NCBI RefSeq assembly: GCF_029784155.1
Contig: NC_073691.1
Coordinates: forward strand, 135,900,394 to 135,964,393
DNA from: Uranotaenia lowii
Lineage: Eukaryota > Arthropoda > Insecta > Diptera > Culicidae
Length of the DNA stretch: 64,000 nucleotides
Direction of reading: 5' to 3'
A program made the position numbers and the translations under genes. The notes under the pieces are model-generated. The model was given only the letters and a program-made list of their open reading frames with translations, was not told where the DNA came from and did not search any database. How positions within the stretch are numbered: position 1 is the stretch's first letter; each line of letters begins with the position of its first letter. Of this stretch, positions 1 through 64,000 are shown one piece after another.

Positions 1-1077
1 AGTAAAAAAAATCTCTTGAAAAAACAGTTTTTTGAACCTGACACGTTGTAGATTGGATAAAATGGTTCGCTGTCTTTGAAACAAAGTTGTAACAAGCCAC
101 AATCTACATTTGTCTCATACATTATGATGGGTTTAGAAGTTGCTGAAGCTCTATAGAAAGCATTTAGTGTATTTTATTGGCAATTTTGGAAGGCTCATCC
201 ATCGAAAAGTGCACATTTTCGCAACATCCCCTTTTTTGTGATTATTTTTGATGATACGCGGAACCATTTCCATTTGAAATTAGCGCGGAAATCGGTGGAA
301 CTAGTAGAGATTTGAATGATTGAAAATACACGTTTTATGTAAAAATAACCTATTTTACTTATAGAAAAAACGTTAAAACATTTAATTGATTAATAAAGTG
401 TTGCAGTTTTATTTTTTATATTTTGTTTTATTAATAGACATTTAAATTCGATTTTTCAAATCATTTAAACCCCAAAAATTGAATGGAACTTATCTGTTAA
501 ATTTGGTAGAGCACTAAATTAATATTTGAATTATTGAATTTTGCCATTACAATATAACTGCTATAACTGGTTCCAAGTAACTGTGACCAAGCAATTCGCT
601 TTTGTCTTTTCGTTGAGTCACAAGTTTTAATCGAATTTGAATGCCTTTTAATAAAACAAAATATATAAAAGAAAACTGCAACATTTTATTAATCAATTAA
701 ATTATTTAACGTTTTTTTTTATAAGTAAAATAGGTAATTTTTACATAAAATGTGCATTTTCAATCATTCAAATTTCTACTAGTTCCACTGATTTCCGCGC
801 TAACTTCAGATGGAAATGGTTCCGCTAATCATCAAAAATAATCACAAAAAAGGGGATGTTGCGAAAATGTGCACTTTTCGATGGACGAGCCTTCCAAAAT
901 TGCCAATAAAATACACTAAATGCTTTCTATAGAGCTTCAGCAACTTCTGCATCATAATGTATGAGACAAATGTAGATCGTGGCTTGTTACAACTTTTTTT
1001 CAAAGACAGCGAACCATTTTATCCAATCTACAACGTGTCAGGTTCAAAAAACTGTTTTTTCAAGAGATTTTTTTTAC
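1..1077. repeat. Large foldback (inverted-repeat) element
   Basis: Bases 1 to about 455 are repeated in reverse complement at about 629-1077, leaving a spacer of roughly 170 bp. The outermost bases of the window pair exactly with the bases ending near 1077 (AGTAAAAAAAATCTCTTG against its complement), so the left terminus probably lies outside the window. No ORF of note lies in the arms. This is the architecture of a foldback or long-TIR MITE. The arms differ by scattered substitutions and small indels, so it is not fresh. No target duplication can be scored because the left end is missing. Confidence 0.85.
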
Positions 1078-2840
1078 TTTGACTGTAACTCCTGAGGGTG
1101 ATGTGACAGGACTTTGACATATTCAACAAACTTATGTATTTTGATCAGATAAACAACTTTGTCCAAGACATCAAAGCCCTAATTTGAAAAAGAAAAAAAT
1201 TAGCATTTTTATCTCGCTATCGGTGGACCCCTCGGCAAAAATTTTGATACTAGAATATGCCCCTTGTAAAACTGAACAATGTTGCTGAAGACATCAAATG
1301 TCTATCTCTTCATCCCTGGGCGCTATTAATTTCGTACAGTTAGATTGATGTTCTGCACCACTGTGCAATGCAATGATGCTTGCTAATCGCATTCATGAAT
1401 CAACACCCGGAATTTTAATATCTACCTCTAAATATCCCGATAATTCATAGGAAAATAAACATTTTTCTGGACAAAAGTTGATGTCATTATTTTTACTTAG
1501 TAAGTAGGCTTAAGACAACCAAAACAATTTTTTTTATTTTTTATTTTCAAGTAGGTAAAAGAAATTGAATGATTATAATCGTTTGCAATTTTCCATTTGG
1601 TTTAGATTTTTAATGACCCCTAAAATACGCATTCAACCTCTCTAAAAAATGCTTCAGAAACATAACACTGTACAATACAACATCATAATCTAACTGTCAA
1701 ACCAACGGAGAACAAACACAACTCAACTATTGACAACCGATAAACGGTTTGATGGACATCCTTTAAAGGTTGTTCCATCACAGTTCAAATTTTATAGTCC
1801 TTCCACCAAAAAGACAGGAACTAGAACAAAAGTTTTCGCTTTTACTGTCACCGACAAAAGCCGGCTTAGAAGTGTTTCGCATATTTATTTAACGACCTTT
1901 CCCTCCTCCCGGTGTGCGCTTTGGACGACCTCAGTCGAACAACTTTTCTTGACCGAAATCCGGACAGAACGCTCATTGGTTCAAGGTGAACCTCTGGCAT
2001 CGTAAAAAAACTGTTGTCCAAAGATAAATAAATAATCATTGGAAAACCGAAGCCGAAAAAAAAAGAAACAGCATACTTCCAGGTCCGCAACCAGAAACAG
2101 ATCCTTGGAAGAAAGTAAAAGGACAGTTTGGTTGAAAGTGAAATTATTTTCTCCCGCAGGACAGGCAGTAAAATTTTATTACTATTGGGCAGTCTTTTTT
2201 TGAAAGTAGTTTTCTGTTTTGTACGCTGGAAAAAAACGTATCGGGACAGTTATATAACGTTATTGGTTTAAGGTCGTGCGATCTGAATTTCTGGGAAATA
2301 GAGTAGGTTCCGCCTTCAAGGACAAAACACTGTTAGAAATGAAATGTGTGACAGAAAATTCGGAGCGCGTTTGAAGGATAAACTAAATGTCACTGCAAAA
2401 GTTTATGGTTTTACAATATCCAAACCAAGTTTGAAAAACATTCTAGACACAATTATCGCTAGTAATAAAATCACGAAAAAGCTCGGAATAAAACTCTCAG
2501 TTCGTCATGGAGAATTAAAAGTTACAGATTAAACTGCCCAAGGACACACAAAATGATACCTATGTAAGCCATGATCGCGTGTAGAAAACTTGAACTTTGC
2601 CAACAAAGTCAAGGCCTACTGATTTGGTTAGTAAATACTCGTGTGATAATGATCCTTCTTAATCATAACTGGTAATCGCATGTCGGTCGGTTCAAACGTT
2701 CTATCGGTACCTGAGCATCAAAGATTTTTTGTAAACGAGCGCTGGATCGGAAAAGGAATTTTAAGAACAAGAGCTGACTATCCCAATACCTCCATGTTGG
2801 TTCAGAAACCAAATTCAATTTTGTCCACTATCCAGCATAC
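1078..2840. other. Intergenic/repeat-like stretch without a recognised gene
   Basis: The first 350 bp read like mosquito dispersed repeat. They carry two similar phrases about aacaacTTTGTCCAAGACATC and TTGCTGAAGACATCAAATG at about 1150 and 1285. Two small open frames exist: 1730-2005 (91 codons) and 2344-2532 (62 codons, lysine-rich, no recognised domain). Base composition rises slightly in GC around 1860-1990. I cannot assign either frame to a family and see no splice signals that extend them convincingly. Confidence 0.4.
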
Positions 2841-2848
2841 ACGATACT

Positions 2849-4070
2849 AAGATTGCCAGATTGTCCGGTTTTATCGGAGTTTGCCCGGATATTTAATACA
2901 AAATTTGGGAACAACCCGGCCCGGCCAGTTTGCTTTGAACTGCTTCACGCTGCATACAGTTTTATGGATCTTCTTACGGTTTTGCTTAACTATCGTTCAA
3001 TATTTTTCGATTGGGAGAAGTTCTGGTGTATTGGGAGGGTTCTCATCCTTGGGCACAACCTGAATCTTATTAGCGGCACTCCACTCCATGGCCTTTTTTT
3101 CATAATCCGGCCAAAACAGCACAGACAGGTCATGTTTCTCCAGGAAATGCGCTTTTGAAGACACTCTCTCACGTAAATTTCCTGGTTGAAGGTCCTGGTT
3201 GCAACAAAAATGTAGTTTTCAAGCAACTGGTACAGATAGCTTGCCAGCTATTTCTTTGAAAACTTTTAAAGTTTAATATGCTTGAAAATGACTGCCATCT
3301 TTCCCTTCCCGGTTGCTGTAAAATATTCTTGTTCCGCAAGCTGTTTGAAGTCTGCCTTGGCGTGGGCTTCGTCGTCCATTACCACACCAATCAAACCAAT
3401 CAAACGTTGTCAACAATGTCGTATACAGCTTCCAAAATCTTGTTTTTGCTTTGTAAGGTTTTCCTTTTCAGTGCGATTAGCAGTCACTACCTTCTTATAA
3501 GTCGATAGTCCAGATCGTTTTTAAGCTTCATGCACGGTTGTAGACGATATTCCTAACTTATTGCCGACATATCGAACGGAGAGATTAGAGTTTCGCTTTG
3601 AAGTGCTAGCCACTCTGTTCATCACTGCGTCTCACGGATTTTGATTTTCCCCAGATCCCGACTTCCTAGTTGTCGAAATACGTTCCCCGAAAACTTTTAT
3701 ATTACTTTGGTGACGGTTGATTTCGCCACATTCAATGATTTTGCTATTTCTGCGTCGTGTAGTTTGGATTTTCACGACGCATGTCCACAATTCTGATTCG
3801 TAGCTCCTCTTGGTTGGACGGCATTTTGAAAACTAAAGACTTAATGTCAAACGCCAAATAGAAGCATTATTCTACTCACACAAAGCTACAAAATGAGGGG
3901 TGTTCAGATTTTATATATGAATGATTAGAAAAAAATACGGCGATTTTAAGTTGATCACTTTTTGACACGAACACCCTTTTAATCAAATGCCCGCATTTTG
4001 TCAGTGTTTTATATAAAACTTCCCAGATTTGCCCGGCCCGGATACGTGCTGAAAATTTTTTGGAAACTTA
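2849..4070. mobile_element. hAT-like non-autonomous element, copy 1
   Basis: The left end carries TTGCCAGATTGTCCGG followed by TGCCCGGATATTTAATAC. The right end carries GCCCGGCCCGGATACGTGCT and closes at GGAAACTTA. ACGATACT occurs immediately outside both ends (2841-2848 and 4071-4078), an 8-bp target duplication as expected for hAT. The same two ends recur around the larger copy at 14106-23181, which fixes the family. No hAT transposase is visible. The interior is occupied by a dead mariner on the minus strand. Confidence 0.8.
2930..3985 (-). pseudogene. Dead ITm-type mariner transposase inside the hAT-like element
   Basis: On the minus strand a frame starts near 3822 with MPSNQEELRIRIVDMRREN. 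It runs through multiple stops and frame changes to fragments such as NQEIYVRECLQKR (about 3170), the expected second half of an IS630/Tc1/mariner transposase. It aligns by eye with the second dead copy at 23560-25335, including the shared stretch encoding TYKKVVT and the AKAR-like region. The upstream end (plus 3965-3980) reads as AGGGTGTTCGTGTCAAAAAG on the minus strand, a plausible TIR. The matching 3' TIR is missing, so the copy is truncated as well as inactive. Confidence 0.75.
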
Positions 4071-4083
4071 ACGATACTAGCAA

Positions 4084-4249
4084 CACAGCAAAAATTATTT
4101 TCTGTAATATTACAGCAAATGTCCTGTAACAAAAAGGAGCAGGACATTTGCCGTAATTTTACAGGTTAGACAAAAATTCAAGGACCTTGATTTTTAAGTG
4201 AGGCTCTCAATTAAAAGTTTCTTTGAAATTACAGCGTTGTAAATTTTTC
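4084..4249. mobile_element. Short MITE with CACAGCAAAAATTATTT end (copy 1)
   Basis: This segment starts CACAGCAAAAATTATTTTCTG and holds alternating sense and antisense versions of the phrase CAAATGTCCTGTAA/AGGACATTTGCCGTAA. It ends near GTAAATTTTTCTG. A clearly related copy lies at 46013-46283. The internal palindromic phrases would let the transcript fold. No coding capacity. The class is uncertain because no clean target duplication is visible. Confidence 0.6.
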
Positions 4250-4702
4250 TGCATGTGTTTATTCATTTGGATTCAATTTGTTTTCTTTTAACGAAAATAT
4301 TTATAGAAACACTTTATGAAGTTTCATTCCAATTCGATTTTTATTTATTATTTGTCTCCAAAAGGTTTTCAAATGTAAATACAATCAAAACTTTTTTTTA
4401 TAACACTTCCGGCTTAAGTATAACTCATTCCCTAAGTTTTGTATTCTGGATACTTCGTGCCATTTAAGGGTCCGGAAACATCCAAAGAAAAAAATATCCG
4501 GAAACGTTCGTCTGTGTTCCGGAATCTTGCCAACTACATCTCATCTTGGCTTGGAGAACACTGGTTAGTGCGGCGAGTTGATTATTCGTCAGCATTTGCC
4601 AGCTTCATAGGCTGAAAACAAACGAAAGAAAAAAAAACAATTAAGAACTTTGGTCATGCATTTCTGTACTCTTACTAAAAAAGAAGGAAAAAAGGGGAAA
4701 TC

Positions 4703-5585
4703 TAGGGTAAGAACACTATATATTGAACACCATCTTTGGGATTCAACACATTTGTGGCCAATAAAAAATAACGAAAGGTTTTTGTGATAAAATTTTGATA
4801 GCGTAGCTTAAGCTTATTTCTCTTCTTCGAATCGATATATTTTTTTCGTGGAAATATGTTTTGAAATTATTTTTTAGGCCTTTTTATTCAAAATTACTTT
4901 TGTCCCAATGATTAAACACAATGATTCAAATATTGAACAGGCAATGTTCTAATTATTGAACACGTGAACATTGAATATCATTGCATATATTCAGGGATAT
5001 TTCGCTTGATAGTATGCCTTGCAGGGGCGATTTTGGTTGAGCTAGCAACCAAGAAACAGTTTGTTTACATTTCCAAACACCAACCGATGTTTGTTCAATA
5101 ACTGGTACATGCATCTCTTTACAAAACGAGTACTGCAAGATTGAACGTTCAATTATTGAAACATTGGCGTTTTCTGTGATCCAATGATTGAACACTTTAA
5201 TTTCTTAAATTTTAAGAAAATAAGGATAATAAAGGCTGCCACTCTTCCAGAAATCATTCAAAAAGACTTAGTTTAAAACACTCATGACATTATCTTAGAC
5301 ATTTATTTGTCTTTTATCCAATTTTTCCTCCAATCAAAAATAGGCAGTTTTCTTCATCCAGTCGAAAAACCAAGTCAAAATTTGAACACATATTCAAGTT
5401 TCGGGGATTGTGGCTTTAAGAGTCCGAGATTCTTGATAAAAATTTTAACATAGGTATAAAATGCTTCAACAGTGGCACAACGAATTTTGATTCATTTTTC
5501 TACTGTATATTATTGTTTTAATCGGTAAATGTTTTACTAGTGTTCAATATCTGGTACCTGTTCAATAACTAGTGCTTCTACCCTA
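4703..5585. mobile_element. MITE with TAGGGTAAGAACACTA-type TIRs
   Basis: The left end TAGGGTAAGAACACTATAT and the reverse complement of the right end, TAGGGTAGAAGCACTAGTTA, form an imperfect terminal inverted repeat. Both are followed by ATTGAACA. The phrase ATTGAACAC or its complement recurs inside the element near 4935, 4955, 5147, 5186 and 5540. No ORF of substance. It belongs structurally with the TAGGGGAGAGTGGGG-ended elements at 20407, 53856 and 57378, which also repeat their subterminal phrase internally. Confidence 0.7.
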
Positions 5586-5785
5586 ATGCTTTTGCCTCTC
5601 AATCTAATTTGTTTCAAATTCAATTAAGTTGACTCTTTAACAAAATTAAAACAAAAATCAAAAAACAGCTTCTGGATTACAAATTAAATGCTGCTCAAAC
5701 TGGTGCAGATACACTGGTTGCAACGATTTGCTTCTGCTGCACTGATTGCAAGGTGGTTCGGGACCGGTGAAGACATTGCATTCAT

Positions 5786-6336
5786 TCATTGTGTATTCAT
5801 TTTTCCTCCAGCGCTGATGTCCCACTTCGCATCACAAAAATCGGTGAAATATTGGCCGTAATTGTGGAAACTCACCGTCATCGGTAACATAAAAAAGACC
5901 GTTGAGCAGAAGCCAAGACAGATCTGATTGTTCATGCCTAGGATGGGACCAACAGGATGCACGGACTAGATAGAATGGAAAAGTTGGGTTACTGGGAACG
6001 ACGAAAATTGAAAAAACTTACCCATATTACCGAATTCAGTTTATGTTTAGATTTCATAATCTGTTCACCCGGTCCACGGCCCATTTGTCCTTGCTGCTTG
6101 TGCTCAGAAAGTGACACGAACACTTGTGGTTTCTGAAAACCCTATCTGTTGTTTTATTCCATAAATTTATAAAAGACTTAGATATTTATAAAACTTCAGC
6201 TTTGTCGTACGAAAGTTATCACTTTCTAGCAGTTTCAATGAAATTATACTGAAACTAGCTGAACCGGCAATCTTTGTTGAGCCTGTGAATTTACCGCAAA
6301 ACGGAGAGAATCGAGGCAGATTTCGAAATATTTCAT
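5786..6336 (-). CDS. Possible small membrane-protein gene, three exons (host gene candidate)
   Basis: Predicted exons on the minus strand are 6336-6295, 6132-6022 and 5965-5786, with a stop at 5788-5786: 110 codons plus stop. Seen directly: the middle exon ends at a strong donor (GG|GTAAGT) and starts after TTTTCAG; the last exon starts after CTATCTAG. The intervening 56-bp intron is the usual dipteran size. Both last exons are open in phase 0. The middle exon encodes a polar stretch (SEHKQQGQMGRGPGEQ). The last exon begins near VHPVGPILGM and contains a hydrophobic segment (ICLGFCSTVFFMLPM) that looks membrane-spanning. The first exon (MKYFEICLDS..., donor GTAAAT, 162-bp intron) is much less certain. 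I do not recognise the family. An alternative donor (G|GTGAAC, near 6075) or chance opening of an intergenic stretch are the rival readings. Confidence 0.4.
5966..6021 (-). other. Predicted 56-bp intron
   Basis: On the minus strand the segment begins GTAAGTTTTTTC and ends TTCCATTCTATCTAG. That is a consensus 5' splice site plus a pyrimidine-containing 3' site, joining two exons in the same phase. It is the main support for the gene call. Confidence 0.5.
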
Positions 6337-6486
6337 AGTATTCTGTTGAATTATATTAAGTGGACCTTAGCACTGACGCGATATGCCGAAGTGACGTGTA
6401 TGCTATTATTAGTTTTCCCCAATAAGAGTGTTTTTCTCTTTTTCCCAATTTTCAACTTTTTCGGGACTTTTCATGAAGTGTGATAC

Positions 6487-7488
6487 GACTGGAGTTTGCC
6501 ATGACTTTTGGGCAACGCACGCGTTTTTGTTTACGTCCCGCAAAATTTTTAATAAAATTTAATTAAAGATGAAATTTTAGAACGAATCAGTGATAAATGT
6601 TTGGAAAAGTGACCGGTGGAAGTTCCCGAAATGGTTTCTAGTTTGTTCAGAACGCTGAACCTGGTACGGGGGAGTGATGAGCATGTATACATTTTGATTG
6701 ATTTGATGCTGCGGGAAGCAGGTTGTTTTTTTCCTAATGCTTGGGTCGTTTGATATGTGATGTGATTTAGTGAAAGCTCTTCGGTTCACAAAATATTTAA
6801 AAAGGCATAAGAAGTGAAAATAATGGTAACATATACTATTTCAAGTATGGCATTGACTGAAATTCAATCGTGTGTGAGTGTTGTTGAAGGAGGAGAAAAT
6901 TTCATAATGCTGGTGTAGAAAAAAAAAATGTGTTTGGACGATCGATATAGCAATTTCGGCATGCTGCGACCAGTCAAACCTTTGAAATATTCACGATGCC
7001 TTTTATGGTTTGAAGATAAGTATCCTTTTCAAATGGTAAAATGGTAAGATGTTTAAAATGTATTTATATTTATATGGTAAAAAGGTAAGATGTTTAAAAT
7101 GTATTATATTCATATATCTAAAATAGCTTAACTCTATTCAAGGGGATTCGTGGGGGGTTGGATAGGTCACCAAGCGAACGAAAGACTGATATACAATGGA
7201 TTGTGGGTTCAAGCCAGCCGGAGTATCTCGGCAAATATGGAATCATGAGAAGGATACTATGGTTCCTTTTCATAATTTTAAATTTGTTTCGAACAGTCGG
7301 AAGAGAGTTTGGTGAGTCAAACCTATCCCAAACCAGTGGTAACGGACCCCTTGGTTGCACTGCAAATATTGTTGGTGAGTTAAGCATGGACAATATTTGA
7401 ACGTGCGATCGAGACTTCCCGTACCGACTCGGGTCGAAAGACCTATCAGCCACTGGTGGGTTTAACATACATACATACATACATACAT
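6487..7488 (+). mobile_element. ORF-less retroposon with (CATA)n tail and 21-bp target duplication
   Basis: Positions 6466-6486 and 7489-7509 are identical over 21 bp and flank this segment, which ends in a run of CATA repeats. Together these mark a target-primed (LINE-machinery) insertion on the plus strand. No long ORF exists. Near 7203 the string GTGGGTTCAAGCC fits a Pol III B box, so part may be tRNA-derived (SINE-like). The 5' part (6487-7000) shows no homology I recognise. It contains a short tandem duplication at about 7033-7107 (TGGTAAGATGTTTAAAATGT twice). The second element with the same tail type is at 8943-10273. Confidence 0.8.
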
Positions 7489-7872
7489 ACTTTTCATGAA
7501 GTGTGATACTGTATACAGATCACATTTTATTAAAAGTCCCGGGAAGGTGGAGAATGGGGAAAAGTGAAAAGCGCTTTATTGACGAAAACTTAAAATGGCA
7601 TGTACGTCACTTAAGCATATTACAGCAGAACAGAACTCAATCAAAAATAAAGTTGTAAGTATTTTAACTATCAATCTTCCAGCAGTTATTTTCGTCCACT
7701 CCCCTAGTGGGGTGAAAAGAGACAATGGCTAATTGATCGAAGAAAAAGTTCATTTGAGCTTTCATGGTATTCAACCTGCTTTGTTTTTGGTCTTGCAGTT
7801 TTTTTGTTTATTAAAATTCCCTATTATTCATCTTTTTATCACTAATTTTAATGCTAGTGCTTTCCTCTAGCG

Positions 7873-8107
7873 CAGCGGTCGGGGAACCGGGGTAAATTAA
7901 CCCAAATGGGGTAAAAGTGGAATTCTTGGGGGTAACAGTGAATATTTTGTGAGTAAAAAGAGTATATTTTCATTTTCCCCCTGAGGCATTCAGAGAGCTC
8001 GCTTAATGTTTACGGATACGTTTTCTTTTTTGCTCTTCGTAATGGGGTAATATCAACTTAAATAAAAATGTTTTGGGGTAATGGTTCAAAAAGTTCCCCG
8101 ACCCCTG
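7873..8107. mobile_element. Small hAT-type MITE
   Basis: The left end is CAGCGGTCGGGGAAC and the right end is GTTCCCCGACCCCTG, an imperfect inverted repeat. The flanks CTCTAGCG (7865-7872) and CTCTAGGG (8108-8115) match at 7 of 8 positions, an hAT-length target duplication. 235 bp, non-coding, with several GGGGTAA/TTACCCC phrases inside. The CAGNG start fits the hAT terminal consensus. Confidence 0.85.
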
Positions 8108-8115
8108 CTCTAGGG

Positions 8116-8920
8116 GAAACAATTGTCAAAGAAATTTATAAGTTTTTATTTCTCGGTTTGGTTTCTGATAGCGAATATCTTCTGGGATAAACATAAAAAT
8201 GAATTTTCTTCCGTTGTTTTCGCCTAGACATTGTAGTCTTCGTCATGTCCAATTTCGATTAACCCCAAAATAAGTGCGCCAATTAATGTTTTGTTGAAAT
8301 GTGGAACCATTTTACGCAGATTTATTCGATTGTCTTTCTTTTTTCGCCAAAATCATGTTAGAAGTGTTTTCCACTGTATATCAAATTTGCAGACATGGCA
8401 CATCTAAATTTGCAGTGTTTCCATACAACAGTTCTCCAGTATGAAATGAAAAAAAAAAATAAGATGAACCCTGCAAGAGTAATTAGTGTTCGCACATACT
8501 TATGCCTCCATTTTTATATATAAGAAGATATTTCTAGGGAAGCAAATCGAGCAGATTTGATAATCACTTGTTTAACACTAAGCGATAAATATGAGAGTGC
8601 GATGACTTCTCATCCCTTTCCAATGACGACCAAGATAACACGCCCAAAATTATTTTAGGGTAGGGTCTAACGCTCTAATCGATTTTTTTTATTGTCTTAT
8701 TGTAAAACATTTCAAGAATGTTGAGTCAAATTTTCAAGTCAATCGAAGCAAAACTGTAGGAATTATAGGCCTTTATCTCCTCTTATCTAATACTGCAAGA
8801 CTGGAAACGTAGAAACTTCAAACGCGTTTTTCTCGAAAGCACATTTTTAAAGTCCGTGGGCATCGTCACTGGAAAACTACTTCACCGATTCTTTTCACAT
8901 TTGCAACATATTTTCTACAT
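8116..8920. other. Gene-free repeat-like stretch
   Basis: AT-rich, with no ORF or RNA gene recognised. Together with 10296-10980 it forms the sequence that was split by the retroposon at 8943-10273. Confidence 0.4.
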
Positions 8921-8942
8921 ATAAAATACCAAACCCCAATGT

Positions 8943-10273
8943 CATTCAATCGCGGGTGCTTAATTCACGTGCAATAGTGAAGAGCGGTTTGGTTAAATAA
9001 AGTTTCATTGCAATGTTCAGGACTGTTTAAGTATTGTGAAATTGTTATGGAGTGAAAGGAGGGTTTAGTGAGGATTTATCCTGAAGTTCAAGCAGCAGTT
9101 GTGCCGGGGCAACAGTTAACAGCTACGGAAAGGAGAAAATCGAGCCTCGTCCCGGAGGAGAGTCGGGCTTTGCCCCAGGGCTTACTTGCAAACGTGTGTG
9201 AACTATGAAAGCGACAGGTCAAGGCATGCTGTGTTGCTCGGGAATAAATTGCGTTGTGATGGGTGGAAGAAAGAAATTATGTGTATCGTCAAAAAAGTGT
9301 TCCTTTTGTTTGTATTTAAATTTTGCAGTACGGTAGGGTTGTTTCACCGCAAAATGTGCTATTTATGATGATGGGGTGTCAAGTTTTATCTAAACAGCAT
9401 TAACGGCCTTCTATGAGAACCGGGAAGATGTATGGGTGTATATTTCTCATGTTAGCATATCGCGGTGAAAGTGAACGTTTTCTTTGAATTATATGCGTTG
9501 ACTTTTGTGATACGGTGATTGGAGCGCGTTCAGAAGCACACATCAGCTAGCAGCAGAACTCATTCATGCTGACTTATTCCAAATGTTTAATTATGAAGAC
9601 GAGGCTAATTGGGTCGATGAGACAAAATATTGGGTTCGTTATATTCTCATCGAACTAACTTTTTGTTTATACAGTTTTCCAAGGTTTTATCGTGAAGAAA
9701 TTATTTTTATTTGACTGACAGGACTAATCAGTAAATTCTGGAAAAAATACGAATTTCTCAAAACCACTTCTACAATTTACTTTTGGTTCAAAAAATTAAT
9801 GATTTAATTCAACATTATAATAAACCACACAAATCACGATAAATAATCTACAATAGAATGAAGTTCTAAATATTATGGAGTTTTATAAATAAATTTTTCA
9901 AAGGTTTATTTAAACCGGCTACATTTTATATTAACAGTTTTTAAATTTTCAGCTCAATCAGCAGGTATTTATTTGAAATTATTCCATCTATATTCTATGG
10001 TTCATATTTAGCATTTATGTTTCATTTATTATATTATTATATGTTACTTTATTTTTACTATATTTACCAGAGGAAATGCATCTGGGGATAACCTGAGGGA
10101 ACTATTACAAGCGGAGTGGAGTGCCAACCATTGTAGGATTCTGAGGGTTGGATGCCTTTCCTCGACGAACCATCGGCCGTGGAAGCCCTAGAAGTCAATT
10201 CGAAGGCCAAGCCACACAGACATAGGCTGGACCTTGCTACCGATGGGGGAACCATACATACATACATACATAC
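8943..10273 (+). mobile_element. ORF-less retroposon with (CATA)n tail and 22-bp target duplication
   Basis: Positions 8921-8942 and 10274-10295 are identical over 22 bp and flank a 1,331-bp insert ending in CATA repeats. Excising the insert restores a continuous flank. The interior has a GC-richer block (about 9060-9230, with CTCGTCCCGGAGGAGAGTCG) and a 3' block (10064-10255) ending GATGGGGGAACCATACATAC. No RT or other protein is encoded. It may be an internally deleted LINE or a SINE-like derivative using the same machinery as the element at 6487-7488; the similar tails and duplication lengths suggest that. Confidence 0.85.
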
Positions 10274-10991
10274 ATAAAATACCAAACCCCAATGTTTTTC
10301 TTTTCTATTTTTTTTTTACTTTGGGGAGATTTTACAGATAAAAAATGGCGGTTTTTTTCGTGAAAAATCGTAGTTTTAACTTCAAACAGCCACAAAAATT
10401 TCATAATTTTTTTTTAAGTTAAATAAAATCGTTGGGGTCCAGAAAAACATCTATTAAAAATATTTTGCTCTGATTTTTTGACTTCAGAGGATTCTGTGCT
10501 GAGATACAGCAAATCCTGTTTTCTAAAAGGCATCCTCGAAAGTGCTCCGTCACCGGCTCATTTTTCAATATTTTTCTACGAAAAAATTACTAAATGTTCT
10601 TTTAACAATGCTTTGTATAATGCAAAAAATTTGAATACATTTGTTTGAACGATAGCTCTAAAAAATCTTGAAAATGGTGTTTTTTTTACCCGTTAGACAT
10701 AGTATCATTCCTAACCCAATGTGGAAAAGACCTTTAATGCTATAGGTGCACAAGCATCATACCACCTTTAACAGATTGAATTTATATTTTCCTTTTTTAA
10801 GATTTTTTTTCGGGTATCTCAGGTAAATGATGAAATCTTTGATAAAAAAGGCTAGGCCTAATTTTCCCATATCTTTGGATAACGTAACACTATTAAGCCT
10901 ACCTCTTTCTTAAAGCTATCTGTATAGTATTCTTTCAAATATGTATTTCATACCAGTTTCATTTTGCAAGGGGATTACAAAGATTCTAATG

Positions 10992-11186
10992 CAGTGGTTT
11001 TCAAACTTTTTTCACTCAGCGCCTCCTATCTCGATATTGAGAGCTCACCGCCTTCAAGGAGTATTTTCGAACAAATTTGTATAGAAATACAACACAAATT
11101 TGTTGTTCTGGACTCTTTCACCGCCCCATTGTGGGCTTCAAACGCCCCAAAGGGGTGGTTGGTAGGGACCACTTTACAAATCACTG
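10992..11186. mobile_element. hAT MITE, 195 bp, with perfect 8-bp target duplication
   Basis: The element starts CAGTGGTTTTCAAACTTTTT and ends ...TTTACAAATCACTG. TTCTAATG stands directly on both sides (10984-10991 and 11187-11194). CAGTG termini and the 8-bp duplication are diagnostic of hAT. The open frame across it (10964-11260) is fortuitous. Confidence 0.92.
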
Positions 11187-11194
11187 TTCTAATG

Positions 11195-12037
11195 AAATAT
11201 CGCTATGTTTTTAAGAGACGTCTTTATATATTAAATAGACATGGAAAACGTCACAAATGAAATCAAGAATTATTTTATGGAAAATTTTCTTCTTGGAATT
11301 TATAACAAACTTCAGGCTTAAAATGTAATAGTGTCCTGGAAAAACGAATGACGTGTATTGGCCTGATAAAACGTCATATGAACTTCCCTTCTAAGATTTC
11401 TTTCGTGCGTCGTTCAAGAATATCATCCCAGGAGCTCAACGTCTCCCTCCATATCGTTTTCGGTGCTGCCAGTTCCCAATCTATGTTAGCAAAAATTCCA
11501 TTATCCTAGACAAAAATAATCTGTTAAGGTATTTTTTCACATTTTATCAAGGAAAACTAATAAGGTTTAGAACAAATGATTGTGAAAGTAACAAAACATT
11601 TTAGCACCAAACTAAAAAACTCACGAATACATTATTTTAACTGAAAGTTTTAAGATCGTTTTGCAACTTTTCCATCATTCACAAAATATTTTAGTCCTTT
11701 CTCATGCTCAAAAATATGCCATGCCATGCATTTTTCTAACGACCTGCACCAACACAAAAACTTTCACTCACAGTCCGAGCTACCGGCAATGTCAATCAAT
11801 AAAAAATTAATTGAAACATTCGATACGATAGGCACAGATGGTTTCATATTTATAGCCCGGGAGTAAGGTGCAAGTTAATTAATAATCGCTGCAACAATGT
11901 AAAATCTACCGGCAGACTCCGTTTTAGCACATGCATGCAGTAAGATCGGATGGATAAGGATGCAGGGTCTAGTAGTGGATGGTGATTTTTTTTCATCCGG
12001 GGCGGAGTTTAATCTTGTGCTAGGGAATAGTAGCTCT

Positions 12038-12040
<3 letters not shown>
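11195..12040. other. Gene-free stretch
   Basis: AT-rich sequence in which I see no coding, RNA or repeat feature that I can support. Confidence 0.3.

Positions 12041-12110
<70 letters not shown>
12041..12110. repeat. (AT)n microsatellite, about 35 units
   Basis: An uninterrupted run of AT dinucleotides about 70 bp long. Array length is likely polymorphic and may be an assembly approximation. Confidence 0.95.
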
Positions 12111-12112
<2 letters not shown>

Positions 12113-12349
12113 TAAACAATAGCAAACTCACTTAACTTGTTCGCGAGCTTAGCCGGCCAGTGGAAATGCGTGACTGTTGTTAGACTTCATATATTGAATT
12201 AGTGTAAGTTATAATTTAACACCTATTCACCGTTAGATCAGATGCTGGAAGCTGTGTTTAGGCGGCATTCTGAGTCAATCGTGAATAAGGTTCTTCGATT
12301 ATTATGACAAATACAGTAAGAAGCTAAATGTGTGTGAATCTGACTTTAT

Positions 12350-12850
12350 TGATAGTGGGGTATATTGGCCCACCTATATTTTTATGTTTTATACACATTC
12401 AGAACTTAAAAATACGTTTTTCCTATCTGTAAAGTTTTCTTATGCTTAATAAAGAGCTATGAAAAATATTTTGTCCAACCTATATAAGGAAATTTGCCGA
12501 AACGTTCGCGAGCAAGGTTTTCGAAACTTTTTGTCATACACAACGCTCTTTTTAATTTCATCGCCTTAAAATACTTTAAATAACGAAATGAATTGAAAAA
12601 TTGCAGTTTTGGGTCAACTCATTAACTTTGCATGTTATTTGTTCAATTTGGAATTGCTAGCCCACGATTCCCCACCATTCTTCAAAATCAATAAAATATT
12701 GCTTTTTTAAAACAGTCAAGACTTGAGGAAAATAACCTTTTTAAAATTTAAAAAAATTGTTTTATGATACGTTAGAAATGTAAAAAACCATACTATTTTT
12801 TTTTTAATTTTATCTTTCATAATAAAGAAGTTATGGAACACTAAAGTCTG
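12350..12850. mobile_element. Fragment of the TAGGGGAGAGTGGGG-type MITE family
   Basis: Beginning with TAGTGGGGTATATTGGCCCA, this segment aligns by eye with 57770-58270. Shared landmarks are CACCTATATTTTT, GTTTTCTTATGC, GGGTCAACTCAT, CCCCACCATT/CCCCACAGTT and AATAAAGAAGTTATG. Both termini are lost. No coding potential. Confidence 0.7.
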
Positions 12851-13560
12851 GAAATGTGTGGAAGAACTGACAAAAGTCTGGAAGTCTGGAAACCTAAAAA
12901 AATGTCTGGCAAAAATCCAAAAAGTCTGGAAGATCCAGATAAAATCTAGAAGGTTGACATCATTGCTCCCATCGGGGTAAAGATTGTGTTTGACAGCGCT
13001 GCTCTGAGAATCTTCGAAATAAGATTTGAAAGAGAGGCATTCCTGCTTCAGTTGGAATTCTCAACTGAGTGAGGAGCTACCTGACATTCAAGATCAGGCA
13101 TCAGTAAATACCTCAACCACTTTTGATACAAAAGGTAGTGATCTCGTAAACATGCGCCCTAATATTTTTTCAACCATTATTTATTATTCTTGAAACATTT
13201 TTCGGACTCTACGCTAAAAATTATGATTTTATTAGCGTAACACGCACACAAAATTGTCATATTATTTTATTCTAATTTTCAATTCAGATCTCTGGAAAGT
13301 ATAGGTAGAAAGATTTAATTGAAATCAATTTCAAAATTTTGTTGTTTCATCAAAAGTAGTTTTGTAATTTTCAATACAGCAATTGAGAAGTTTCGAAACG
13401 GAAAATTTGTCTATTTTATAATGCGTGTAACTTTCTAAATGACAGGTCTTTACATGAAGAATAACAATTTTCGAAGTTATGAAATCTGTAAGAAGTTCCA
13501 AAGTTTGATTGAGAACAACGGGCAGCTGATCTGACTTTTCTTGAAAGCAAGAATAACTTC
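12851..13560. other. Gene-free stretch with short tandem phrase
   Basis: At 12843-12955 the phrase AAAGTCTGGAA recurs about five times. The remainder is AT-rich with no supported gene. Confidence 0.4.
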
Positions 13561-13566
13561 CAGGAA

Positions 13567-13628
13567 TAGATCTAGACTGATATTATATGAAATGCGGTCC
13601 GTGAAAATGCACATAATATCAGTCTAGA
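13567..13628. repeat. Short inverted repeat
   Basis: TAGACTGATATTATAT (13570-13585) is mirrored by ATAATATCAGTCTA about 30 bp downstream, giving a stem of some 14 bp. It lies just upstream of the degenerate Penelope-like RT. Confidence 0.6.
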
Positions 13629-14105
13629 TTTGAAAATCGTTGAATTTTGCATTGATTCCAGTTTCTTCATGTTCAACAACAACTTTTATAGACAATCTTT
13701 TGGAACTGCGATGGGAAACCCCCTTTCTCTAACTCTTGCGGATCTAGTTATGGAAGGATTATTGAACGCTGTCATATCGAGTTAGGAATTCACTCCTCCG
13801 TTCATCAAAAAATATGTCTATGATCTCATCATCGTTATTCCCCTATGTAAATAGACTACAATATGTAGAGCAAAACTTCAACGGCTAAAATCTTAATATC
13901 CAGTTTACAAGCTAAGTGGAAGAAGACCACAGAATTCCATTTCTCGACATGTTACTCACACGTTTACATAACCATACAATAAATACCAGCTGGTATCAAA
14001 AATCGTTCACAAGTGGAAGGTTATTGGACTATAATTATCAGTCCATCCAAAAAACAAATGTCTAAAAGAACTTCATCAATCGAGTAGACAAACTTGCCGC
14101 TAACA
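13629..14105 (+). pseudogene. Degenerate Penelope-like reverse transcriptase, left part
   Basis: Translation gives, across several frames, FGTAMGNP followed by LADLVMEGLL, then PPFIKKYVYDLIIVIP, then IPFLDMLLTR and SGRLLDYN. These match in order the RT of the near-intact element at 29482-31581 (FGTAMGSPISP, YVDDLFLVVP, LPYLDM, SGRMLNWH). The catalytic YVDD is YVYD here, so the active site is lost, and stop codons interrupt the frame. The sequence breaks at 14105, where a 9-kb hAT-like element entered, and resumes at 23182. Confidence 0.85.
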
Positions 14106-14433
14106 TAAGGTTGCCAGATTGCCCGGTTTTATCCGGGCTTGCCCGGATATTTAATACTAAATTTGAGAACAGTCAGGCCCGGCCCGGTTGCCCTGATTTC
14201 ATTGAAATATGCCCGGATTTTGCCCGGATTTATTCACTTTATTTGGCAAATTAAACAAAAAAAAACAACAAACACCTCCAAAACGAATTTTTTTGAGTAA
14301 ATTTTATAAAAATAATCATGAAAGGTTTTTGGAAGCCTAAAATAGGGTTCAAAATCTATCGATGAATTTTGATGAAAACAAATTTTTTCTTCATTTTTTT
14401 TATTGATTTTTGATGAGGAATTTCTGAGTTTTT

Positions 14434-14727
14434 TGTAGGGAATATAGTAAGAAAATAAGAATAAATATCTCTGAATGAACGATAAATGAACAGCTAGAAG
14501 ATTGGCAACACTTGTTCATGAGAGCACGCTCCGATTCGTGTACTCGGAAATTTTGGTTTTTCGGGAGCGTTCGTTTCAATAAGAGAGCCTGTGTAGAGTT
14601 TTCGTAGAAAACTAGTTGACAGATTCTACATGAGTGTAGAGAGCTTGGAATTCAGTTTACAGACTAATTTTGTGAGCGACGGATCGCGTCAGCCTCGCGC
14701 TAATAAAATATTCGGTCGGTTTCGACA
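14434..14727 (+). repeat. 5' LTR (294 bp)
   Basis: TG...CA ends and identical to 19616-19909. AATAAA at 14702-14707 could serve as the polyadenylation signal. GAATAAATATC near 14460 is the only TATA-like string; I cannot place the R/U5 borders. Confidence 0.95.
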
Positions 14728-14728
14728 A

Positions 14729-14741
14729 TGGCGCAGTCGGT
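14729..14741 (+). other. Primer binding site, tRNA-Ser type
   Basis: TGGCGCAGTCGGT starts one base after the 5' LTR. It complements the 3' end of a fly serine tRNA (…ACCGACTGCGCCA), the primer class known from 17.6/297-type Gypsy elements. Confidence 0.85.
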
Positions 14742-15335
14742 TTGTTTGAACGATTAGTGTTTTTTTTAGTTTTGTGCTTGGAACATCTTGGAGAGCGGGA
14801 TCGGGGTCTTTAGTTGGAAGTGTAACCGGTATTGAGGATGATGCGAATGGACGGTGAGTAGAATGGTGGAAATTGTGAAGAATTGATTTGAAGGATAGAA
14901 GATAAAAAGAAAGGAACGAGAGTAAAATGGCGGGTTTCGGTGTACTGCTATTTCGAGGTTTTTGATTGTTATTAACAGAGCGGATTTTTGTACAATACAA
15001 TTATTTTCGTGCATGAAAAATTTGAATGTGCATTAATGAGTGATGCGGCAGATTTTATTTGTCGGTTGTTGTTCCCCGTTCGTAGATGTGAAATTTTTAC
15101 AGCTGTAGAGGTGTTTGTGTTAGACGGTAAGATCAATAATTTCGGTACTTATTGTCAGTGGCTGGTTTTATTTCAAAATTTTCTATAACCTTGCAAGGAT
15201 TGACAGCTAGAGTTAATTCCGAATCTGATGAGGGTCAACTGGTGGTAGAGAGAAGCTGGAAGTAGAGATCGACGACTTTCTGAGGATTTTTGAGTTCGAC
15301 AATGGATGAACATTTGCTTGAGAGCAGCGCTAACA

Positions 15336-15700
15336 TGAAGTGAGAGGTACAAACCCCTGAGAGGGGCAGTGCCATGAAATGGGAGGTACAAACCCCTGAG
15401 AGGGGCAGTACCATTAAATGGAAGGTACAAACCCCTGAGAGGGGCAGTGCCATGAAATGGGAGGTACAAACCCCTGAGAGGGGCAGTACCATTAAATGGA
15501 AAGTACAAACCCCTGAGAGGGGCAGTGCCATGAAATGGAAGGTACAAACCCCTGAGAGGGGCAGTACCATTAAATGGAAAGTACAAACCCCTGAGAGGGG
15601 CAGTGCCATGAAATGGGAGGTACAAACCCCTGAGAGGGGCAGTACCATTAAATGGAAGGTGCAAACCCCTGAGAGGGGCAGTGCCATGAAATGGGAGGAA
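15336..15700 (+). repeat. Nine tandem 39-bp repeats with a hairpin in each unit
   Basis: The core ACAAACCCCTGAGAGGGGCA occurs nine times at exactly 39-bp spacing (near 15351, 15390, 15429 and so on to 15663). Two unit types alternate, one ending GCCATG and one ending ACCATT, giving a 78-bp higher-order period. CCCCT-GAG-AGGGG in each unit can form a 5-bp stem with a 3-base loop. Because 39 is a multiple of three, all frames stay open. This creates spurious ORFs on both strands (135, 163 and 169 codons); they encode only the iterated unit. Confidence 0.95.
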
Positions 15701-15727
15701 TATAGTAAGAAAATAAGAATAAATATC
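15697..15727 (+). repeat. 31-bp fragment of the LTR start embedded in the interior
   Basis: Directly after the 39-bp array, 15697-15727 is identical to LTR positions 14439-14469. A fragment of the LTR beginning therefore sits 1.26 kb into the interior, probably left by template switching during reverse transcription. Confidence 0.85.
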
Positions 15728-18700
15728 GGAAGTAGAATGAGCATTGGTAGTAAGTCAGCTAAAATAGATATACATGATTGAAAAATAATAATAAGAAGAA
15801 GAAATGGATAATGTCTAGTGGAAAATGAGGTATAAACAAAACAAAAGTAAGAAGGAAAAATAAAGATAAAGAAAGAAATAAAAGATAAAAAAAATCAATA
15901 GAATATGAGAATTCAAATATTTTAAAGAAAAGAAGTTGAAAATCAAGAATAAAAAAAAGATACAACAGAAGAACGGCTGAATAAAAAAATGAAAATAACC
16001 TAATTCTTGTAAAAGACTAAAAAGAAAACTAATAAAGTTTGAAAAAAAATTAAGTCATGGCAAATGAAGGATAGGAAAGATAAAGTTTAATGACAAACAT
16101 TGCAAAATGTGTTGGAAAAGGGAGTATTAAAAAAAAAAATTAAAGAAAAATAGAGCAGTATCATAAAAAAAAAGTCTCCTAGGTGAAAAGGAAGGAAAGG
16201 CAAATTTTGACTGAGGAAGATTCATAAAAGAAGAGATTTAAAAAAAAGAAGAATTAAAGCAGAAAGAGTTTAAAAAAAAACTAGATTCTGTAAAATGTAG
16301 AATGAACAATGGAGTTTTGAAAAAAAGCAGTAGGGAAAATATAAAAAGAAAAATGAGGAGTGAATATTAGAGAAAAGATCGGAGGATAACAAGATTAGAA
16401 AAAAGGAACTAAAAAAAAAGAAAAATTGAGAATAGAGCTAGCATTGAGAATAAAAACGATAGAGGGAGTTGAAAATCATGAATGAAAAATGTACAGTAGA
16501 AAATGATGAATGAAAAACGAAAGTATTGATTATGGGAGATTATGAGTGGAAGATAGAAAATGTGCATAAAAAAGGGTAACAGAAAAAGATAATAACAGAT
16601 AAAGCGATAATAGATAGGTAGAGAATGGAGAGGAAGATTTTCAAAAAAGGATAATTTGATGATTGGAAAATTTTGTAGAGAATGGAGACTGAACAAAAGA
16701 GGAGATTTGTTAGAAGAAAAAATTGAGGACAGGAAACTAAGAAAGATGAAGAAAGAAAGATAAAAAATAGGAAATACCTAGAAAGAGAATTGAAAGATTT
16801 CAAAGAACAAAAGTGGAAGATAATGTTTTTTCTGTTACTTCTTTATTTGAAACGGCTCATACCTTGAGGCTTTATGGAAAGAGACTAAGGTTAATATAAC
16901 AACATAAAAGGAGTTGAAAATCAAGAATGAAAAATGTACAACAGAGGATAAAGAACGGAATTATTGATAAAAAAGAGATGCATTAAGAGTGGAAAATGGA
17001 AAATAGAAAAGCGGGAATGAAGAAAAAACAGCTAATTGATAAAAGATAAATGGATTAAAGATTGATGTGATATGGAATGGAAGGAGAAACAAAGAATTAA
17101 ATTAAATAGTCTACAGAGAAAAAAGAATGAACAAAAGGAATAAAAGTAAATTGGGTGTGAAAAAATAAATAAAAGTATTAAATAATGCAAAAGGCCAATT
17201 TAATTTTTAAAAAGGGCAAAACCTCTGAGTGAAAGGGGCTAAGGAACATTGAAAACTGCAGAATGCAAAAATAAATGAATAAACGATACAGGGAGTTGAA
17301 ATTCAAGAATGAAAAATGTGCAGTAGAAAAATGGGCATAAAATAAACGAGATTAATTATTATGGGAGATTATGAGTGGAAGATGGAATGCATCGTGGAAG
17401 AGATACCGAAAAAAAATGAAAACGGATCAAGGGATAAGGGACCCGTGATAAATGGAGATGAAGATTTCCAGAAAGAATAATTTTAGGAATGAAAAAAGTA
17501 TCTTAAAAAGAGGGTTGAAAAACGAGATAAAGAGAAATTTTAGTTGAAAAAAAAGAAAATAAAATGACAAATAAGAGATAAAAAAAAACATTAATAAGAA
17601 ATTGTTCATAATGGAAGTTTCACAAAAGTGGAGAGTTAAAAAAGAAGAATGAAACTACAAAGAGTAAAAAAAACTTGTTAAATGGAGAGCAAAATAAAAT
17701 TGTTTTTATAAGAGTATGGAAAATTGCGAAAAAATGAATAGTGAAAACTAAGAGGTGAATATTTAGGACAAAAAATTTAGAAAAGGAAGGAAATATAAAT
17801 AAATATAAAATAGATTGAAAATGCAAAGATCAAAAGTGAAGAATAATGTATAAAAACACAGAGAAAACAGTAATACAGAATGAAAAATAGTGTACAGAAA
17901 AAAAGAAAAAAATTAAAAGGGAGGAACAAAAATAAAGTAAAAGAAAACATAGTAAGGATCGGTAAATAAAGGATGTAGAATTTAATATAGTATGATGAAA
18001 TACATGAATCAAAATTAATGGAAAAATTGAGATAGAGTAAAAATGACAAGCAGGATTATAAAAAAAAAAAACGGGAATACGAACCCCTGAGCAAAAAAAA
18101 AATTTGGAAAATGAGAGTTTTACAAAAGTGGTGGTTTTAAAAAGGGAGAATTACAGCAGAAGAATAAAAAAAAAATGTAGATTTTGTAAATGGTGAGGGA
18201 AAATTGGAAATTTGAAAAGCAAGTATTGAAAATTAAGGAAGAAAAATAATGAATGAAACGTTGGAAGGAAAATAAGGGTAAAAAAATTATATAAAGGAAG
18301 AAATACAGCATGCAATATAAGAAACAGAATGAGCATCAAAGCAGAGGAATGACAAATAAAGTATATATGCAAAAACAAAAAATTAAAAAATACAGAGCAT
18401 TAAAAATTATTAATGAGAAAAGGTACAATAGAAAATTAGGCATTAAAAACGAAATTATTGATAACAAAAGATAATGCAGATGCAGATTTTCAAAAAGGAA
18501 AAGGAAACAGAATATAGAAAAAGGGAGTGATCAGAGTTAGAATGCACATAAAAATGGAGGAAAGAGAATAAGGGATAGATAAAAGGAGTTTCACTAAAGA
18601 AGAGATTAAAAAAGGATGAATTAATTTAGAAAGATAAAAATAAATTGATTCTGTTTAATATAGAAAAGGAAGTTTAAATAGTGACTATAGAAAACTGGGA

Positions 18701-19600
18701 AAAAAATGAATAAATTGAAAGGTAGGAAAAAGGAGGAAAAAAAATGGTGTAAAAATTGAAAGATCTAAAGTAAAGAATAAGGTATGGATAATGGAGAAAA
18801 GGACAAAACATCAAAAAAATACGATACCGAAAGGAAATCGAGTAGAAAAAAATGTACCATAAAGTAGGACGACTGGAAGTATCTATAAAAGGAGATTCAT
18901 TATGGAAAAAGAAATATAGAAAATATTTAAACAAAGATAGAAAAAATGCATCATTAACACAGAAAAAGTAGAGAAATGGAAAATGAACATATAATGACTT
19001 AAAAAAAAATTATCATGTTATTAGAGAATGAAAATGCGGCATACAGAATGCAAAATAATGTACAAAAAAAAAGGGATTGAACACAGGGAAATCGGAAAAT
19101 AGTGTTCATGCAAAACGGGTGTTATAGAAGCAGCTTAGAATAAAATAAACAGTAATAACAAGGGAAAACGGAAGTGCAAGTACCAATTAAATAAAATTGT
19201 AAAAAAAAAGAAGACGAGAAGCCGGCATTGTATATAAAGGGAGAAATGTGAATCACCTATTAAGGTAGTAGGATCGTGGAATAAGTGTAAACAAGGAATA
19301 GAAATTCTCAAATAATGATGAAGTATTTTAAACGTTCAACGAACACCTGTGACAATCTGTCACCTAGAATGAGGAGGAGTAGGATCAGATAAAAAAAGAC
19401 CTGAAAAAGAGCAATGTGATGAGAAAATGAAAAAGTACCTTTTGATGCCTGGAAGAAACAGTGGATTTTGATATTGAAAGTGATAACACAGAACCAAGCG
19501 ACGTAAAAACGAAAACAACAAGAAAAAAACACATAAGAAAGGAAAAATTACAACAGAAATTCAGAGAGTAGAAATCTTTTTCAAACTAGTTCAGGAGTAT
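15728..19600 (+). repeat. Purine-rich, repeat-built, non-coding interior of the LTR element
   Basis: The plus strand is dominated by A and G, with few C, over nearly 3.9 kb. Several degenerate repeat phrases recur. GGGAGTTGAAAATCATGAAT-type units begin near 15925, 16465, 16910 and 17290. AAAAGAAGAGATTTAAAAA-type units begin near 16223, 17620, 18120 and 18592. At 16845-16890 there is TTATTTGAAACGGCTCATAC, resembling the antisense 3' end of a non-LTR element also seen at 59060. ORFs on the minus strand here are low-complexity F/L/I-rich shadows. No protein domain is seen. Confidence 0.85.
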
Positions 19601-19615
19601 AGAGGCGGAGGCAAA
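19601..19615 (+). other. Polypurine tract of the LTR element
   Basis: AGAGGCGGAGGCAAA, nearly all purine, abuts the 3' LTR at 19616. It is in the position required for plus-strand priming. Confidence 0.75.
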
Positions 19616-19909
19616 TGTAGGGAATATAGTAAGAAAATAAGAATAAATATCTCTGAATGAACGATAAATGAACAGCTAGAAGATTGGCAACACTTGTTCA
19701 TGAGAGCACGCTCCGATTCGTGTACTCGGAAATTTTGGTTTTTCGGGAGCGTTCGTTTCAATAAGAGAGCCTGTGTAGAGTTTTCGTAGAAAACTAGTTG
19801 ACAGATTCTACATGAGTGTAGAGAGCTTGGAATTCAGTTTACAGACTAATTTTGTGAGCGACGGATCGCGTCAGCCTCGCGCTAATAAAATATTCGGTCG
19901 GTTTCGACA
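19616..19909 (+). repeat. 3' LTR (294 bp)
   Basis: Identical by eye to the 5' LTR and followed at once by the TTTTT target duplication. Identity implies little time since insertion. Confidence 0.95.
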
Positions 19910-20000
19910 TTTTTGACAAAATTTACCCGGATATTGCCCGGATTTATGGTCGTCAATTGAAAATCGAATACCCGGATTTTGCTAGGTTTTTATATAATAA

Positions 20001-23000
20001 CAAGCTGACCCGGTGTGCTTTGCTACACCTTTCAAAAACAAATGATATTTTCGCAAATTATTCAAATTTGTATTTGTTTTCTTTGCAATATTTTGAATCA
20101 AATAATAACATAATTCAAAAGCAACCGCTATGAAATAAGAGCTGCAGCTAGATTTTCGAAATGCAATACAAAGATGACTTCAACTATTTTTCTGAATCTT
20201 GATCTATAAGTCCTGATAATTTTAATATGTTTCTTTAAGCTTTGCCCTGAAAAAGGAGGTTCTCATATTAATCTTACGCAAATAATCTAACTTATAAAAT
20301 AAGGTTGTTTTTGCATGGTATGTTCTGGATTTATGCTAAAAACTGAAAAGAGAGGGGGGCCCCTGTCCTTCCCCTGCTGAATGGATGTCGTGGTCTTTAA
20401 TAATCATAGGGGAGAGTGGGGATACTTGATCCCCTTTTCTTATTTTCACCATATCTTTTTGGAAAAACTTAGCAACTCGCCGTCTTTGACATTTTCTGAC
20501 AGCTTGTAACTTCAAGTTTCTATGCTCCAAAAATTAGAACGATACTTGAACCCGTTGATGAACTAGAAGCATTTTCGTGGGAGTAAAAAAATTGCGATTT
20601 TTCTGAAGTTAGGGGTGACTTGATCCCCTATTGAAGGAGACTTGATCTTTCATTCAGGAAGCCCTAATCCTTGTATAAAAATCAAAAAAAAACGTAAGAT
20701 AGAATGTTAATTGACTATTTTGGTCATGTTTGTTCTCATTTCACAATTTATAGCAGACATAAGAAGAAAATTCTATAACTTTGTCTCAACGCTAATAACA
20801 TTGCATACTTAAAGGGGCTATTTTTTATAATTAAGAGAAAATTAATTATTTTTGCTCTTTCCTTCAGACAATTGTTTGATAAATATTAGTTTTTGGATAA
20901 ATATTAGTAATTTCGTAATCAGAAATCATAACGATCAATTCAGAAGAAGAAGAATAGGCCGTTTGGAAGGGGGATCAATGGTACCCAACTTTAGGGGATC
21001 AATTGTACCCATAATCAACATTTTAGGAAACTTTTTCTGAAAAAAGTTGAGAGTTTTCCAGTACTTTGAAAACATGGCATTATGAAGTCCATTTAACGCT
21101 CGAACGATTGATACATTGGAACAAATATTTTTTTCAAAATTTTCTCATGTAACGAACATTTTAAAGTGATGAAAAAAGATCTTCAAGTTACATTTTGTGA
21201 AATTTTTCAAAAAAAGTTCAATTACTCAAACAATTATTTTGTTAAAAAATTTTTAACTACAAGCATTGTTATTTTGCTCATTTTGGCACATCTCCTAGAA
21301 CATTTGATCTTTGTAAGACATTCCAGTTTCAAGATATAGCTAAGGAATCAAGTATCCCCAGGGATCAAGTATCCTCATTCTCCCCTACCCTTTTTTTTCG
21401 AGGTCAAAAATCCTCTTAAATCAAATATAGTTTCATTGGTTGATAAGTTTTTTTGCTTTACAACCAAATTTGAATGGAGTCCCCTCCTTTCTTCCCCTCT
21501 CTTCTACATTGTAGAACGTAAGGGTCTATAACAATCGTAGAAACATATCTCTTAACCAAATACCTTTCCATGCCATATTTGTTTCCATTTATTGGCTTCG
21601 TTCGTTAGCATGAGTTGAGAACTTATGCTAACAAAATTGTATTGGGCTAACCTCCCTCCTCCTATGTACCTACTCACTGAAAGGAGGATGGTTTCAGATA
21701 ATCATAGAATAATACCAAAATGGTTTTCCATGTTAAGTTTTGTCCATTTCTCGGATTTTATAAAAAAAAAAGTTAAACATAAGCTTTCCTTTCCCTTCCT
21801 CTGTTCCCAATTCTATCCTTCCACAGCAAGAAAGAATTTGTTTCGCGTAGAAAAATTTCTCGTATTGAACTACCATCCCATGCCAAATTTGGTTTTATTT
21901 GTGTAGTAAATTCTTGGGTTATGCACAAACTTGGAAGGAAGAACCATCCTCCCTTCCGTTCTCCCCATTGAATGGAGGGAGGAGAACTTAATATTCATAA
22001 AAGTATTTTTCGTACTCAAATATTTTATGAAACCAAATTTGGTTTCATTTGCTGGATTTATTCTCGAGTTATGCAAAAAAAAAATTATGGAAGCCCCCCT
22101 TTCTCTCTTTATATTTTTCCGCTTAAAAAAGTGGGACTTCCATTTCTATTAGAAACATTTCTCGTATCCAAATACCCTCACATGCCAAATACGTTTCCAT
22201 TTGCTCGATCAGCTCTCCAGTTATACTGAGAATTGTAAGGGAGATCTCTCCTCCCCCTTTTGATCCACCTCTTTGAAGGAGTGAGGGATACCAAATATTC
22301 ATAGAAGCATTTCTCGTATCCAAATATCATTCCATGCCAAATTTGGTTCCATTTGCTGTTGTAGTTCTTGAGTTATGCAATAAAAATTGTATGAAACTTT
22401 ACTCTCTCTTTCCTTTCTCCCCGCTGGATCCACCCATGCCAAATTTGGTTCCATTTGCTTGATTAGTTTTTCGAGTTATGTGGAAAATTGAAAGGAGGGC
22501 CCCTCCCCCCTTTATATCTCCCAACTGGAAAAAAGGGTGGGGTCTAAAATAATTATAGAAATATTTTTCGTATCCAAATACCTTCCCATGCCAAATTTGG
22601 TTCCATTTGCTTTATTAGTTTCTGAGTTATGTGAAAAAATATGAAAGAGGCCCCTCCCCCTTTCAACTGCAAAGAAAGAGGGGTCTCAAATAATCATTGA
22701 CATATTTTCGTAACCAAATACCTTTCCATGCCAAATTTGGTTCCAATATCTTGATTAGTTTTCGAAATATATGAAAAATTGGATGGTAGCCCCCCCCCCT
22801 TTCTATCACCCCACTGAGAGGAGGGAGGGGTATCTCATATTCATTGGAATATTTCGTGTTCCCAAATACCACCCCATGCCAAATTTGATACCATTTGCGT
22901 GATTGGTTCTCGAGTTATGCAAAAAATTGTCTTTTGTTTGGGAGACCCCTCCCCCCCTTCCTGTTAGGGGGAGGGGTCCCAAACAATAACAGGAACCTTC

Positions 23001-23129
23001 CCCGGCCTCCAATACCCCCACCTGCCAAGTTTCACCTAAATCGGTTCAGTAGTTTCTGAGTCTATAGGGAACAGACAGAAAGACAAACAGACAGACAGAC
23101 AGACAGAAATTCATTTTTATATATATAGA
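20001..23129 (-). mobile_element. Non-autonomous Helitron with minisatellite body
   Basis: Read on the minus strand it starts TCTATATATATAAAAATGAA just after an A, continues with CTGT repeats and CCCTATAGACTCAGAAACTA, and ends CCGGGTCAGCTTG just before a T. Start TC, insertion between A and T, and no target duplication are Helitron features; the expected 3' CTRR is CTTG here. The start matches the Helitron at 43643. The body (about 21540-23000) is a degenerate tandem array of about 140-bp units around ATGCCAAATTTGGTTCC...GAGTTATG. No Rep/helicase is encoded. Confidence 0.8.
20407..21387. mobile_element. MITE with TAGGGGAGAGTGGGG TIRs (ATACTTGATCCCC phrase)
   Basis: The left end TAGGGGAGAGTGGGGATACT and the right end (reverse complement TAGGGGAGAATGAGGATACT) form TIRs of more than 25 bp. 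The subterminal phrase ACTTGATCCCC, or its complement, recurs inside near 20543, 20608, 20630, 20972, 20995 and 21352. It sits inside the Helitron. No coding capacity. Confidence 0.8.
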
Positions 23130-23181
23130 TTGCCCGGTTTGTCCGGCCCGGATACGTGCTGAAAAAATTCTGGCAACCTTA

Positions 23182-23345
23182 CGCTAACATGAATGAGAAA
23201 TTGAAATTACCAATAATAGACTCTCATTTAAAACTGAACAACTATCCCACAACTCTACGTCACAGCCTAATGAACAACAGAAATCCTCGTCCAACAACAA
23301 ATGTTTCCAGCGAACAACAGTACACATATAAATCGATCTCGTATT
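23182..23345 (+). pseudogene. Degenerate Penelope-like element, right part
   Basis: Immediately after the hAT-like element the Penelope frame resumes: ANMNEKLKLPIIDSHLKLNN, then YPTTLRHSLMNNRNP, ending in a stop at 23344-23346. It corresponds to the region after the RT (FINRI..., FPKHLINRLINKNP) of the copy at 29482. Joining at the 8-bp duplication restores the original order. Confidence 0.8.
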
Positions 23346-23559
23346 AAGCTTAGCTCTTAAGAAATGGGACACATTCTTTTGCTAATAGCTCATTTACTAG
23401 TAATCGGACCTTCAAAATTTTGACAGCATTTTGCTGCATGTGAAAAGTACTTATAGACCTATTTTTCCAAAATTTTGAATTCGCGCGTTTTTGAGATATT
23501 AACGGTGTAAGAAAAAAAAATTAATACCCGTGACACTATTTTTCGTCACCTACAAGCCA
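23346..23559. other. Unassigned repeat-like stretch
   Basis: No gene. It includes AAATGGGACACATTC and CGTGACACTATTTTTCGTCA, which look like terminal sequences of a dispersed repeat I cannot name. Confidence 0.3.
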
Positions 23560-23767
23560 AACGCTCTCACTAGAGGGGTCGCAAGTCTAATTCGGACCGG
23601 ATTTATTTCTCGCGGTACTTGTGCCTCATTAATTTGTTTCAATTTCGCGTTTAATCGCCCCATGGCCTTTTTACCGTAATGGAAAGATGCCAAATCCGGC
23701 CAAAACAGTACGGAACAATCGTGTTTCTTCAGGAAAGGCAGCAGACGTTTATTCAAATACTCTTTTT

Positions 23768-24812
23768 TTTTTAAATTTTTTTTTTTTAAACTTTTTTTTT
23801 GTAGCGGCCCACCACACTCCCCCACACCAAAAAGCTCATTAGAGCCCCCTGGTAATGGACGCTACTGTTCTCAGCATGTCTGGCAGCAACAAAAATTAAT
23901 AAAAAAAACGCGGGCAAAATTTTACTCATGCTGAGAACTGAAATGTTTAAATTTAGTGCGAGGAAATGTAATGATAATACTAAATTAAATACTACATGGA
24001 TCTCAATGGAAAACAGATTTCCTTTAAAGAGATCCACTATTTGATATTAATACTACTAAGCAAACATTTAATCAAATAAGACATTATAATTTAAATAATT
24101 AATAAAAAAAAAAGAACACACAAAGAAACTAAATTGCTACAAAAATTCACAAAAAATTAATTATAAAAGAAGAAAACTGGTCACTGATCGAACGGTTTTT
24201 AACGACTCAATTTTTCTTTTAATAGCTGTATTACTCTGATTTTGAACGTGGAACGGTTGTTGATGGTTTTTATTTCATTAGGCAAGGCATTGTACTTAGT
24301 TGGACCAATAAATGATATTCTTTTTTGACCTAAGGATGTCACGGATCGGCTTCGTTGTAAAAAATCTGACTGGCGAGTGTTATGAGTACGCAATCCCGTT
24401 GTAAAATGGATGTTTTGATTACTGAAACTTGTGTGTAAATTGTCGTAGACATATATTACAGTTTGTAAATCGCAAAGATCTTTTAATGGAAGAATGTTAT
24501 GGGCTCTTAAGGTGTAGAGCTGTCGGGTAGGAAAGAGCAACGGTAGTCTATAAATATTTTTTAAGCATCTATTCTGGAGAGTTTGAAGTTTTTGTAAATT
24601 TGACAAGGAAGCTCTTCCCCATATCATAATAAGATAGTTAATATGAGAGTGAATAAACGCAAAGTAAAATTTCAATAAAACATGTTGAGGCACAAAATTT
24701 CTCAATTTCCATAGGATACCACAAAGAGGAGAAACTTTTTTCTCTAGATATTCAGTGTGACGACTCCAACAAAGAGTTTCATCTAGGTAGATTCCTAAAT
24801 ATTTAAAGCATT
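23768..24812 (-). mobile_element. 5'-truncated non-LTR retrotransposon
   Basis: TACTCTTT occurs at 23757-23764 (running into the T-rich tail) and 24809-24816, an apparent 8-bp target duplication. On the minus strand the insert ends in A-runs (plus T-runs at 23765-23800), so the 3' end is at the low coordinate. The 5' end is truncated inside the RT ORF at KCFKYLGI. 3'-UTR sequence of about 400 bp follows the stop at 24199. Confidence 0.85.
24199..24812 (-). CDS. C-terminal part of a non-LTR retrotransposon RT protein (partial)
   Basis: About 204 codons, uninterrupted. Visible motifs are CFKYLGIYLDETLCWSRHTE, the usual element just after the RT fingers/palm in Jockey/CR1-like ORF2 proteins; then YFAFIHSHINYLIMIWG and LQKLQTLQNRCLKNIYRLP; then a C-terminal QKRISFIGPTKYNALP. 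The catalytic YADD and endonuclease lie upstream and are missing through 5' truncation. An ATG at 24900 extends the open frame, but those first residues come from the disrupted mariner read in another frame, so the true element sequence starts at about 24812. Not functional alone. Confidence 0.8.
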
Positions 24813-25335
24813 TTACTCTTTCACGTAAATTTCTTGGTTGACAGTCCCGGAAGCTATGAAAATACTGCTTTTCAAGCCACAGGTACAGATGGCTTGCCAA
24901 AACAAATATTTCTTCGCGAACTTTGACAGTTTCATGTGCTTGAAAATATCTGCTATCTTTCCCCTTCCTTTTGCCGTATAAAATTCCTGTCTCGGAAGCT
25001 GCTTGTAGTCGGCTTTGACGTAGGTTTCGTCGTCGTAGGTTACCACGCAGTCAAACTTCGTCAGCATCGTCGTGTACAGCCTCCGGGATCGTGCTTTGGC
25101 CGTCGTATTTTGTTTATCATCGCGATTTGGAGTCACTACCTTCTTGTAAGTCGATAGTCCGGATCGTTTTTTGGCTCGATGCACGGTTGTAGACGATACA
25201 CCCAGCTTATTTGCGGCATCTCGGAGAGAGAGGTTAGGGTTTCACTTGAAACTACAACTACAACAACTCTCTTTGTCGTCTCAGCGGCTTCCGGTTTTCG
25301 ATTTCCCCCCGATCTAGACTTCCTGGATGTAGAAA

Positions 25336-26816
25336 ATAAACATCCCTTTATGATTATTTGAGACTGAAATAGCCGAGAAACTTTTCAACATTATCGGATC
25401 AGTCGATAGGAAATAAAAATATTCTATTTTTTAAATATTTCATCCAATTTTGTTCAACAAGGTTTTAAAGGAAGGGAGAGGACAGTATCCAGATAGTTAG
25501 TAAACATTCCAATATTTTTTTCATCAGATATATAAGTTTCTTTTTAATGACTTATTTTAGAAATTTTGTAAAATTAAACCCCCTCCCCTTCCCGACAGCA
25601 ATTAAATCACGATGCTCAAGTTTTGAATAACTTTTTAATTAAGAAAAATGGTAGTTTTGAAAATTAATGCCTATTTTGGAAGATTAAGGCTTACAAGTTG
25701 AAAAATTATTTGAAAATATATATTTAAAAAAAGCTGTGTATCACATGCTAACCTAGAGCATCAATTTTGCATCTGTTCGACCAGCTTCGTTGAGCTCAGA
25801 AATATCTATCTAAATTCCTTCAATCAAATGCAGATTAGTTTTATCGCTGTAATTTTCTACCATTCACCAACTTCCTCAGAAATCGATCAGCTTCGAGCAT
25901 TTACGGCGCCCGTTTTCGATAGCATAATTGATTTCAGCGAAATTTCTGTACCCTCCGTGTTGTTCAGATGCGGTTATTCGGACCCGATGTTGATGCTGCT
26001 TCTGCAGCTTTTCTCGAGAGTCCTCTCAAATAATTACAACCTTTCAAGCCATAAGGTTTGCCGCCGTAACTTTGAGTGGAAAAAATCATCTGTCAAGGTT
26101 TCGCTCTGCTACTTATAAGTTATTCGAAAGATGCGATTCCTGCCGATCCCGAGAGGCGTTCCAGAGGAAACTTTTCATCTATGTTAGGACCAAGCACAGC
26201 AAAACTGTGTCCTACTTAAGTGACCGGACGGATCCGTTCTGTAGGCGCTGTCATCACAAATTTGATATTTTATTACACCGAGGTTTGCACGTCCGATTCC
26301 TTTGGAGGAATCAATATTCGGCAAGTCATCAATAAAATTTGAAGAAAGAAAAAAATTGTCTACCGGTGCGTGGGATACAGACCCATCTCAAATAGGCCAA
26401 TTGTAGGATAAACAAAGCATAGAAAGGAAGCCAAATTAAGGACAACTGCCGAATTGGACCGGTCATCACTAGTCCGTCAAAGCGAGGACCTTCTTTTGTT
26501 GATTTTATTGCACAACCGCTGGTCAACCAGATTGTATGGGAAACTGCTGCTGATGTATCTTTGGAAGAGGCGGAAGAAGATTGGAAAAAAAGCACCAGGA
26601 AAAATGATCATAAGATGCAGCTGACATGCTAGCCGAGCGAGTATGCCTATGATCCATTCCACGCTACACATTATTCTCACTACACGGCCGTATAACCCGG
26701 GTTATACTCAATTTTTTTTAAAAATTTTGTATGTATGTTGTTTATCCACCATAGATGCACGGATTCACTGCTGTTTCTGCCTAAGTACCCAAGCAACCAT
26801 AATTTCCAGATATCAC
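25336..26816. other. Gene-poor stretch with faint coding remnants
   Basis: Overlapping open frames at 25828-26118 and 26072-26335 are somewhat GC-richer than the surroundings. They include DRTDPFCRRC, which faintly recalls the C-terminal Cys motif of LINE ORF2 proteins. Around 26480-26590 a plus frame (FVDFIAQPLVNQIVWETAAD) also looks protein-like. The frames do not join and I cannot assign a family. A decayed non-LTR element is the best guess. Confidence 0.25.
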
Positions 26817-26820
26817 TTAA

Positions 26821-28501
26821 CCCTCATCCGCATTAGGGTGTCATTTTGACACCATTGCAAGTTTGAAGGCTTGTAACTTCTTTCAGAAGCTTCAAAATAC
26901 AAAAATTTCTTCGGGGACCCTAAATGAATTCAAAAGTTCTTCAATATTGCCTCTTTACTTTTTTTATGGACGAACCCTGGAAGCCTGGACAAAAAAACTC
27001 CCTTTTCCGACTTTTGGTGTCATTTTGACACCACAAAAGTAAAATCTATTTAAGTCGTTTGAATTATTATGAACTTCATGTAAAACTTATATCAATAGAA
27101 ACCTGGTAATGTCAGTAAAATATGTTTAGAACATTATATACAGCTAAAGTTACTAGTTTTCTCGTTATTCAGCATGAAAGAAAAAAAATCCGAAAAAAAC
27201 ATGCCTCACGAAAACTGCTGTAGTTCATATGTTACACGTCCAAAAATATTTGCCTTATGCATATGAAAGCTGAAGTTAATGCCTACTTCATGGAGACAAG
27301 AAATATTTTTTAAAAATTTTTTTCATGAAATGGTCACAAAAAGTTTAAAAAAGTGGTCTAAAAAACCTACTTTTCATTCGATTGCTAGTAAATACTGTTT
27401 GAGCGATGGTAGAGTTTTGAAAAAAATATGACTACAAAATGTATTAAAATTCCAACATTTTGCTGTCTTTAGATTTTTGATGCAACAAAAATTGAATTAA
27501 CTGGAATTTTTCAAAGTTTACTACTTTGCGCATTTTTTTTACAAGTTGAAATTTCATCTCTTTTTGTGGTCCACCGTCAGGTTGTACCCGGATTTTCAGT
27601 GCTTTCACTATTTTTGGACCAATCAAAAGTATATTCATTGGAAAGCAAATTTAATCTACATTCTAGTGAGGTGCTACAACTCACGCTGTGAGATTTCACA
27701 AAAAAATGAAAATTATAAACGTAAAATCATTCCTGAATTTCTAGAACTACAAGCACCGCGTCCAGCAAATCGTGTTTGTTTGCTCTCCGAGTAGGTACGG
27801 TGGGTGGTGATTCGGGCAGAGAGCGAAGCCGACAGACGAATATACTCTTGATTGGTCCAAACAAAGTAAAAGCACTGGTAATCTGGGTACAACCTGACGG
27901 TGGACCACAAAAACAGATGAAATTTCAATTTGTAAAAAAATCGCGCAAAGTAGTGAACTTTGAAAAATTCCAGTTAATTCAATTTTTGTTGCATCAAAAA
28001 TCTAAAGACAGCAAAATGTTGGAATTTTAATACATTTTGTAGTCATATTTTTTTTTCAAAACTCTACCATCGCTCAAACAGTATTTACTAGCAATCTAAT
28101 GAAAAGTAGGTTTTTTAGACCACTTTTTTAAACTTTTTGTGACCATTTCATGAAAAAAATTTTTAAAAAATATTTCTTGTCTCCCTGAAGTAGGCATTAA
28201 CTTCAGCTTTCATATGCATAAGGCAAATATTTTTTTGGACGTGTAACATATGAACTACAGCAGTTTTCGTGAGGCATGTTTTTTCGGATTTTTTTTCTTT
28301 CATGCTGAATAATGAGAAAACTTGTAACTTTAGCTGTATATAATGTTCTAAACATATTTTACTGACATTACAAGGTTTCTTTTGATGTAAGTTTTGTTTA
28401 AAGCGGTCTAACACGCCAAAAGTTATAACGATTTGAGCTTATGGTGTCAAATTGACACCACAAGTGCTGATTAGGGTAATGAAATCTAATGCGGATGAGG
28501 G
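26821..28501. mobile_element. Foldback element with TTAA target duplication (piggyBac-like)
   Basis: It starts CCCTCATCCGCATTAG, ends CTAATGCGGATGAGGG, and is flanked by TTAA (26817-26820 and 28502-28505). A CCC start and TTAA duplication fit piggyBac. The arms extend inward to about 27637 and 27837, so nearly the whole element is palindromic with a spacer of about 200 bp. The palindrome GGTGTCATTTTGACACC stands at about 26837 and 27018, with a variant at 28443. Mirrored ORFs at 27444-27638 and 27776-28030 are shadows of the arms. Confidence 0.88.
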
Positions 28502-28505
28502 TTAA

Positions 28506-29481
28506 GGAACGAATTCATAAGTTCACATAGAGCTGTACAAAAGTTCCGTAATACTTTTTGCTATTCAAAATGCTTTTTCAAGGTCTATAGAACTTCATTC
28601 TTCACCAAGTTCAGTAAATACTTAATAAAGTAATGTTTTGGTTTCTGTGTCTACTTCTTGGGAACTATAAGGTTGATATGAAGAAAAACAATTTGCATGT
28701 TAGGTACCTACTTCTCTTTTCTCAACATCAAATAAGTCAATCAGGTGAGCTAATTAACTTACATGTTTTTTCGCCAATTTATTTTAAAAATTTGCACAAA
28801 AATTCGTTAAATTCCGTCGATTAACAGGGCAGAAATCTTCGATACTGCAAAGAATTTTAAAAACAAGCCACGTTGGATAAATTTACGTCTCGTGCTGAAA
28901 AAATCCTTCTTTTTGCACTTTTTCGGATTAATAAAAATTACAGAACCAATCGTTCATTTTGATATTTTAGTAGCACATCCTCTTTCTGCCGCCATTTCTA
29001 TCTCGGTTGATGTTTGATGAAATTTCTATACAACTAACCAACTAATGCTCTACAAAATGCTTTTCCAGTCATATGAATGGAGAAGAAGATACAGCTATTC
29101 CTATAATGTCTCGAGTGACATTTTTTAATAAAAAAAGGGAAGAAACCTCGAGTGGCTAAATGAAACTTAAATAAATGACAAAGAAAAGAACAACATATCC
29201 GCATAATTTTGATGCAGTGTCTCGAGTGACGATATGTTAAAAATTATCAATGAATAAAAGAGCTTTCAATATTTCTCTTCAAACTTCGAGCGTTTTTATT
29301 CGTGAAAATTAAAACAATAAAAGTATTTGAAATGAAAATTATGAGTAATTTCTCGAGTGGCATTTCATTATGAAAATAAAAAATAGAAGCGGAGTATTGT
29401 TTTGATTCTAGAGTGACAATATATTACATCTGATTATTTAATGATTCAGTCTAGATCGAATTAGATCGAAACCATTGTTAA
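28506..29481. other. AT-rich stretch with recurring TCTCGAGTGAC phrase
   Basis: The phrase TCTCGAGTGAC (or one-base variants) occurs near 29107, 29147, 29218, 29350 and 29405. Each is followed by AT-rich sequence often containing ATTATG or ATATGTTA. It precedes the Penelope-like element. No gene. Confidence 0.5.
29331..29377 (+). repeat. Left copy of a direct repeat bracketing the Penelope-like element
   Basis: About 46 bp (AATGAAAATTATGAGTAAT, TCTCGAGTGGCATTTCATTA, TGAAAAT) resembles 32228-32273, in the same orientation on the far side of the element. It could be part of a pseudo-LTR or a pre-existing repeat. Confidence 0.45.
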
Positions 29482-29562
29482 GGTTTATTAAAAATATCTT
29501 TCTTAAAAAATCATCCAGAAATTCGTGTTCTCTCCGCGGACAAAGGGAATAGGACAGTAATC

Positions 29563-31098
29563 ATGGAAACCAAAGATTACCACAGAAAAATGTCAATTCT
29601 CGTCAATGATAAGAGCACATATCGACCCACAAATCGTGATCCAACAAGCGGCTTCCAGAAAAAGAACAACAACTTCGTAAAAAGACTTCTAGATTTGAAG
29701 TTGATCGACAAATTTACAGCAAAACGCCTGACGGTATACAACGCTACCTGTCCCAAAATATACGGACAGACAAAACCCCACAAAGCTGAACTTCCACTAA
29801 GACCAGTGGTTCCCAACGTAACTGCTCCGACTTACCACTTATCCAAATATATATGCGAAATTCTACAATCATCCATCAAAAGTCCATACAGTTGCAAAAA
29901 TTCGTTCGAATTTTGCGAGGAAGTGAATGGTCTAATTATACCACCTGGTTACATAATGATATCTCTGGACGTTGTATCCCTATTTACCAACGTCCCCAGA
30001 AAATTAGTAACCAACAACATCATACAACACTGGTCTGAGATTAACACCCAAATAAATCTGGACCTCTTCCTCGAGATAACTGAATTCTTAATGGATGCCG
30101 CATATTTTCAATTTGATGGAAAATACTACGTACAGGAGTTTGGAACAGCCATGGGCAGTCCAATCAGCCCGATATTCTCGGAATTGGTCCTTGACACGAT
30201 CATCTCCAGAGCAATAAGAAATCTCCCATTTCAGATTCCATTCATTCGCAAATATGTGGACGACCTATTCTTAGTTGTCCCGGAAGAACTTTGCGATCAA
30301 GTTCTCAACATCTTCAATGAACAAGAAGAACGCCTTCAGTTCACGATGGAGAAAGAGCAAGAAGGCCGCTTACCCTATTTAGATATGGTCATAATTCGCG
30401 ATTCCAGCCAACACCTAAAAACAGAGTGGTACATCAAACCGATTGCCTCTGGACGTATGCTGAATTGGCACTCGTGCCACCAGCTGAAACACAAGCTAAA
30501 TGTAGCCAACAATTTTATAAATAGGATCGCGATCTTATCCAGAAATGACGAGAATCAAAATATTTATAAACTCATCCACGAACATTTGAGGCAGAACGAT
30601 TTTCCCAAACATTTGATCAACAGACTGATCAACAAAAATCCATCCATCCAACGACGCAAGCACACTCATAACCAAATATCACCAACCATCCAGCCAACCA
30701 TCAATCCAATCCACTCGAATGCCGACCATCCTTCCTGCAACACAACAATAAACCATCCAACACCGCAACTACACCATCGCTCAAACCCGGAAAATTCATC
30801 AGCAAGCAACTCCAATCCAGCAGTCATCAATCCAGCCGATCCTCGAACACCAAATGACAGCATAACTTCGACTACAGCAGCAAAGCATGACATCACTTAT
30901 CGCTCGGTAACCTACGTACCAAAGCTTACCGAACGACTGATGCGGTGTCTTGCGACGGACTATCCCAACAAAAAAATTGCCAGCCGAAGGAACAAAACAG
31001 TAGGAGACCTGTTCAGCAACAACGTATTGGTGAGGTATCCAACATCATATACAAGATCCCTTGTGAAGAACCCTGCACCTCTGTCTATATTGGACTAA
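29563..31098 (+). CDS. Penelope-like reverse transcriptase
   Basis: 511 codons from the first ATG; the frame itself is open from 29482, so this ATG is probably not the true start. Motifs in order: ADKGN just upstream, KPHKAELPLRPVV (residues 71-83), SLDVVSLFTNVP (134-145, carrying the first catalytic Asp), GTAMGSPISP (194-203), YVDD (231-234, catalytic), LPYLDM (270-275). A thumb-like region follows to about 350, then a hydrophilic N/P/T/H-rich linker (about 355-440) and a conserved-looking block (VTYVPKLTERLMRCL). The polymerase core shows no broken catalytic residue. Past about residue 485 the frame leaves the endonuclease because of a shift near 31020-31040 and stops after an unrelated tail (SILD). 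Confidence 0.88.
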   Translation: METKDYHRKMSILVNDKSTYRPTNRDPTSGFQKKNNNFVKRLLDLKLIDKFTAKRLTVYNATCPKIYGQTKPHKAELPLRPVVPNVTAPTYHLSKYICEILQSSIKSPYSCKNSFEFCEEVNGLIIPPGYIMISLDVVSLFTNVPRKLVTNNIIQHWSEINTQINLDLFLEITEFLMDAAYFQFDGKYYVQEFGTAMGSPISPIFSELVLDTIISRAIRNLPFQIPFIRKYVDDLFLVVPEELCDQVLNIFNEQEERLQFTMEKEQEGRLPYLDMVIIRDSSQHLKTEWYIKPIASGRMLNWHSCHQLKHKLNVANNFINRIAILSRNDENQNIYKLIHEHLRQNDFPKHLINRLINKNPSIQRRKHTHNQISPTIQPTINPIHSNADHPSCNTTINHPTPQLHHRSNPENSSASNSNPAVINPADPRTPNDSITSTTAAKHDITYRSVTYVPKLTERLMRCLATDYPNKKIASRRNKTVGDLFSNNVLVRYPTSYTRSLVKNPAPLSILD

Positions 31099-31581
31099 CT
31101 AAAAATACACTAGACCAACGACTCTCAGGGCACAGAAGCAACATGAACATGCTAAAACAGAAGAAAGATAAAATCACAACAAAAATAAAAACAACAGAGA
31201 ACACAACTGAAAATTCCACAACAGAAACAACAGAAAAAACATCTCACAGTTACACACCAACAGAAAGATAACACCGCTCTTATAGATCATATGATAAAAA
31301 CAGGTCACACATTTAATCTAAGTGATACAAGGGTGTTAGATTCAAGCTACAACAAACACACCTTGAATTTTTTGGAAATGTGTCATATATTTAATACCCC
31401 TAACACTGTCAACCAGCGAACGGATACCAAGAACTTGAACTCTATCTTTTCTTCAGTTCTTGATATTCTAAACAAACATAACTACAAGAAACCAAATCCG
31501 CCATCTGTCAAAAATATTGATAACGATAACGCGCCGAGGGGAACCGAAGAAGATATGATTTCACAGAGTTCTGCCGCCTAA
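31017..31581 (+). pseudogene. GIY-YIG endonuclease and C-terminus of the Penelope-like element, frameshifted
   Basis: In the frame of 30945-31271 the translation gives EVSNIIYKIPC, then SVYIGLTKNTLDQRLSGHRS. These are the GIY (IYKIPC) and YIG (VYIGLTK) blocks with the conserved Arg and a following His, typical of PLE endonucleases. A Thr/Lys/Glu-rich low-complexity stretch follows. The reading then returns to the RT frame (TALIDHMIKTGHTFN, LNFLEMCHIFN, ending QSSAA at 31581). The two shifts compensate each other, so one contiguous protein was likely encoded originally. As it stands, RT and nuclease cannot be made as one chain without frameshifting. Confidence 0.8.
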
Positions 31582-31840
31582 AAGTTACGGCTAAGTGTTG
31601 TCCCGATATTTAGTGAGATTTTCAAATTTAAAATTTCAAATAGTAGACTCCTTTATTAGTTTGATGGATTATCTAAATTAAAAACAAAACTCCATTTACA
31701 GTGAAACTATTCGATTACCGGTATCTAAAACAGTACGCTTTTACAAAAGCAAGACACAGCGACTATTTGTAAGTAGGGTTAGATCAATTCGATATAACAA
31801 AACATCACACATTTTCTGTAATTTATAATTTGTAGAACCC

Positions 31841-31877
31841 CTGAAGATGATGTCATACGACACCGAAACGTCGGGTA
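31841..31877 (+). ncRNA. Hammerhead-ribozyme-like motif downstream of the PLE
   Basis: CTGAAGA (canonical CTGATGA with one change) is followed by a potential stem II (TGTC-ATAC-GACA), then CGAAAC, a 5-base loop, and GTA. AC/GT would make the 2-bp stem III and A the cleavage-site base. PLEs are known to carry hammerhead motifs with very short stem III. The core substitution and the lack of an obvious stem I argue that this copy is weak or dead. Confidence 0.5.
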
Positions 31878-31905
31878 TGTAATAATAAAAACTCGTGTCA
31901 TAAAA

Positions 31906-32914
31906 AAGCTTGGACTGATTTGCCGTATAAAAAATAAACATCAATAAAAATACAGTCGAACCCTCGAATAACACAACTTTTAAAAAAACATTGATTACTT
32001 TCATGAATGTTAAATGAACAATCGAATATAAATTGAAATTTCGTATCTCATTATTTCGAATATAAATAAAAGTTCATAAATCTGCAACATTAATCACTGA
32101 AATTTGTTTTAAGAGTTCAAATCTAGATAAATTAAGAACTGAACATTTCAAGCATATTAAAATCAAATTAACAGTTAATGATTTTTTATAAAACTAATTA
32201 AAATTCATTTAAATAAAAAGAATTGAACTGAAAATTATGAATAATGTCTCGAATGACATTATGTTATGAAAATTTTTTTTTCTCAAATCATAAAAAAATA
32301 TAACAGAAAATTTCAAACCAAACTATTTAACTTTTCTACATTGATCACAGGCAATTGACTCATAGAAAAGCTTTATAATCATAAAACTATTTTTTTCTTT
32401 TTTATCGAAAATAATCGTCTCGTGTTAAACAAAAAACATCCAATAAAATCATTGAAATAGATATAATGGGAACAATTTAATTTCAGAACTTGAAAGTAGA
32501 AGTACATTTTGAAATAACTAATGAAGGCTGAGTCAAAACTCATAGAAATTATAAAAAAAGCTTGAACAAAAATTCAAAACATTTTTAAGAAGACCCGTTC
32601 AAATTAACAATTATGATTTTAAATAATCATTAAAGCCAATAAATAAAAATTTCTGTAGAATTTTGCTATAAATGTTAACAACTAGTTCTAGTTTTTACCA
32701 TGAAAACTAATACTTAGTAATATTTTTTTGAAATAGTACATATAAACAAACAAATAATTCTAAAATAAAGATAACCATCGAAATAAAATTAAAATAAATA
32801 ATATAAAATTATTCTGGAATGAAAATATAAAGTGGAATTCTAGCATAAGAGCTTGATTAAATGTCATTTACTAAGTCCTTTCATTATACCATAATGTATA
32901 TTTAATAAGTATGG
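31906..32914. other. AT-rich stretch without a gene
   Basis: Very AT-rich. It contains the right copy (32228-32273) of the direct repeat that brackets the PLE. No ORF, RNA or TE end that I can support. Confidence 0.4.
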
Positions 32915-33480
32915 AGTTGGAAATCCCAGAAGGGCTCACAAACTGCCATAGAAACTTTTTTTTTATCACCAAATAACATCACATGCTGCTATAGGGTCTA
33001 TTATTTTTTAGCAGGTTCTCGAGTTAAGCCAGTCAAAATATGAATAAAACCTGCCTTCTTACTCCCAACTCCGCGCTGAAAAGAGGAAGGGTCTCTAACT
33101 ATTCGTACGAAAATAATCTCTCTTATAAAATATGGTTTTCTTTGCTATAAGTCATAAGTTCTCATGTTATGTTTAAAAAAATTATATGGAAGACTTCCTT
33201 CCCCTGCTATCCCCAACTGCCTAAAGTGCATAGGGGTATATAAAAAGTTCTTATGCAGTTCAACTAAATTTATATGGAACGTCTCTTCCTTCTCCTTAGT
33301 TAGTAACAATCAGTAACAATTAGTAACAGTTAGTAACAATCATCAAATCATAACCAAATACCTTCCCGAGCCAAATTTTATTTTATTTGTTTGATTATGC
33401 CAAGTTATGCCAGTAAAATTGAGTTAGAGCTTCCTCCTCTTCCTATGTACTGGTTAAAATCATAGAACCTATTTGGATCC
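32915..33480. repeat. Remnant of Helitron minisatellite
   Basis: It contains degraded units such as CCAAATACCTTCCCGAGCCA followed by AAATTTTATTTTATTTG and TTCTCGAGTTA, clearly related to the units at 21540-23000. A short array of AGTAACAAT/AGTAACAGT (about five units, 33297-33343) lies inside. The Helitron ends themselves are missing. Confidence 0.65.
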
Positions 33481-33660
33481 ATCCATTCATTTTTTTTTAA
33501 CAAAATCAAAATCAACACCAAAAGTATGGTAAATTGAAGAAAACCTTTTTTTCAAAGATTGCAAAAAGAAAATGTTTCAAAAGAGTTTCAGAAAAAAAAA
33601 CCAGCAGAAAATTATGATAAACACATTTGAAACAAACTTACATATTCACTGTGCTGTTTA

Positions 33661-34896
33661 AAAGGTGTCCACGATGGAATTGCCACACAATGAAATTGCT
33701 CTAACTTTTGAACCGTTGGGTAGAATGGAATAAAAATGTTGGTGGATTTAGTTCATAGTGCATTGTTTACATCCTGCAAGATGGAGATGAAAGAACAGCT
33801 CGTGCGTGATAAAATCTTGCGCATTCATCACGAGAACAATGATCTCTCTCATCGTTCCATCACTAAAACGTTGGGAATCGCGAATTCCACGGTGTCGGGA
33901 GTGATTGAGCGGTTCGACAAACGATTGACCGACCACCGATCGGAAACCCAGAAGTGACGAAAAAGTATTCCGTATAACACTAAGAATCACAACCGCGTAT
34001 TTGGGGCCTTCAACCGAAACCCGAACGCCTTCGGTAGGGACGTGGCTAAAAAGCTGCACCTAAACCGAAGTAATGTCCAGAAGGCCAAAACTAAGGCTGG
34101 GCTTCGACGTTCAAGGTACAAAAGGTTCTTAATCGCGACGAGATGCAGAACAAGTCCGCTTAAGCCCGTGCCAGGAAGTTCTACCTCAACATGCTGACGA
34201 AAATTAAATGCTGCATCATGGACGACGAAACATATCTCAAGGCCGACTTCAAACAGATCTCCGGCAACCTGTTTTTCACGGCCAAGGATAAGAAGATGTC
34301 CGAATTTGCGAATGAATTCCTGGTTCGGCAAGCCATTGCACGTGCGGGAAGCGGAATGCTCCTTTTGTGACCCAGGACACGATGAACGGACAGGTGTACA
34401 TGAAAGAGTACCTCCAGAAGCGACTGCTTCCTCTTCTGAAGGCCCACAACGTCCCAAAAATCTTCTGGCTGGATTTGGCCTCATGCCACTACTCCAAGGA
34501 CGTGCTGAAGTGATATGCGGACAATAAGGTCAATTCCGTGCCGAAAATGTTTAACCCTCCCAACACTCCGGAGCTCCGCCCCATCGATATATACTGGACG
34601 ATTATGAAACTGCACCTTCTTAAACGACCTAAGGTAGTGAAGACAGTCGATGAACTGAAGAAAGTATAGATTTACATGCAAAAAATGGTTGATTCACAGG
34701 TTGTGCAGAACCTTATGGCCCGGGTTAAGTCCAAGGTGCGGGCATTTACGTATGGACTGTAAATAAAATACGATTGAAATGGTAAAATTAGGTTTAATAG
34801 TTATTTTTCAGTCCCTGAAAATTTGATGGCTATCGGATGAAAACTCGAATTTTGCGAATCAATTTTGTGTGTGGCAATTTCATCGCGGACCCCTTT
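33661..34896 (+). mobile_element. Full-length mariner (ITm D37 group) with both TIRs
   Basis: 1,236 bp flanked by TA (33659-33660 and 34897-34898). The left TIR AAAGGTGTCCACGATGGAAT pairs with the right end (reverse complement AAAGGGGTCCGCGATGAAAT), continuing into TTGCCACAC on both sides. Length, TA target and encoded protein fit the ITmD37E/D37D mariners known from mosquitoes. The coding region is broken, so the copy cannot move by itself. Confidence 0.93.
33781..34762 (+). pseudogene. Mariner transposase with several frameshifts
   Basis: It starts MEMKEQLVRDKILRIHHEN, then SHRSITKTLGIANSTVSGVI (helix-turn-helix, about residues 18-40), and stops at 33955-33957. Other frames continue with FGRDVAKKLHLNRSNVQKAK (second DNA-binding part), DDETYLKADFKQI (first catalytic Asp), LKAHNVPKIFWLDLASCHY (second Asp) and NTPELRPIDIYW (third acidic residue). 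It ends VRAFTYGL and stop at 34760-34762. Between the second and third acidic residues I count 37, and the third is Asp (D37D) where many mosquito relatives have Glu. At least three frame changes plus in-frame stops are present. Confidence 0.88.
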
Positions 34897-34898
34897 TA

Positions 34899-37816
34899 TA
34901 TGCCAACTCAATTGAAACATTTTCTGTTTCCAAATAAAGCCCGAATAAAGTTATTTTTTTGATAAATTCTTCGCGTTTTAAATTCTTTTAAATCATTTGT
35001 TATGTAAAAAAAATGCGAGGAATCGAATGGACTAAACTCTTTTTAGATTAAATTACTCTGAAAACCTCATTTCACCTCATTTCACCTCATTTTCCCCACA
35101 TTTTTAATGAAAAGCTGGATAAAGAAGAATGGTAATTTTGTTTTCGGATGTACACAGATGAGCAATTTACGGTTCAATAGATCTTGACGAGGCAAGAAAA
35201 ATTTACTATGGTGATAACAAAATATATCGCTTCTTCAGTGATTGTAATCGATTTATCGATCCAACTATTTTTATCTACTGTTTAAAGATTAGGAGCGAGG
35301 AAATCTCGTGAATCAGTCAGATTGTGGTTGTTATATTATTTGAACATAGATTCTTTTAAGATGCCGACCGTAGGATTATAGTTGTTCACCTGTATTTTGC
35401 GATTTTTCTTTTATTTTTTGGTAAAATACTTTGAACCGAACAGTCGCCAAGTTTTGTTGTTAATCTTTTACCTAAACACAACCGGATTAAGTTTGGAAGG
35501 GTTCCTTGAAAAATAATATTTAAACATTGAAAACACAAAACTAAACATTTACAGCAGCAAAGTCGAGCATCATCGACCGGGAAGACGACAAAAAAAAAAT
35601 TCCAGATAACTCGAAAATTGATAAAGACACATGTCCCAGTAAATTATCCTCGCTTTGTCAATAATTTTGCAAGCTTATGTTTCACCTCGTGCTGTTTCCG
35701 TCGTCGTCGGTGGAAATCGGAACCTGCCGCTGCCTGTCTGTCGGTAGGACCGATTGCTCATATCTGGAAAGGCTGTCGAGTGTTTTTGTCCAGGTTGGTT
35801 TGAAGTGCATTCGCCAAAAACAACAGAATAATTCAGAGGTACATCTTTCTTCAAGCAGCAGCAGCACGTGCATCGCATATGTGTGTTTCCTTAAGCTCCT
35901 TGAGGTAAATTATGCACAGCCCTTTTTGTTGTTATTCTTTAGCTTCCGAAAGCTGTTTTCTTTTCTTGTCTACCTGATTTTGGCTCGTGCTGTATGACAT
36001 TGTTAAAACCAGGGGTCAATCAATGGATAAATTTGACATCTATAACCTGTGAAATGTAATTTTAACATTGTTATTTTCTTATTACTTAAAATAAAGAAAA
36101 GTTGAATATTTTGTGTCACTGGACTTTGAAAAAAATAGAAGACATTTTCGAATCAAACGTAGAACAAAAAGAAGGACACTTTGTTAGAATCGATTTTTCA
36201 GAAGCAATTGCGATCTGATTTGATGAATTACTTGAATAAAATTGCCTTTATATGCTAGATGACAATTTGTCACAAATGAAATGTTCCTCTTATAATAAAC
36301 ATAGTATAGAAATCTGATTTACAGAGCCAAAATATTCTTTAATATAAGATATTATGATCATCATCGAAATACACTTAGCGAAACAAAAACAACCCCACTC
36401 TGTTTGACTCTTCCAAAAATTAATGATCGACTTACGTCAAAATTTTGCTCCACAATTTGTTTAAATTGTTAAACGGATAACTCAAGCAAAGGGGAACATG
36501 CTCTATTATACCTCATCTATGCGAGTCGCTAATTTCATTGTAAGTTATTCTATTCGGTCTTATTTTCACATGTTTTCTGTTCCTAAAGCTGATACAAGAA
36601 AAAAACATAAAGTTGCTGCATACATTCAGGAGTAAAAATTGCGTATGAGATATAAGGCATAAGGCAGCGTACCTCTAACGGTTAATTTTTTTTTAATAAA
36701 AGTTCCACTCAAGATAAAAGATAGTTCCACAGCTGACTGCCCTGACTGGACACTAGACTAGTCCACTTTTCGGCTTTTTTCGCAGATTAAAGCCGGATTC
36801 TGCAAAATTTTAGATCTATCGAACTAATCCCTGTTCTGCGCAATGAGTTTTAGTGAAAAAAAGTCCATTTTTCTTGAAAATTTCCTTATTAGAGTTCTAG
36901 CAAGCCACTGCTAATATAAACGATGATTTTATGTGTGATTGTGATTGATATTATCAGCATGTTTATGGATCTGTTTTAGATAATCGTTCAAAACAAACTG
37001 AAAAAATTTAAAAAATCACTACCAACAAGTGCAGAAATTTTACTTACAAGTTGAAAATTAAAAAACTACTGTAAACCGTAAAAAATATTTTTCATAAAAG
37101 CTTTTCAAATGCAGGCGTGTGTTTTTCAACCTGCAAATAAAATAATTTCTTTTCATAAATTTATGCAAAAATGACAAGTTTGTATGAAAGGATCTTGAAA
37201 AGGTTATTCTAGATCTTAGGAAAAGTATATAGTTTCACTCAAGATCAGTTTTCGGATAGTTCAACTCAAGATCATTTACCCTACCTCTGACTGAAAAGAC
37301 ATCAGATTACTATGCGCTTTAAATTTGTTTATTTGAACTCAAATTAGATGAAGGTCGAGTATGAGCAAGATCCATCCTCAAATCACATAGATCTTCAAAA
37401 TAGTTGTTAAGAAGAATGATAACCCTTAACCTTAAGCATACTTTCTACTACACGTATCGGGCGATTCTGGACGGTTATTTGAAAAAATGGGCAAATCTGA
37501 ACAAAATCTAGGCCTTATTCCAAAACATACAAGAAATAATTAAAAGGAAATTACTTAAAATTGAAATTTTTGAACGCATCACATACGCAGCGTTCAAACT
37601 GTAGGGATTGAAGGATTTTTTTAACTCTATAAAATCGTTTTTAACGAAATTGTCAAATCTATCATTGTATAAATTTTGAAAATAAATACTCGGCATATTC
37701 GGCCGAATACTTGGCTCAACTATTCGGTGAGCTGAATATTCGGTTGAATGGTTTTTGGGTGGTATTCCGTACATCTCTTGGAAAAAATCTTACTTGCCAT
37801 GGCAATCACAGCATTA
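34899..37816. other. Long stretch without a supported gene
   Basis: Mostly AT-rich and unique-looking. TTCACCTCATTTCACCTCAT near 35068 is a small tandem repeat. A GC-richer island at about 35670-35890 holds overlapping short frames on both strands, none with a recognised motif. It could be an untranslated exon or promoter region, but nothing in the sequence proves it. Confidence 0.3.
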
Positions 37817-39495
37817 AAAACAAGTCGATAGCATTTTAAAGGCTTAAGATTTTTGAAAAAAAGAGTTGCGCATTAGACCATTGCAAAAAATGACTTTTTG
37901 CTCCCATATGTTTTTTCGATGCCTTTTGGGTCACCAAGCATCAGTGTAAAATTTGAGATGATTTGGTTGATTCCTGAATAAGCGCAACGCTGAATCGTTT
38001 ATGATAGAAATTCGTGCCATAAGCAAACAATATCACCAAATCTATTTGGCCTATTCGGATTGTAATTCAATGTCAATGTCAATGTTGAAAACCTACCTCT
38101 ATTATAAAATATTAAATATAGCTCGAAAAGCAAACATCTTCTGAAAACAAGTTGATAGCATTTTAAAGGCTTAAGATTCTTGAAAAAAAGAGTTGCGCAT
38201 TAGACCATTGCAAAAAATGACCTTTTGCTCCCATATGTTTTTTCGATGCCTTTTGGGTCACCAAGCATCAGTGTAAAATTTGAGATGATTTGGATGATTC
38301 CTGAATAAGCGCAACGCATTTCAATTTTGTATGGTAACTTGGAATAGAAGAAGCTATTTCTGCTTAATAAGTCATAAAGAAAATTCAAATAAGCTTGAGA
38401 AAGAGTTTGTTTAAAATTATTGTATTTGCCTATTCTTAAGCTTCAAATTTTGCTAACATGAGAAGAAGCTAAGTTTTGCATGAAAAAAGTTGTATTCATT
38501 TCAAAATTAAAAATAAGGCTATGATCTATATGAGTTACATTTAATTTTTTTTATAAGTTCTACTATTAAATTCGCTAAGTTTATTGGAAAATGGAATAAA
38601 TTTTACAATAAAATTTGGTAAATTTGTTTGAATATAAAATGGAAATATAACTTATCAGCCTTATCGGTAAAAGTTAAATATGTGTTTTGAGTAAGAACCT
38701 TTCTTCATATTGAAAATCAAAATTTGTTCCATGAGGAACAATTTGATGACATATGATGAAAACGTTTCTAATAAAATTCTACTCCGTTATTTTCAATATC
38801 TATTCAGTTCTTTTAACTTTCTATTCTTCTTTTAATGATTAAACTCTTCATAAATTAAAACATAATATAAAGCTGGAAACCATAAGATTTCACATTTCAG
38901 ACAGGTTTTTTTTATATAAAAACGTCTTAACTTTTTAAAACTTTGTTTATGGAATTGAATTGAAAATTCATAAGACAGCATTCTTTTGTCTATGGTAGAT
39001 TTTGGCGTCCTGGACTAGAATTTTTCTTAGATTACGACTATCATCTCTCTTTTTGGTGATATTAAGATTATAAGTTTAAAAATGAATCAGTTTTGAGTGA
39101 AATCAATCACTGGTGAACTCACAAATCTACATGAACGAAAAAAAAACTGATTTTGAATTTCGTTAATTATGCTTTATTCAATTGAAGAATAAAATTTCGA
39201 TAACGATGATGGCGATGATTGATCTGAAAAAGTTAAATTCTACAGTATTGAAAAATCTTATGTTCTTTCGTTCTTTGATAGTTCATGTTTCTCTAATTTC
39301 TTTCATCACATATGAAAATGTGATCATTTTCAGGTACAAAGATGTACCAAGCGATTTCATAACATCAGTATTGATATCACCAAATCTATTTGGCCTATTC
39401 GGATTGTAATTCAATGTCAATGTCAATGTTGAAAAGGTACCTACCTCTATTATAAAATATTAAATATAGCTCGAAAAGCAAACATCTTCTGAATA
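37817..39495 (+). repeat. Local direct duplications
   Basis: Segment A (37817-37993, with GGCTTAAGATTTTTGAAAAA) recurs at 38147-38311, about 330 bp away. Segment B (38030-38140, with ATTTGGCCTATTCGGATTGT) recurs at 39375-39495, about 1.35 kb away. Both pairs are nearly identical and in the same orientation. The arrangement B-A'...B' suggests two successive segmental duplications. No coding function seen. Confidence 0.8.
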
Positions 39496-40320
39496 CCCTT
39501 GCGAAATAGTTTGTAAATACAAAATTTTAGTTTTGCATAGTTAATTTTGATTTATTGAAATAGTTTTTAAGAAAAACATTAGTGGTGAAATTTTTTCATT
39601 TCGCATCTTTTTTTTCATATTTTTTTGTCCTCAACGCTAATTGGCTCATCAGGAAAAGTTAAGTTTGGCTGGAATAATTTGTCAAAACATTTTCAACAAG
39701 CTGAATAATTTTTTAAAGATAAAGATGAAAAACACTCATGCTTTTTAACATGCAAAAACACAGGGTGAAAAGTAGGACATTTTTCACTCAAATTGGACGT
39801 CTGATAAGCCTGACTATCCCCATGTTGTGTTGACTGTTACTGTATTTTATCCCTTTAAACCAAATTTTGTTTATACGTAGAGTTGTACAAAAATTTTCAG
39901 TCCACAATGAGATTTTTTCATCTTAATATATTTTTTTTTTTTTTTTTTGAAATTTTACCCAGCTATAGTGATATATTTGTATGGTCCACTTAAGACCCCT
40001 TGAATATAAAAGTCCTGGCTGTGTTGGCGGTGTATCCCAGTTATGAAAACCTTTCGTATACATTCTGTGGAATGATTCGCTCCTCCTCCAATGATCGATA
40101 TTAACGCTCCTGAAGCCCATCCTAAGGTGCATGGAAACTCGCCAGATTAACCAATAGGAAGAAAGTAAGTAAACATTTTTAACATAACTAATGAAGATCT
40201 CTGAATGATATGAAGCTACGTATTTGTTTTAAAATTAAATCTTAGTCGAAGACACGTTCGCTTAGTTGCTTTGTTTCGTCCTTTAGAAATCTTTCACTGG
40301 GTATTCGAAAATAATTTAAA
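39496..40320. other. Gene-free stretch
   Basis: AT-rich, with a run of about 18 T near 39931-39948. The minus frame 39923-40132 begins in this homopolymer region and has no recognised motif. Confidence 0.3.
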
Positions 40321-40354
40321 TCACTGAGGAGCCGAAAGGCGAGACACGCAGCAT

Positions 40355-40960
40355 TTGAGGGCTATATCGTTTGCACTTATAAGGACTAACCGCCTCGAAG
40401 TCTCTGGTGGATGGCCGCGAATTCTTCTGGGGATCCACCGAGGTTGCAATTGTTGTGAAATATTCCGCCAACCGGGAGTCGCCAGAAGCAAAACAAAAGA
40501 AGTCACCAAATATCTGCCGAAATCTGCCTCAGCCGATGCCATTTACAGAGATTAGGCTGCCCAAACTAGGAGATTTTTCAAATCCATTTTCGGTCGATCC
40601 AGTCGCGTTGTCCAGATCGTTTGCTCCTTGGGGCCGCGCAAAAAGGAGCTTGATGGAATGTTCGCTTTTTGCGTTTGATGGTGATGAATTTTTTACCTCG
40701 TCGGGAAACAATCAGCCATCAAATTTCTGGACGAAATGGTCATCACTCGAGGTGGACAATAAGCCAAAACCTTCAATCCGAGCGGGATCATCAGTAATTG
40801 ATTGGAGCATCGGAGGTTTCCAGACCGAGCAGGCGACATACCGGGATGAATAGGCATCAAACATTCCGAAAAAGGTCTCGGAACTCCAGTTAAGGTAAAA
40901 ATGCCAAAAATGCATTCCATTGTTTAGGAACTCGCATGCCGCCGCTGCTGAATATTTCAA
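40355..40960. other. GC-richer block with overlapping ORFs, not recognised
   Basis: Open frames occur on both strands (plus 40407-40853, 148 codons; minus 40712-40960 and 40321-40542). Base composition is less AT-rich than the surroundings, so this may be decayed coding sequence. None of the frames shows a motif I know, and the longest (SPNICRNLPQPMPF..., DEFFTSSGNN...) may be a shadow of a minus-strand gene. A fragment of a retroelement or of a host pseudogene are the options. Confidence 0.2.
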
Positions 40961-41769
40961 CTTTTTTCACCGCGAATGATGATGCGTGACAGATTCCTTG
41001 TTGAGTTTTTTTTCCAGTATTGCTTTGGATTTGAGAAACATTGATCGAGTGAGCCAGTTACAGAATATTCAATCTTTTGAAAATTATGGCAAAAAGATAC
41101 ATATTTAGACTCTTCAATATATTTGCTAAATGATTTTTGTAATCCTAATGGATTGGGAACACTTGTCTTTCCGACATTTTTTTCATTTCGACATTTAAAA
41201 AACATAGGGGAAAGGTTTCCTAAATGGGCCTATCAGGTTAAATGACCCTACGGCCGTTGGACGAAATGGCTAACAAGACAACATATCTAATCAATACATT
41301 TTGAGGGTAATACGCTTTGAACATAAGGCAATAAAGAATTTTATGCATAAACCAACTCAAAAAAATTTAAAAATTCATACAAGGTTTTGATTTCTTTTGA
41401 TGTAATATTTTGACTTTTTTCAAACAAAGTAAAATAATTTCTAAACTGAACAAAAAGCTTCGTTTCATTAACAGTATTCTTATTGAAAAGTTGGAAAACC
41501 ACCCCATTAACAACGTTTCTGTTTTTTCTAAAACCCGTTTTTCAATTCGTACGTTTACCCGTATAATATCCATAAAGGTCGCGAAAACTGTTACTGGTTT
41601 ATGGGAATGACACTTTTCCGTTGCATAATTATCCGAAATTGAATACCCAAAATTCTCAATAGATAACAAACTCATCGCCCAAACTGAAAATTCCACAATA
41701 TGGATCAATTCGTCTCACCTGAAAAAACACCGTGTATTAATTTTTACATTCATATAATCGCCCGTACCT
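40961..41769. other. Gene-free AT-rich stretch
   Basis: No supported feature. Opposed short frames at 41367-41708 and 41410-41610 are shadows of each other. Confidence 0.3.
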
Positions 41770-41894
41770 TTAAACCATAAGTTAATATGGACGACCCCTT
41801 TGGCAGGCCCTGTTCACCAATATTGCCGACCCCTGCCCCTTTTGCTGACCCCTGCCCTGAAATAGGATAATTGGAATCAATTGATTGTCCTTAA

Positions 41895-42111
41895 CACGTT
41901 CGTCGCCACGTCACCCATATTCGGCAGACGGGTGTATTTCCTGGGGGGCCCCGTCACATCAAAAAGCAGGTGACGCTCTCTTACTTGGGTTTACCGCTCA
42001 GCTTCGCCACACGTTTCAAATATGGGAGTTCTCCCTCTTTGCTTTCTCTCTCTGAAAATTTCTTTGGGCCCAGCTAGCAAAACAACCAAAATGAGCGTGG
42101 CGACGAACGTG
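41895..42111. mobile_element. 217-bp TTAA-flanked MITE (piggyBac-type)
   Basis: Perfect 16-bp TIRs, CACGTTCGTCGCCACG at the left and CGTGGCGACGAACGTG at the right, with TTAA on both sides (41891-41894 and 42112-42115). It interrupts the 143-bp Helitron array between two units. Non-coding. The TTAA duplication points to piggyBac, although the TIR starts CAC rather than CCC. Confidence 0.9.
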
Positions 42112-42119
42112 TTAAATCT

Positions 42120-43500
42120 CAATCCGGTGTTCAATAACGTAAATATAACAAAAAAAAAACAGTAAACAGGTAATTTGGACGACCCCTTTGACCGACTTCT
42201 TTTACAAAATTTTATACCTGAAATCGAATTCCCAACTTTTAAAACCCACGTGCGTGAATTTTCATTGTAACCCAATGTACAATAAGGTCAGTATCGCAAA
42301 AAAGTGAACGGGTGAAATGTGCGACCTCTTTCTCCAATCCCTTACACCAAATTTGATACCTGAAATCGATTATCCATCCCTGAAAACTTTCGAGTGCCAA
42401 TTTTAATCTTAATCCAAAGTACATTTACGTCAATATCGTAAAAACAGTGAACAGGTAATATGGACGACCCCTTTTTCCAACCCCTGCCTCAAAATTGGAT
42501 GCTTGGAATCAATTGCTCATCCCTTGAAACGCCCGTGTCCCAATTTTCATCCCAATCCGATGAATAATAACGTCAATATCGCGAAAAAAGTGAACAGTTA
42601 ATATGGACGACCCCTTTGGCCGACCCGTGACCTGGATTTGGAAAATTGGAATTATTTATTTGTCCCTAATAACTCCTATGTGCAAATTTCCATCACAATC
42701 CGATGTATAATAACGTGAAAATCACAAAAATATTGAAACGTAATATGGACGACCCCTTTTGCCGGCCTCTTATACAAAATTCGTTACCAAAAATCGATTG
42801 CCCGTCCATCAAAACTCCCGTGTACAATTTTGCATCTTAATTCGATGCATAATAACGTCAATATTGCAAAAAGAGCGAATGGTTTATATGGACGACCCCT
42901 TTGGCTGGCCCCTGAATCCGCATTTTATACCTGGAATCGATTGCTCGTCACTCGAAATTCCTATGTGCAAATTTTCATCTCAATCCGATTTATAATAACG
43001 CCAATATCGCAAAAATATTAAACAGTTGATATAGACGACCCCTTTTGCCGACCTCTGACCAAAAATTGAATACCTGAAACCAATTGGTCATCTCTCAAAA
43101 CCCTCATGTGCAAGTTTTCGTCTCAATCCGACGAAAAATAACGTCAATATCGGGAAAACAATATTTATCTTCTATGGACGACCCCTTTGGCCGATCCCTG
43201 ATCCCTAATTTAATACCTGGAATTGATTGCTCATCACTCAAAACACTCATGTGGAAATTTTCATTTCAATCCAATGTATAATAAAGCCAATATCGAAAAA
43301 AAACATTAAACAGTTAATATGGAACCCCTTTGGCTGACCTCGGATCCAAAATTCAATACACGCAATCAATTTCTCATCTCTCAAAACCTTCGTGTGCAAA
43401 TTTTCAACACAATCCGACGAAAACTAACGTCAATATTGCGAAAACAATATTTGCCTTGTATGGACGACCCCCTTCAGAAGGGGTCATCCGAAAATCTGAA
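42120..43500. repeat. Tandem array of about 143-bp units
   Basis: At least eight consecutive units are recognisable by ATATGGACGACCCCTTT, GCCGACCCCTGAC, ATACCTGGAATCGATTG and ATAATAACGTCAATATCGC. Spacing is 142-144 bp and divergence between units is moderate. It is the body of the outer Helitron. Short ORFs in it are period artefacts. Confidence 0.9.
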
Positions 43501-43585
43501 AACATTTTTCATCATTCCTAGTACCAATGAGCATCCATACCAATTTTCAGCTCTCTAGCTCTAAAGACGGCTGAGTCTATAGAGG

Positions 43586-43624
43586 ACAAACAAACAAACA
43601 AACAAACAAACAAACAAACAAACC
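43586..43624. repeat. (CAAA)n microsatellite
   Basis: About nine CAAA units next to the 5' end of the outer Helitron. They are the counterpart of the CTGT/CAGA repeats at the same place in the other two Helitrons. Confidence 0.9.
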
Positions 43625-43642
43625 CACAGAAATTGCTTTATA

Positions 43643-45457
43643 TCTATATATATAAAAATGAATGTTTGTCTGTCTGTCTGTTCCCTATAGACTCGGAAAC
43701 TACTGAACCGATCATCGTCAAAACTGGCATCTGAGGGTTCTTGAGGCCGGGGATGGTTTCTGTAATAGTCAAAACTCCATCCGACTTAAGGAAAGAGAGG
43801 CTTCCATACAAAGTTTGTAGTTTTTCGAAACAAATTAAAGTCATGACATCCATTTTCTTGAGATTTTTTTTTCCTTTGGGCGGTTTGTTTTTCGTCTCTA
43901 TGGTCGAGGCGTCGCGAGCCAACGTCGCAAAAGGAAAGTAACCCAGGCATAGCATACTGATCAGTAGGAATATTTTGGCGCGTATTTCTCAACCAAGCAT
44001 ATTTTCTTTGAGGGGTTTGTTTTTCGTCTCCATGGGCGAGCAAACGTCGTCGCAAAGCACTCTGTTCATTGATAGCTGGAAAATTTAACAATAAGGCGCC
44101 TGTATCTCAAACACGTGGGGCGATATGCAACCTAGATGTGTTTTTTTCTTGCTTATTTGATTTGTACACAGCACGTGTTCAAACGTTCAACTTTTTCTGT
44201 TAAAAAAAATTAAAAATTATGTTTTCTTCTAGAAATTGTTACTTCGGCCCAAATACACAACTGAAACTAATTTAGAAATGAAAATGGGAGCTTTTTATTT
44301 TAAATAATTCTGAAAAAACCATCGTACTTTTTGCTTACATACCAATTCAAGTACGTACTTAACATGAAAAGTGGTTTTGTGTTGCATGGCTGCATAAAAG
44401 AGACTTTTGATCCGCTTCGTTTTTGAAAAGCGAGACTTTAGAACTGATATTCAACTGGACGCAAATTTTTTAAGAAAATTTTTTAGTTTACCCTTAAAGT
44501 TTTAAAAACAATATTCCCTTCAGTCAACTTACACGGTGGGCAAGGGCAAACGTCGAACTTTTAAGAAATTTATCTTCAAAATGATTCAATATTTTGGAAA
44601 GACCAGAAGGGGTATTCCGAATGTTGAAACTGCAGCGGATATTGAAAATTCTTAAATGTCTTTGTAAATGAAGGTCCCCTTTGAACAGCATTCGTTAAAA
44701 GTGGAGTAACAAACATAAATTTATATTGCAGGAGTACTGCAGATATATCAGTGAAACTTGATAGAACAATAAACAGGAATTCGTATTAAATTCATTTTAA
44801 AGCCATTACTCTGACGCATCTGTAAATAAGCTTTGCATTGACACTTGCCCCAATATACGGGACAAATGTAAACTTAGAAATTTGTTTTTGCCTACATTTT
44901 TGAATATTTGACTTTCAAAGAGAAAATAAAAAAAAACGCTGAGAACTTATTTAGTGATGCAACTGATATTTTTTTAAATATTTATATGTTTACCGTAGTA
45001 AATTTATTTGGAAAAAAAGAAATTTGCACTGTATTTAATACATAACTAATTTAATATATTTTTCATTACCATGATAAGTGCTGTTTGGGTATCGAGCCGG
45101 TTCAATTTGCCTACCTTCTTCAAGCAGTGGGGGACAAAATTGAAAAAGATGGGAGAGCTCCCATGTAAATTTAAAATAAAGAGCTTTTCAAAGAAGGGAC
45201 CAAAGGTTTTTTTGGGTACAGAGTACAAATTTCAGATCTTGAAAAACGAGTTCAGAGATCAAGTTTCAGTAAATAATATATACCATATTTGAATTGCAAT
45301 TCAGAACTGCAGCTGCAGCTCTCATTTCAAAGTTGTTGGTTCTGAAGTATGATGAGGTTTGATTTAAAAAAATGCTCTCTAAAATCTAAATTCGAATAAA
45401 TCTTTACAAATTACATTTATTTTCGGAAGGTGTAGCAAAGCACAACGGGTCAGCTAG
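43643..45457 (+). mobile_element. Inner Helitron, 1,815 bp, both ends intact
   Basis: It starts TCTATATATATAAAAATGAA (preceded by A) and ends GGTCAGCTAG (followed by T). It therefore has TC...CTAG ends, lies between A and T and makes no duplication. The first 120 bp match the Helitron at 20001-23129, including TTCCCTATAGACTC, GAAACTACTGAACCGAT and GAGGCCGGGGA. The interior encodes no Rep/helicase. The frame 45071-45292 has no motif. A strong hairpin just before CTAG is not obvious. Confidence 0.85.
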
Positions 45458-45684
45458 TATATATATATAGATTGATTTTCGAAGCGAAATTTTGAAGATT
45501 TGTGGAAAAAAGTTCTCGGATTGAGCATTGTGTGGGGCATCAAGTACTTGAAAAGATTTCCACCATAGGATTGTGCGCAACTAGACAAAAGACTTCAATT
45601 GTTGATACCATCAATCCTAGCGGCGAACCTTAACTTTATACCGAATGCAAATTGAATTGAGACAACAATTGTAATGAAACAAAT

Positions 45685-46480
45685 GGGGATTTTTTTTATT
45701 ATCTGACAATTTGCGCCGAGGGTCTTCGGATTTTATCCAAAATACAAAATTTTGTTCGTTTCAGCACCATAAAAATCATGTATTTTTGCAGATTTCTAAG
45801 ACTTTTATTTTTCGAGTTAGATATCGTTTAAGTTTAAAAAAAACCTCTTTTCAAATGCCCATTAACTTTGTCTGTTATCAACGTAGGATATAAAACAACA
45901 CATCAAGACGTATTAATACTTTTCCAGCTATTCAAATAGAATTAACAAAAAAATATGTATTGATTCTGGGAATAAAATAGAGTAAATATGTTAAAAACAA
46001 CGCCCAAAAGTACACAGCAAAAATTATTTCCTGTACAATTACGCAAATGTCCCGTAACAAAATGGAGCAGGACATTTACCGTAATTTTACAGGTCGAAAA
46101 CAAATTACGTGACATTTAATTTTTAGTGTACAACTTTTTTACAGGACATTTGCTGTAATAATAAATGAATCTTCGTTAACATTTAAGGAAAACAATTTAA
46201 AATTACAGGTTTTGTTAATTACAGGTTGGTTTATTTTAAAGGTTGCAGTTTCAGTGACACGTAATAGTCAATTTTTTTCTGTGTTTTGTCTGCACCACCA
46301 AAATTTTTGAAACATATTTCATTTAAAAGTCCTATTAATTTCACAACTTTCATCTGAAGACACCAAAGTGTGCCAAAAACTCCTTCAAGAGTTATGAAAG
46401 AAACAGTGACAATAAATCTCTTTTTCAACGTCAAAACCAACAATTTTCGAACAACTGCACTCACATATAGGGACTTCTTC
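45685..46480. mobile_element. Partial copy of the 59548-62221 foldback arm
   Basis: It starts ATGGGGATTTTTTTTATTAT, continues CTGACAATTTGCGCC and later carries CTGCACCACC, ACTTTCATCTGAAGACACCA and GAGTTATGAAAGAAA, in the same order as 59550-60080. It is interrupted by the small MITE at 46013-46283. At 46520-46615 a part of the arm (GAAGACACCAAAATGAGCCA) appears again, a local duplication. No gene. Confidence 0.75.
46013..46283. mobile_element. Short MITE with CACAGCAAAAATTATTT end (copy 2)
   Basis: The ends CACAGCAAAAATTATTTCCT and ATTTTTTTCTGTG form a short TIR. Its interior repeats the CAAATGTCCCGTAAC/GGACATTTACCGTAA phrases of the copy at 4084. It splits the foldback-arm copy 45685-46480. 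Confidence 0.7.
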
Positions 46481-46949
46481 TCCTATCGTACGCATGTGCA
46501 CCGGAGGTTAAAAATCTGCAAAAAACACCATTTTATAGTTGAATTAGTTTTACAAATTTCACCAGAAGACACCAAAATGAGCCAATCACTTCTTCAAGAG
46601 TTATGGAAGAAATAAGGGCCATAATACGCAGAACATCATTTACACGAACGGTTATTCTTAAGCAAACCCTAGAAACGATTACATTAATTGATTGTTCTTG
46701 AATCTATTTAAAAAAAAAGAGAAGATAAATAACTTGTCAATAAAATAGTATCTGTGTTGAGATAAACATCTAAATTCAACTGCCAAGCGACGACTTTACA
46801 TAAGCATATATTTCTTTATGTTGTTGACTTATGTACGCATCATATAAGACTGAGTCGATTTCGGGTCATTTTTCAAATGCTCAAACCCTGGGGTCTAAAA
46901 AGCTACGTTTTGGTTCAAAATTCTTAAATGATTTTTGACAGAACTTTAA

Positions 46950-47692
46950 AGGGGCCGTCCATTAATGATATCACGCAAAATTTGGAAAAAATAGACCTCC
47001 TCTCCCCCCCCTTGTCACATATTGTCACAACTTCCGTCACCCCCCTATTTGTATTATGTCACGTTTTCACAATACCCCCCCCCCCCCCCCCCGGATAACA
47101 TTTTGAACTCTTTAGAAATTTGATTAGAAATGTATCTTTATTTTAAATTCATCAGTTTTATTCAACGAATCCATAAAAAGGGTTACCAACTATTAACAAG
47201 CATTCAATCATTGCTTAAAACACATTTCAATCATTAGTCCAAAAATTATGTTGATGACTTTCCATATAAATGACCGGGAAAGTCGAGGCAGTAGCTCAAC
47301 TATCATCAGCAACGATGTCTGACTATCATCAGCATCAGCAACGATGTCTGAGAAACCATTCAAATCTAGTTCCTCTTCTTCAATCAATTTGCAATCTAAA
47401 TCTTCTCCACAGGATAGAATAACCAAGCATCTCTGTTCACGTTTTGCCACAATTTTAGTGGGGTGGACTTTCCTGTCGCAGTGGATTTCTTATGCTCATA
47501 AAGTTTACGTAGTATAATTTCATTGAACTTAGAATAAAATGATTTGTTGATATTTTGCCTTTTTATTGTAACAATATGTGATGTCACGTTCAAGCTTACC
47601 CCCCTCCCCCCATGTCACAAATTGTCACAAAAATCGAAACCCCCTCTCCCCCCCCCCCCCCTAACGCATGACATCATTTATGGACGGCCCCT
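46950..47692. mobile_element. MITE with AGGGGCCGTCCATTAATGAT TIR
   Basis: The left end AGGGGCCGTCCATTAATGAT pairs with the right end (reverse complement AGGGGCCGTCCATAAATGAT). Inside are C-runs (16 C at about 47079, 13 C at about 47649) and TGTCACAAATTGTCACAA-type phrases. It sits in the left arm of the surrounding foldback. A short frame at 47208-47450 (minus) has no known motif. This end sequence is a common mosquito dispersed repeat (recollection, not checked). Confidence 0.82.
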
Positions 47693-48960
47693 AAGTAACG
47701 TCTACATGAGTAAATTTGAACTTTTAGGTTTGTATGGGAAAATTGAATATTTTGTACTGAAAAATCAACATCATTTTTGTTTCTTCTGTGGAACGGAATC
47801 TGCTCATAAGTTTTGTGCTAATTCATAAATTTTCTGAAGGAATTTCTCAGCTGAACAACTTTGTCGAAGACCGTAACTGTGTATCTTATTAGACAAAAAA
47901 GTTATTAGGTGTTGAAAGGGGCCATGTCTTTTGGAATTGAAAAATAATAAATTCAATTGACATCACTGCTGGGTGCCTAGCGAGATATTGCATGACTACT
48001 GCAATAGAGTTTTTTCTGAGACAGATTGTGGTAGGGTAACTTTTTGTTTTTGTTTCGAAAAATGTAAATACCAACTGGTCACTATTTTGATCTTTGATGA
48101 TAAGCACTGTTCAATGCTCTCTTTTGAAAACTTCTTTAATTAAAATCTTGAGCATACCTTCATGTCTTAACTTGTTATGAATTTACAATCAATTAAATAA
48201 AGAATTTATATTCTCCTCACCAAGGTGCAAAACCACTACAATTGCATTTCCAATTTTATTTCGTTACAATCTGGTCATTGAACATACGTAATGTTACCCT
48301 ACCACGATATGTCGAGGAAATGTAAACATGAGAAATCAGCTGTGTGTTTGACAAGTGGGGAAATGCCTTATACCTTGCAAGGCGCCAGCAGTGATGGCAA
48401 TTGAATTTCATGTTTATGAATGCCATAAGACATAGACCTGTTAAACAGCTGTAACTTTTTTGTCTAATAAGATACAAAGTTACGGTCTTCAACAAAGTTG
48501 ATCAGCGGAAAATATCCTTATGAGAATTTATAAATTGACAAAAAAATAATTCGCAGGCTTGGTTCCACAGAAAAAAAAAACAAACATGATGTTGATTTTC
48601 CAGTTTAAAATATTCGATTTTCCCATAAAAACCTAAAAGATCAAATTTATTCATGTAAACGTTTCTTAAAAAATCTGCTTAAAATCATGTACAGTGAGGG
48701 GCAAAATAAAGTGTCCAAATTATTTTTTTTCAATTTCTTTTATTTTTCTGGTTAAAATTCAACGAAAACACATCGTAATCATTTTTAAAATATTGTTTAT
48801 TATGTTCTTTTCAATTTTTGTTAATGTTGCGCTGAAAAAAAAAGAAAGTTTTTCTGATAGATAAAAAACAGTTAATATTCCAAAAAAAACAGGGGCAAAA
48901 TAAAGTGTCCAGATCGGTGCAGCTTCAAATTGATTCAAACTGAAGGCAAACAAGAACGAT

Positions 48961-49370
48961 TTAATAATGGGTATGGCCGCCTTCGGCCTTCAACACCTTC
49001 TGAAAGTGCTTCGGTATACTTTCAACAAGGTTGTGCAAGTGTTGTTGGTCGAGTTCCTCCCACGCATGCTCCAGGGCATCAAAATAAGTACTTTTATTTG
49101 TCACACCAGTCTTATCAATCAGAGCATCGAGGATGGCCCCCAGATTTTCGATGGGGTTCAAATCAGGACTTTGTGGGGGCCATCCAGGGGGTTTGATGCG
49201 GCAGGAACGAAAAAAAGGGCTTCATCAGATTGGCCGTATGCTTCGGATCGTTATTCTGCTGTAAAACGAAGCGCTCTTCGAGGCCCGTCTTGATGAGGGA
49301 TACCTCAAGGTTTTCCGGCAGGATATTGCAATATGACTCAGCTGTCATGATTCCGTCAATTTTTACCAAA
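48961..49370 (-). pseudogene. Tc1 transposase C-terminal half, minus copy
   Basis: It encodes LVKIDGIMTAESYCNILPEN, FVLQQNNDPKHTANLM, PDLNPIENLGAILDALIDKT and an end in KAEGGHTHY with the stop at 48961. A frameshift separates the PKHTA and PDLNPIE blocks. Upstream it is interrupted by the foldback MITE 49379-50156 and continues at about 50165-50225 (VWGCFSWG region). Opposed copy at 50333-50931. Confidence 0.85.
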
Positions 49371-49378
49371 TTGCTCAC

Positions 49379-50156
49379 TAGACTGCCCCAAATTTGTATG
49401 GGAAATTCAAAACCTGTGAAATGTTATGCGCTGCAGGCTAAAATTGATCCTAGGCCTAGTACAAGATCTCATGCCAAATTTGGGCCAGATCGGATAACGG
49501 GAAGGGGTCGCTCAACGAGCCTGAAGTTTGTATGGGATTTTGAGACATTTTGTTCGGGAGAAACATGAAAAACCAGTTTTTCATCAATAACTTTGGTTTC
49601 CGTCGGCCGATTTCTTTCAAAAACGGGTTTTCTTAAAGCCTAAATTATGAAAAACATTTCATCCGAAGACTGCATATCGATAAGAGTTAAGACAAAAAAG
49701 TTATTAGGCTTCCAAAATGGGTTAACTTTTTTAAGGATGGTATTCATCACAGTAAATTAGTCGGTGCGGTCGAACTTATTGACGCCTCATTAGCAGTGAT
49801 GAATACCACCGTAAAAAAAGTTAGCCCATTTTGGAAGTCCAATAACTTTTTTGTCTTAACTCTTATCGATATGCAGTCTTCGGATGAAATGTTATTCATA
49901 ATTTAGGCTTTAAGAAAACCCGTTTTTGAAAGAAATCGGCCGACGGGCATCAAAGTTATTGATGAAAAACTGGTTTTTCATGTTTCTCCCGAACAAAATG
50001 TCTCAAAATCCCATACAAACTTCAGGCTCGTTGAGCGACCCCTTCCCGTGATCCGATCTGGCCCAAATTTGGCATGAGATCTTGTACTAGGCCTAGGATC
50101 AATTTTAGCCTGCAGCGCATAACTTTTTCAAAAGTCGGGTCATTTGGGGCACTCTA
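49379..50156. mobile_element. Foldback hAT-like MITE with 8-bp target duplication
   Basis: TTGCTCAC stands on both sides (49371-49378 and 50157-50164). The ends TAGACTGCCCC and GGGGCACTCTA are inverse with one mismatch, and almost the whole 778 bp is one palindrome with a loop of about 40 bp near 49755-49795. TAGNC/TAGNG-type ends with an 8-bp duplication suggest hAT. It lies inside the Tc1 minus-strand transposase remnant. Non-coding. Confidence 0.9.
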
Positions 50157-50332
50157 TTGCTCACCCCACCCCAAGAAAAGCACCCCCACACCATCACGTT
50201 ACTTCCTCCGTTGCTCCGTGCTCGATACCAATCGAAAACGCTTACTGAAGAAGATAGTAAGTTGCTATCGAAATACCGGTATCTGAACCTTACATTTACC
50301 GTGGTTGAATTAAAAGGAATCTTTCGATTGCT

Positions 50333-50931
50333 TTGACTCAGAGGAAAACATTGTTGTGGGCCGACGAATCCAAATTTGAGCTATTCAACCGGAAGAAGCG
50401 GGATCATATGTGGCGCAAGTCGGGTGAGGAGCTCCAAGACCGCCATATCCAAGGAACAGTCAAGCACGGAGGAAGTAACGCGATGGTGTGGGGGTGCTTT
50501 TCTTGGGGTGGGGTGGTAAAAATTTGGTCAAAATTGATGGAACCATGACAGCTGAGTCATATTGCAATGTCCAGCCGGAAAACCTCGAGGTATCCCTCAT
50601 CAAGACGGGCCTCGGAGAGCGCTTCGTTTTACAGCAGAATAACGATCCGAAGCATACGGCCAATCTGATGAGGTCATTTTCCCGTTCCTGCCACACCAAA
50701 CCCCTTGAGTGGCCTTCACAAAGTCCTGATCTGAACCCCATCGAAAATCTGTGGGCCATCCTCGATGCTCTGATTGATAAGACTGGTGTGACAAATAAAA
50801 GTACTTATTTTGATGCCCTGGAGCATGCGTGGGAGGAACTCGACCAACAACACTTGCACAACCTTGTTGAAAATGTGCCGAAGCGCTTGCAGGAGGTGTT
50901 GAAGGCTGAAGGAGGCCATACCCATTATTAA
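50333..50931 (+). pseudogene. Tc1 transposase C-terminal half, plus copy
   Basis: The first frame (50333-50548) gives TLLWADESKFELFNRKKRDH (first catalytic Asp in WADES), then HGGSNAMVWGCFSWGG, and leaves frame near 50515. The second frame (to 50931) gives NLVKIDGTMTAESYCN, FVLQQNNDPKHTA (second Asp), SPDLNPIENLW (catalytic Glu) and the end KAEGGHTHY. Only 32 residues separate the second Asp and the Glu, against 34 in the usual DD34E, so two residues seem deleted. No N-terminal DNA-binding domain precedes it. Confidence 0.88.
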
Positions 50932-51887
50932 ATCGTTTTTGTTTGCCTTCAGTTTGAATTATTTGAAGCTGTACTGATCTGGACACTTTATTTTGCCCCT
51001 GTTTTTTTTTGGAATATTAACTGTTTTTTATCTATCAGAAAAACTTTCTTTTTTTTCCAGCGCAACATTAACAAAAATTGAAAAGAACATAATAAACAAT
51101 ATTTTAAAAATGATTACGATGTGTTTTCGTTGAATTTTAACCAGAAAAATAAAAGAAATTGAAAAAAAATAATTTGGACACTTTATTTTGCCCCTCACTG
51201 TATGAGTTTTGAACCAAAACGCAGCTTTTTAGATAAAAGGGTTGAAAAATTCACAAATGAAACCTAATTGATATGCTTCTATTATAAAACTAGCCTAGAT
51301 AAATGTATTTCTAAAATTAAACAAGTACTCGCAAATTGCATCTGTGGAAAACCTTAATTTCATAAAAAAAATATGCTCATACGTTCATTATCTTAGTTTT
51401 GTTTTGCTCTTTCAAGTTGAAAAGAAATTTTTCATAAATTACCAACGTTTCACTCAAGTACAACCAATTTGCAAATCTTCTAATGTGGGGAATCATGGGT
51501 CACGTAATGTTGGGTATCTTGTACATAAAATACGGGTCAGATTTTGAAACTATTCGATCATTTCCTAGTCTCTTTTTTTCCTCACCTGAATTTGCTTCAA
51601 AACTGAATGAATCATGAAATTACAGTTTCGGGTCAACTCATAAACTTTGCATGTTACTTGATAAATTTGGATTTTTTAGCACCGATTCCCTTCCATTTTT
51701 TTAAATCCTTTTTTTAAAATAGTCAGAACGTGGGGAAATAATTAATTAAAAAATTTAAAATAAATCTCTAATGATACGCTCGAAATATTTAAAACTTTGC
51801 CATTTATTTGTTTTTTCATTTGAACTTTCATTATAAAGAAGTTATTAAGTAAAGAAAAAAGTGGCCATGATACGATACTCTCCCCTA

Positions 51888-53855
51888 TAGTACTTACTGC
51901 GAATACTTCGATTTACAATGTATTTTCCACAATGTTTTAAAAATATATCGGTTATTTGGATCATAAATTTTTCTATCTTTTTTTATATTCAAATTAGTTA
52001 ATCGATAGAACCAGAATTTCTACATGTTAAAACAAGTATCCCGATTAATTTGCACTTGCCATATAAGAATGCTTTTATTGTCACACGTAGCAGAGTAATG
52101 GATATCGATCGTTCAAAAGAGACCCTCTTAAGGTAGCCATAAAATAATTGATCATTCGTGTGCCACCCATGTTACATGCCGTTGAAATCTTTGGCCCTGT
52201 GTACGATTTGCTCGTTACGGATCTTCCCCGAGCGTATGTGATCAAGCATCAATAACATTTAAAACGATTCCGACGCGCAGCTTCATACCAGTTCAATCGC
52301 GTAAACAGACCGGGTTGTTTCTGATTTATGCGACAGAAACATGACACCGACACCGGCATGAAACTTTCTGCCTGGAACCACACAGCTAAGTTTGAGAAGT
52401 TGTTGAACAGCATCACCTATAATTAAGTTGTGTCTAGCTCTCAATTTTCAGTATGTGAAATTTCAAGAACCATATTCCTGCCCAAAATGTTAGAAGTTTA
52501 ATTCATGAAGTTTTGATTAAGAAAGAACAAAATTCGTTAAAGACAACTAAAGCAGCCAACACCCTATAGATTTACAAATAATAGCCGGTGTTTAAAAGCA
52601 CCGCTCATGCAAAAGAAAATACACACAAAGCGACAAAGGAGTATTCCAGTAGCCAGATTTGAAGCAGCTGTTCATTTGGGGCTAGAAACATGAATCGTTA
52701 AAACTATCTTGAATTCTGAACATGGAACTGTTCACCGGTAAGTGTGGGAAAATAAATTCAAACAATTCAAATCAATCAAAAGCATCCGATTAATCAGTTC
52801 AATAAGCATAAAAAAACAGATATCGTTGATTGTTGGCATAGGTCAGGAGCAGTTCATTGGATTCACACGATACAATAAAACACTTGTTATGCTAAAAGAC
52901 TAATTAAAAATTGTATGTATGTTCACATATCACTAAACCGAAAAAAATCGCATAATTCTTGATAATATTGATTAATTTAGTCAAATACATAGATTCTCAG
53001 ATACACAATAATTTGAAAGCGCCAAGTTGCCAAATTTTGCCAATAATAAACAACACTTTTCAATTTATTTGGATTTTTTTTAAATTCAGCACATCATTTT
53101 AACGAGATGTCGGGTGCAGTTGATTTCATAACTCAAATTGTCTTGCATTTATTTTAACTACCTACAAACAATTGAGAATTGGATCGATCATATCATTCCT
53201 GCAGAATCATGAAAGTTGATTTAATTTTCACATTCCTGATACATTATATTACTGAAGTTGAACTACCGTTATCTAGACTCAGTCGATATTGTATCATTTT
53301 GAAAATTTCTCAAGGCCTGAAATCCAAATAGCTTAATTTTTGTTCACAACTCATTCATGATTTTTTGCACAATTGCAAAAGTAACGTTAAAATTAGTATA
53401 CCTTAACTTTAATGTTGATTGGAAAAAAGTCGTGTTCTAAAAAAACCACAACATTTTTTCTATCAAAGCTTATTTTTCGAAGTAAAAAGCATAACTTCGT
53501 TAAGCACTAGCTGTGATGCCAGTTGAATTGTTTTTTTGTTCAAATCCGAAAGACATACCCCAGTGCACAGGCTTATTATTGTTTTGATTTATTATTATTG
53601 TTTTGATTTAAAATTTACAAAAAACTGTCTTCGATAAAGTTGTTAAGTGAATAATAACTTATTTTTCAATGGCACAAACTGCGTCAGGCTCAATTCATCG
53701 GAAAAATCTTGGTGTTTTCTCAAAACATAATTTAAACTCAATTATGTATAGTGAGCCTACTTGGTTGAATAATTCTACTGAATCAAAGCAATCGAATGAT
53801 TCCCTCGGTTTAATTAAATTGTTTCAATTGCTTTGATCCAGCATAAATTTAAATT
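51888..53855. other. Long stretch without a supported gene
   Basis: Unique-looking at 52080-52460, where GC is a little higher (for example ATGACACCGACACCGGCATG). At 53275-53780 a diverged relative of the GACTGAGTCG foldback arm appears (GACTCAGTCGATATTG, CTTCGATAAAGTTGTTAAGT). No ORF of note. Confidence 0.35.
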
Positions 53856-54357
53856 TAGGGGAGATGAGGGCATAACGAGCACCCAGGGCATAATGAGCAC
53901 TCCATTTTTCTACATAAGTACGTATTTTCTTAAACAAATTTTCATAAGGATCTGTTTCGTACTACCCATAGTATTAATTTTTCACCAAATAAGAAATATA
54001 TTTTTCATCTTTACAGAAATATTAAATAATAACCAGCTAGGTTCTCAAGTGACGAAAATATTATAATTTTTGAGCACCACCAAATAAGCTTTTATGACCT
54101 TTAAATCATCTTGATCTGAAATGTACGTACTGCAACATGATCTACACATTGTTTCTCAATTTTCAACATCATAATTTTTTTGATTTTTCACTTTAATCAA
54201 TTTTAAAACGCTTTTTATTTTAATTTATTCACTGGAGGCGAACAGAGCACTATCAATGAAGGCATGATGAGCATTTTCTGCCGGGGAATCTAGCAGCCAA
54301 TTCAATTCGATGAAGTCAACTGAATAATAGAGCTATAGCTTGGCTTGTTTCGTCTGT

Positions 54358-54426
54358 CGATTTGGCCTATTGGTAAGGTGTCGGAGAGGTAATCAGTAGA
54401 CTCGAGTTCGATTCCTGTTCGAGGGG
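54358..54426 (+). other. tRNA-like sequence (SINE head or tRNA relic), arm 1
   Basis: TTGGCCTATTGGTAAGGTGT resembles a Pol III A box, and GAGTTCGATTCC, about 45 bp later, matches a B box. The T-arm stem and acceptor do not pair, so it is not a functional tRNA. Confidence 0.6.
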
Positions 54427-54654
54427 TTTTATTTTGCATATATCATTCAAGATTGTTTTTTTTTTATTGTTACATTATACGGCTAAAAGCATCAAGGCAT
54501 CATCCGTCAAACAAAACACCAGAAACATAATGTATGAGCATGTGTTAATTCTTTGAATTCTACCAACAGACCTAGATTATTTTTTTATTGCTTTGAATCT
54601 ACGCCTCACCGTTTAGTGCAATCATGACCATGAATGATAAATGAAAAAAAAAAA

Positions 54655-54726
54655 CACCTCCACCAGGAATCGAGCTCGAGCCTACTGATTACTTCTCCGA
54701 CATCTAACCAATAGGCCAAATCCTCA
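54655..54726 (-). other. tRNA-like sequence, arm 2 (inverted copy)
   Basis: On the minus strand it reads GATTTGGCCTATTGGTTAGA, then GTCGGAGAAGTAATCAG and GCTCGATTCCTGGTGGAGG, the counterpart of arm 1. The 3' part is better tRNA-like here, but the cloverleaf is still incomplete. Confidence 0.6.
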
Positions 54727-55066
54727 GACAATACAAGTTAAGCTGTAGCTCGATTACTCAATTGACTTCATCGAGTTGAATTCGCTACTAGATTCCCCGG
54801 CAGAAAATGCTCATTATGCCTTCATTAATGGTGCTCATACTGCCTCGGGAGGTTTCTCATTATGCCTCTACAGTGACTGGTTTTCAGCTTTCGGGAAAAT
54901 TACTTAAAATGCATTTTTATCTACTTTTTCAAGTTTCATCCAATTAGGCAATAGACTTTTTGGGTGTCTAAACACGAAACAATGATGTAATTCACATACT
55001 ACAGCTGTTCTCTATGGTTAAATTAACGATTTCCTTAAGGTGGCCATTAAGCCCTTATCTTCCCTA

Positions 55067-57377
55067 CACTCATACAAACATTAATGTAAAGATTTACTCG
55101 TGTAAACGTTACAATTAAATTTTCCAACAAAATCGTGGACGAAGCAAAACAAAGTATTTTAGACTTCAGGCCTTGAGAAACATAAAAATAATCCCAAAAC
55201 AACTCAGTATTAACGTTTTGTTTTTGTTTCGAATTCGAGGATAAACAAATCTTTGAATACACTTTACAGGCATTTTTTTAATTTTTTTAACGGCAGGTCC
55301 TGCCGGTGAGCCGTTGTATCTTTTTCGAAAAATTCATGATATTTACGGCTTATGTTCTTTCGTTCTTTGGTTCCTCATATTTCTCTAATTCTTTCCATCA
55401 CCTAAGAAAACATGCAAAAATGTTTTCAAGATCTTTGGGCGTTATATTTTTTTACAGCACTGTTTCTATTTAAGCCGTATGTGATTGAAATATTGCTATT
55501 TTCGCATTCCAGCATGCTCTAATGAAGAAAATGGAAACAAATTCACATCAATATTCTATTATGTTGTGAAACCTAAGGAAACATCACAGCAGAGTAAATT
55601 TCTTGTGTGAAATATCCTCAAATAAAATAATTCACAATCTCTCACAAGAATTATTTTAGCCAATGATAAAAATCAACAAATCGGTTTTGGAAAGTTTTGA
55701 AAACCAATGTTTCATTACACATGAAACATTTAAAGATGAGAATCATCCTTGAAGTGATAAGCCGTTTCTTACCCTTATTCAAAAAATGTCTGTTCCAATC
55801 TATCCCAACTCTTTTTAACTTTGAATGCATCTTCTAAACAAAGGCATGTCTTCAGCTTGAGCAAATTGATGTAATTTAATTAGTACCTAATTAGTAATTT
55901 AATAATCATGACGGCATCCATTAATCACGTAACGCAAAAATTTACTTCTTTTTGCATTTTTCATCCACAGCTAAATGCTGTTTTTGCAAGATTTATACAT
56001 TCATTCTTTTATCTACGGTCCACTTTGGCATCATGCACTACTTTTCAACTTCAATGGCTCCTAAACACTTAATGTCCAGAGATAATCATACCACTGGTAG
56101 GAGGACTGGGGGTAAAACGCACAAGTAAAGAAAAATCTTTAAGGAACTCGTTAAGGAAGGATGTAATCCTGTAAATTCGTCAAATTTTTGATAAAGTGTC
56201 TATTCTTCACCAGAAATATTTAAACAGGAGCTCTTAAACCAACCAAAAGCCATATATTTATTTGTGTGAAGACTCTAAAGTTATATATTGCGGTTACTGG
56301 GAAAATTTCTAATCGCGCGACGGTAGCCTTCCGTGCGGTAGGCTAGCCGGAGCAGTAAACACAGTTAAAAAATTCACTCTTACTCACTAATTTCATTGAA
56401 AAGTTAAGAAGTAAATTCTTGAATCAATCTTCAAATCATTATTTTGCAAGAGAGAACAAAACATGAAGTCATCGGAATGAAATATTATTATTCTTAGTAT
56501 TCATTGAGATTGAATTAATTACGAGCGTTAAAATCCCAGACAAAACAAAAAACAATCTACATTATTGAAAACACATTTTTCCATAGCCTGAGAATTAACG
56601 AATTTGGCATGACGAAGATTTTTGATGCGATAAATGCGTCTTTGATACTTTATATGCTGGTCGAATTCAATTATGTTGTCGTTAAAATGTAACAAATCGT
56701 ATATGAGAAGTTAAAAAAAGGAGTTGTGAACGGTGAATTATCTATTATAGGAAATAATACCATTCGCATTGCAAAAAATTGGACTGCACACTCATAACTG
56801 CGAAATTTGTGCGATCTGTCAAATCAGTATAAAATCTGACGGTTTTCTACACGCTAACCGCTATTCAGTTAAACTTTATACGGATAACTCCGACTGCAAA
56901 ACATTGCACGAAATCCAACATTCCATGAATGATCGCTACCGTGTCGTCGAACTCTAAACTTATTTAAACAACTACAGGTTTTCATTTTTTTTTTTCGTGA
57001 ATTTGTCCGTTGATTGACCCCATTGCAAACAGGTTTTTTTATTATTCATTTTTCCGTGATTTTAACCGCTGATTGACCAAGCTCAAGGCAAACACAATTT
57101 TTTGTTTTATAAACAATAGATATTCCGATAATAATATTTAGTATACATGTTTGTTTGACAACTTTTTATTAAATCATCTTTCAATGTTTTCCGCTTGTTC
57201 ATCCGATTTAATTTCGTAGAACAATGCTCATTTTTTTGTTGAATACTGTAATTTTTTTTACAGTGGTACCCTACGGGAGCCCAAATCAGCTATCGCAGAA
57301 ATAGAAAAAAAGAGTGGATCAGCAATATTGGCTGACAAAGAGAATCAACTGCCCAATTTTGTTGAGTGATCTTTATG
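55067..57377. other. Long stretch without a supported gene
   Basis: AT-rich. At 55912-55940 ACGGCATCCATTAATCACGT is a solitary TE-end-like sequence whose inverse partner type occurs at 63275-63299. The frame 56769-56957 (62 codons, with CEICAICQISIKSDGF) is cysteine-bearing, but I do not recognise it. It could be a decayed exon. Confidence 0.3.
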
Positions 57378-58319
57378 TAGGGGAGAGTGGGGTAACGTGG
57401 GCCTTGTGGAAACGTGGGCCACTCTAAATATCTCAGCTGTGTGTTGAGTTAAAAATCTCAATCCAAATGTCATCGTCGTCGCTTTGGGTAAGCATGTTTT
57501 TCTATGTGTTGTTGACTTATGTGCGTATCCCATGCTTCTTTTATTTAACTAGCCTAGAAAAATGTAATTACATAATTAAACAAGAACCCGAAAAATTGCA
57601 TCCATGGGAGACTTAAAGTACATAGCAAAAATATGCTCATATGTCTATTATCTTAGTTTTGTCTAGCTCTTTCAAGTGGAAAAGGAATTTTTTCATAAAA
57701 CATCAATAAGTCACACAAACGCAACCAATTTGCAAATTATAGCTTGTGGGTAATCGTGGGCCACATTTCGTGGGGAATCTTGGGCCACCTATATTTTGGT
57801 GTTTTTATACACATTTTGAACTCAAAATACGTTTTTACTATCCAAAAAGTTTTCTTATGCCAAATATAGAGTTATAAAATATATTTTGTCCATTTTTTCC
57901 ATTTATGATAGAGACGAACATAAATCCAGTGTAAGAAATTTAACCGAAACGTTCGCGAGCCAGGAATTATGAACTATTCGATCTTACACAACTCTTTTTT
58001 TTATTTCCTCATCTAAAATAGCTTTAAAATAACTAAATGTATTATGAAATTTCAGTTTTGGGTCAACTCATAAACTTTGCAAGGTATTTAGTTAATTTGG
58101 TGGCCCACGTTTCCCCACAGTTTTAAAAAATTAAAAAAAAAAAATACTTTTTTTCAAACAGTCAGAACCCGGGAATTCGTGTATTTAGAAAAAAATTAAC
58201 CAAATGATGCCTTAAAATGTAGAAAATCTTTTCATTATTTTTTTTTCTTTTTATCTTTTATAATAAAGAAGTTATGATGTAAAGAAAAAAAGTAGTCCAT
58301 GATACCCCACTCTCCCCTA
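57378..58319. mobile_element. MITE with TAGGGGAGAGTGGGG TIRs (ACGTGGGCC phrase), best copy
   Basis: The left TAGGGGAGAGTGGGGTAACG and the reverse complement of the right end, TAGGGGAGAGTGGGGTATCA, share 17 bp. The phrase CGTGGGCCAC or a variant recurs at 57391, 57408, 57751, 57767, 57782 and (inverse) 58091. It aligns with the fragment at 12350 and the split copy 46749-51887. No coding capacity. Confidence 0.88.
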
Positions 58320-58419
58320 CTGAATAGAAGTGATTGATATGTCACAAAAAAAGATCAAATTCGCTGAACAAAGGTTCCAAAGGGAATTGGTACCGAATTT
58401 TCTTGAATGCGAGCATTAA

Positions 58420-58740
58420 AGTTACTCAATGTTCCTCAAATAGCTTTTTGTGACACGTCAACCGCATCACTAAGTGCTAAAGTTACAAATAGGGCTTCAA
58501 ATAGCCTTCCATGGACTTTAATTTCCAGAAAGTTCCTTAAATAACCTTTTTCTGATGCCGATCACTTCCATTCAGTATAAAATTTACAAAAAGCCTTTCA
58601 TGGACTCCAAGTTCCACTAAGTTTCTTAAATTGCCTTTTTGTGACATGTCAATCGCATCCCTCCAGTAAAAAAAGTTACAAATTGGGTCTCAAATAGCCT
58701 TCCATAGACTTCGAGTTCCAAAATATTCCTCAAATAGCCT
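58420..58740. repeat. Degenerate tandem repeat, about 95-100-bp period, three units
   Basis: TTCCTCAAATAGC..., TTTTTGTGACACGTCAACCG and CTTCCATGGACTTTAATTTC recur as variants near 58450, 58549 and 58641. Non-coding. Confidence 0.7.
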
Positions 58741-58799
58741 GGCGTCTTCGCTGCTGGCCGCTGGCTGCCCTTGCAGGTATTCTAGGGAAGCTTATGACC

Positions 58800-58925
58800 A
58801 CTTCGAGTTTTAGCTGCTAGGTAAGGCAACATCTAGGCGTGACTTCGTGGCAGCGTGTTTGGTTATCATCTCGAAGGGTCGCAGTTTAAATCTTGTATCA
58901 GGACTAATTTTTTTCATTAGGTTGT
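58800..58925 (+). mobile_element. Possible tRNA-derived SINE fragment
   Basis: GTGGCAGCGTGTTTGGTTAT followed by TCGCAGTTTAAATC resembles a Pol III A box and B box at tRNA-like spacing. A T-rich stretch (ATTTTTTTCATT) follows. No target duplication was found. Confidence 0.35.
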
Positions 58926-59048
58926 TTGATTGCTTGAGTAGGCAAATAAATCAAATGTGTATCAGAAATCACGTGCGGGCCGGCATGTACCAAACAATCT
59001 CAAAAACAAAGCAATTAGGTCAGATAAATTGAGATGATGAGAGGAATT

Positions 59049-59400
59049 TATTTTTTTTTAACAATTATTTATTTGAAACGGCTCGTACCAGTAGGTTTGA
59101 AGGAGCCAAACTCGATTTGATTTTTACAATTGATTGCTTAAAACTAACAGTTTTTTAAAGGCAAAAGAAGACAGAAAGGGAAACATGAAAATAAAAAGAA
59201 TTACAGGTGGAGATCGATAGCTTTTAGAAAAAGATAGATTTCAAACATGTAATCCAAGTCTATCACAGCTAGCACATCTCTCACTGGAACATTAGGTGGT
59301 TTCCCTCGGGCCCGAAGGGAGTCAATAAGATTCGATCTGGTAGGAATATGGATGCCAAGAAACCGGCAGCACCACATGGGCTGGTGGTGACCACAGTAAG
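59049..59400 (-). mobile_element. 5'-truncated non-LTR retrotransposon 3' end
   Basis: On the minus strand a short coding tail (IPTRSNLIDSLRARGKPPNV, then PVRDVLAVIDLDYMF) ends with a stop at 59201. A 3'-UTR follows (GAGCCGTTTCAAATAAATAA), ending in A-residues at 59049-59056. The coding tail resembles the C-terminus of LINE ORF2 proteins (family not certain). It seems inserted in an hAT-like remnant whose right end is at 59400-59455. Confidence 0.55.
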
Positions 59401-59455
59401 ATAAAATTTCCCGGATTCGCCTGGTCCGGATATGTCTGGAAAATATACTGGTAAC
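59400..59455. mobile_element. Right-end fragment of the hAT-like family (copy 3)
   Basis: CCCGGATTCGCCTGGTCCGG, then ATATGTCTGGAAAATATACTGGTAACCT matches the right end of 14106-23181 (TTGTCCGGCCCGGATACGTG...CTGGCAACCTT). The rest of the element is absent. Confidence 0.7.
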
Positions 59456-59547
59456 CTGAAAAGGCTGTAGCCCAATATACAATTCGACAGAAAATGAACG
59501 TGAAAAAATCTTATTTTGTTAATAACTCAGAAAAGTGAAGCAACTAG

Positions 59548-62221
59548 CATGTGGGGATTTTTTTTTATTATCTGACAATTTGCGCCGGGGGTCTTCAGAT
59601 TTTCCCCAAAATTGAAAATTTGGTTCATTTTTGCGACTTAAAATCACATGTATTTTTTCAGATTTCTAACATTTTTATTTTTTGAGTTAGCTTCGGTTAG
59701 ATTTTTTTGTAAATAAAAAATAACCATTTTTCAAAGCTACATAACTCTGTTGTTTCTCAACGGAAATTATAAAATAGCACATCAAAATGCATTGAAATTT
59801 TATCAGCTTTCCAAATAGAATAGTTGAAAAAAATTAAATAATGACCTTCAACATGAAAAGTTGTAAATAAACTTCAAATGGCGTCTAAAAGTACCGTCTG
59901 CACCACCGAATATTTTGCAAAAAATACCATTGTATAGCTCGATTTATGATGCAACTTTCATCTGAAGACACCAAAGTGGGCCATTAACACCTTGAAGAGT
60001 TATGAAAGAAATAATGACAATAAATCTCTTTTTTTGCATCTAAAACAAACAATGGTGGAACAACTGCACTCACATATGGAGATAGCAAGCACTTCTAACA
60101 ACATGGAAACAAAAGAACTTATCAAAGCAGGTAAAAACACTACCTTTTCGTGCTTTGTAGAGTGTTTGCAGCATAACTGACTTTAAATTTTAACCAAAAT
60201 TCTGAGTACCGTATGGTTTATGTAGTATAAATAATAATGGGAATGTTGCTTTTACAACGTGATCATATACTATATAACTTATTAATTTTTCGATCAAAGA
60301 TCATTGTGAAGCATAATCCATGCCAATAGTAGAAGGTTCAGTCCCTGTGTTTGGGATCACAAAAATGTGATTAAAAAAATAGACGTGCTTTACATAGTTT
60401 TTATATCGGGCGCTAAGCACTGGACACCAAAATCCTTTCCCATTGATCAAAAAAGTATGAGAAGGTGGCACAAATGTTGAAGAAATAATCAAAGAGCTCA
60501 GTATGGCCAGCCCAGACTGTAAAATGATGAAAATATGATACTATTACCGTATTCATTTTCTACATTCACCCAGTTTTGAGGTTTACCATACTAGAACGAA
60601 CATAATTCGTAGTCAGTGTTTTGCTCCTTCGATCGCTCACACACGAATCTTCAGTGTTCCACCGTCCATTTTAAATCAAATCTGGGGAATTACGGATGCA
60701 AAACTTAGCGCATAAACTTCTAAAAATGACAGTAAAATGTGCATAACTTGTTGTGACCTGGTGCAAAACTGGGTATAAACGAATACGTTATTAGATTTTT
60801 GTATATAACATGAAGTCAGTTAAGCTGCAACAATCTACCGCCCCTTCTTTCATAACAGTCCCATATACAAAAATAAGCAAGCGAGACAATCAGCTTTTTC
60901 TGTTTTGGAATATATTTTTAAATTGTGACCACCACTTTCAGCATAAACGAAAATCGTTTCTAGGTTGTCATAATAAATCGTTAGACCTGAAATTTTCGGG
61001 ATTGGGTTATTGGTAAGGTCGAGAGCACCATTTTTATTTATTATGGGACTGTTAATCGATCATATTTGAAACCTTTTTCGAATCTACTAGCATAACAGTC
61101 CCATACAAAATATATTTTTCTCACCAAGCTACTTTCTAAGACTTAAATTTGATCATTTTTGAACTTCTAAATGCAATTGTCAGAAAAAGAAACATACTTT
61201 TGCAAAAAAATATCATGAATACCACATTGTAAGTTGAATCTTTTTACGATTTTTGATTGCATCCGATAGTTTTTCGCTCAGGAAGTCATTCCTAAGAAAG
61301 TCAGACCTTCCTTCGAAAACTAGTGTGCATCATTCGACATCAAGTGAGTTAAAAAATGTTTAAATGATTCAAAGCAATAAACCAGAGACTATTTCGCCGA
61401 AAGAAACATTGAAAAGTAACCAAATCCGTGGTATTTCACATATGAGACTGTTATTCAGGTATATTTCATATAGGACAGCCACGAATTGATATTTTTTTTT
61501 TCGAAATTTCTAGAACAAAACCTCTTTTTTTAGTGTTTTATTTTGAAACCTTATGTTGACCTAAAATGACGAAAATTCATATGGGACTGTTATGCGAGTA
61601 GAGCAGTCTGAAAAGGACGAAAAAATAGTGTTTTTTTACCTGCTTTGATAAGTTCTTTTGTTTCCATGTTGTTAGAAGTGCTTGCTATCTCCATATGTGA
61701 GTGCTGTTGTTCGACCATTGTTTGTTTTAGATGCAAAAAAAGAGATTTATTGTCATTATTTCTTTCATAACTCTTCAAGGTGTTAATGGCCCACTTTGGT
61801 GTCTTCAGATGAAAGTTGCATCATGAATCGAGCTATACAATGGTATTTTTTGCAAAATATTCGGTGGTGCAGACGGTACTTTTAGACGCCATTTGAAGTT
61901 TATTTACAACTTTTCATGCTGAAGGTCATTATTTAATTTTTTTCAACTATTCTATTTGGAAAGCTGATAAAATTTCAATGCAATTTGATGTGCTATTTTA
62001 TAATTTCCGTTGAGAAACAACAGAGTTATGTAGCTTTGAAAAATGGTTATTTTTTATTTACAAAAAAATCTAACCGAAGCTAACTCAAAAAATAAAAATG
62101 TTAGAAATCTGAAAAAATACATGTGTTTTTAAGTCGCCAAAATGAACCAAATTATCAATTTTGGGGAAAATCTGAAGACCCCCGGCGCAAACCCGTCAGA
62201 TAATAAAAAAAAATCCCCATG
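59548..62221. mobile_element. Foldback element with about 610-bp arms
   Basis: 59548-60160 and 61594-62221 are near-identical inverted arms, starting CATGTGGGGATTTTTTTTTA and ending with its complement. Each arm contains the same 62-codon frame start (MKSYERNNDNKSLF; 59992 plus and 61778 minus), whose symmetry shows it is an arm feature. The 1.43-kb middle differs and has its own inverted motifs (CATAACAGTCCCATA near 60848 and 61093; its complement near 61580), so it may be a separate insertion. No recognised protein. Confidence 0.85.
60161..61593. mobile_element. Probable insertion between the foldback arms
   Basis: It begins near GCAGCATAACTGAC and ends near GGGACTGTTATGCGA, which look like weak TIRs. 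The flanks GTAGAGTG and GTAGAGCA match at 6 of 8 bases. The phrase ATAACAGTCCCATA or its complement occurs five times. The frame 60810-61016 lacks any known motif. Confidence 0.4.
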
Positions 62222-62446
62222 TGTAACATGGTGGAATCGATGGAAAATATTGAAAGATAAAATTCTAGCTGGACATGTTCCTTAAAACCTTCTAAAACTG
62301 TTTTTATTTCGATTCCCCCGGTTTTCACCTCGTAAATTTGATTATGGCGGGGAAATCGGAATAAAAAAAATCTATCAGGTTTTAAGTAACGATTCCGGCT
62401 GAAATTTCATCTTTCAACCATTCCCCATCGATTCCACTATGTTACA
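62222..62446. mobile_element. 225-bp foldback MITE
   Basis: TGTAACATGGTGGAATCGAT at the left is mirrored by ATCGATTCCACTATGTTACA at the right, and the interior is also palindromic (GTTTTTATTTCGATTCCCCC against GGGGAAATCGGAATAAAAAA). It abuts the right end of the larger foldback. No ORF. Confidence 0.82.
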
Positions 62447-63030
62447 AAACCTAGTTTCGTCTCGTTGTTGAGTTATTGACGAAGTAAAAAAAAAATCACG
62501 TTCATTTTCACGTGAAGTGTGAATGGGTCTTAAGAACTAAACGAATTAAATAATGTTGTCCTGAGTAAACTTTAAAAAAATGTTGCTAATTTGGAAAATA
62601 AAAAAAATACATTATAATTGAATGATTTTTTGTGTTGAACCAATGAATTGTAACTAAGGCTAAGTTTAGGCTTTTCCAGTTAGGGTCAGTGAAATTTCGT
62701 AAAAGTGATGTAAAATTTTTCAGCCTGACCGATGAATGTCAAGTTTATGTAAAACTATTCCTAGTTTTGAAAGTCATAGATTGATATGCATAAGAAGAAT
62801 AGAAAAAATTACGGAAGTTGAAAATGATCGAGGAGAAAATTTACAAGAAGCGTTTATATCAAGAATGGACCAACTATTTTGAAGTGGTTAAATTGGTGAG
62901 GGTTGAGCCTACCACAAAAGATTTCTTAGAAAAAAGCGGGACATTTTGAGATAAAAGCGGGCCGGCGGAGTATTTGCTCAAAAAAGCTTTTGCGGGACGA
63001 ATGGCAACACTACATTAGCACACTCGGCTC

Positions 63031-63229
63031 TACAGAAGAAACAAAAATGATGTTGATTTTTCGGTAAAAAATATTGAATTTTCTTATACAAACCTAAAAA
63101 TTTAAATTTACTCGTGTAGACGATACTTGAAAATTCTGCATAAAACCATGGATGAGTTTTGAACCAAAAAGAACTGTTTTAGACACCAGGGTTTGCGAAA
63201 TTCAAAAATGACTCCAAATCGACTCAGTC
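63031..63229. repeat. Single-arm copy of the GACTGAGTCG foldback family
   Basis: It matches the right arm 48570-48690 joined directly to 51201-51262 (AATGATGTTGATTTTTC, CTTGAAAATTCTGCATAAAA, TGAGTTTTGAACCAAAA) and ends AAATCGACTCAGTC. It lacks the Tc1 insertion present in the other copy, so it is the paralogous empty site for that Tc1. Confidence 0.8.
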
Positions 63230-63274
63230 TATTGTGACATCCGGTGGGGAATGGTCAAATAAATGATTTTTTGG

Positions 63275-63299
63275 GTAACGTAATTTATGGATGCCGCAT
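63275..63299. repeat. Solitary TE end (GCGGCATCCATAAATTACGT type)
   Basis: GGGTAACGTAATTTATGGATGCCGC is the inverse partner type of 55912-55940. No complete element could be delimited between them. Confidence 0.45.
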
Positions 63300-64000
63300 A
63301 ACAGCGTGTGATTCTTTATTGGTCTAAGTTTGACCAGTTTTCATGTTTAATACTTTGGACAAAACAATACTTACTGTCCTTATTCCTGCTTGTTTTCAAA
63401 TAATAATTTCTTAAAGAAAATTTTCTATTGCGATTCCCAACTTATACAATTTGGTGTGTGATGATGAGTAAGTTTATTATAATGTGATGAACAATATTTT
63501 GATATCATGTTTTTTTGACTTCTTTTGTAAACCTTGAATCAAATAATGTTGAACTGAATATAAAAATCAGGTCTTGTTAGGGATGCCAAATATATATCGG
63601 TTGATATTTTTAATCTGCAGCAGAGTATTTTTTCGATTTGTATTTGATTCGAATTGTAGTTACAACCCATTTTTATTTTATTGTTTACAAAAAACGTCAG
63701 ATCAAATTGCAACGTGATTCACCTCAAGCACACGGTTAAAAAAACCCTTGGTTTATTACAAGTGATCGTCTAGCAAGAGATAGGCCGGATCTTAGTCCTT
63801 CACCTGATCCGAGCTTATTCCTAACCTTCCGTAAGTTCACTAGTCTCAAATCGCGAACCGTGTCGTCGTCTAGGACCAGATCTCCTCCATCGATTGGTCG
63901 TTAAATCCGGATGATCAGCCAAGATTCGCGATCTCATTGTTAGAGCTGCACTTGTTACAGAAACCTGAAACCCGAAGGGGTAGTTTTTCAACCCCTCTAA
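63300..64000. other. Right edge of the window, nothing assigned
   Basis: AT-rich to about 63720, then GC-richer (63750-64000, with GATAGGCCGGATCTTAGTCC). The change in composition suggests that another element or an exon begins here and continues beyond the window. Confidence 0.3.

Follow-up and report, generated by a model that had tools for sequence, protein, structure and literature searches.

A gene-less LTR retrotransposon family in Uranotaenia lowii with a putative RNA hairpin array in its leader

Gene-less LTR elements and repeat-bearing leaders

Large retrotransposon derivatives (LARDs) have a large noncoding interior and retain their LTRs, primer site, and polypurine tract. Retroviral leaders carry packaging signals between the primer site and gag, usually as a few distinct hairpins, and in Drosophila the repeats of the gypsy insulator, which are DNA-level sites, occupy the same interval. 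Both LARDs and the gypsy insulator are also named in a study of Culex quinquefasciatus (Marsano et al. 2012, PMC3286476), which, in the sections considered here, describes the cqUNK families as LTR elements that lack genes, contain internal tandem repeats, and yielded no master copy. Several cqUNK families have tRNA-Ser primer sites, among them cqUNK_20 (18.2 copies of a repeat with a 39-bp period), and copies from different families may share a repeat, for which these sections name no common unit. They also assign tRNA-Ser or tRNA-Leu primer sites to the Mag lineage of Ty3/Gypsy, three Culex members of which have tandem repeats in the 5' UTR (PMC3286476).

The element described here lies in a 64,000-nucleotide stretch of U. 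lowii contig NC_073691.1 (the window). It resembles the cqUNK elements in its LTR pair, primer site, 5-bp duplication (the size mostly found in Culex), internal tandem repeats, lack of coding sequence, and want of a master copy among the relatives sampled; the likeness is one of description, and the sections of PMC3286476 considered report neither RNA structure nor purine bias for the Culex elements. Because gene-less LTR elements with tandem repeats were described there, the element class is not new; the literature searched, including those sections, yielded no report of a covarying hairpin. Like LARDs, the window element is large and noncoding, with LTRs, a primer site, and a polypurine tract, but it has a hairpin array and an interior whose sequence turns over while its composition mostly stays. 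It shares with retroviral leaders and the gypsy insulator the location of its hairpins or repeats and differs from them in having many copies of a single hairpin. The Mag lineage is coding, whereas the window element is gene-less; no sequence link between them was found in this analysis. Neither reverse transcriptase nor integrase was found in the nine family elements read through, and the primer site TGGCGCAGTCGGT is presumably of the tRNA-Ser type, one of the two types given for Mag.

The window element, its family, and its interior

The window element spans 5,476 bp (14434-19909) and is flanked by LTRs with TG...CA ends (Table 1). A first-pass annotation had described identical LTRs, an intact target duplication, and recent movement, and all of this held. 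The TTTTT duplication is by itself weak evidence, the flanking DNA being T-rich, and is backed by exact 5-bp duplications at the ends of related elements B, E, F, G, I, and J and at four of five solo LTRs examined; element H and the solo LTR L016 have duplications with one mismatch. A sibling (L009) carries the same 294-bp LTRs at a different site with its own 5-bp duplication. The paired identical LTRs, the primer site, the 5-bp duplication, this near-identical sibling elsewhere, and the failure to find a gene show the window element to be a non-autonomous LTR retrotransposon that was inserted recently. The primer site and polypurine tract named in that annotation are also present; the 3' motif in the latter position includes C and T residues. 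With two degenerate positions and no other mismatch allowed, this motif occurs in 10/10 elements with an available 3' end (11 loci).

Table 1. Features of the window element and its target site
Feature	Position	Strand	Remarks
Target-site duplication, left copy (TTTTT)	14429..14433	.	5 bp; T-rich flank
5' LTR	14434..14727	+	TGTAGG...TTTCGACA; 294/294 match with 3' LTR
Leader, T/G-rich, 618 bp	14728..15345	+	Between 5' LTR and hairpin array
Primer binding site TGGCGCAGTCGGT	14729..14741	+	LTR-end and primer-site pattern recurs genome-wide
Array of nine predicted 28-nt RNA hairpins, 39-bp period	15346..15685	+	Covariance model matches and covariation
31-nt copy of LTR positions 6-36	15697..15727	+	Between array and interior
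Gene-less purine-rich interior with degenerate direct repeats	15699..19615	+	Composition and frame analysis
Purine-rich 3' motif TATAGAGGCGGAGGCAAA	19598..19615	+	Directly before 3' LTR, polypurine-tract position
3' LTR	19616..19909	+	294 bp, identical to 5' LTR
Target-site duplication, right copy (TTTTT)	19910..19914	.	5 bp

Screening the genome with the LTR-end and primer-site pattern (up to 3 mismatches) led to the identification of 117 places, against 0 for a reversed-pattern control. None of the nine elements read through has a gene or a gene-sized sense frame, and the two LTRs of each are at least 98.7% identical. The window element thus belongs to a large gene-less LTR family in an insect genome. 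At 52 sampled junctions, read in most cases over only 0.4 to 3.5 kb, no coding relative sharing its LTR end and primer site was found. Searches for an autonomous partner that used the LTRs of the window element, L020, and L029 (the last with its leader), and that each scored 40 of 108 to 149 initial candidates, gave many single LTRs as well as LTR pairs, of which those retrieved are gene-less. Three candidates were rejected: the extra 6 kb of L018 is a nested element bounded by terminal repeats of its own, L034 is decayed and has a frame judged by eye to be transposase-like, and the extra 3 kb of L044 is unlike L029 and looks nested. The Gypsy-type partner proposed in the first-pass annotation was not found in these searches; mobilization in trans, also proposed there, is what we infer.

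The claim that the element is LARD-like and has no protein gene was supported: its internal domain of 4.9 kb is noncoding, and the longest stop-to-stop frames in the purine-rich interior have 59 (sense) and 122 (antisense) codons. The tandem array is crossed by a sense frame (145 codons) and by two long antisense frames (193 and 219 codons), for all of which Pfam matches fell below the curated cutoffs. The description of the interior as almost entirely A/G was overstated (A 0.518, G 0.208, T 0.205, and C 0.070; 72.5% purine). Its degenerate repeats are real, and they cover 28% of the window copy and 49% of sibling B at an E value of 1e-6. Within a subfamily the interior is conserved, with 98.8 to 99.8% identity over three blocks shared by the window element (A) and B; between subfamilies the sequence is not conserved (only 13% alignable for A versus J) and the composition is mostly kept. 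A 339-codon antisense frame in the interior of B exceeds the largest in 30 shuffles (216 codons), but this Phe/Leu/Ser-rich frame and two antisense frames of J have no Pfam match, and we read the long antisense frames as a chance product of scarce sense-strand T and C. Mutational pressure toward A was also set aside: the 17 differences between E and F, of which 13 could be polarized against the window element (A>G, 4; G>A, 4; A>T, 3; G>T, 2), show no trend, in few data. The 31-nt U3 copy, which has short shared ends and is absent from siblings B, E, and F, may be read as a template-switch scar.

The leader hairpin and its covariation

The array, whose conservation and RNA-hairpin character the first-pass annotation had overlooked, is far above chance expectation (nine copies found versus 0 expected). 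Its 28-nt unit can be written as the stem-loop N5-AAA-N4-UGAGN-N4-CA-N5', and covariation supports its interpretation as a sense-strand RNA structure in which both the internal loop (AAA/CA) and the terminal loop (UGAGN) are nearly fixed. The units are in tandem in the window element and dispersed in other elements; L049 and L050 contain nontandem hairpins spaced 33 to 54 bp apart, with differing stems that are mostly paired. Across subfamilies A, G/H, and J, the majority units agree at 27 to 28 of 28 positions and individual units at 86 to 93% in all-against-all comparison, versus 45 to 64% for leaders, 67 to 79% for LTRs, and near-shuffled levels for spacers. Among the parts compared, the hairpin is, by these alignments, the most conserved in the family; the leader is 99.7% identical in sibling B, and the unit of subfamily K differs at four positions. 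All 126 covariance-model matches at 20 sampled junctions are in sense orientation. In 11 of 13 clusters, the nearest exact core lies 409 to 1186 bp behind the LTR junction, and in two elements with nested insertions it lies 4.4 and 6.6 kb behind. Thirteen of the 52 sampled junctions have no hairpin within the stretch read, and a fourteenth exception, L033, has its array on the strand opposite to the LTR junction. Exact matches to a 23-nt core were absent from viral_contigs and genome_contigs, neither of which is an insect collection.

A first covariation count, limited to close relatives, was weak, and the case rests on subfamilies sampled later. Double changes in stems numbered 41, versus 14.1 in shuffles, and seven pairs had a double change, versus 4.8 (reached by 8 of 500 shuffles); pair 4-25 is AU in 18 units and GC in 10, and pair 10-20 is CG in 21 and UA in 8. 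Independently sampled loci, which lay outside the model and whose units were picked by sequence only, gave 52 double changes, versus 21.2 in shuffles (maximum of 36 in 1000). The measures least inflated by relatedness give weaker support: pair types in the set with 41 double changes are not above shuffles (204 of 500), nor are pairs with a double change and pair types in the largest set (209 and 176 of 500, respectively). The double changes stem from few evolutionary events; in the independent set, G-C at pair 3-26 occurs only in L064, L068, and L071, and G-C at pair 4-25 only in L054. In the stems of close relatives, C-to-T and G-to-A single changes are about equally common, and wobble pairs are thus not favored. 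Unpaired bases change less than stem bases, which change between elements and mostly still pair, although 16 of the 71 units in the independent set have G at position 7, which lies in the internal loop. One compilation used one copy per subfamily of identical units. A later set took 20 of the 41 L041 units listed and left out L021:6892-6919 and L030:5607-5634, both out of register, as well as the sequence duplicate L032:999-1026; another took three of seven L014 units and one each from the window, L029, and L030.

Proposed mechanism and alternatives

We lean somewhat toward the view that the window element, itself non-autonomous, parasitizes another LTR element and carries a multimerized packaging-type RNA hairpin whose function we infer. 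The row of hairpins is probably a handle for borrowing the copying machinery of another element. RNA would be transcribed from the LTR, and its hairpins would bring it into particles made by a coding LTR element, which would provide Gag, reverse transcriptase, and integrase; after priming by tRNA-Ser, the RNA would be copied and inserted. The array would act as a multimerized packaging signal, a role suggested by its position and its likeness to retroviral leaders. Because the element has no gene, what selection could preserve is a cis-acting RNA handle of this kind, and the A-rich interior may be filler with little structure, lengthened and shortened through template switching by reverse transcriptase.

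The hairpins could instead promote RNA export or stability, with a host protein binding them so that a long, intronless, gene-less RNA reaches the cytoplasm. Their sense orientation, covariation, multimerization, and nearly fixed internal and terminal loops suit this reading as well, yet it alone leaves the location right behind the primer site unexplained, and with no Rfam family matching in 14430-15720 at E values up to 1, we consider it unlikely. That the repeats are a DNA-level element (e.g., a protein site close to the promoter, or an insulator, as in the gypsy element of Drosophila) appears improbable. They do form a tandem array in the leader with inverted half-sites, and the available sections of PMC3286476 suggest regulatory repeats for Culex elements; however, stem bases vary while mostly pairing, unpaired bases vary less, and the half-site spacers are unequal (3 and 2; AAA/CA).

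Tandem arrays homogenize, relatedness of units inflates shuffle tests, and the pair and type counts of the largest set do not exceed shuffles, as would suit a functionless, chance palindromic satellite spread within the elements. The dispersed L049 and L050 hairpins and the conservation of the unit while spacers and leaders diverged make such an origin quite improbable. The periods of 39 and 36 bp are multiples of three, and the open frame extends over 145 codons in the window and 191 in B, so the array might encode a repeat peptide. This reading is scarcely credible and was rejected on account of unit spacings of 29, 35, 37, 38, 40, 47, 59, and 71, a stop codon just upstream of the window frame, the lack of a Pfam match at the cutoff, and third codon positions no less fixed than the others.

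The packaging reading can be extended, more tentatively, to the family: it is possible, though we would not call it probable, that it is a long-lived gene-less LTR lineage without a coding member of its own, unified by one covarying hairpin multiplied into arrays. The hairpin would be a modular packaging handle outcompeting helper RNA, and everything except the LTR ends, primer site, and 3' tract would be free to turn over.

The Culex study of 2012, in the sections considered, posed the puzzle of what moves gene-less elements and what purpose their repeats serve (PMC3286476). In the U. lowii family, which has recent insertions, the repeat has the look of a conserved RNA structure. It thereby offers a concrete bait, and the protein that binds it should be the Gag of the helper or an exploited host factor. 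If the proposed role is true, the family would represent a natural example of a multimerized RNA packaging tag.

A recently active family of gene-less LTR elements

The gene-less LTR element A lies where the first-pass annotation had placed it, and its two LTRs, described there as identical, indeed agree throughout their 294 bp, starting with TG and finishing with CA. The target duplication claimed to be intact is present (TTTTT on either side), which is weak evidence alone in a T-rich flank. The interior also proved to lack a protein frame, as proposed, the longest sense frame being 59 codons; its composition is A 51.8%, G 20.8%, T 20.5%, and C 7.0%. Among the siblings checked, B, E, F, G, I, and J are bordered by exact 5-bp duplications (GTTTC, ATCGG, GAGGG, CTGAG, CTCGC, and CCGGT, respectively), and that of H has one mismatch. 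Four of five solo LTRs checked likewise have an exact 5-bp duplication; the fifth has one mismatch.

This family is recently active. An LTR search of the genome (1,077,602,043 bases, most of them held by contigs of 216, 437, and 370 Mb) yielded at least 42 matches to the window LTR, with 40 of 141 first-look candidates scored. Element B (locus L009) has the same 294-bp LTRs as the window copy and is 99.6 to 99.8% identical to A across two large common blocks (98.8% in a short third block), with an internal layout unlike that of A. Elements E and F (L012 and L013) share 99.7% identity over 5,391 aligned bases, and the LTRs within each are identical. Within-element LTR identity is 98.7% in G, 99.7% in both H and J, and 99.1% over 332 aligned bp in K, whose 3' LTR is cut by the locus end; the LTRs of I, which contains a nested element, differ at 1 of 296 positions. 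No gene-sized sense frame was found outside the array in the nine elements read through (A, B, E, F, G, H, I, J, and K). The interior of B holds a Phe/Leu/Ser-rich antisense frame that exceeds the longest from 30 shuffles and has no Pfam match.

Coverage of the interior by same-strand matches drops from 79% between A and B to 13% between A and J, while base fractions hold in A, B, E, F, G, and J (A, 0.515 to 0.527; C, 0.065 to 0.081; G, 0.201 to 0.208; T, 0.195 to 0.211); H (A, 0.486) and I (A, 0.446) deviate somewhat. Thus, interior composition outlives interior sequence. The leader is copied by the same enzyme and is rich in T and G, evidence against a uniform copying bias. In the window copy, 31 nt identical to LTR positions 6 to 36 sit between array and interior, where B has a different sequence, and both ends of this copy are joined via short common sequence (GG and TAAATATC). 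In addition, 1.3 kb of the window interior is missing from B. Joins through short common sequence are a typical trace of template switching in reverse transcription, and A/B differences such as the 31-nt LTR copy may be products of such switches.

Coordinates of features in the window and at other loci
Location	Strand	Feature
Window 14434-14727		LTR of element A
Window 14728-15345		Leader
Window 15346-15685		Hairpin array
Window 15699-19615		Interior
Window 16826-16878		About 53 bp of interior matching many genome places at 89-96%; fragment of another repeat
Window 19616-19909		LTR of element A
Window 29482-31098		538-codon frame; weak reverse-transcriptase match (RVT_1), below cut-off; resembles a Penelope-type element by eye
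Window 42156-43471		Tandem repeat of 143/286 bp spanning about 1.3 kb
Window 50479-50931		Frame with weak DDE_3 transposase match, below cut-off
L009:3992-4957	minus	Antisense frame in B; 322 codons from first start, 339 stop to stop
L014:9045-9292	minus	Seven diverged hairpins (AGCAC/GTGCT, AGTAC/GTACT); genome-like composition, setting unlike other arrays
L033 (C1:34117000-34118900)	opposite to adjoining LTR junction	1.9-kb array; about 47 units by tandem-repeat finder, 39 model hits
G000:C2:50949284-50949996		Eight LTR-end/primer-site motifs in a tandem row, 98-bp spacing

Conservation and covariation of the hairpin unit

The array unit in the window is GGTACAAACCCCTGAGAGGGGCAGTACC plus an 11-nt spacer. 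The predicted fold of the unit, a stem-loop whose internal loop is 3/2, has -14 kcal/mol and a z of -3.6; longer array pieces are predicted to fold across units as well, in competition with it. Across subfamilies A, G/H, and J, majority units agree at 27 to 28 of 28 positions (86 to 93% for all units against all), spacers are 54 to 62% identical, near shuffled spacers at 49 to 55%, and leaders and LTRs share 45 to 64% and 67 to 79%, respectively. Inside subfamilies, identity ranges from 81% (G-H) to 99.7% (A-B) for the leader and from 91 to 100% for the LTR. The stem of K is GTGC/GCAC in place of GTAC/GTAC, and loci L049 and L050 carry dispersed hairpins, 33 to 54 bp apart, with stems including GACAC/GTGTC, AATAC/GTATT, AGTAC/GTACT, and CTCC/GGAG.

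Covariation was weak among close relatives but clear once more distant elements were added. Double changes numbered 13 versus 4.7 in shuffles for 90 units (80 distinct; seven subfamilies), 30 versus 12.6 for 118 units (105 distinct), and 41 versus 14.1 for 32 units from more diverse loci (29 distinct), where 0 of 500 shuffles were as high and 89.7% of cells were paired versus 39 to 57% with the partner slid. An independent set, outside the model and picked by sequence alone (71 distinct of 127 units, from 14 of 20 further loci), gave 52 versus 21.2, the highest of 1,000 shuffles being 36. Against this, support is weaker from the two measures least inflated by relatedness, the pairs with a double change and the pair types. 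The former numbered 4 versus 3.3 in shuffles (220 of 500 shuffles), 6 versus 5.3 (209 of 500), and 7 versus 4.8 (8 of 500) in the 90-, 118-, and 32-unit sets, respectively; the latter did not stand out from shuffles in any of these sets (256, 176, and 204 of 500).

Within the independent set, pair 3-26 is T-A in 38 units and G-C in 23, the G-C units coming from three loci (L064, L068, and L071); G-C at 4-25 comes from the single locus L054, and T-A at 10-20 from four (L053, L054, L056, and L065). Because these changed pairs trace to few loci, independent covariation events are modest in number. G-C at 4-25 was further seen in L030, L042, L049, and L050, the last three of which also have T-A at 10-20. 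Among unpaired positions of the same set, T13, G14, A15, G16, C22, and A23 are conserved at 92 to 100%, A6 at 93%, A8 at 90%, and A7 at only 73% (G in 16 of 71 units); position 17 is A or T.

Genome-wide distribution of junctions and hairpins

The junction pattern (LTR end plus primer site, up to 3 mismatches) occurs at 117 genome places versus 0 in the reversed control. Eight of the approximately 100 junctions among the matches listed form one tandem row, so the elements are fewer than 117. This row, on C2, is seemingly a satellite born from the LTR-primer junction.

Sense-strand hairpins were present at 38 of 52 sampled junctions, a nonrandom choice comprising 16 from loci chosen by LTR or interior similarity (15 with hairpins) and further samples of 8 (4), 20 (14), and 8 (5). 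The exception among the 16 is L033, whose array runs on the opposite strand. In the sample of 20 loci, all 126 model hits share the strand of the junction; a looser sequence match in L062 lies on the other. Of the 13 hairpin-less junctions, four (L046, L059, L070, and L072) resemble the interior in being purine-rich, and the other nine are mixed or genome-like. No Pfam match was obtained for four frames of 81 to 97 codons (L055, L067, L052, and L048). Beyond the read-through elements, most junctions were read for 0.4 to 3.5 kb downstream, and a gene may lie further in. The exact 27-nt hairpin core occurs at 157 genome places versus 0 in the control; those among the matches listed group into 18 clusters. 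Thirteen of these follow a listed junction on the junction's own strand, a further one corresponds to the inverted L033 array, and no listed junction accompanies the remaining four.

Possible role of the array

In Culex, 38 LTR families that lack genes and master copies but contain tandem repeats have been described (PMC3286476); that paper leaves the role of the repeats open and cites the gypsy insulator as precedent. The Helenus and Ajax elements of PMC12859917 are of a different kind, being derived from small-RNA genes. A search of the open-licence literature (listings and abstract openings) showed no gene-less LTR elements reported to carry a covarying hairpin array.

The array has the look of an RNA element: its stems vary yet mostly pair, its loops vary less, and it lies on the transcript strand. 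Its site behind the primer site and its multiplication, in an element without any gene, suggest that it recruits borrowed machinery. The main rival to packaging is a role for the hairpins in nuclear export; recruitment by the array would most likely represent a packaging signal.
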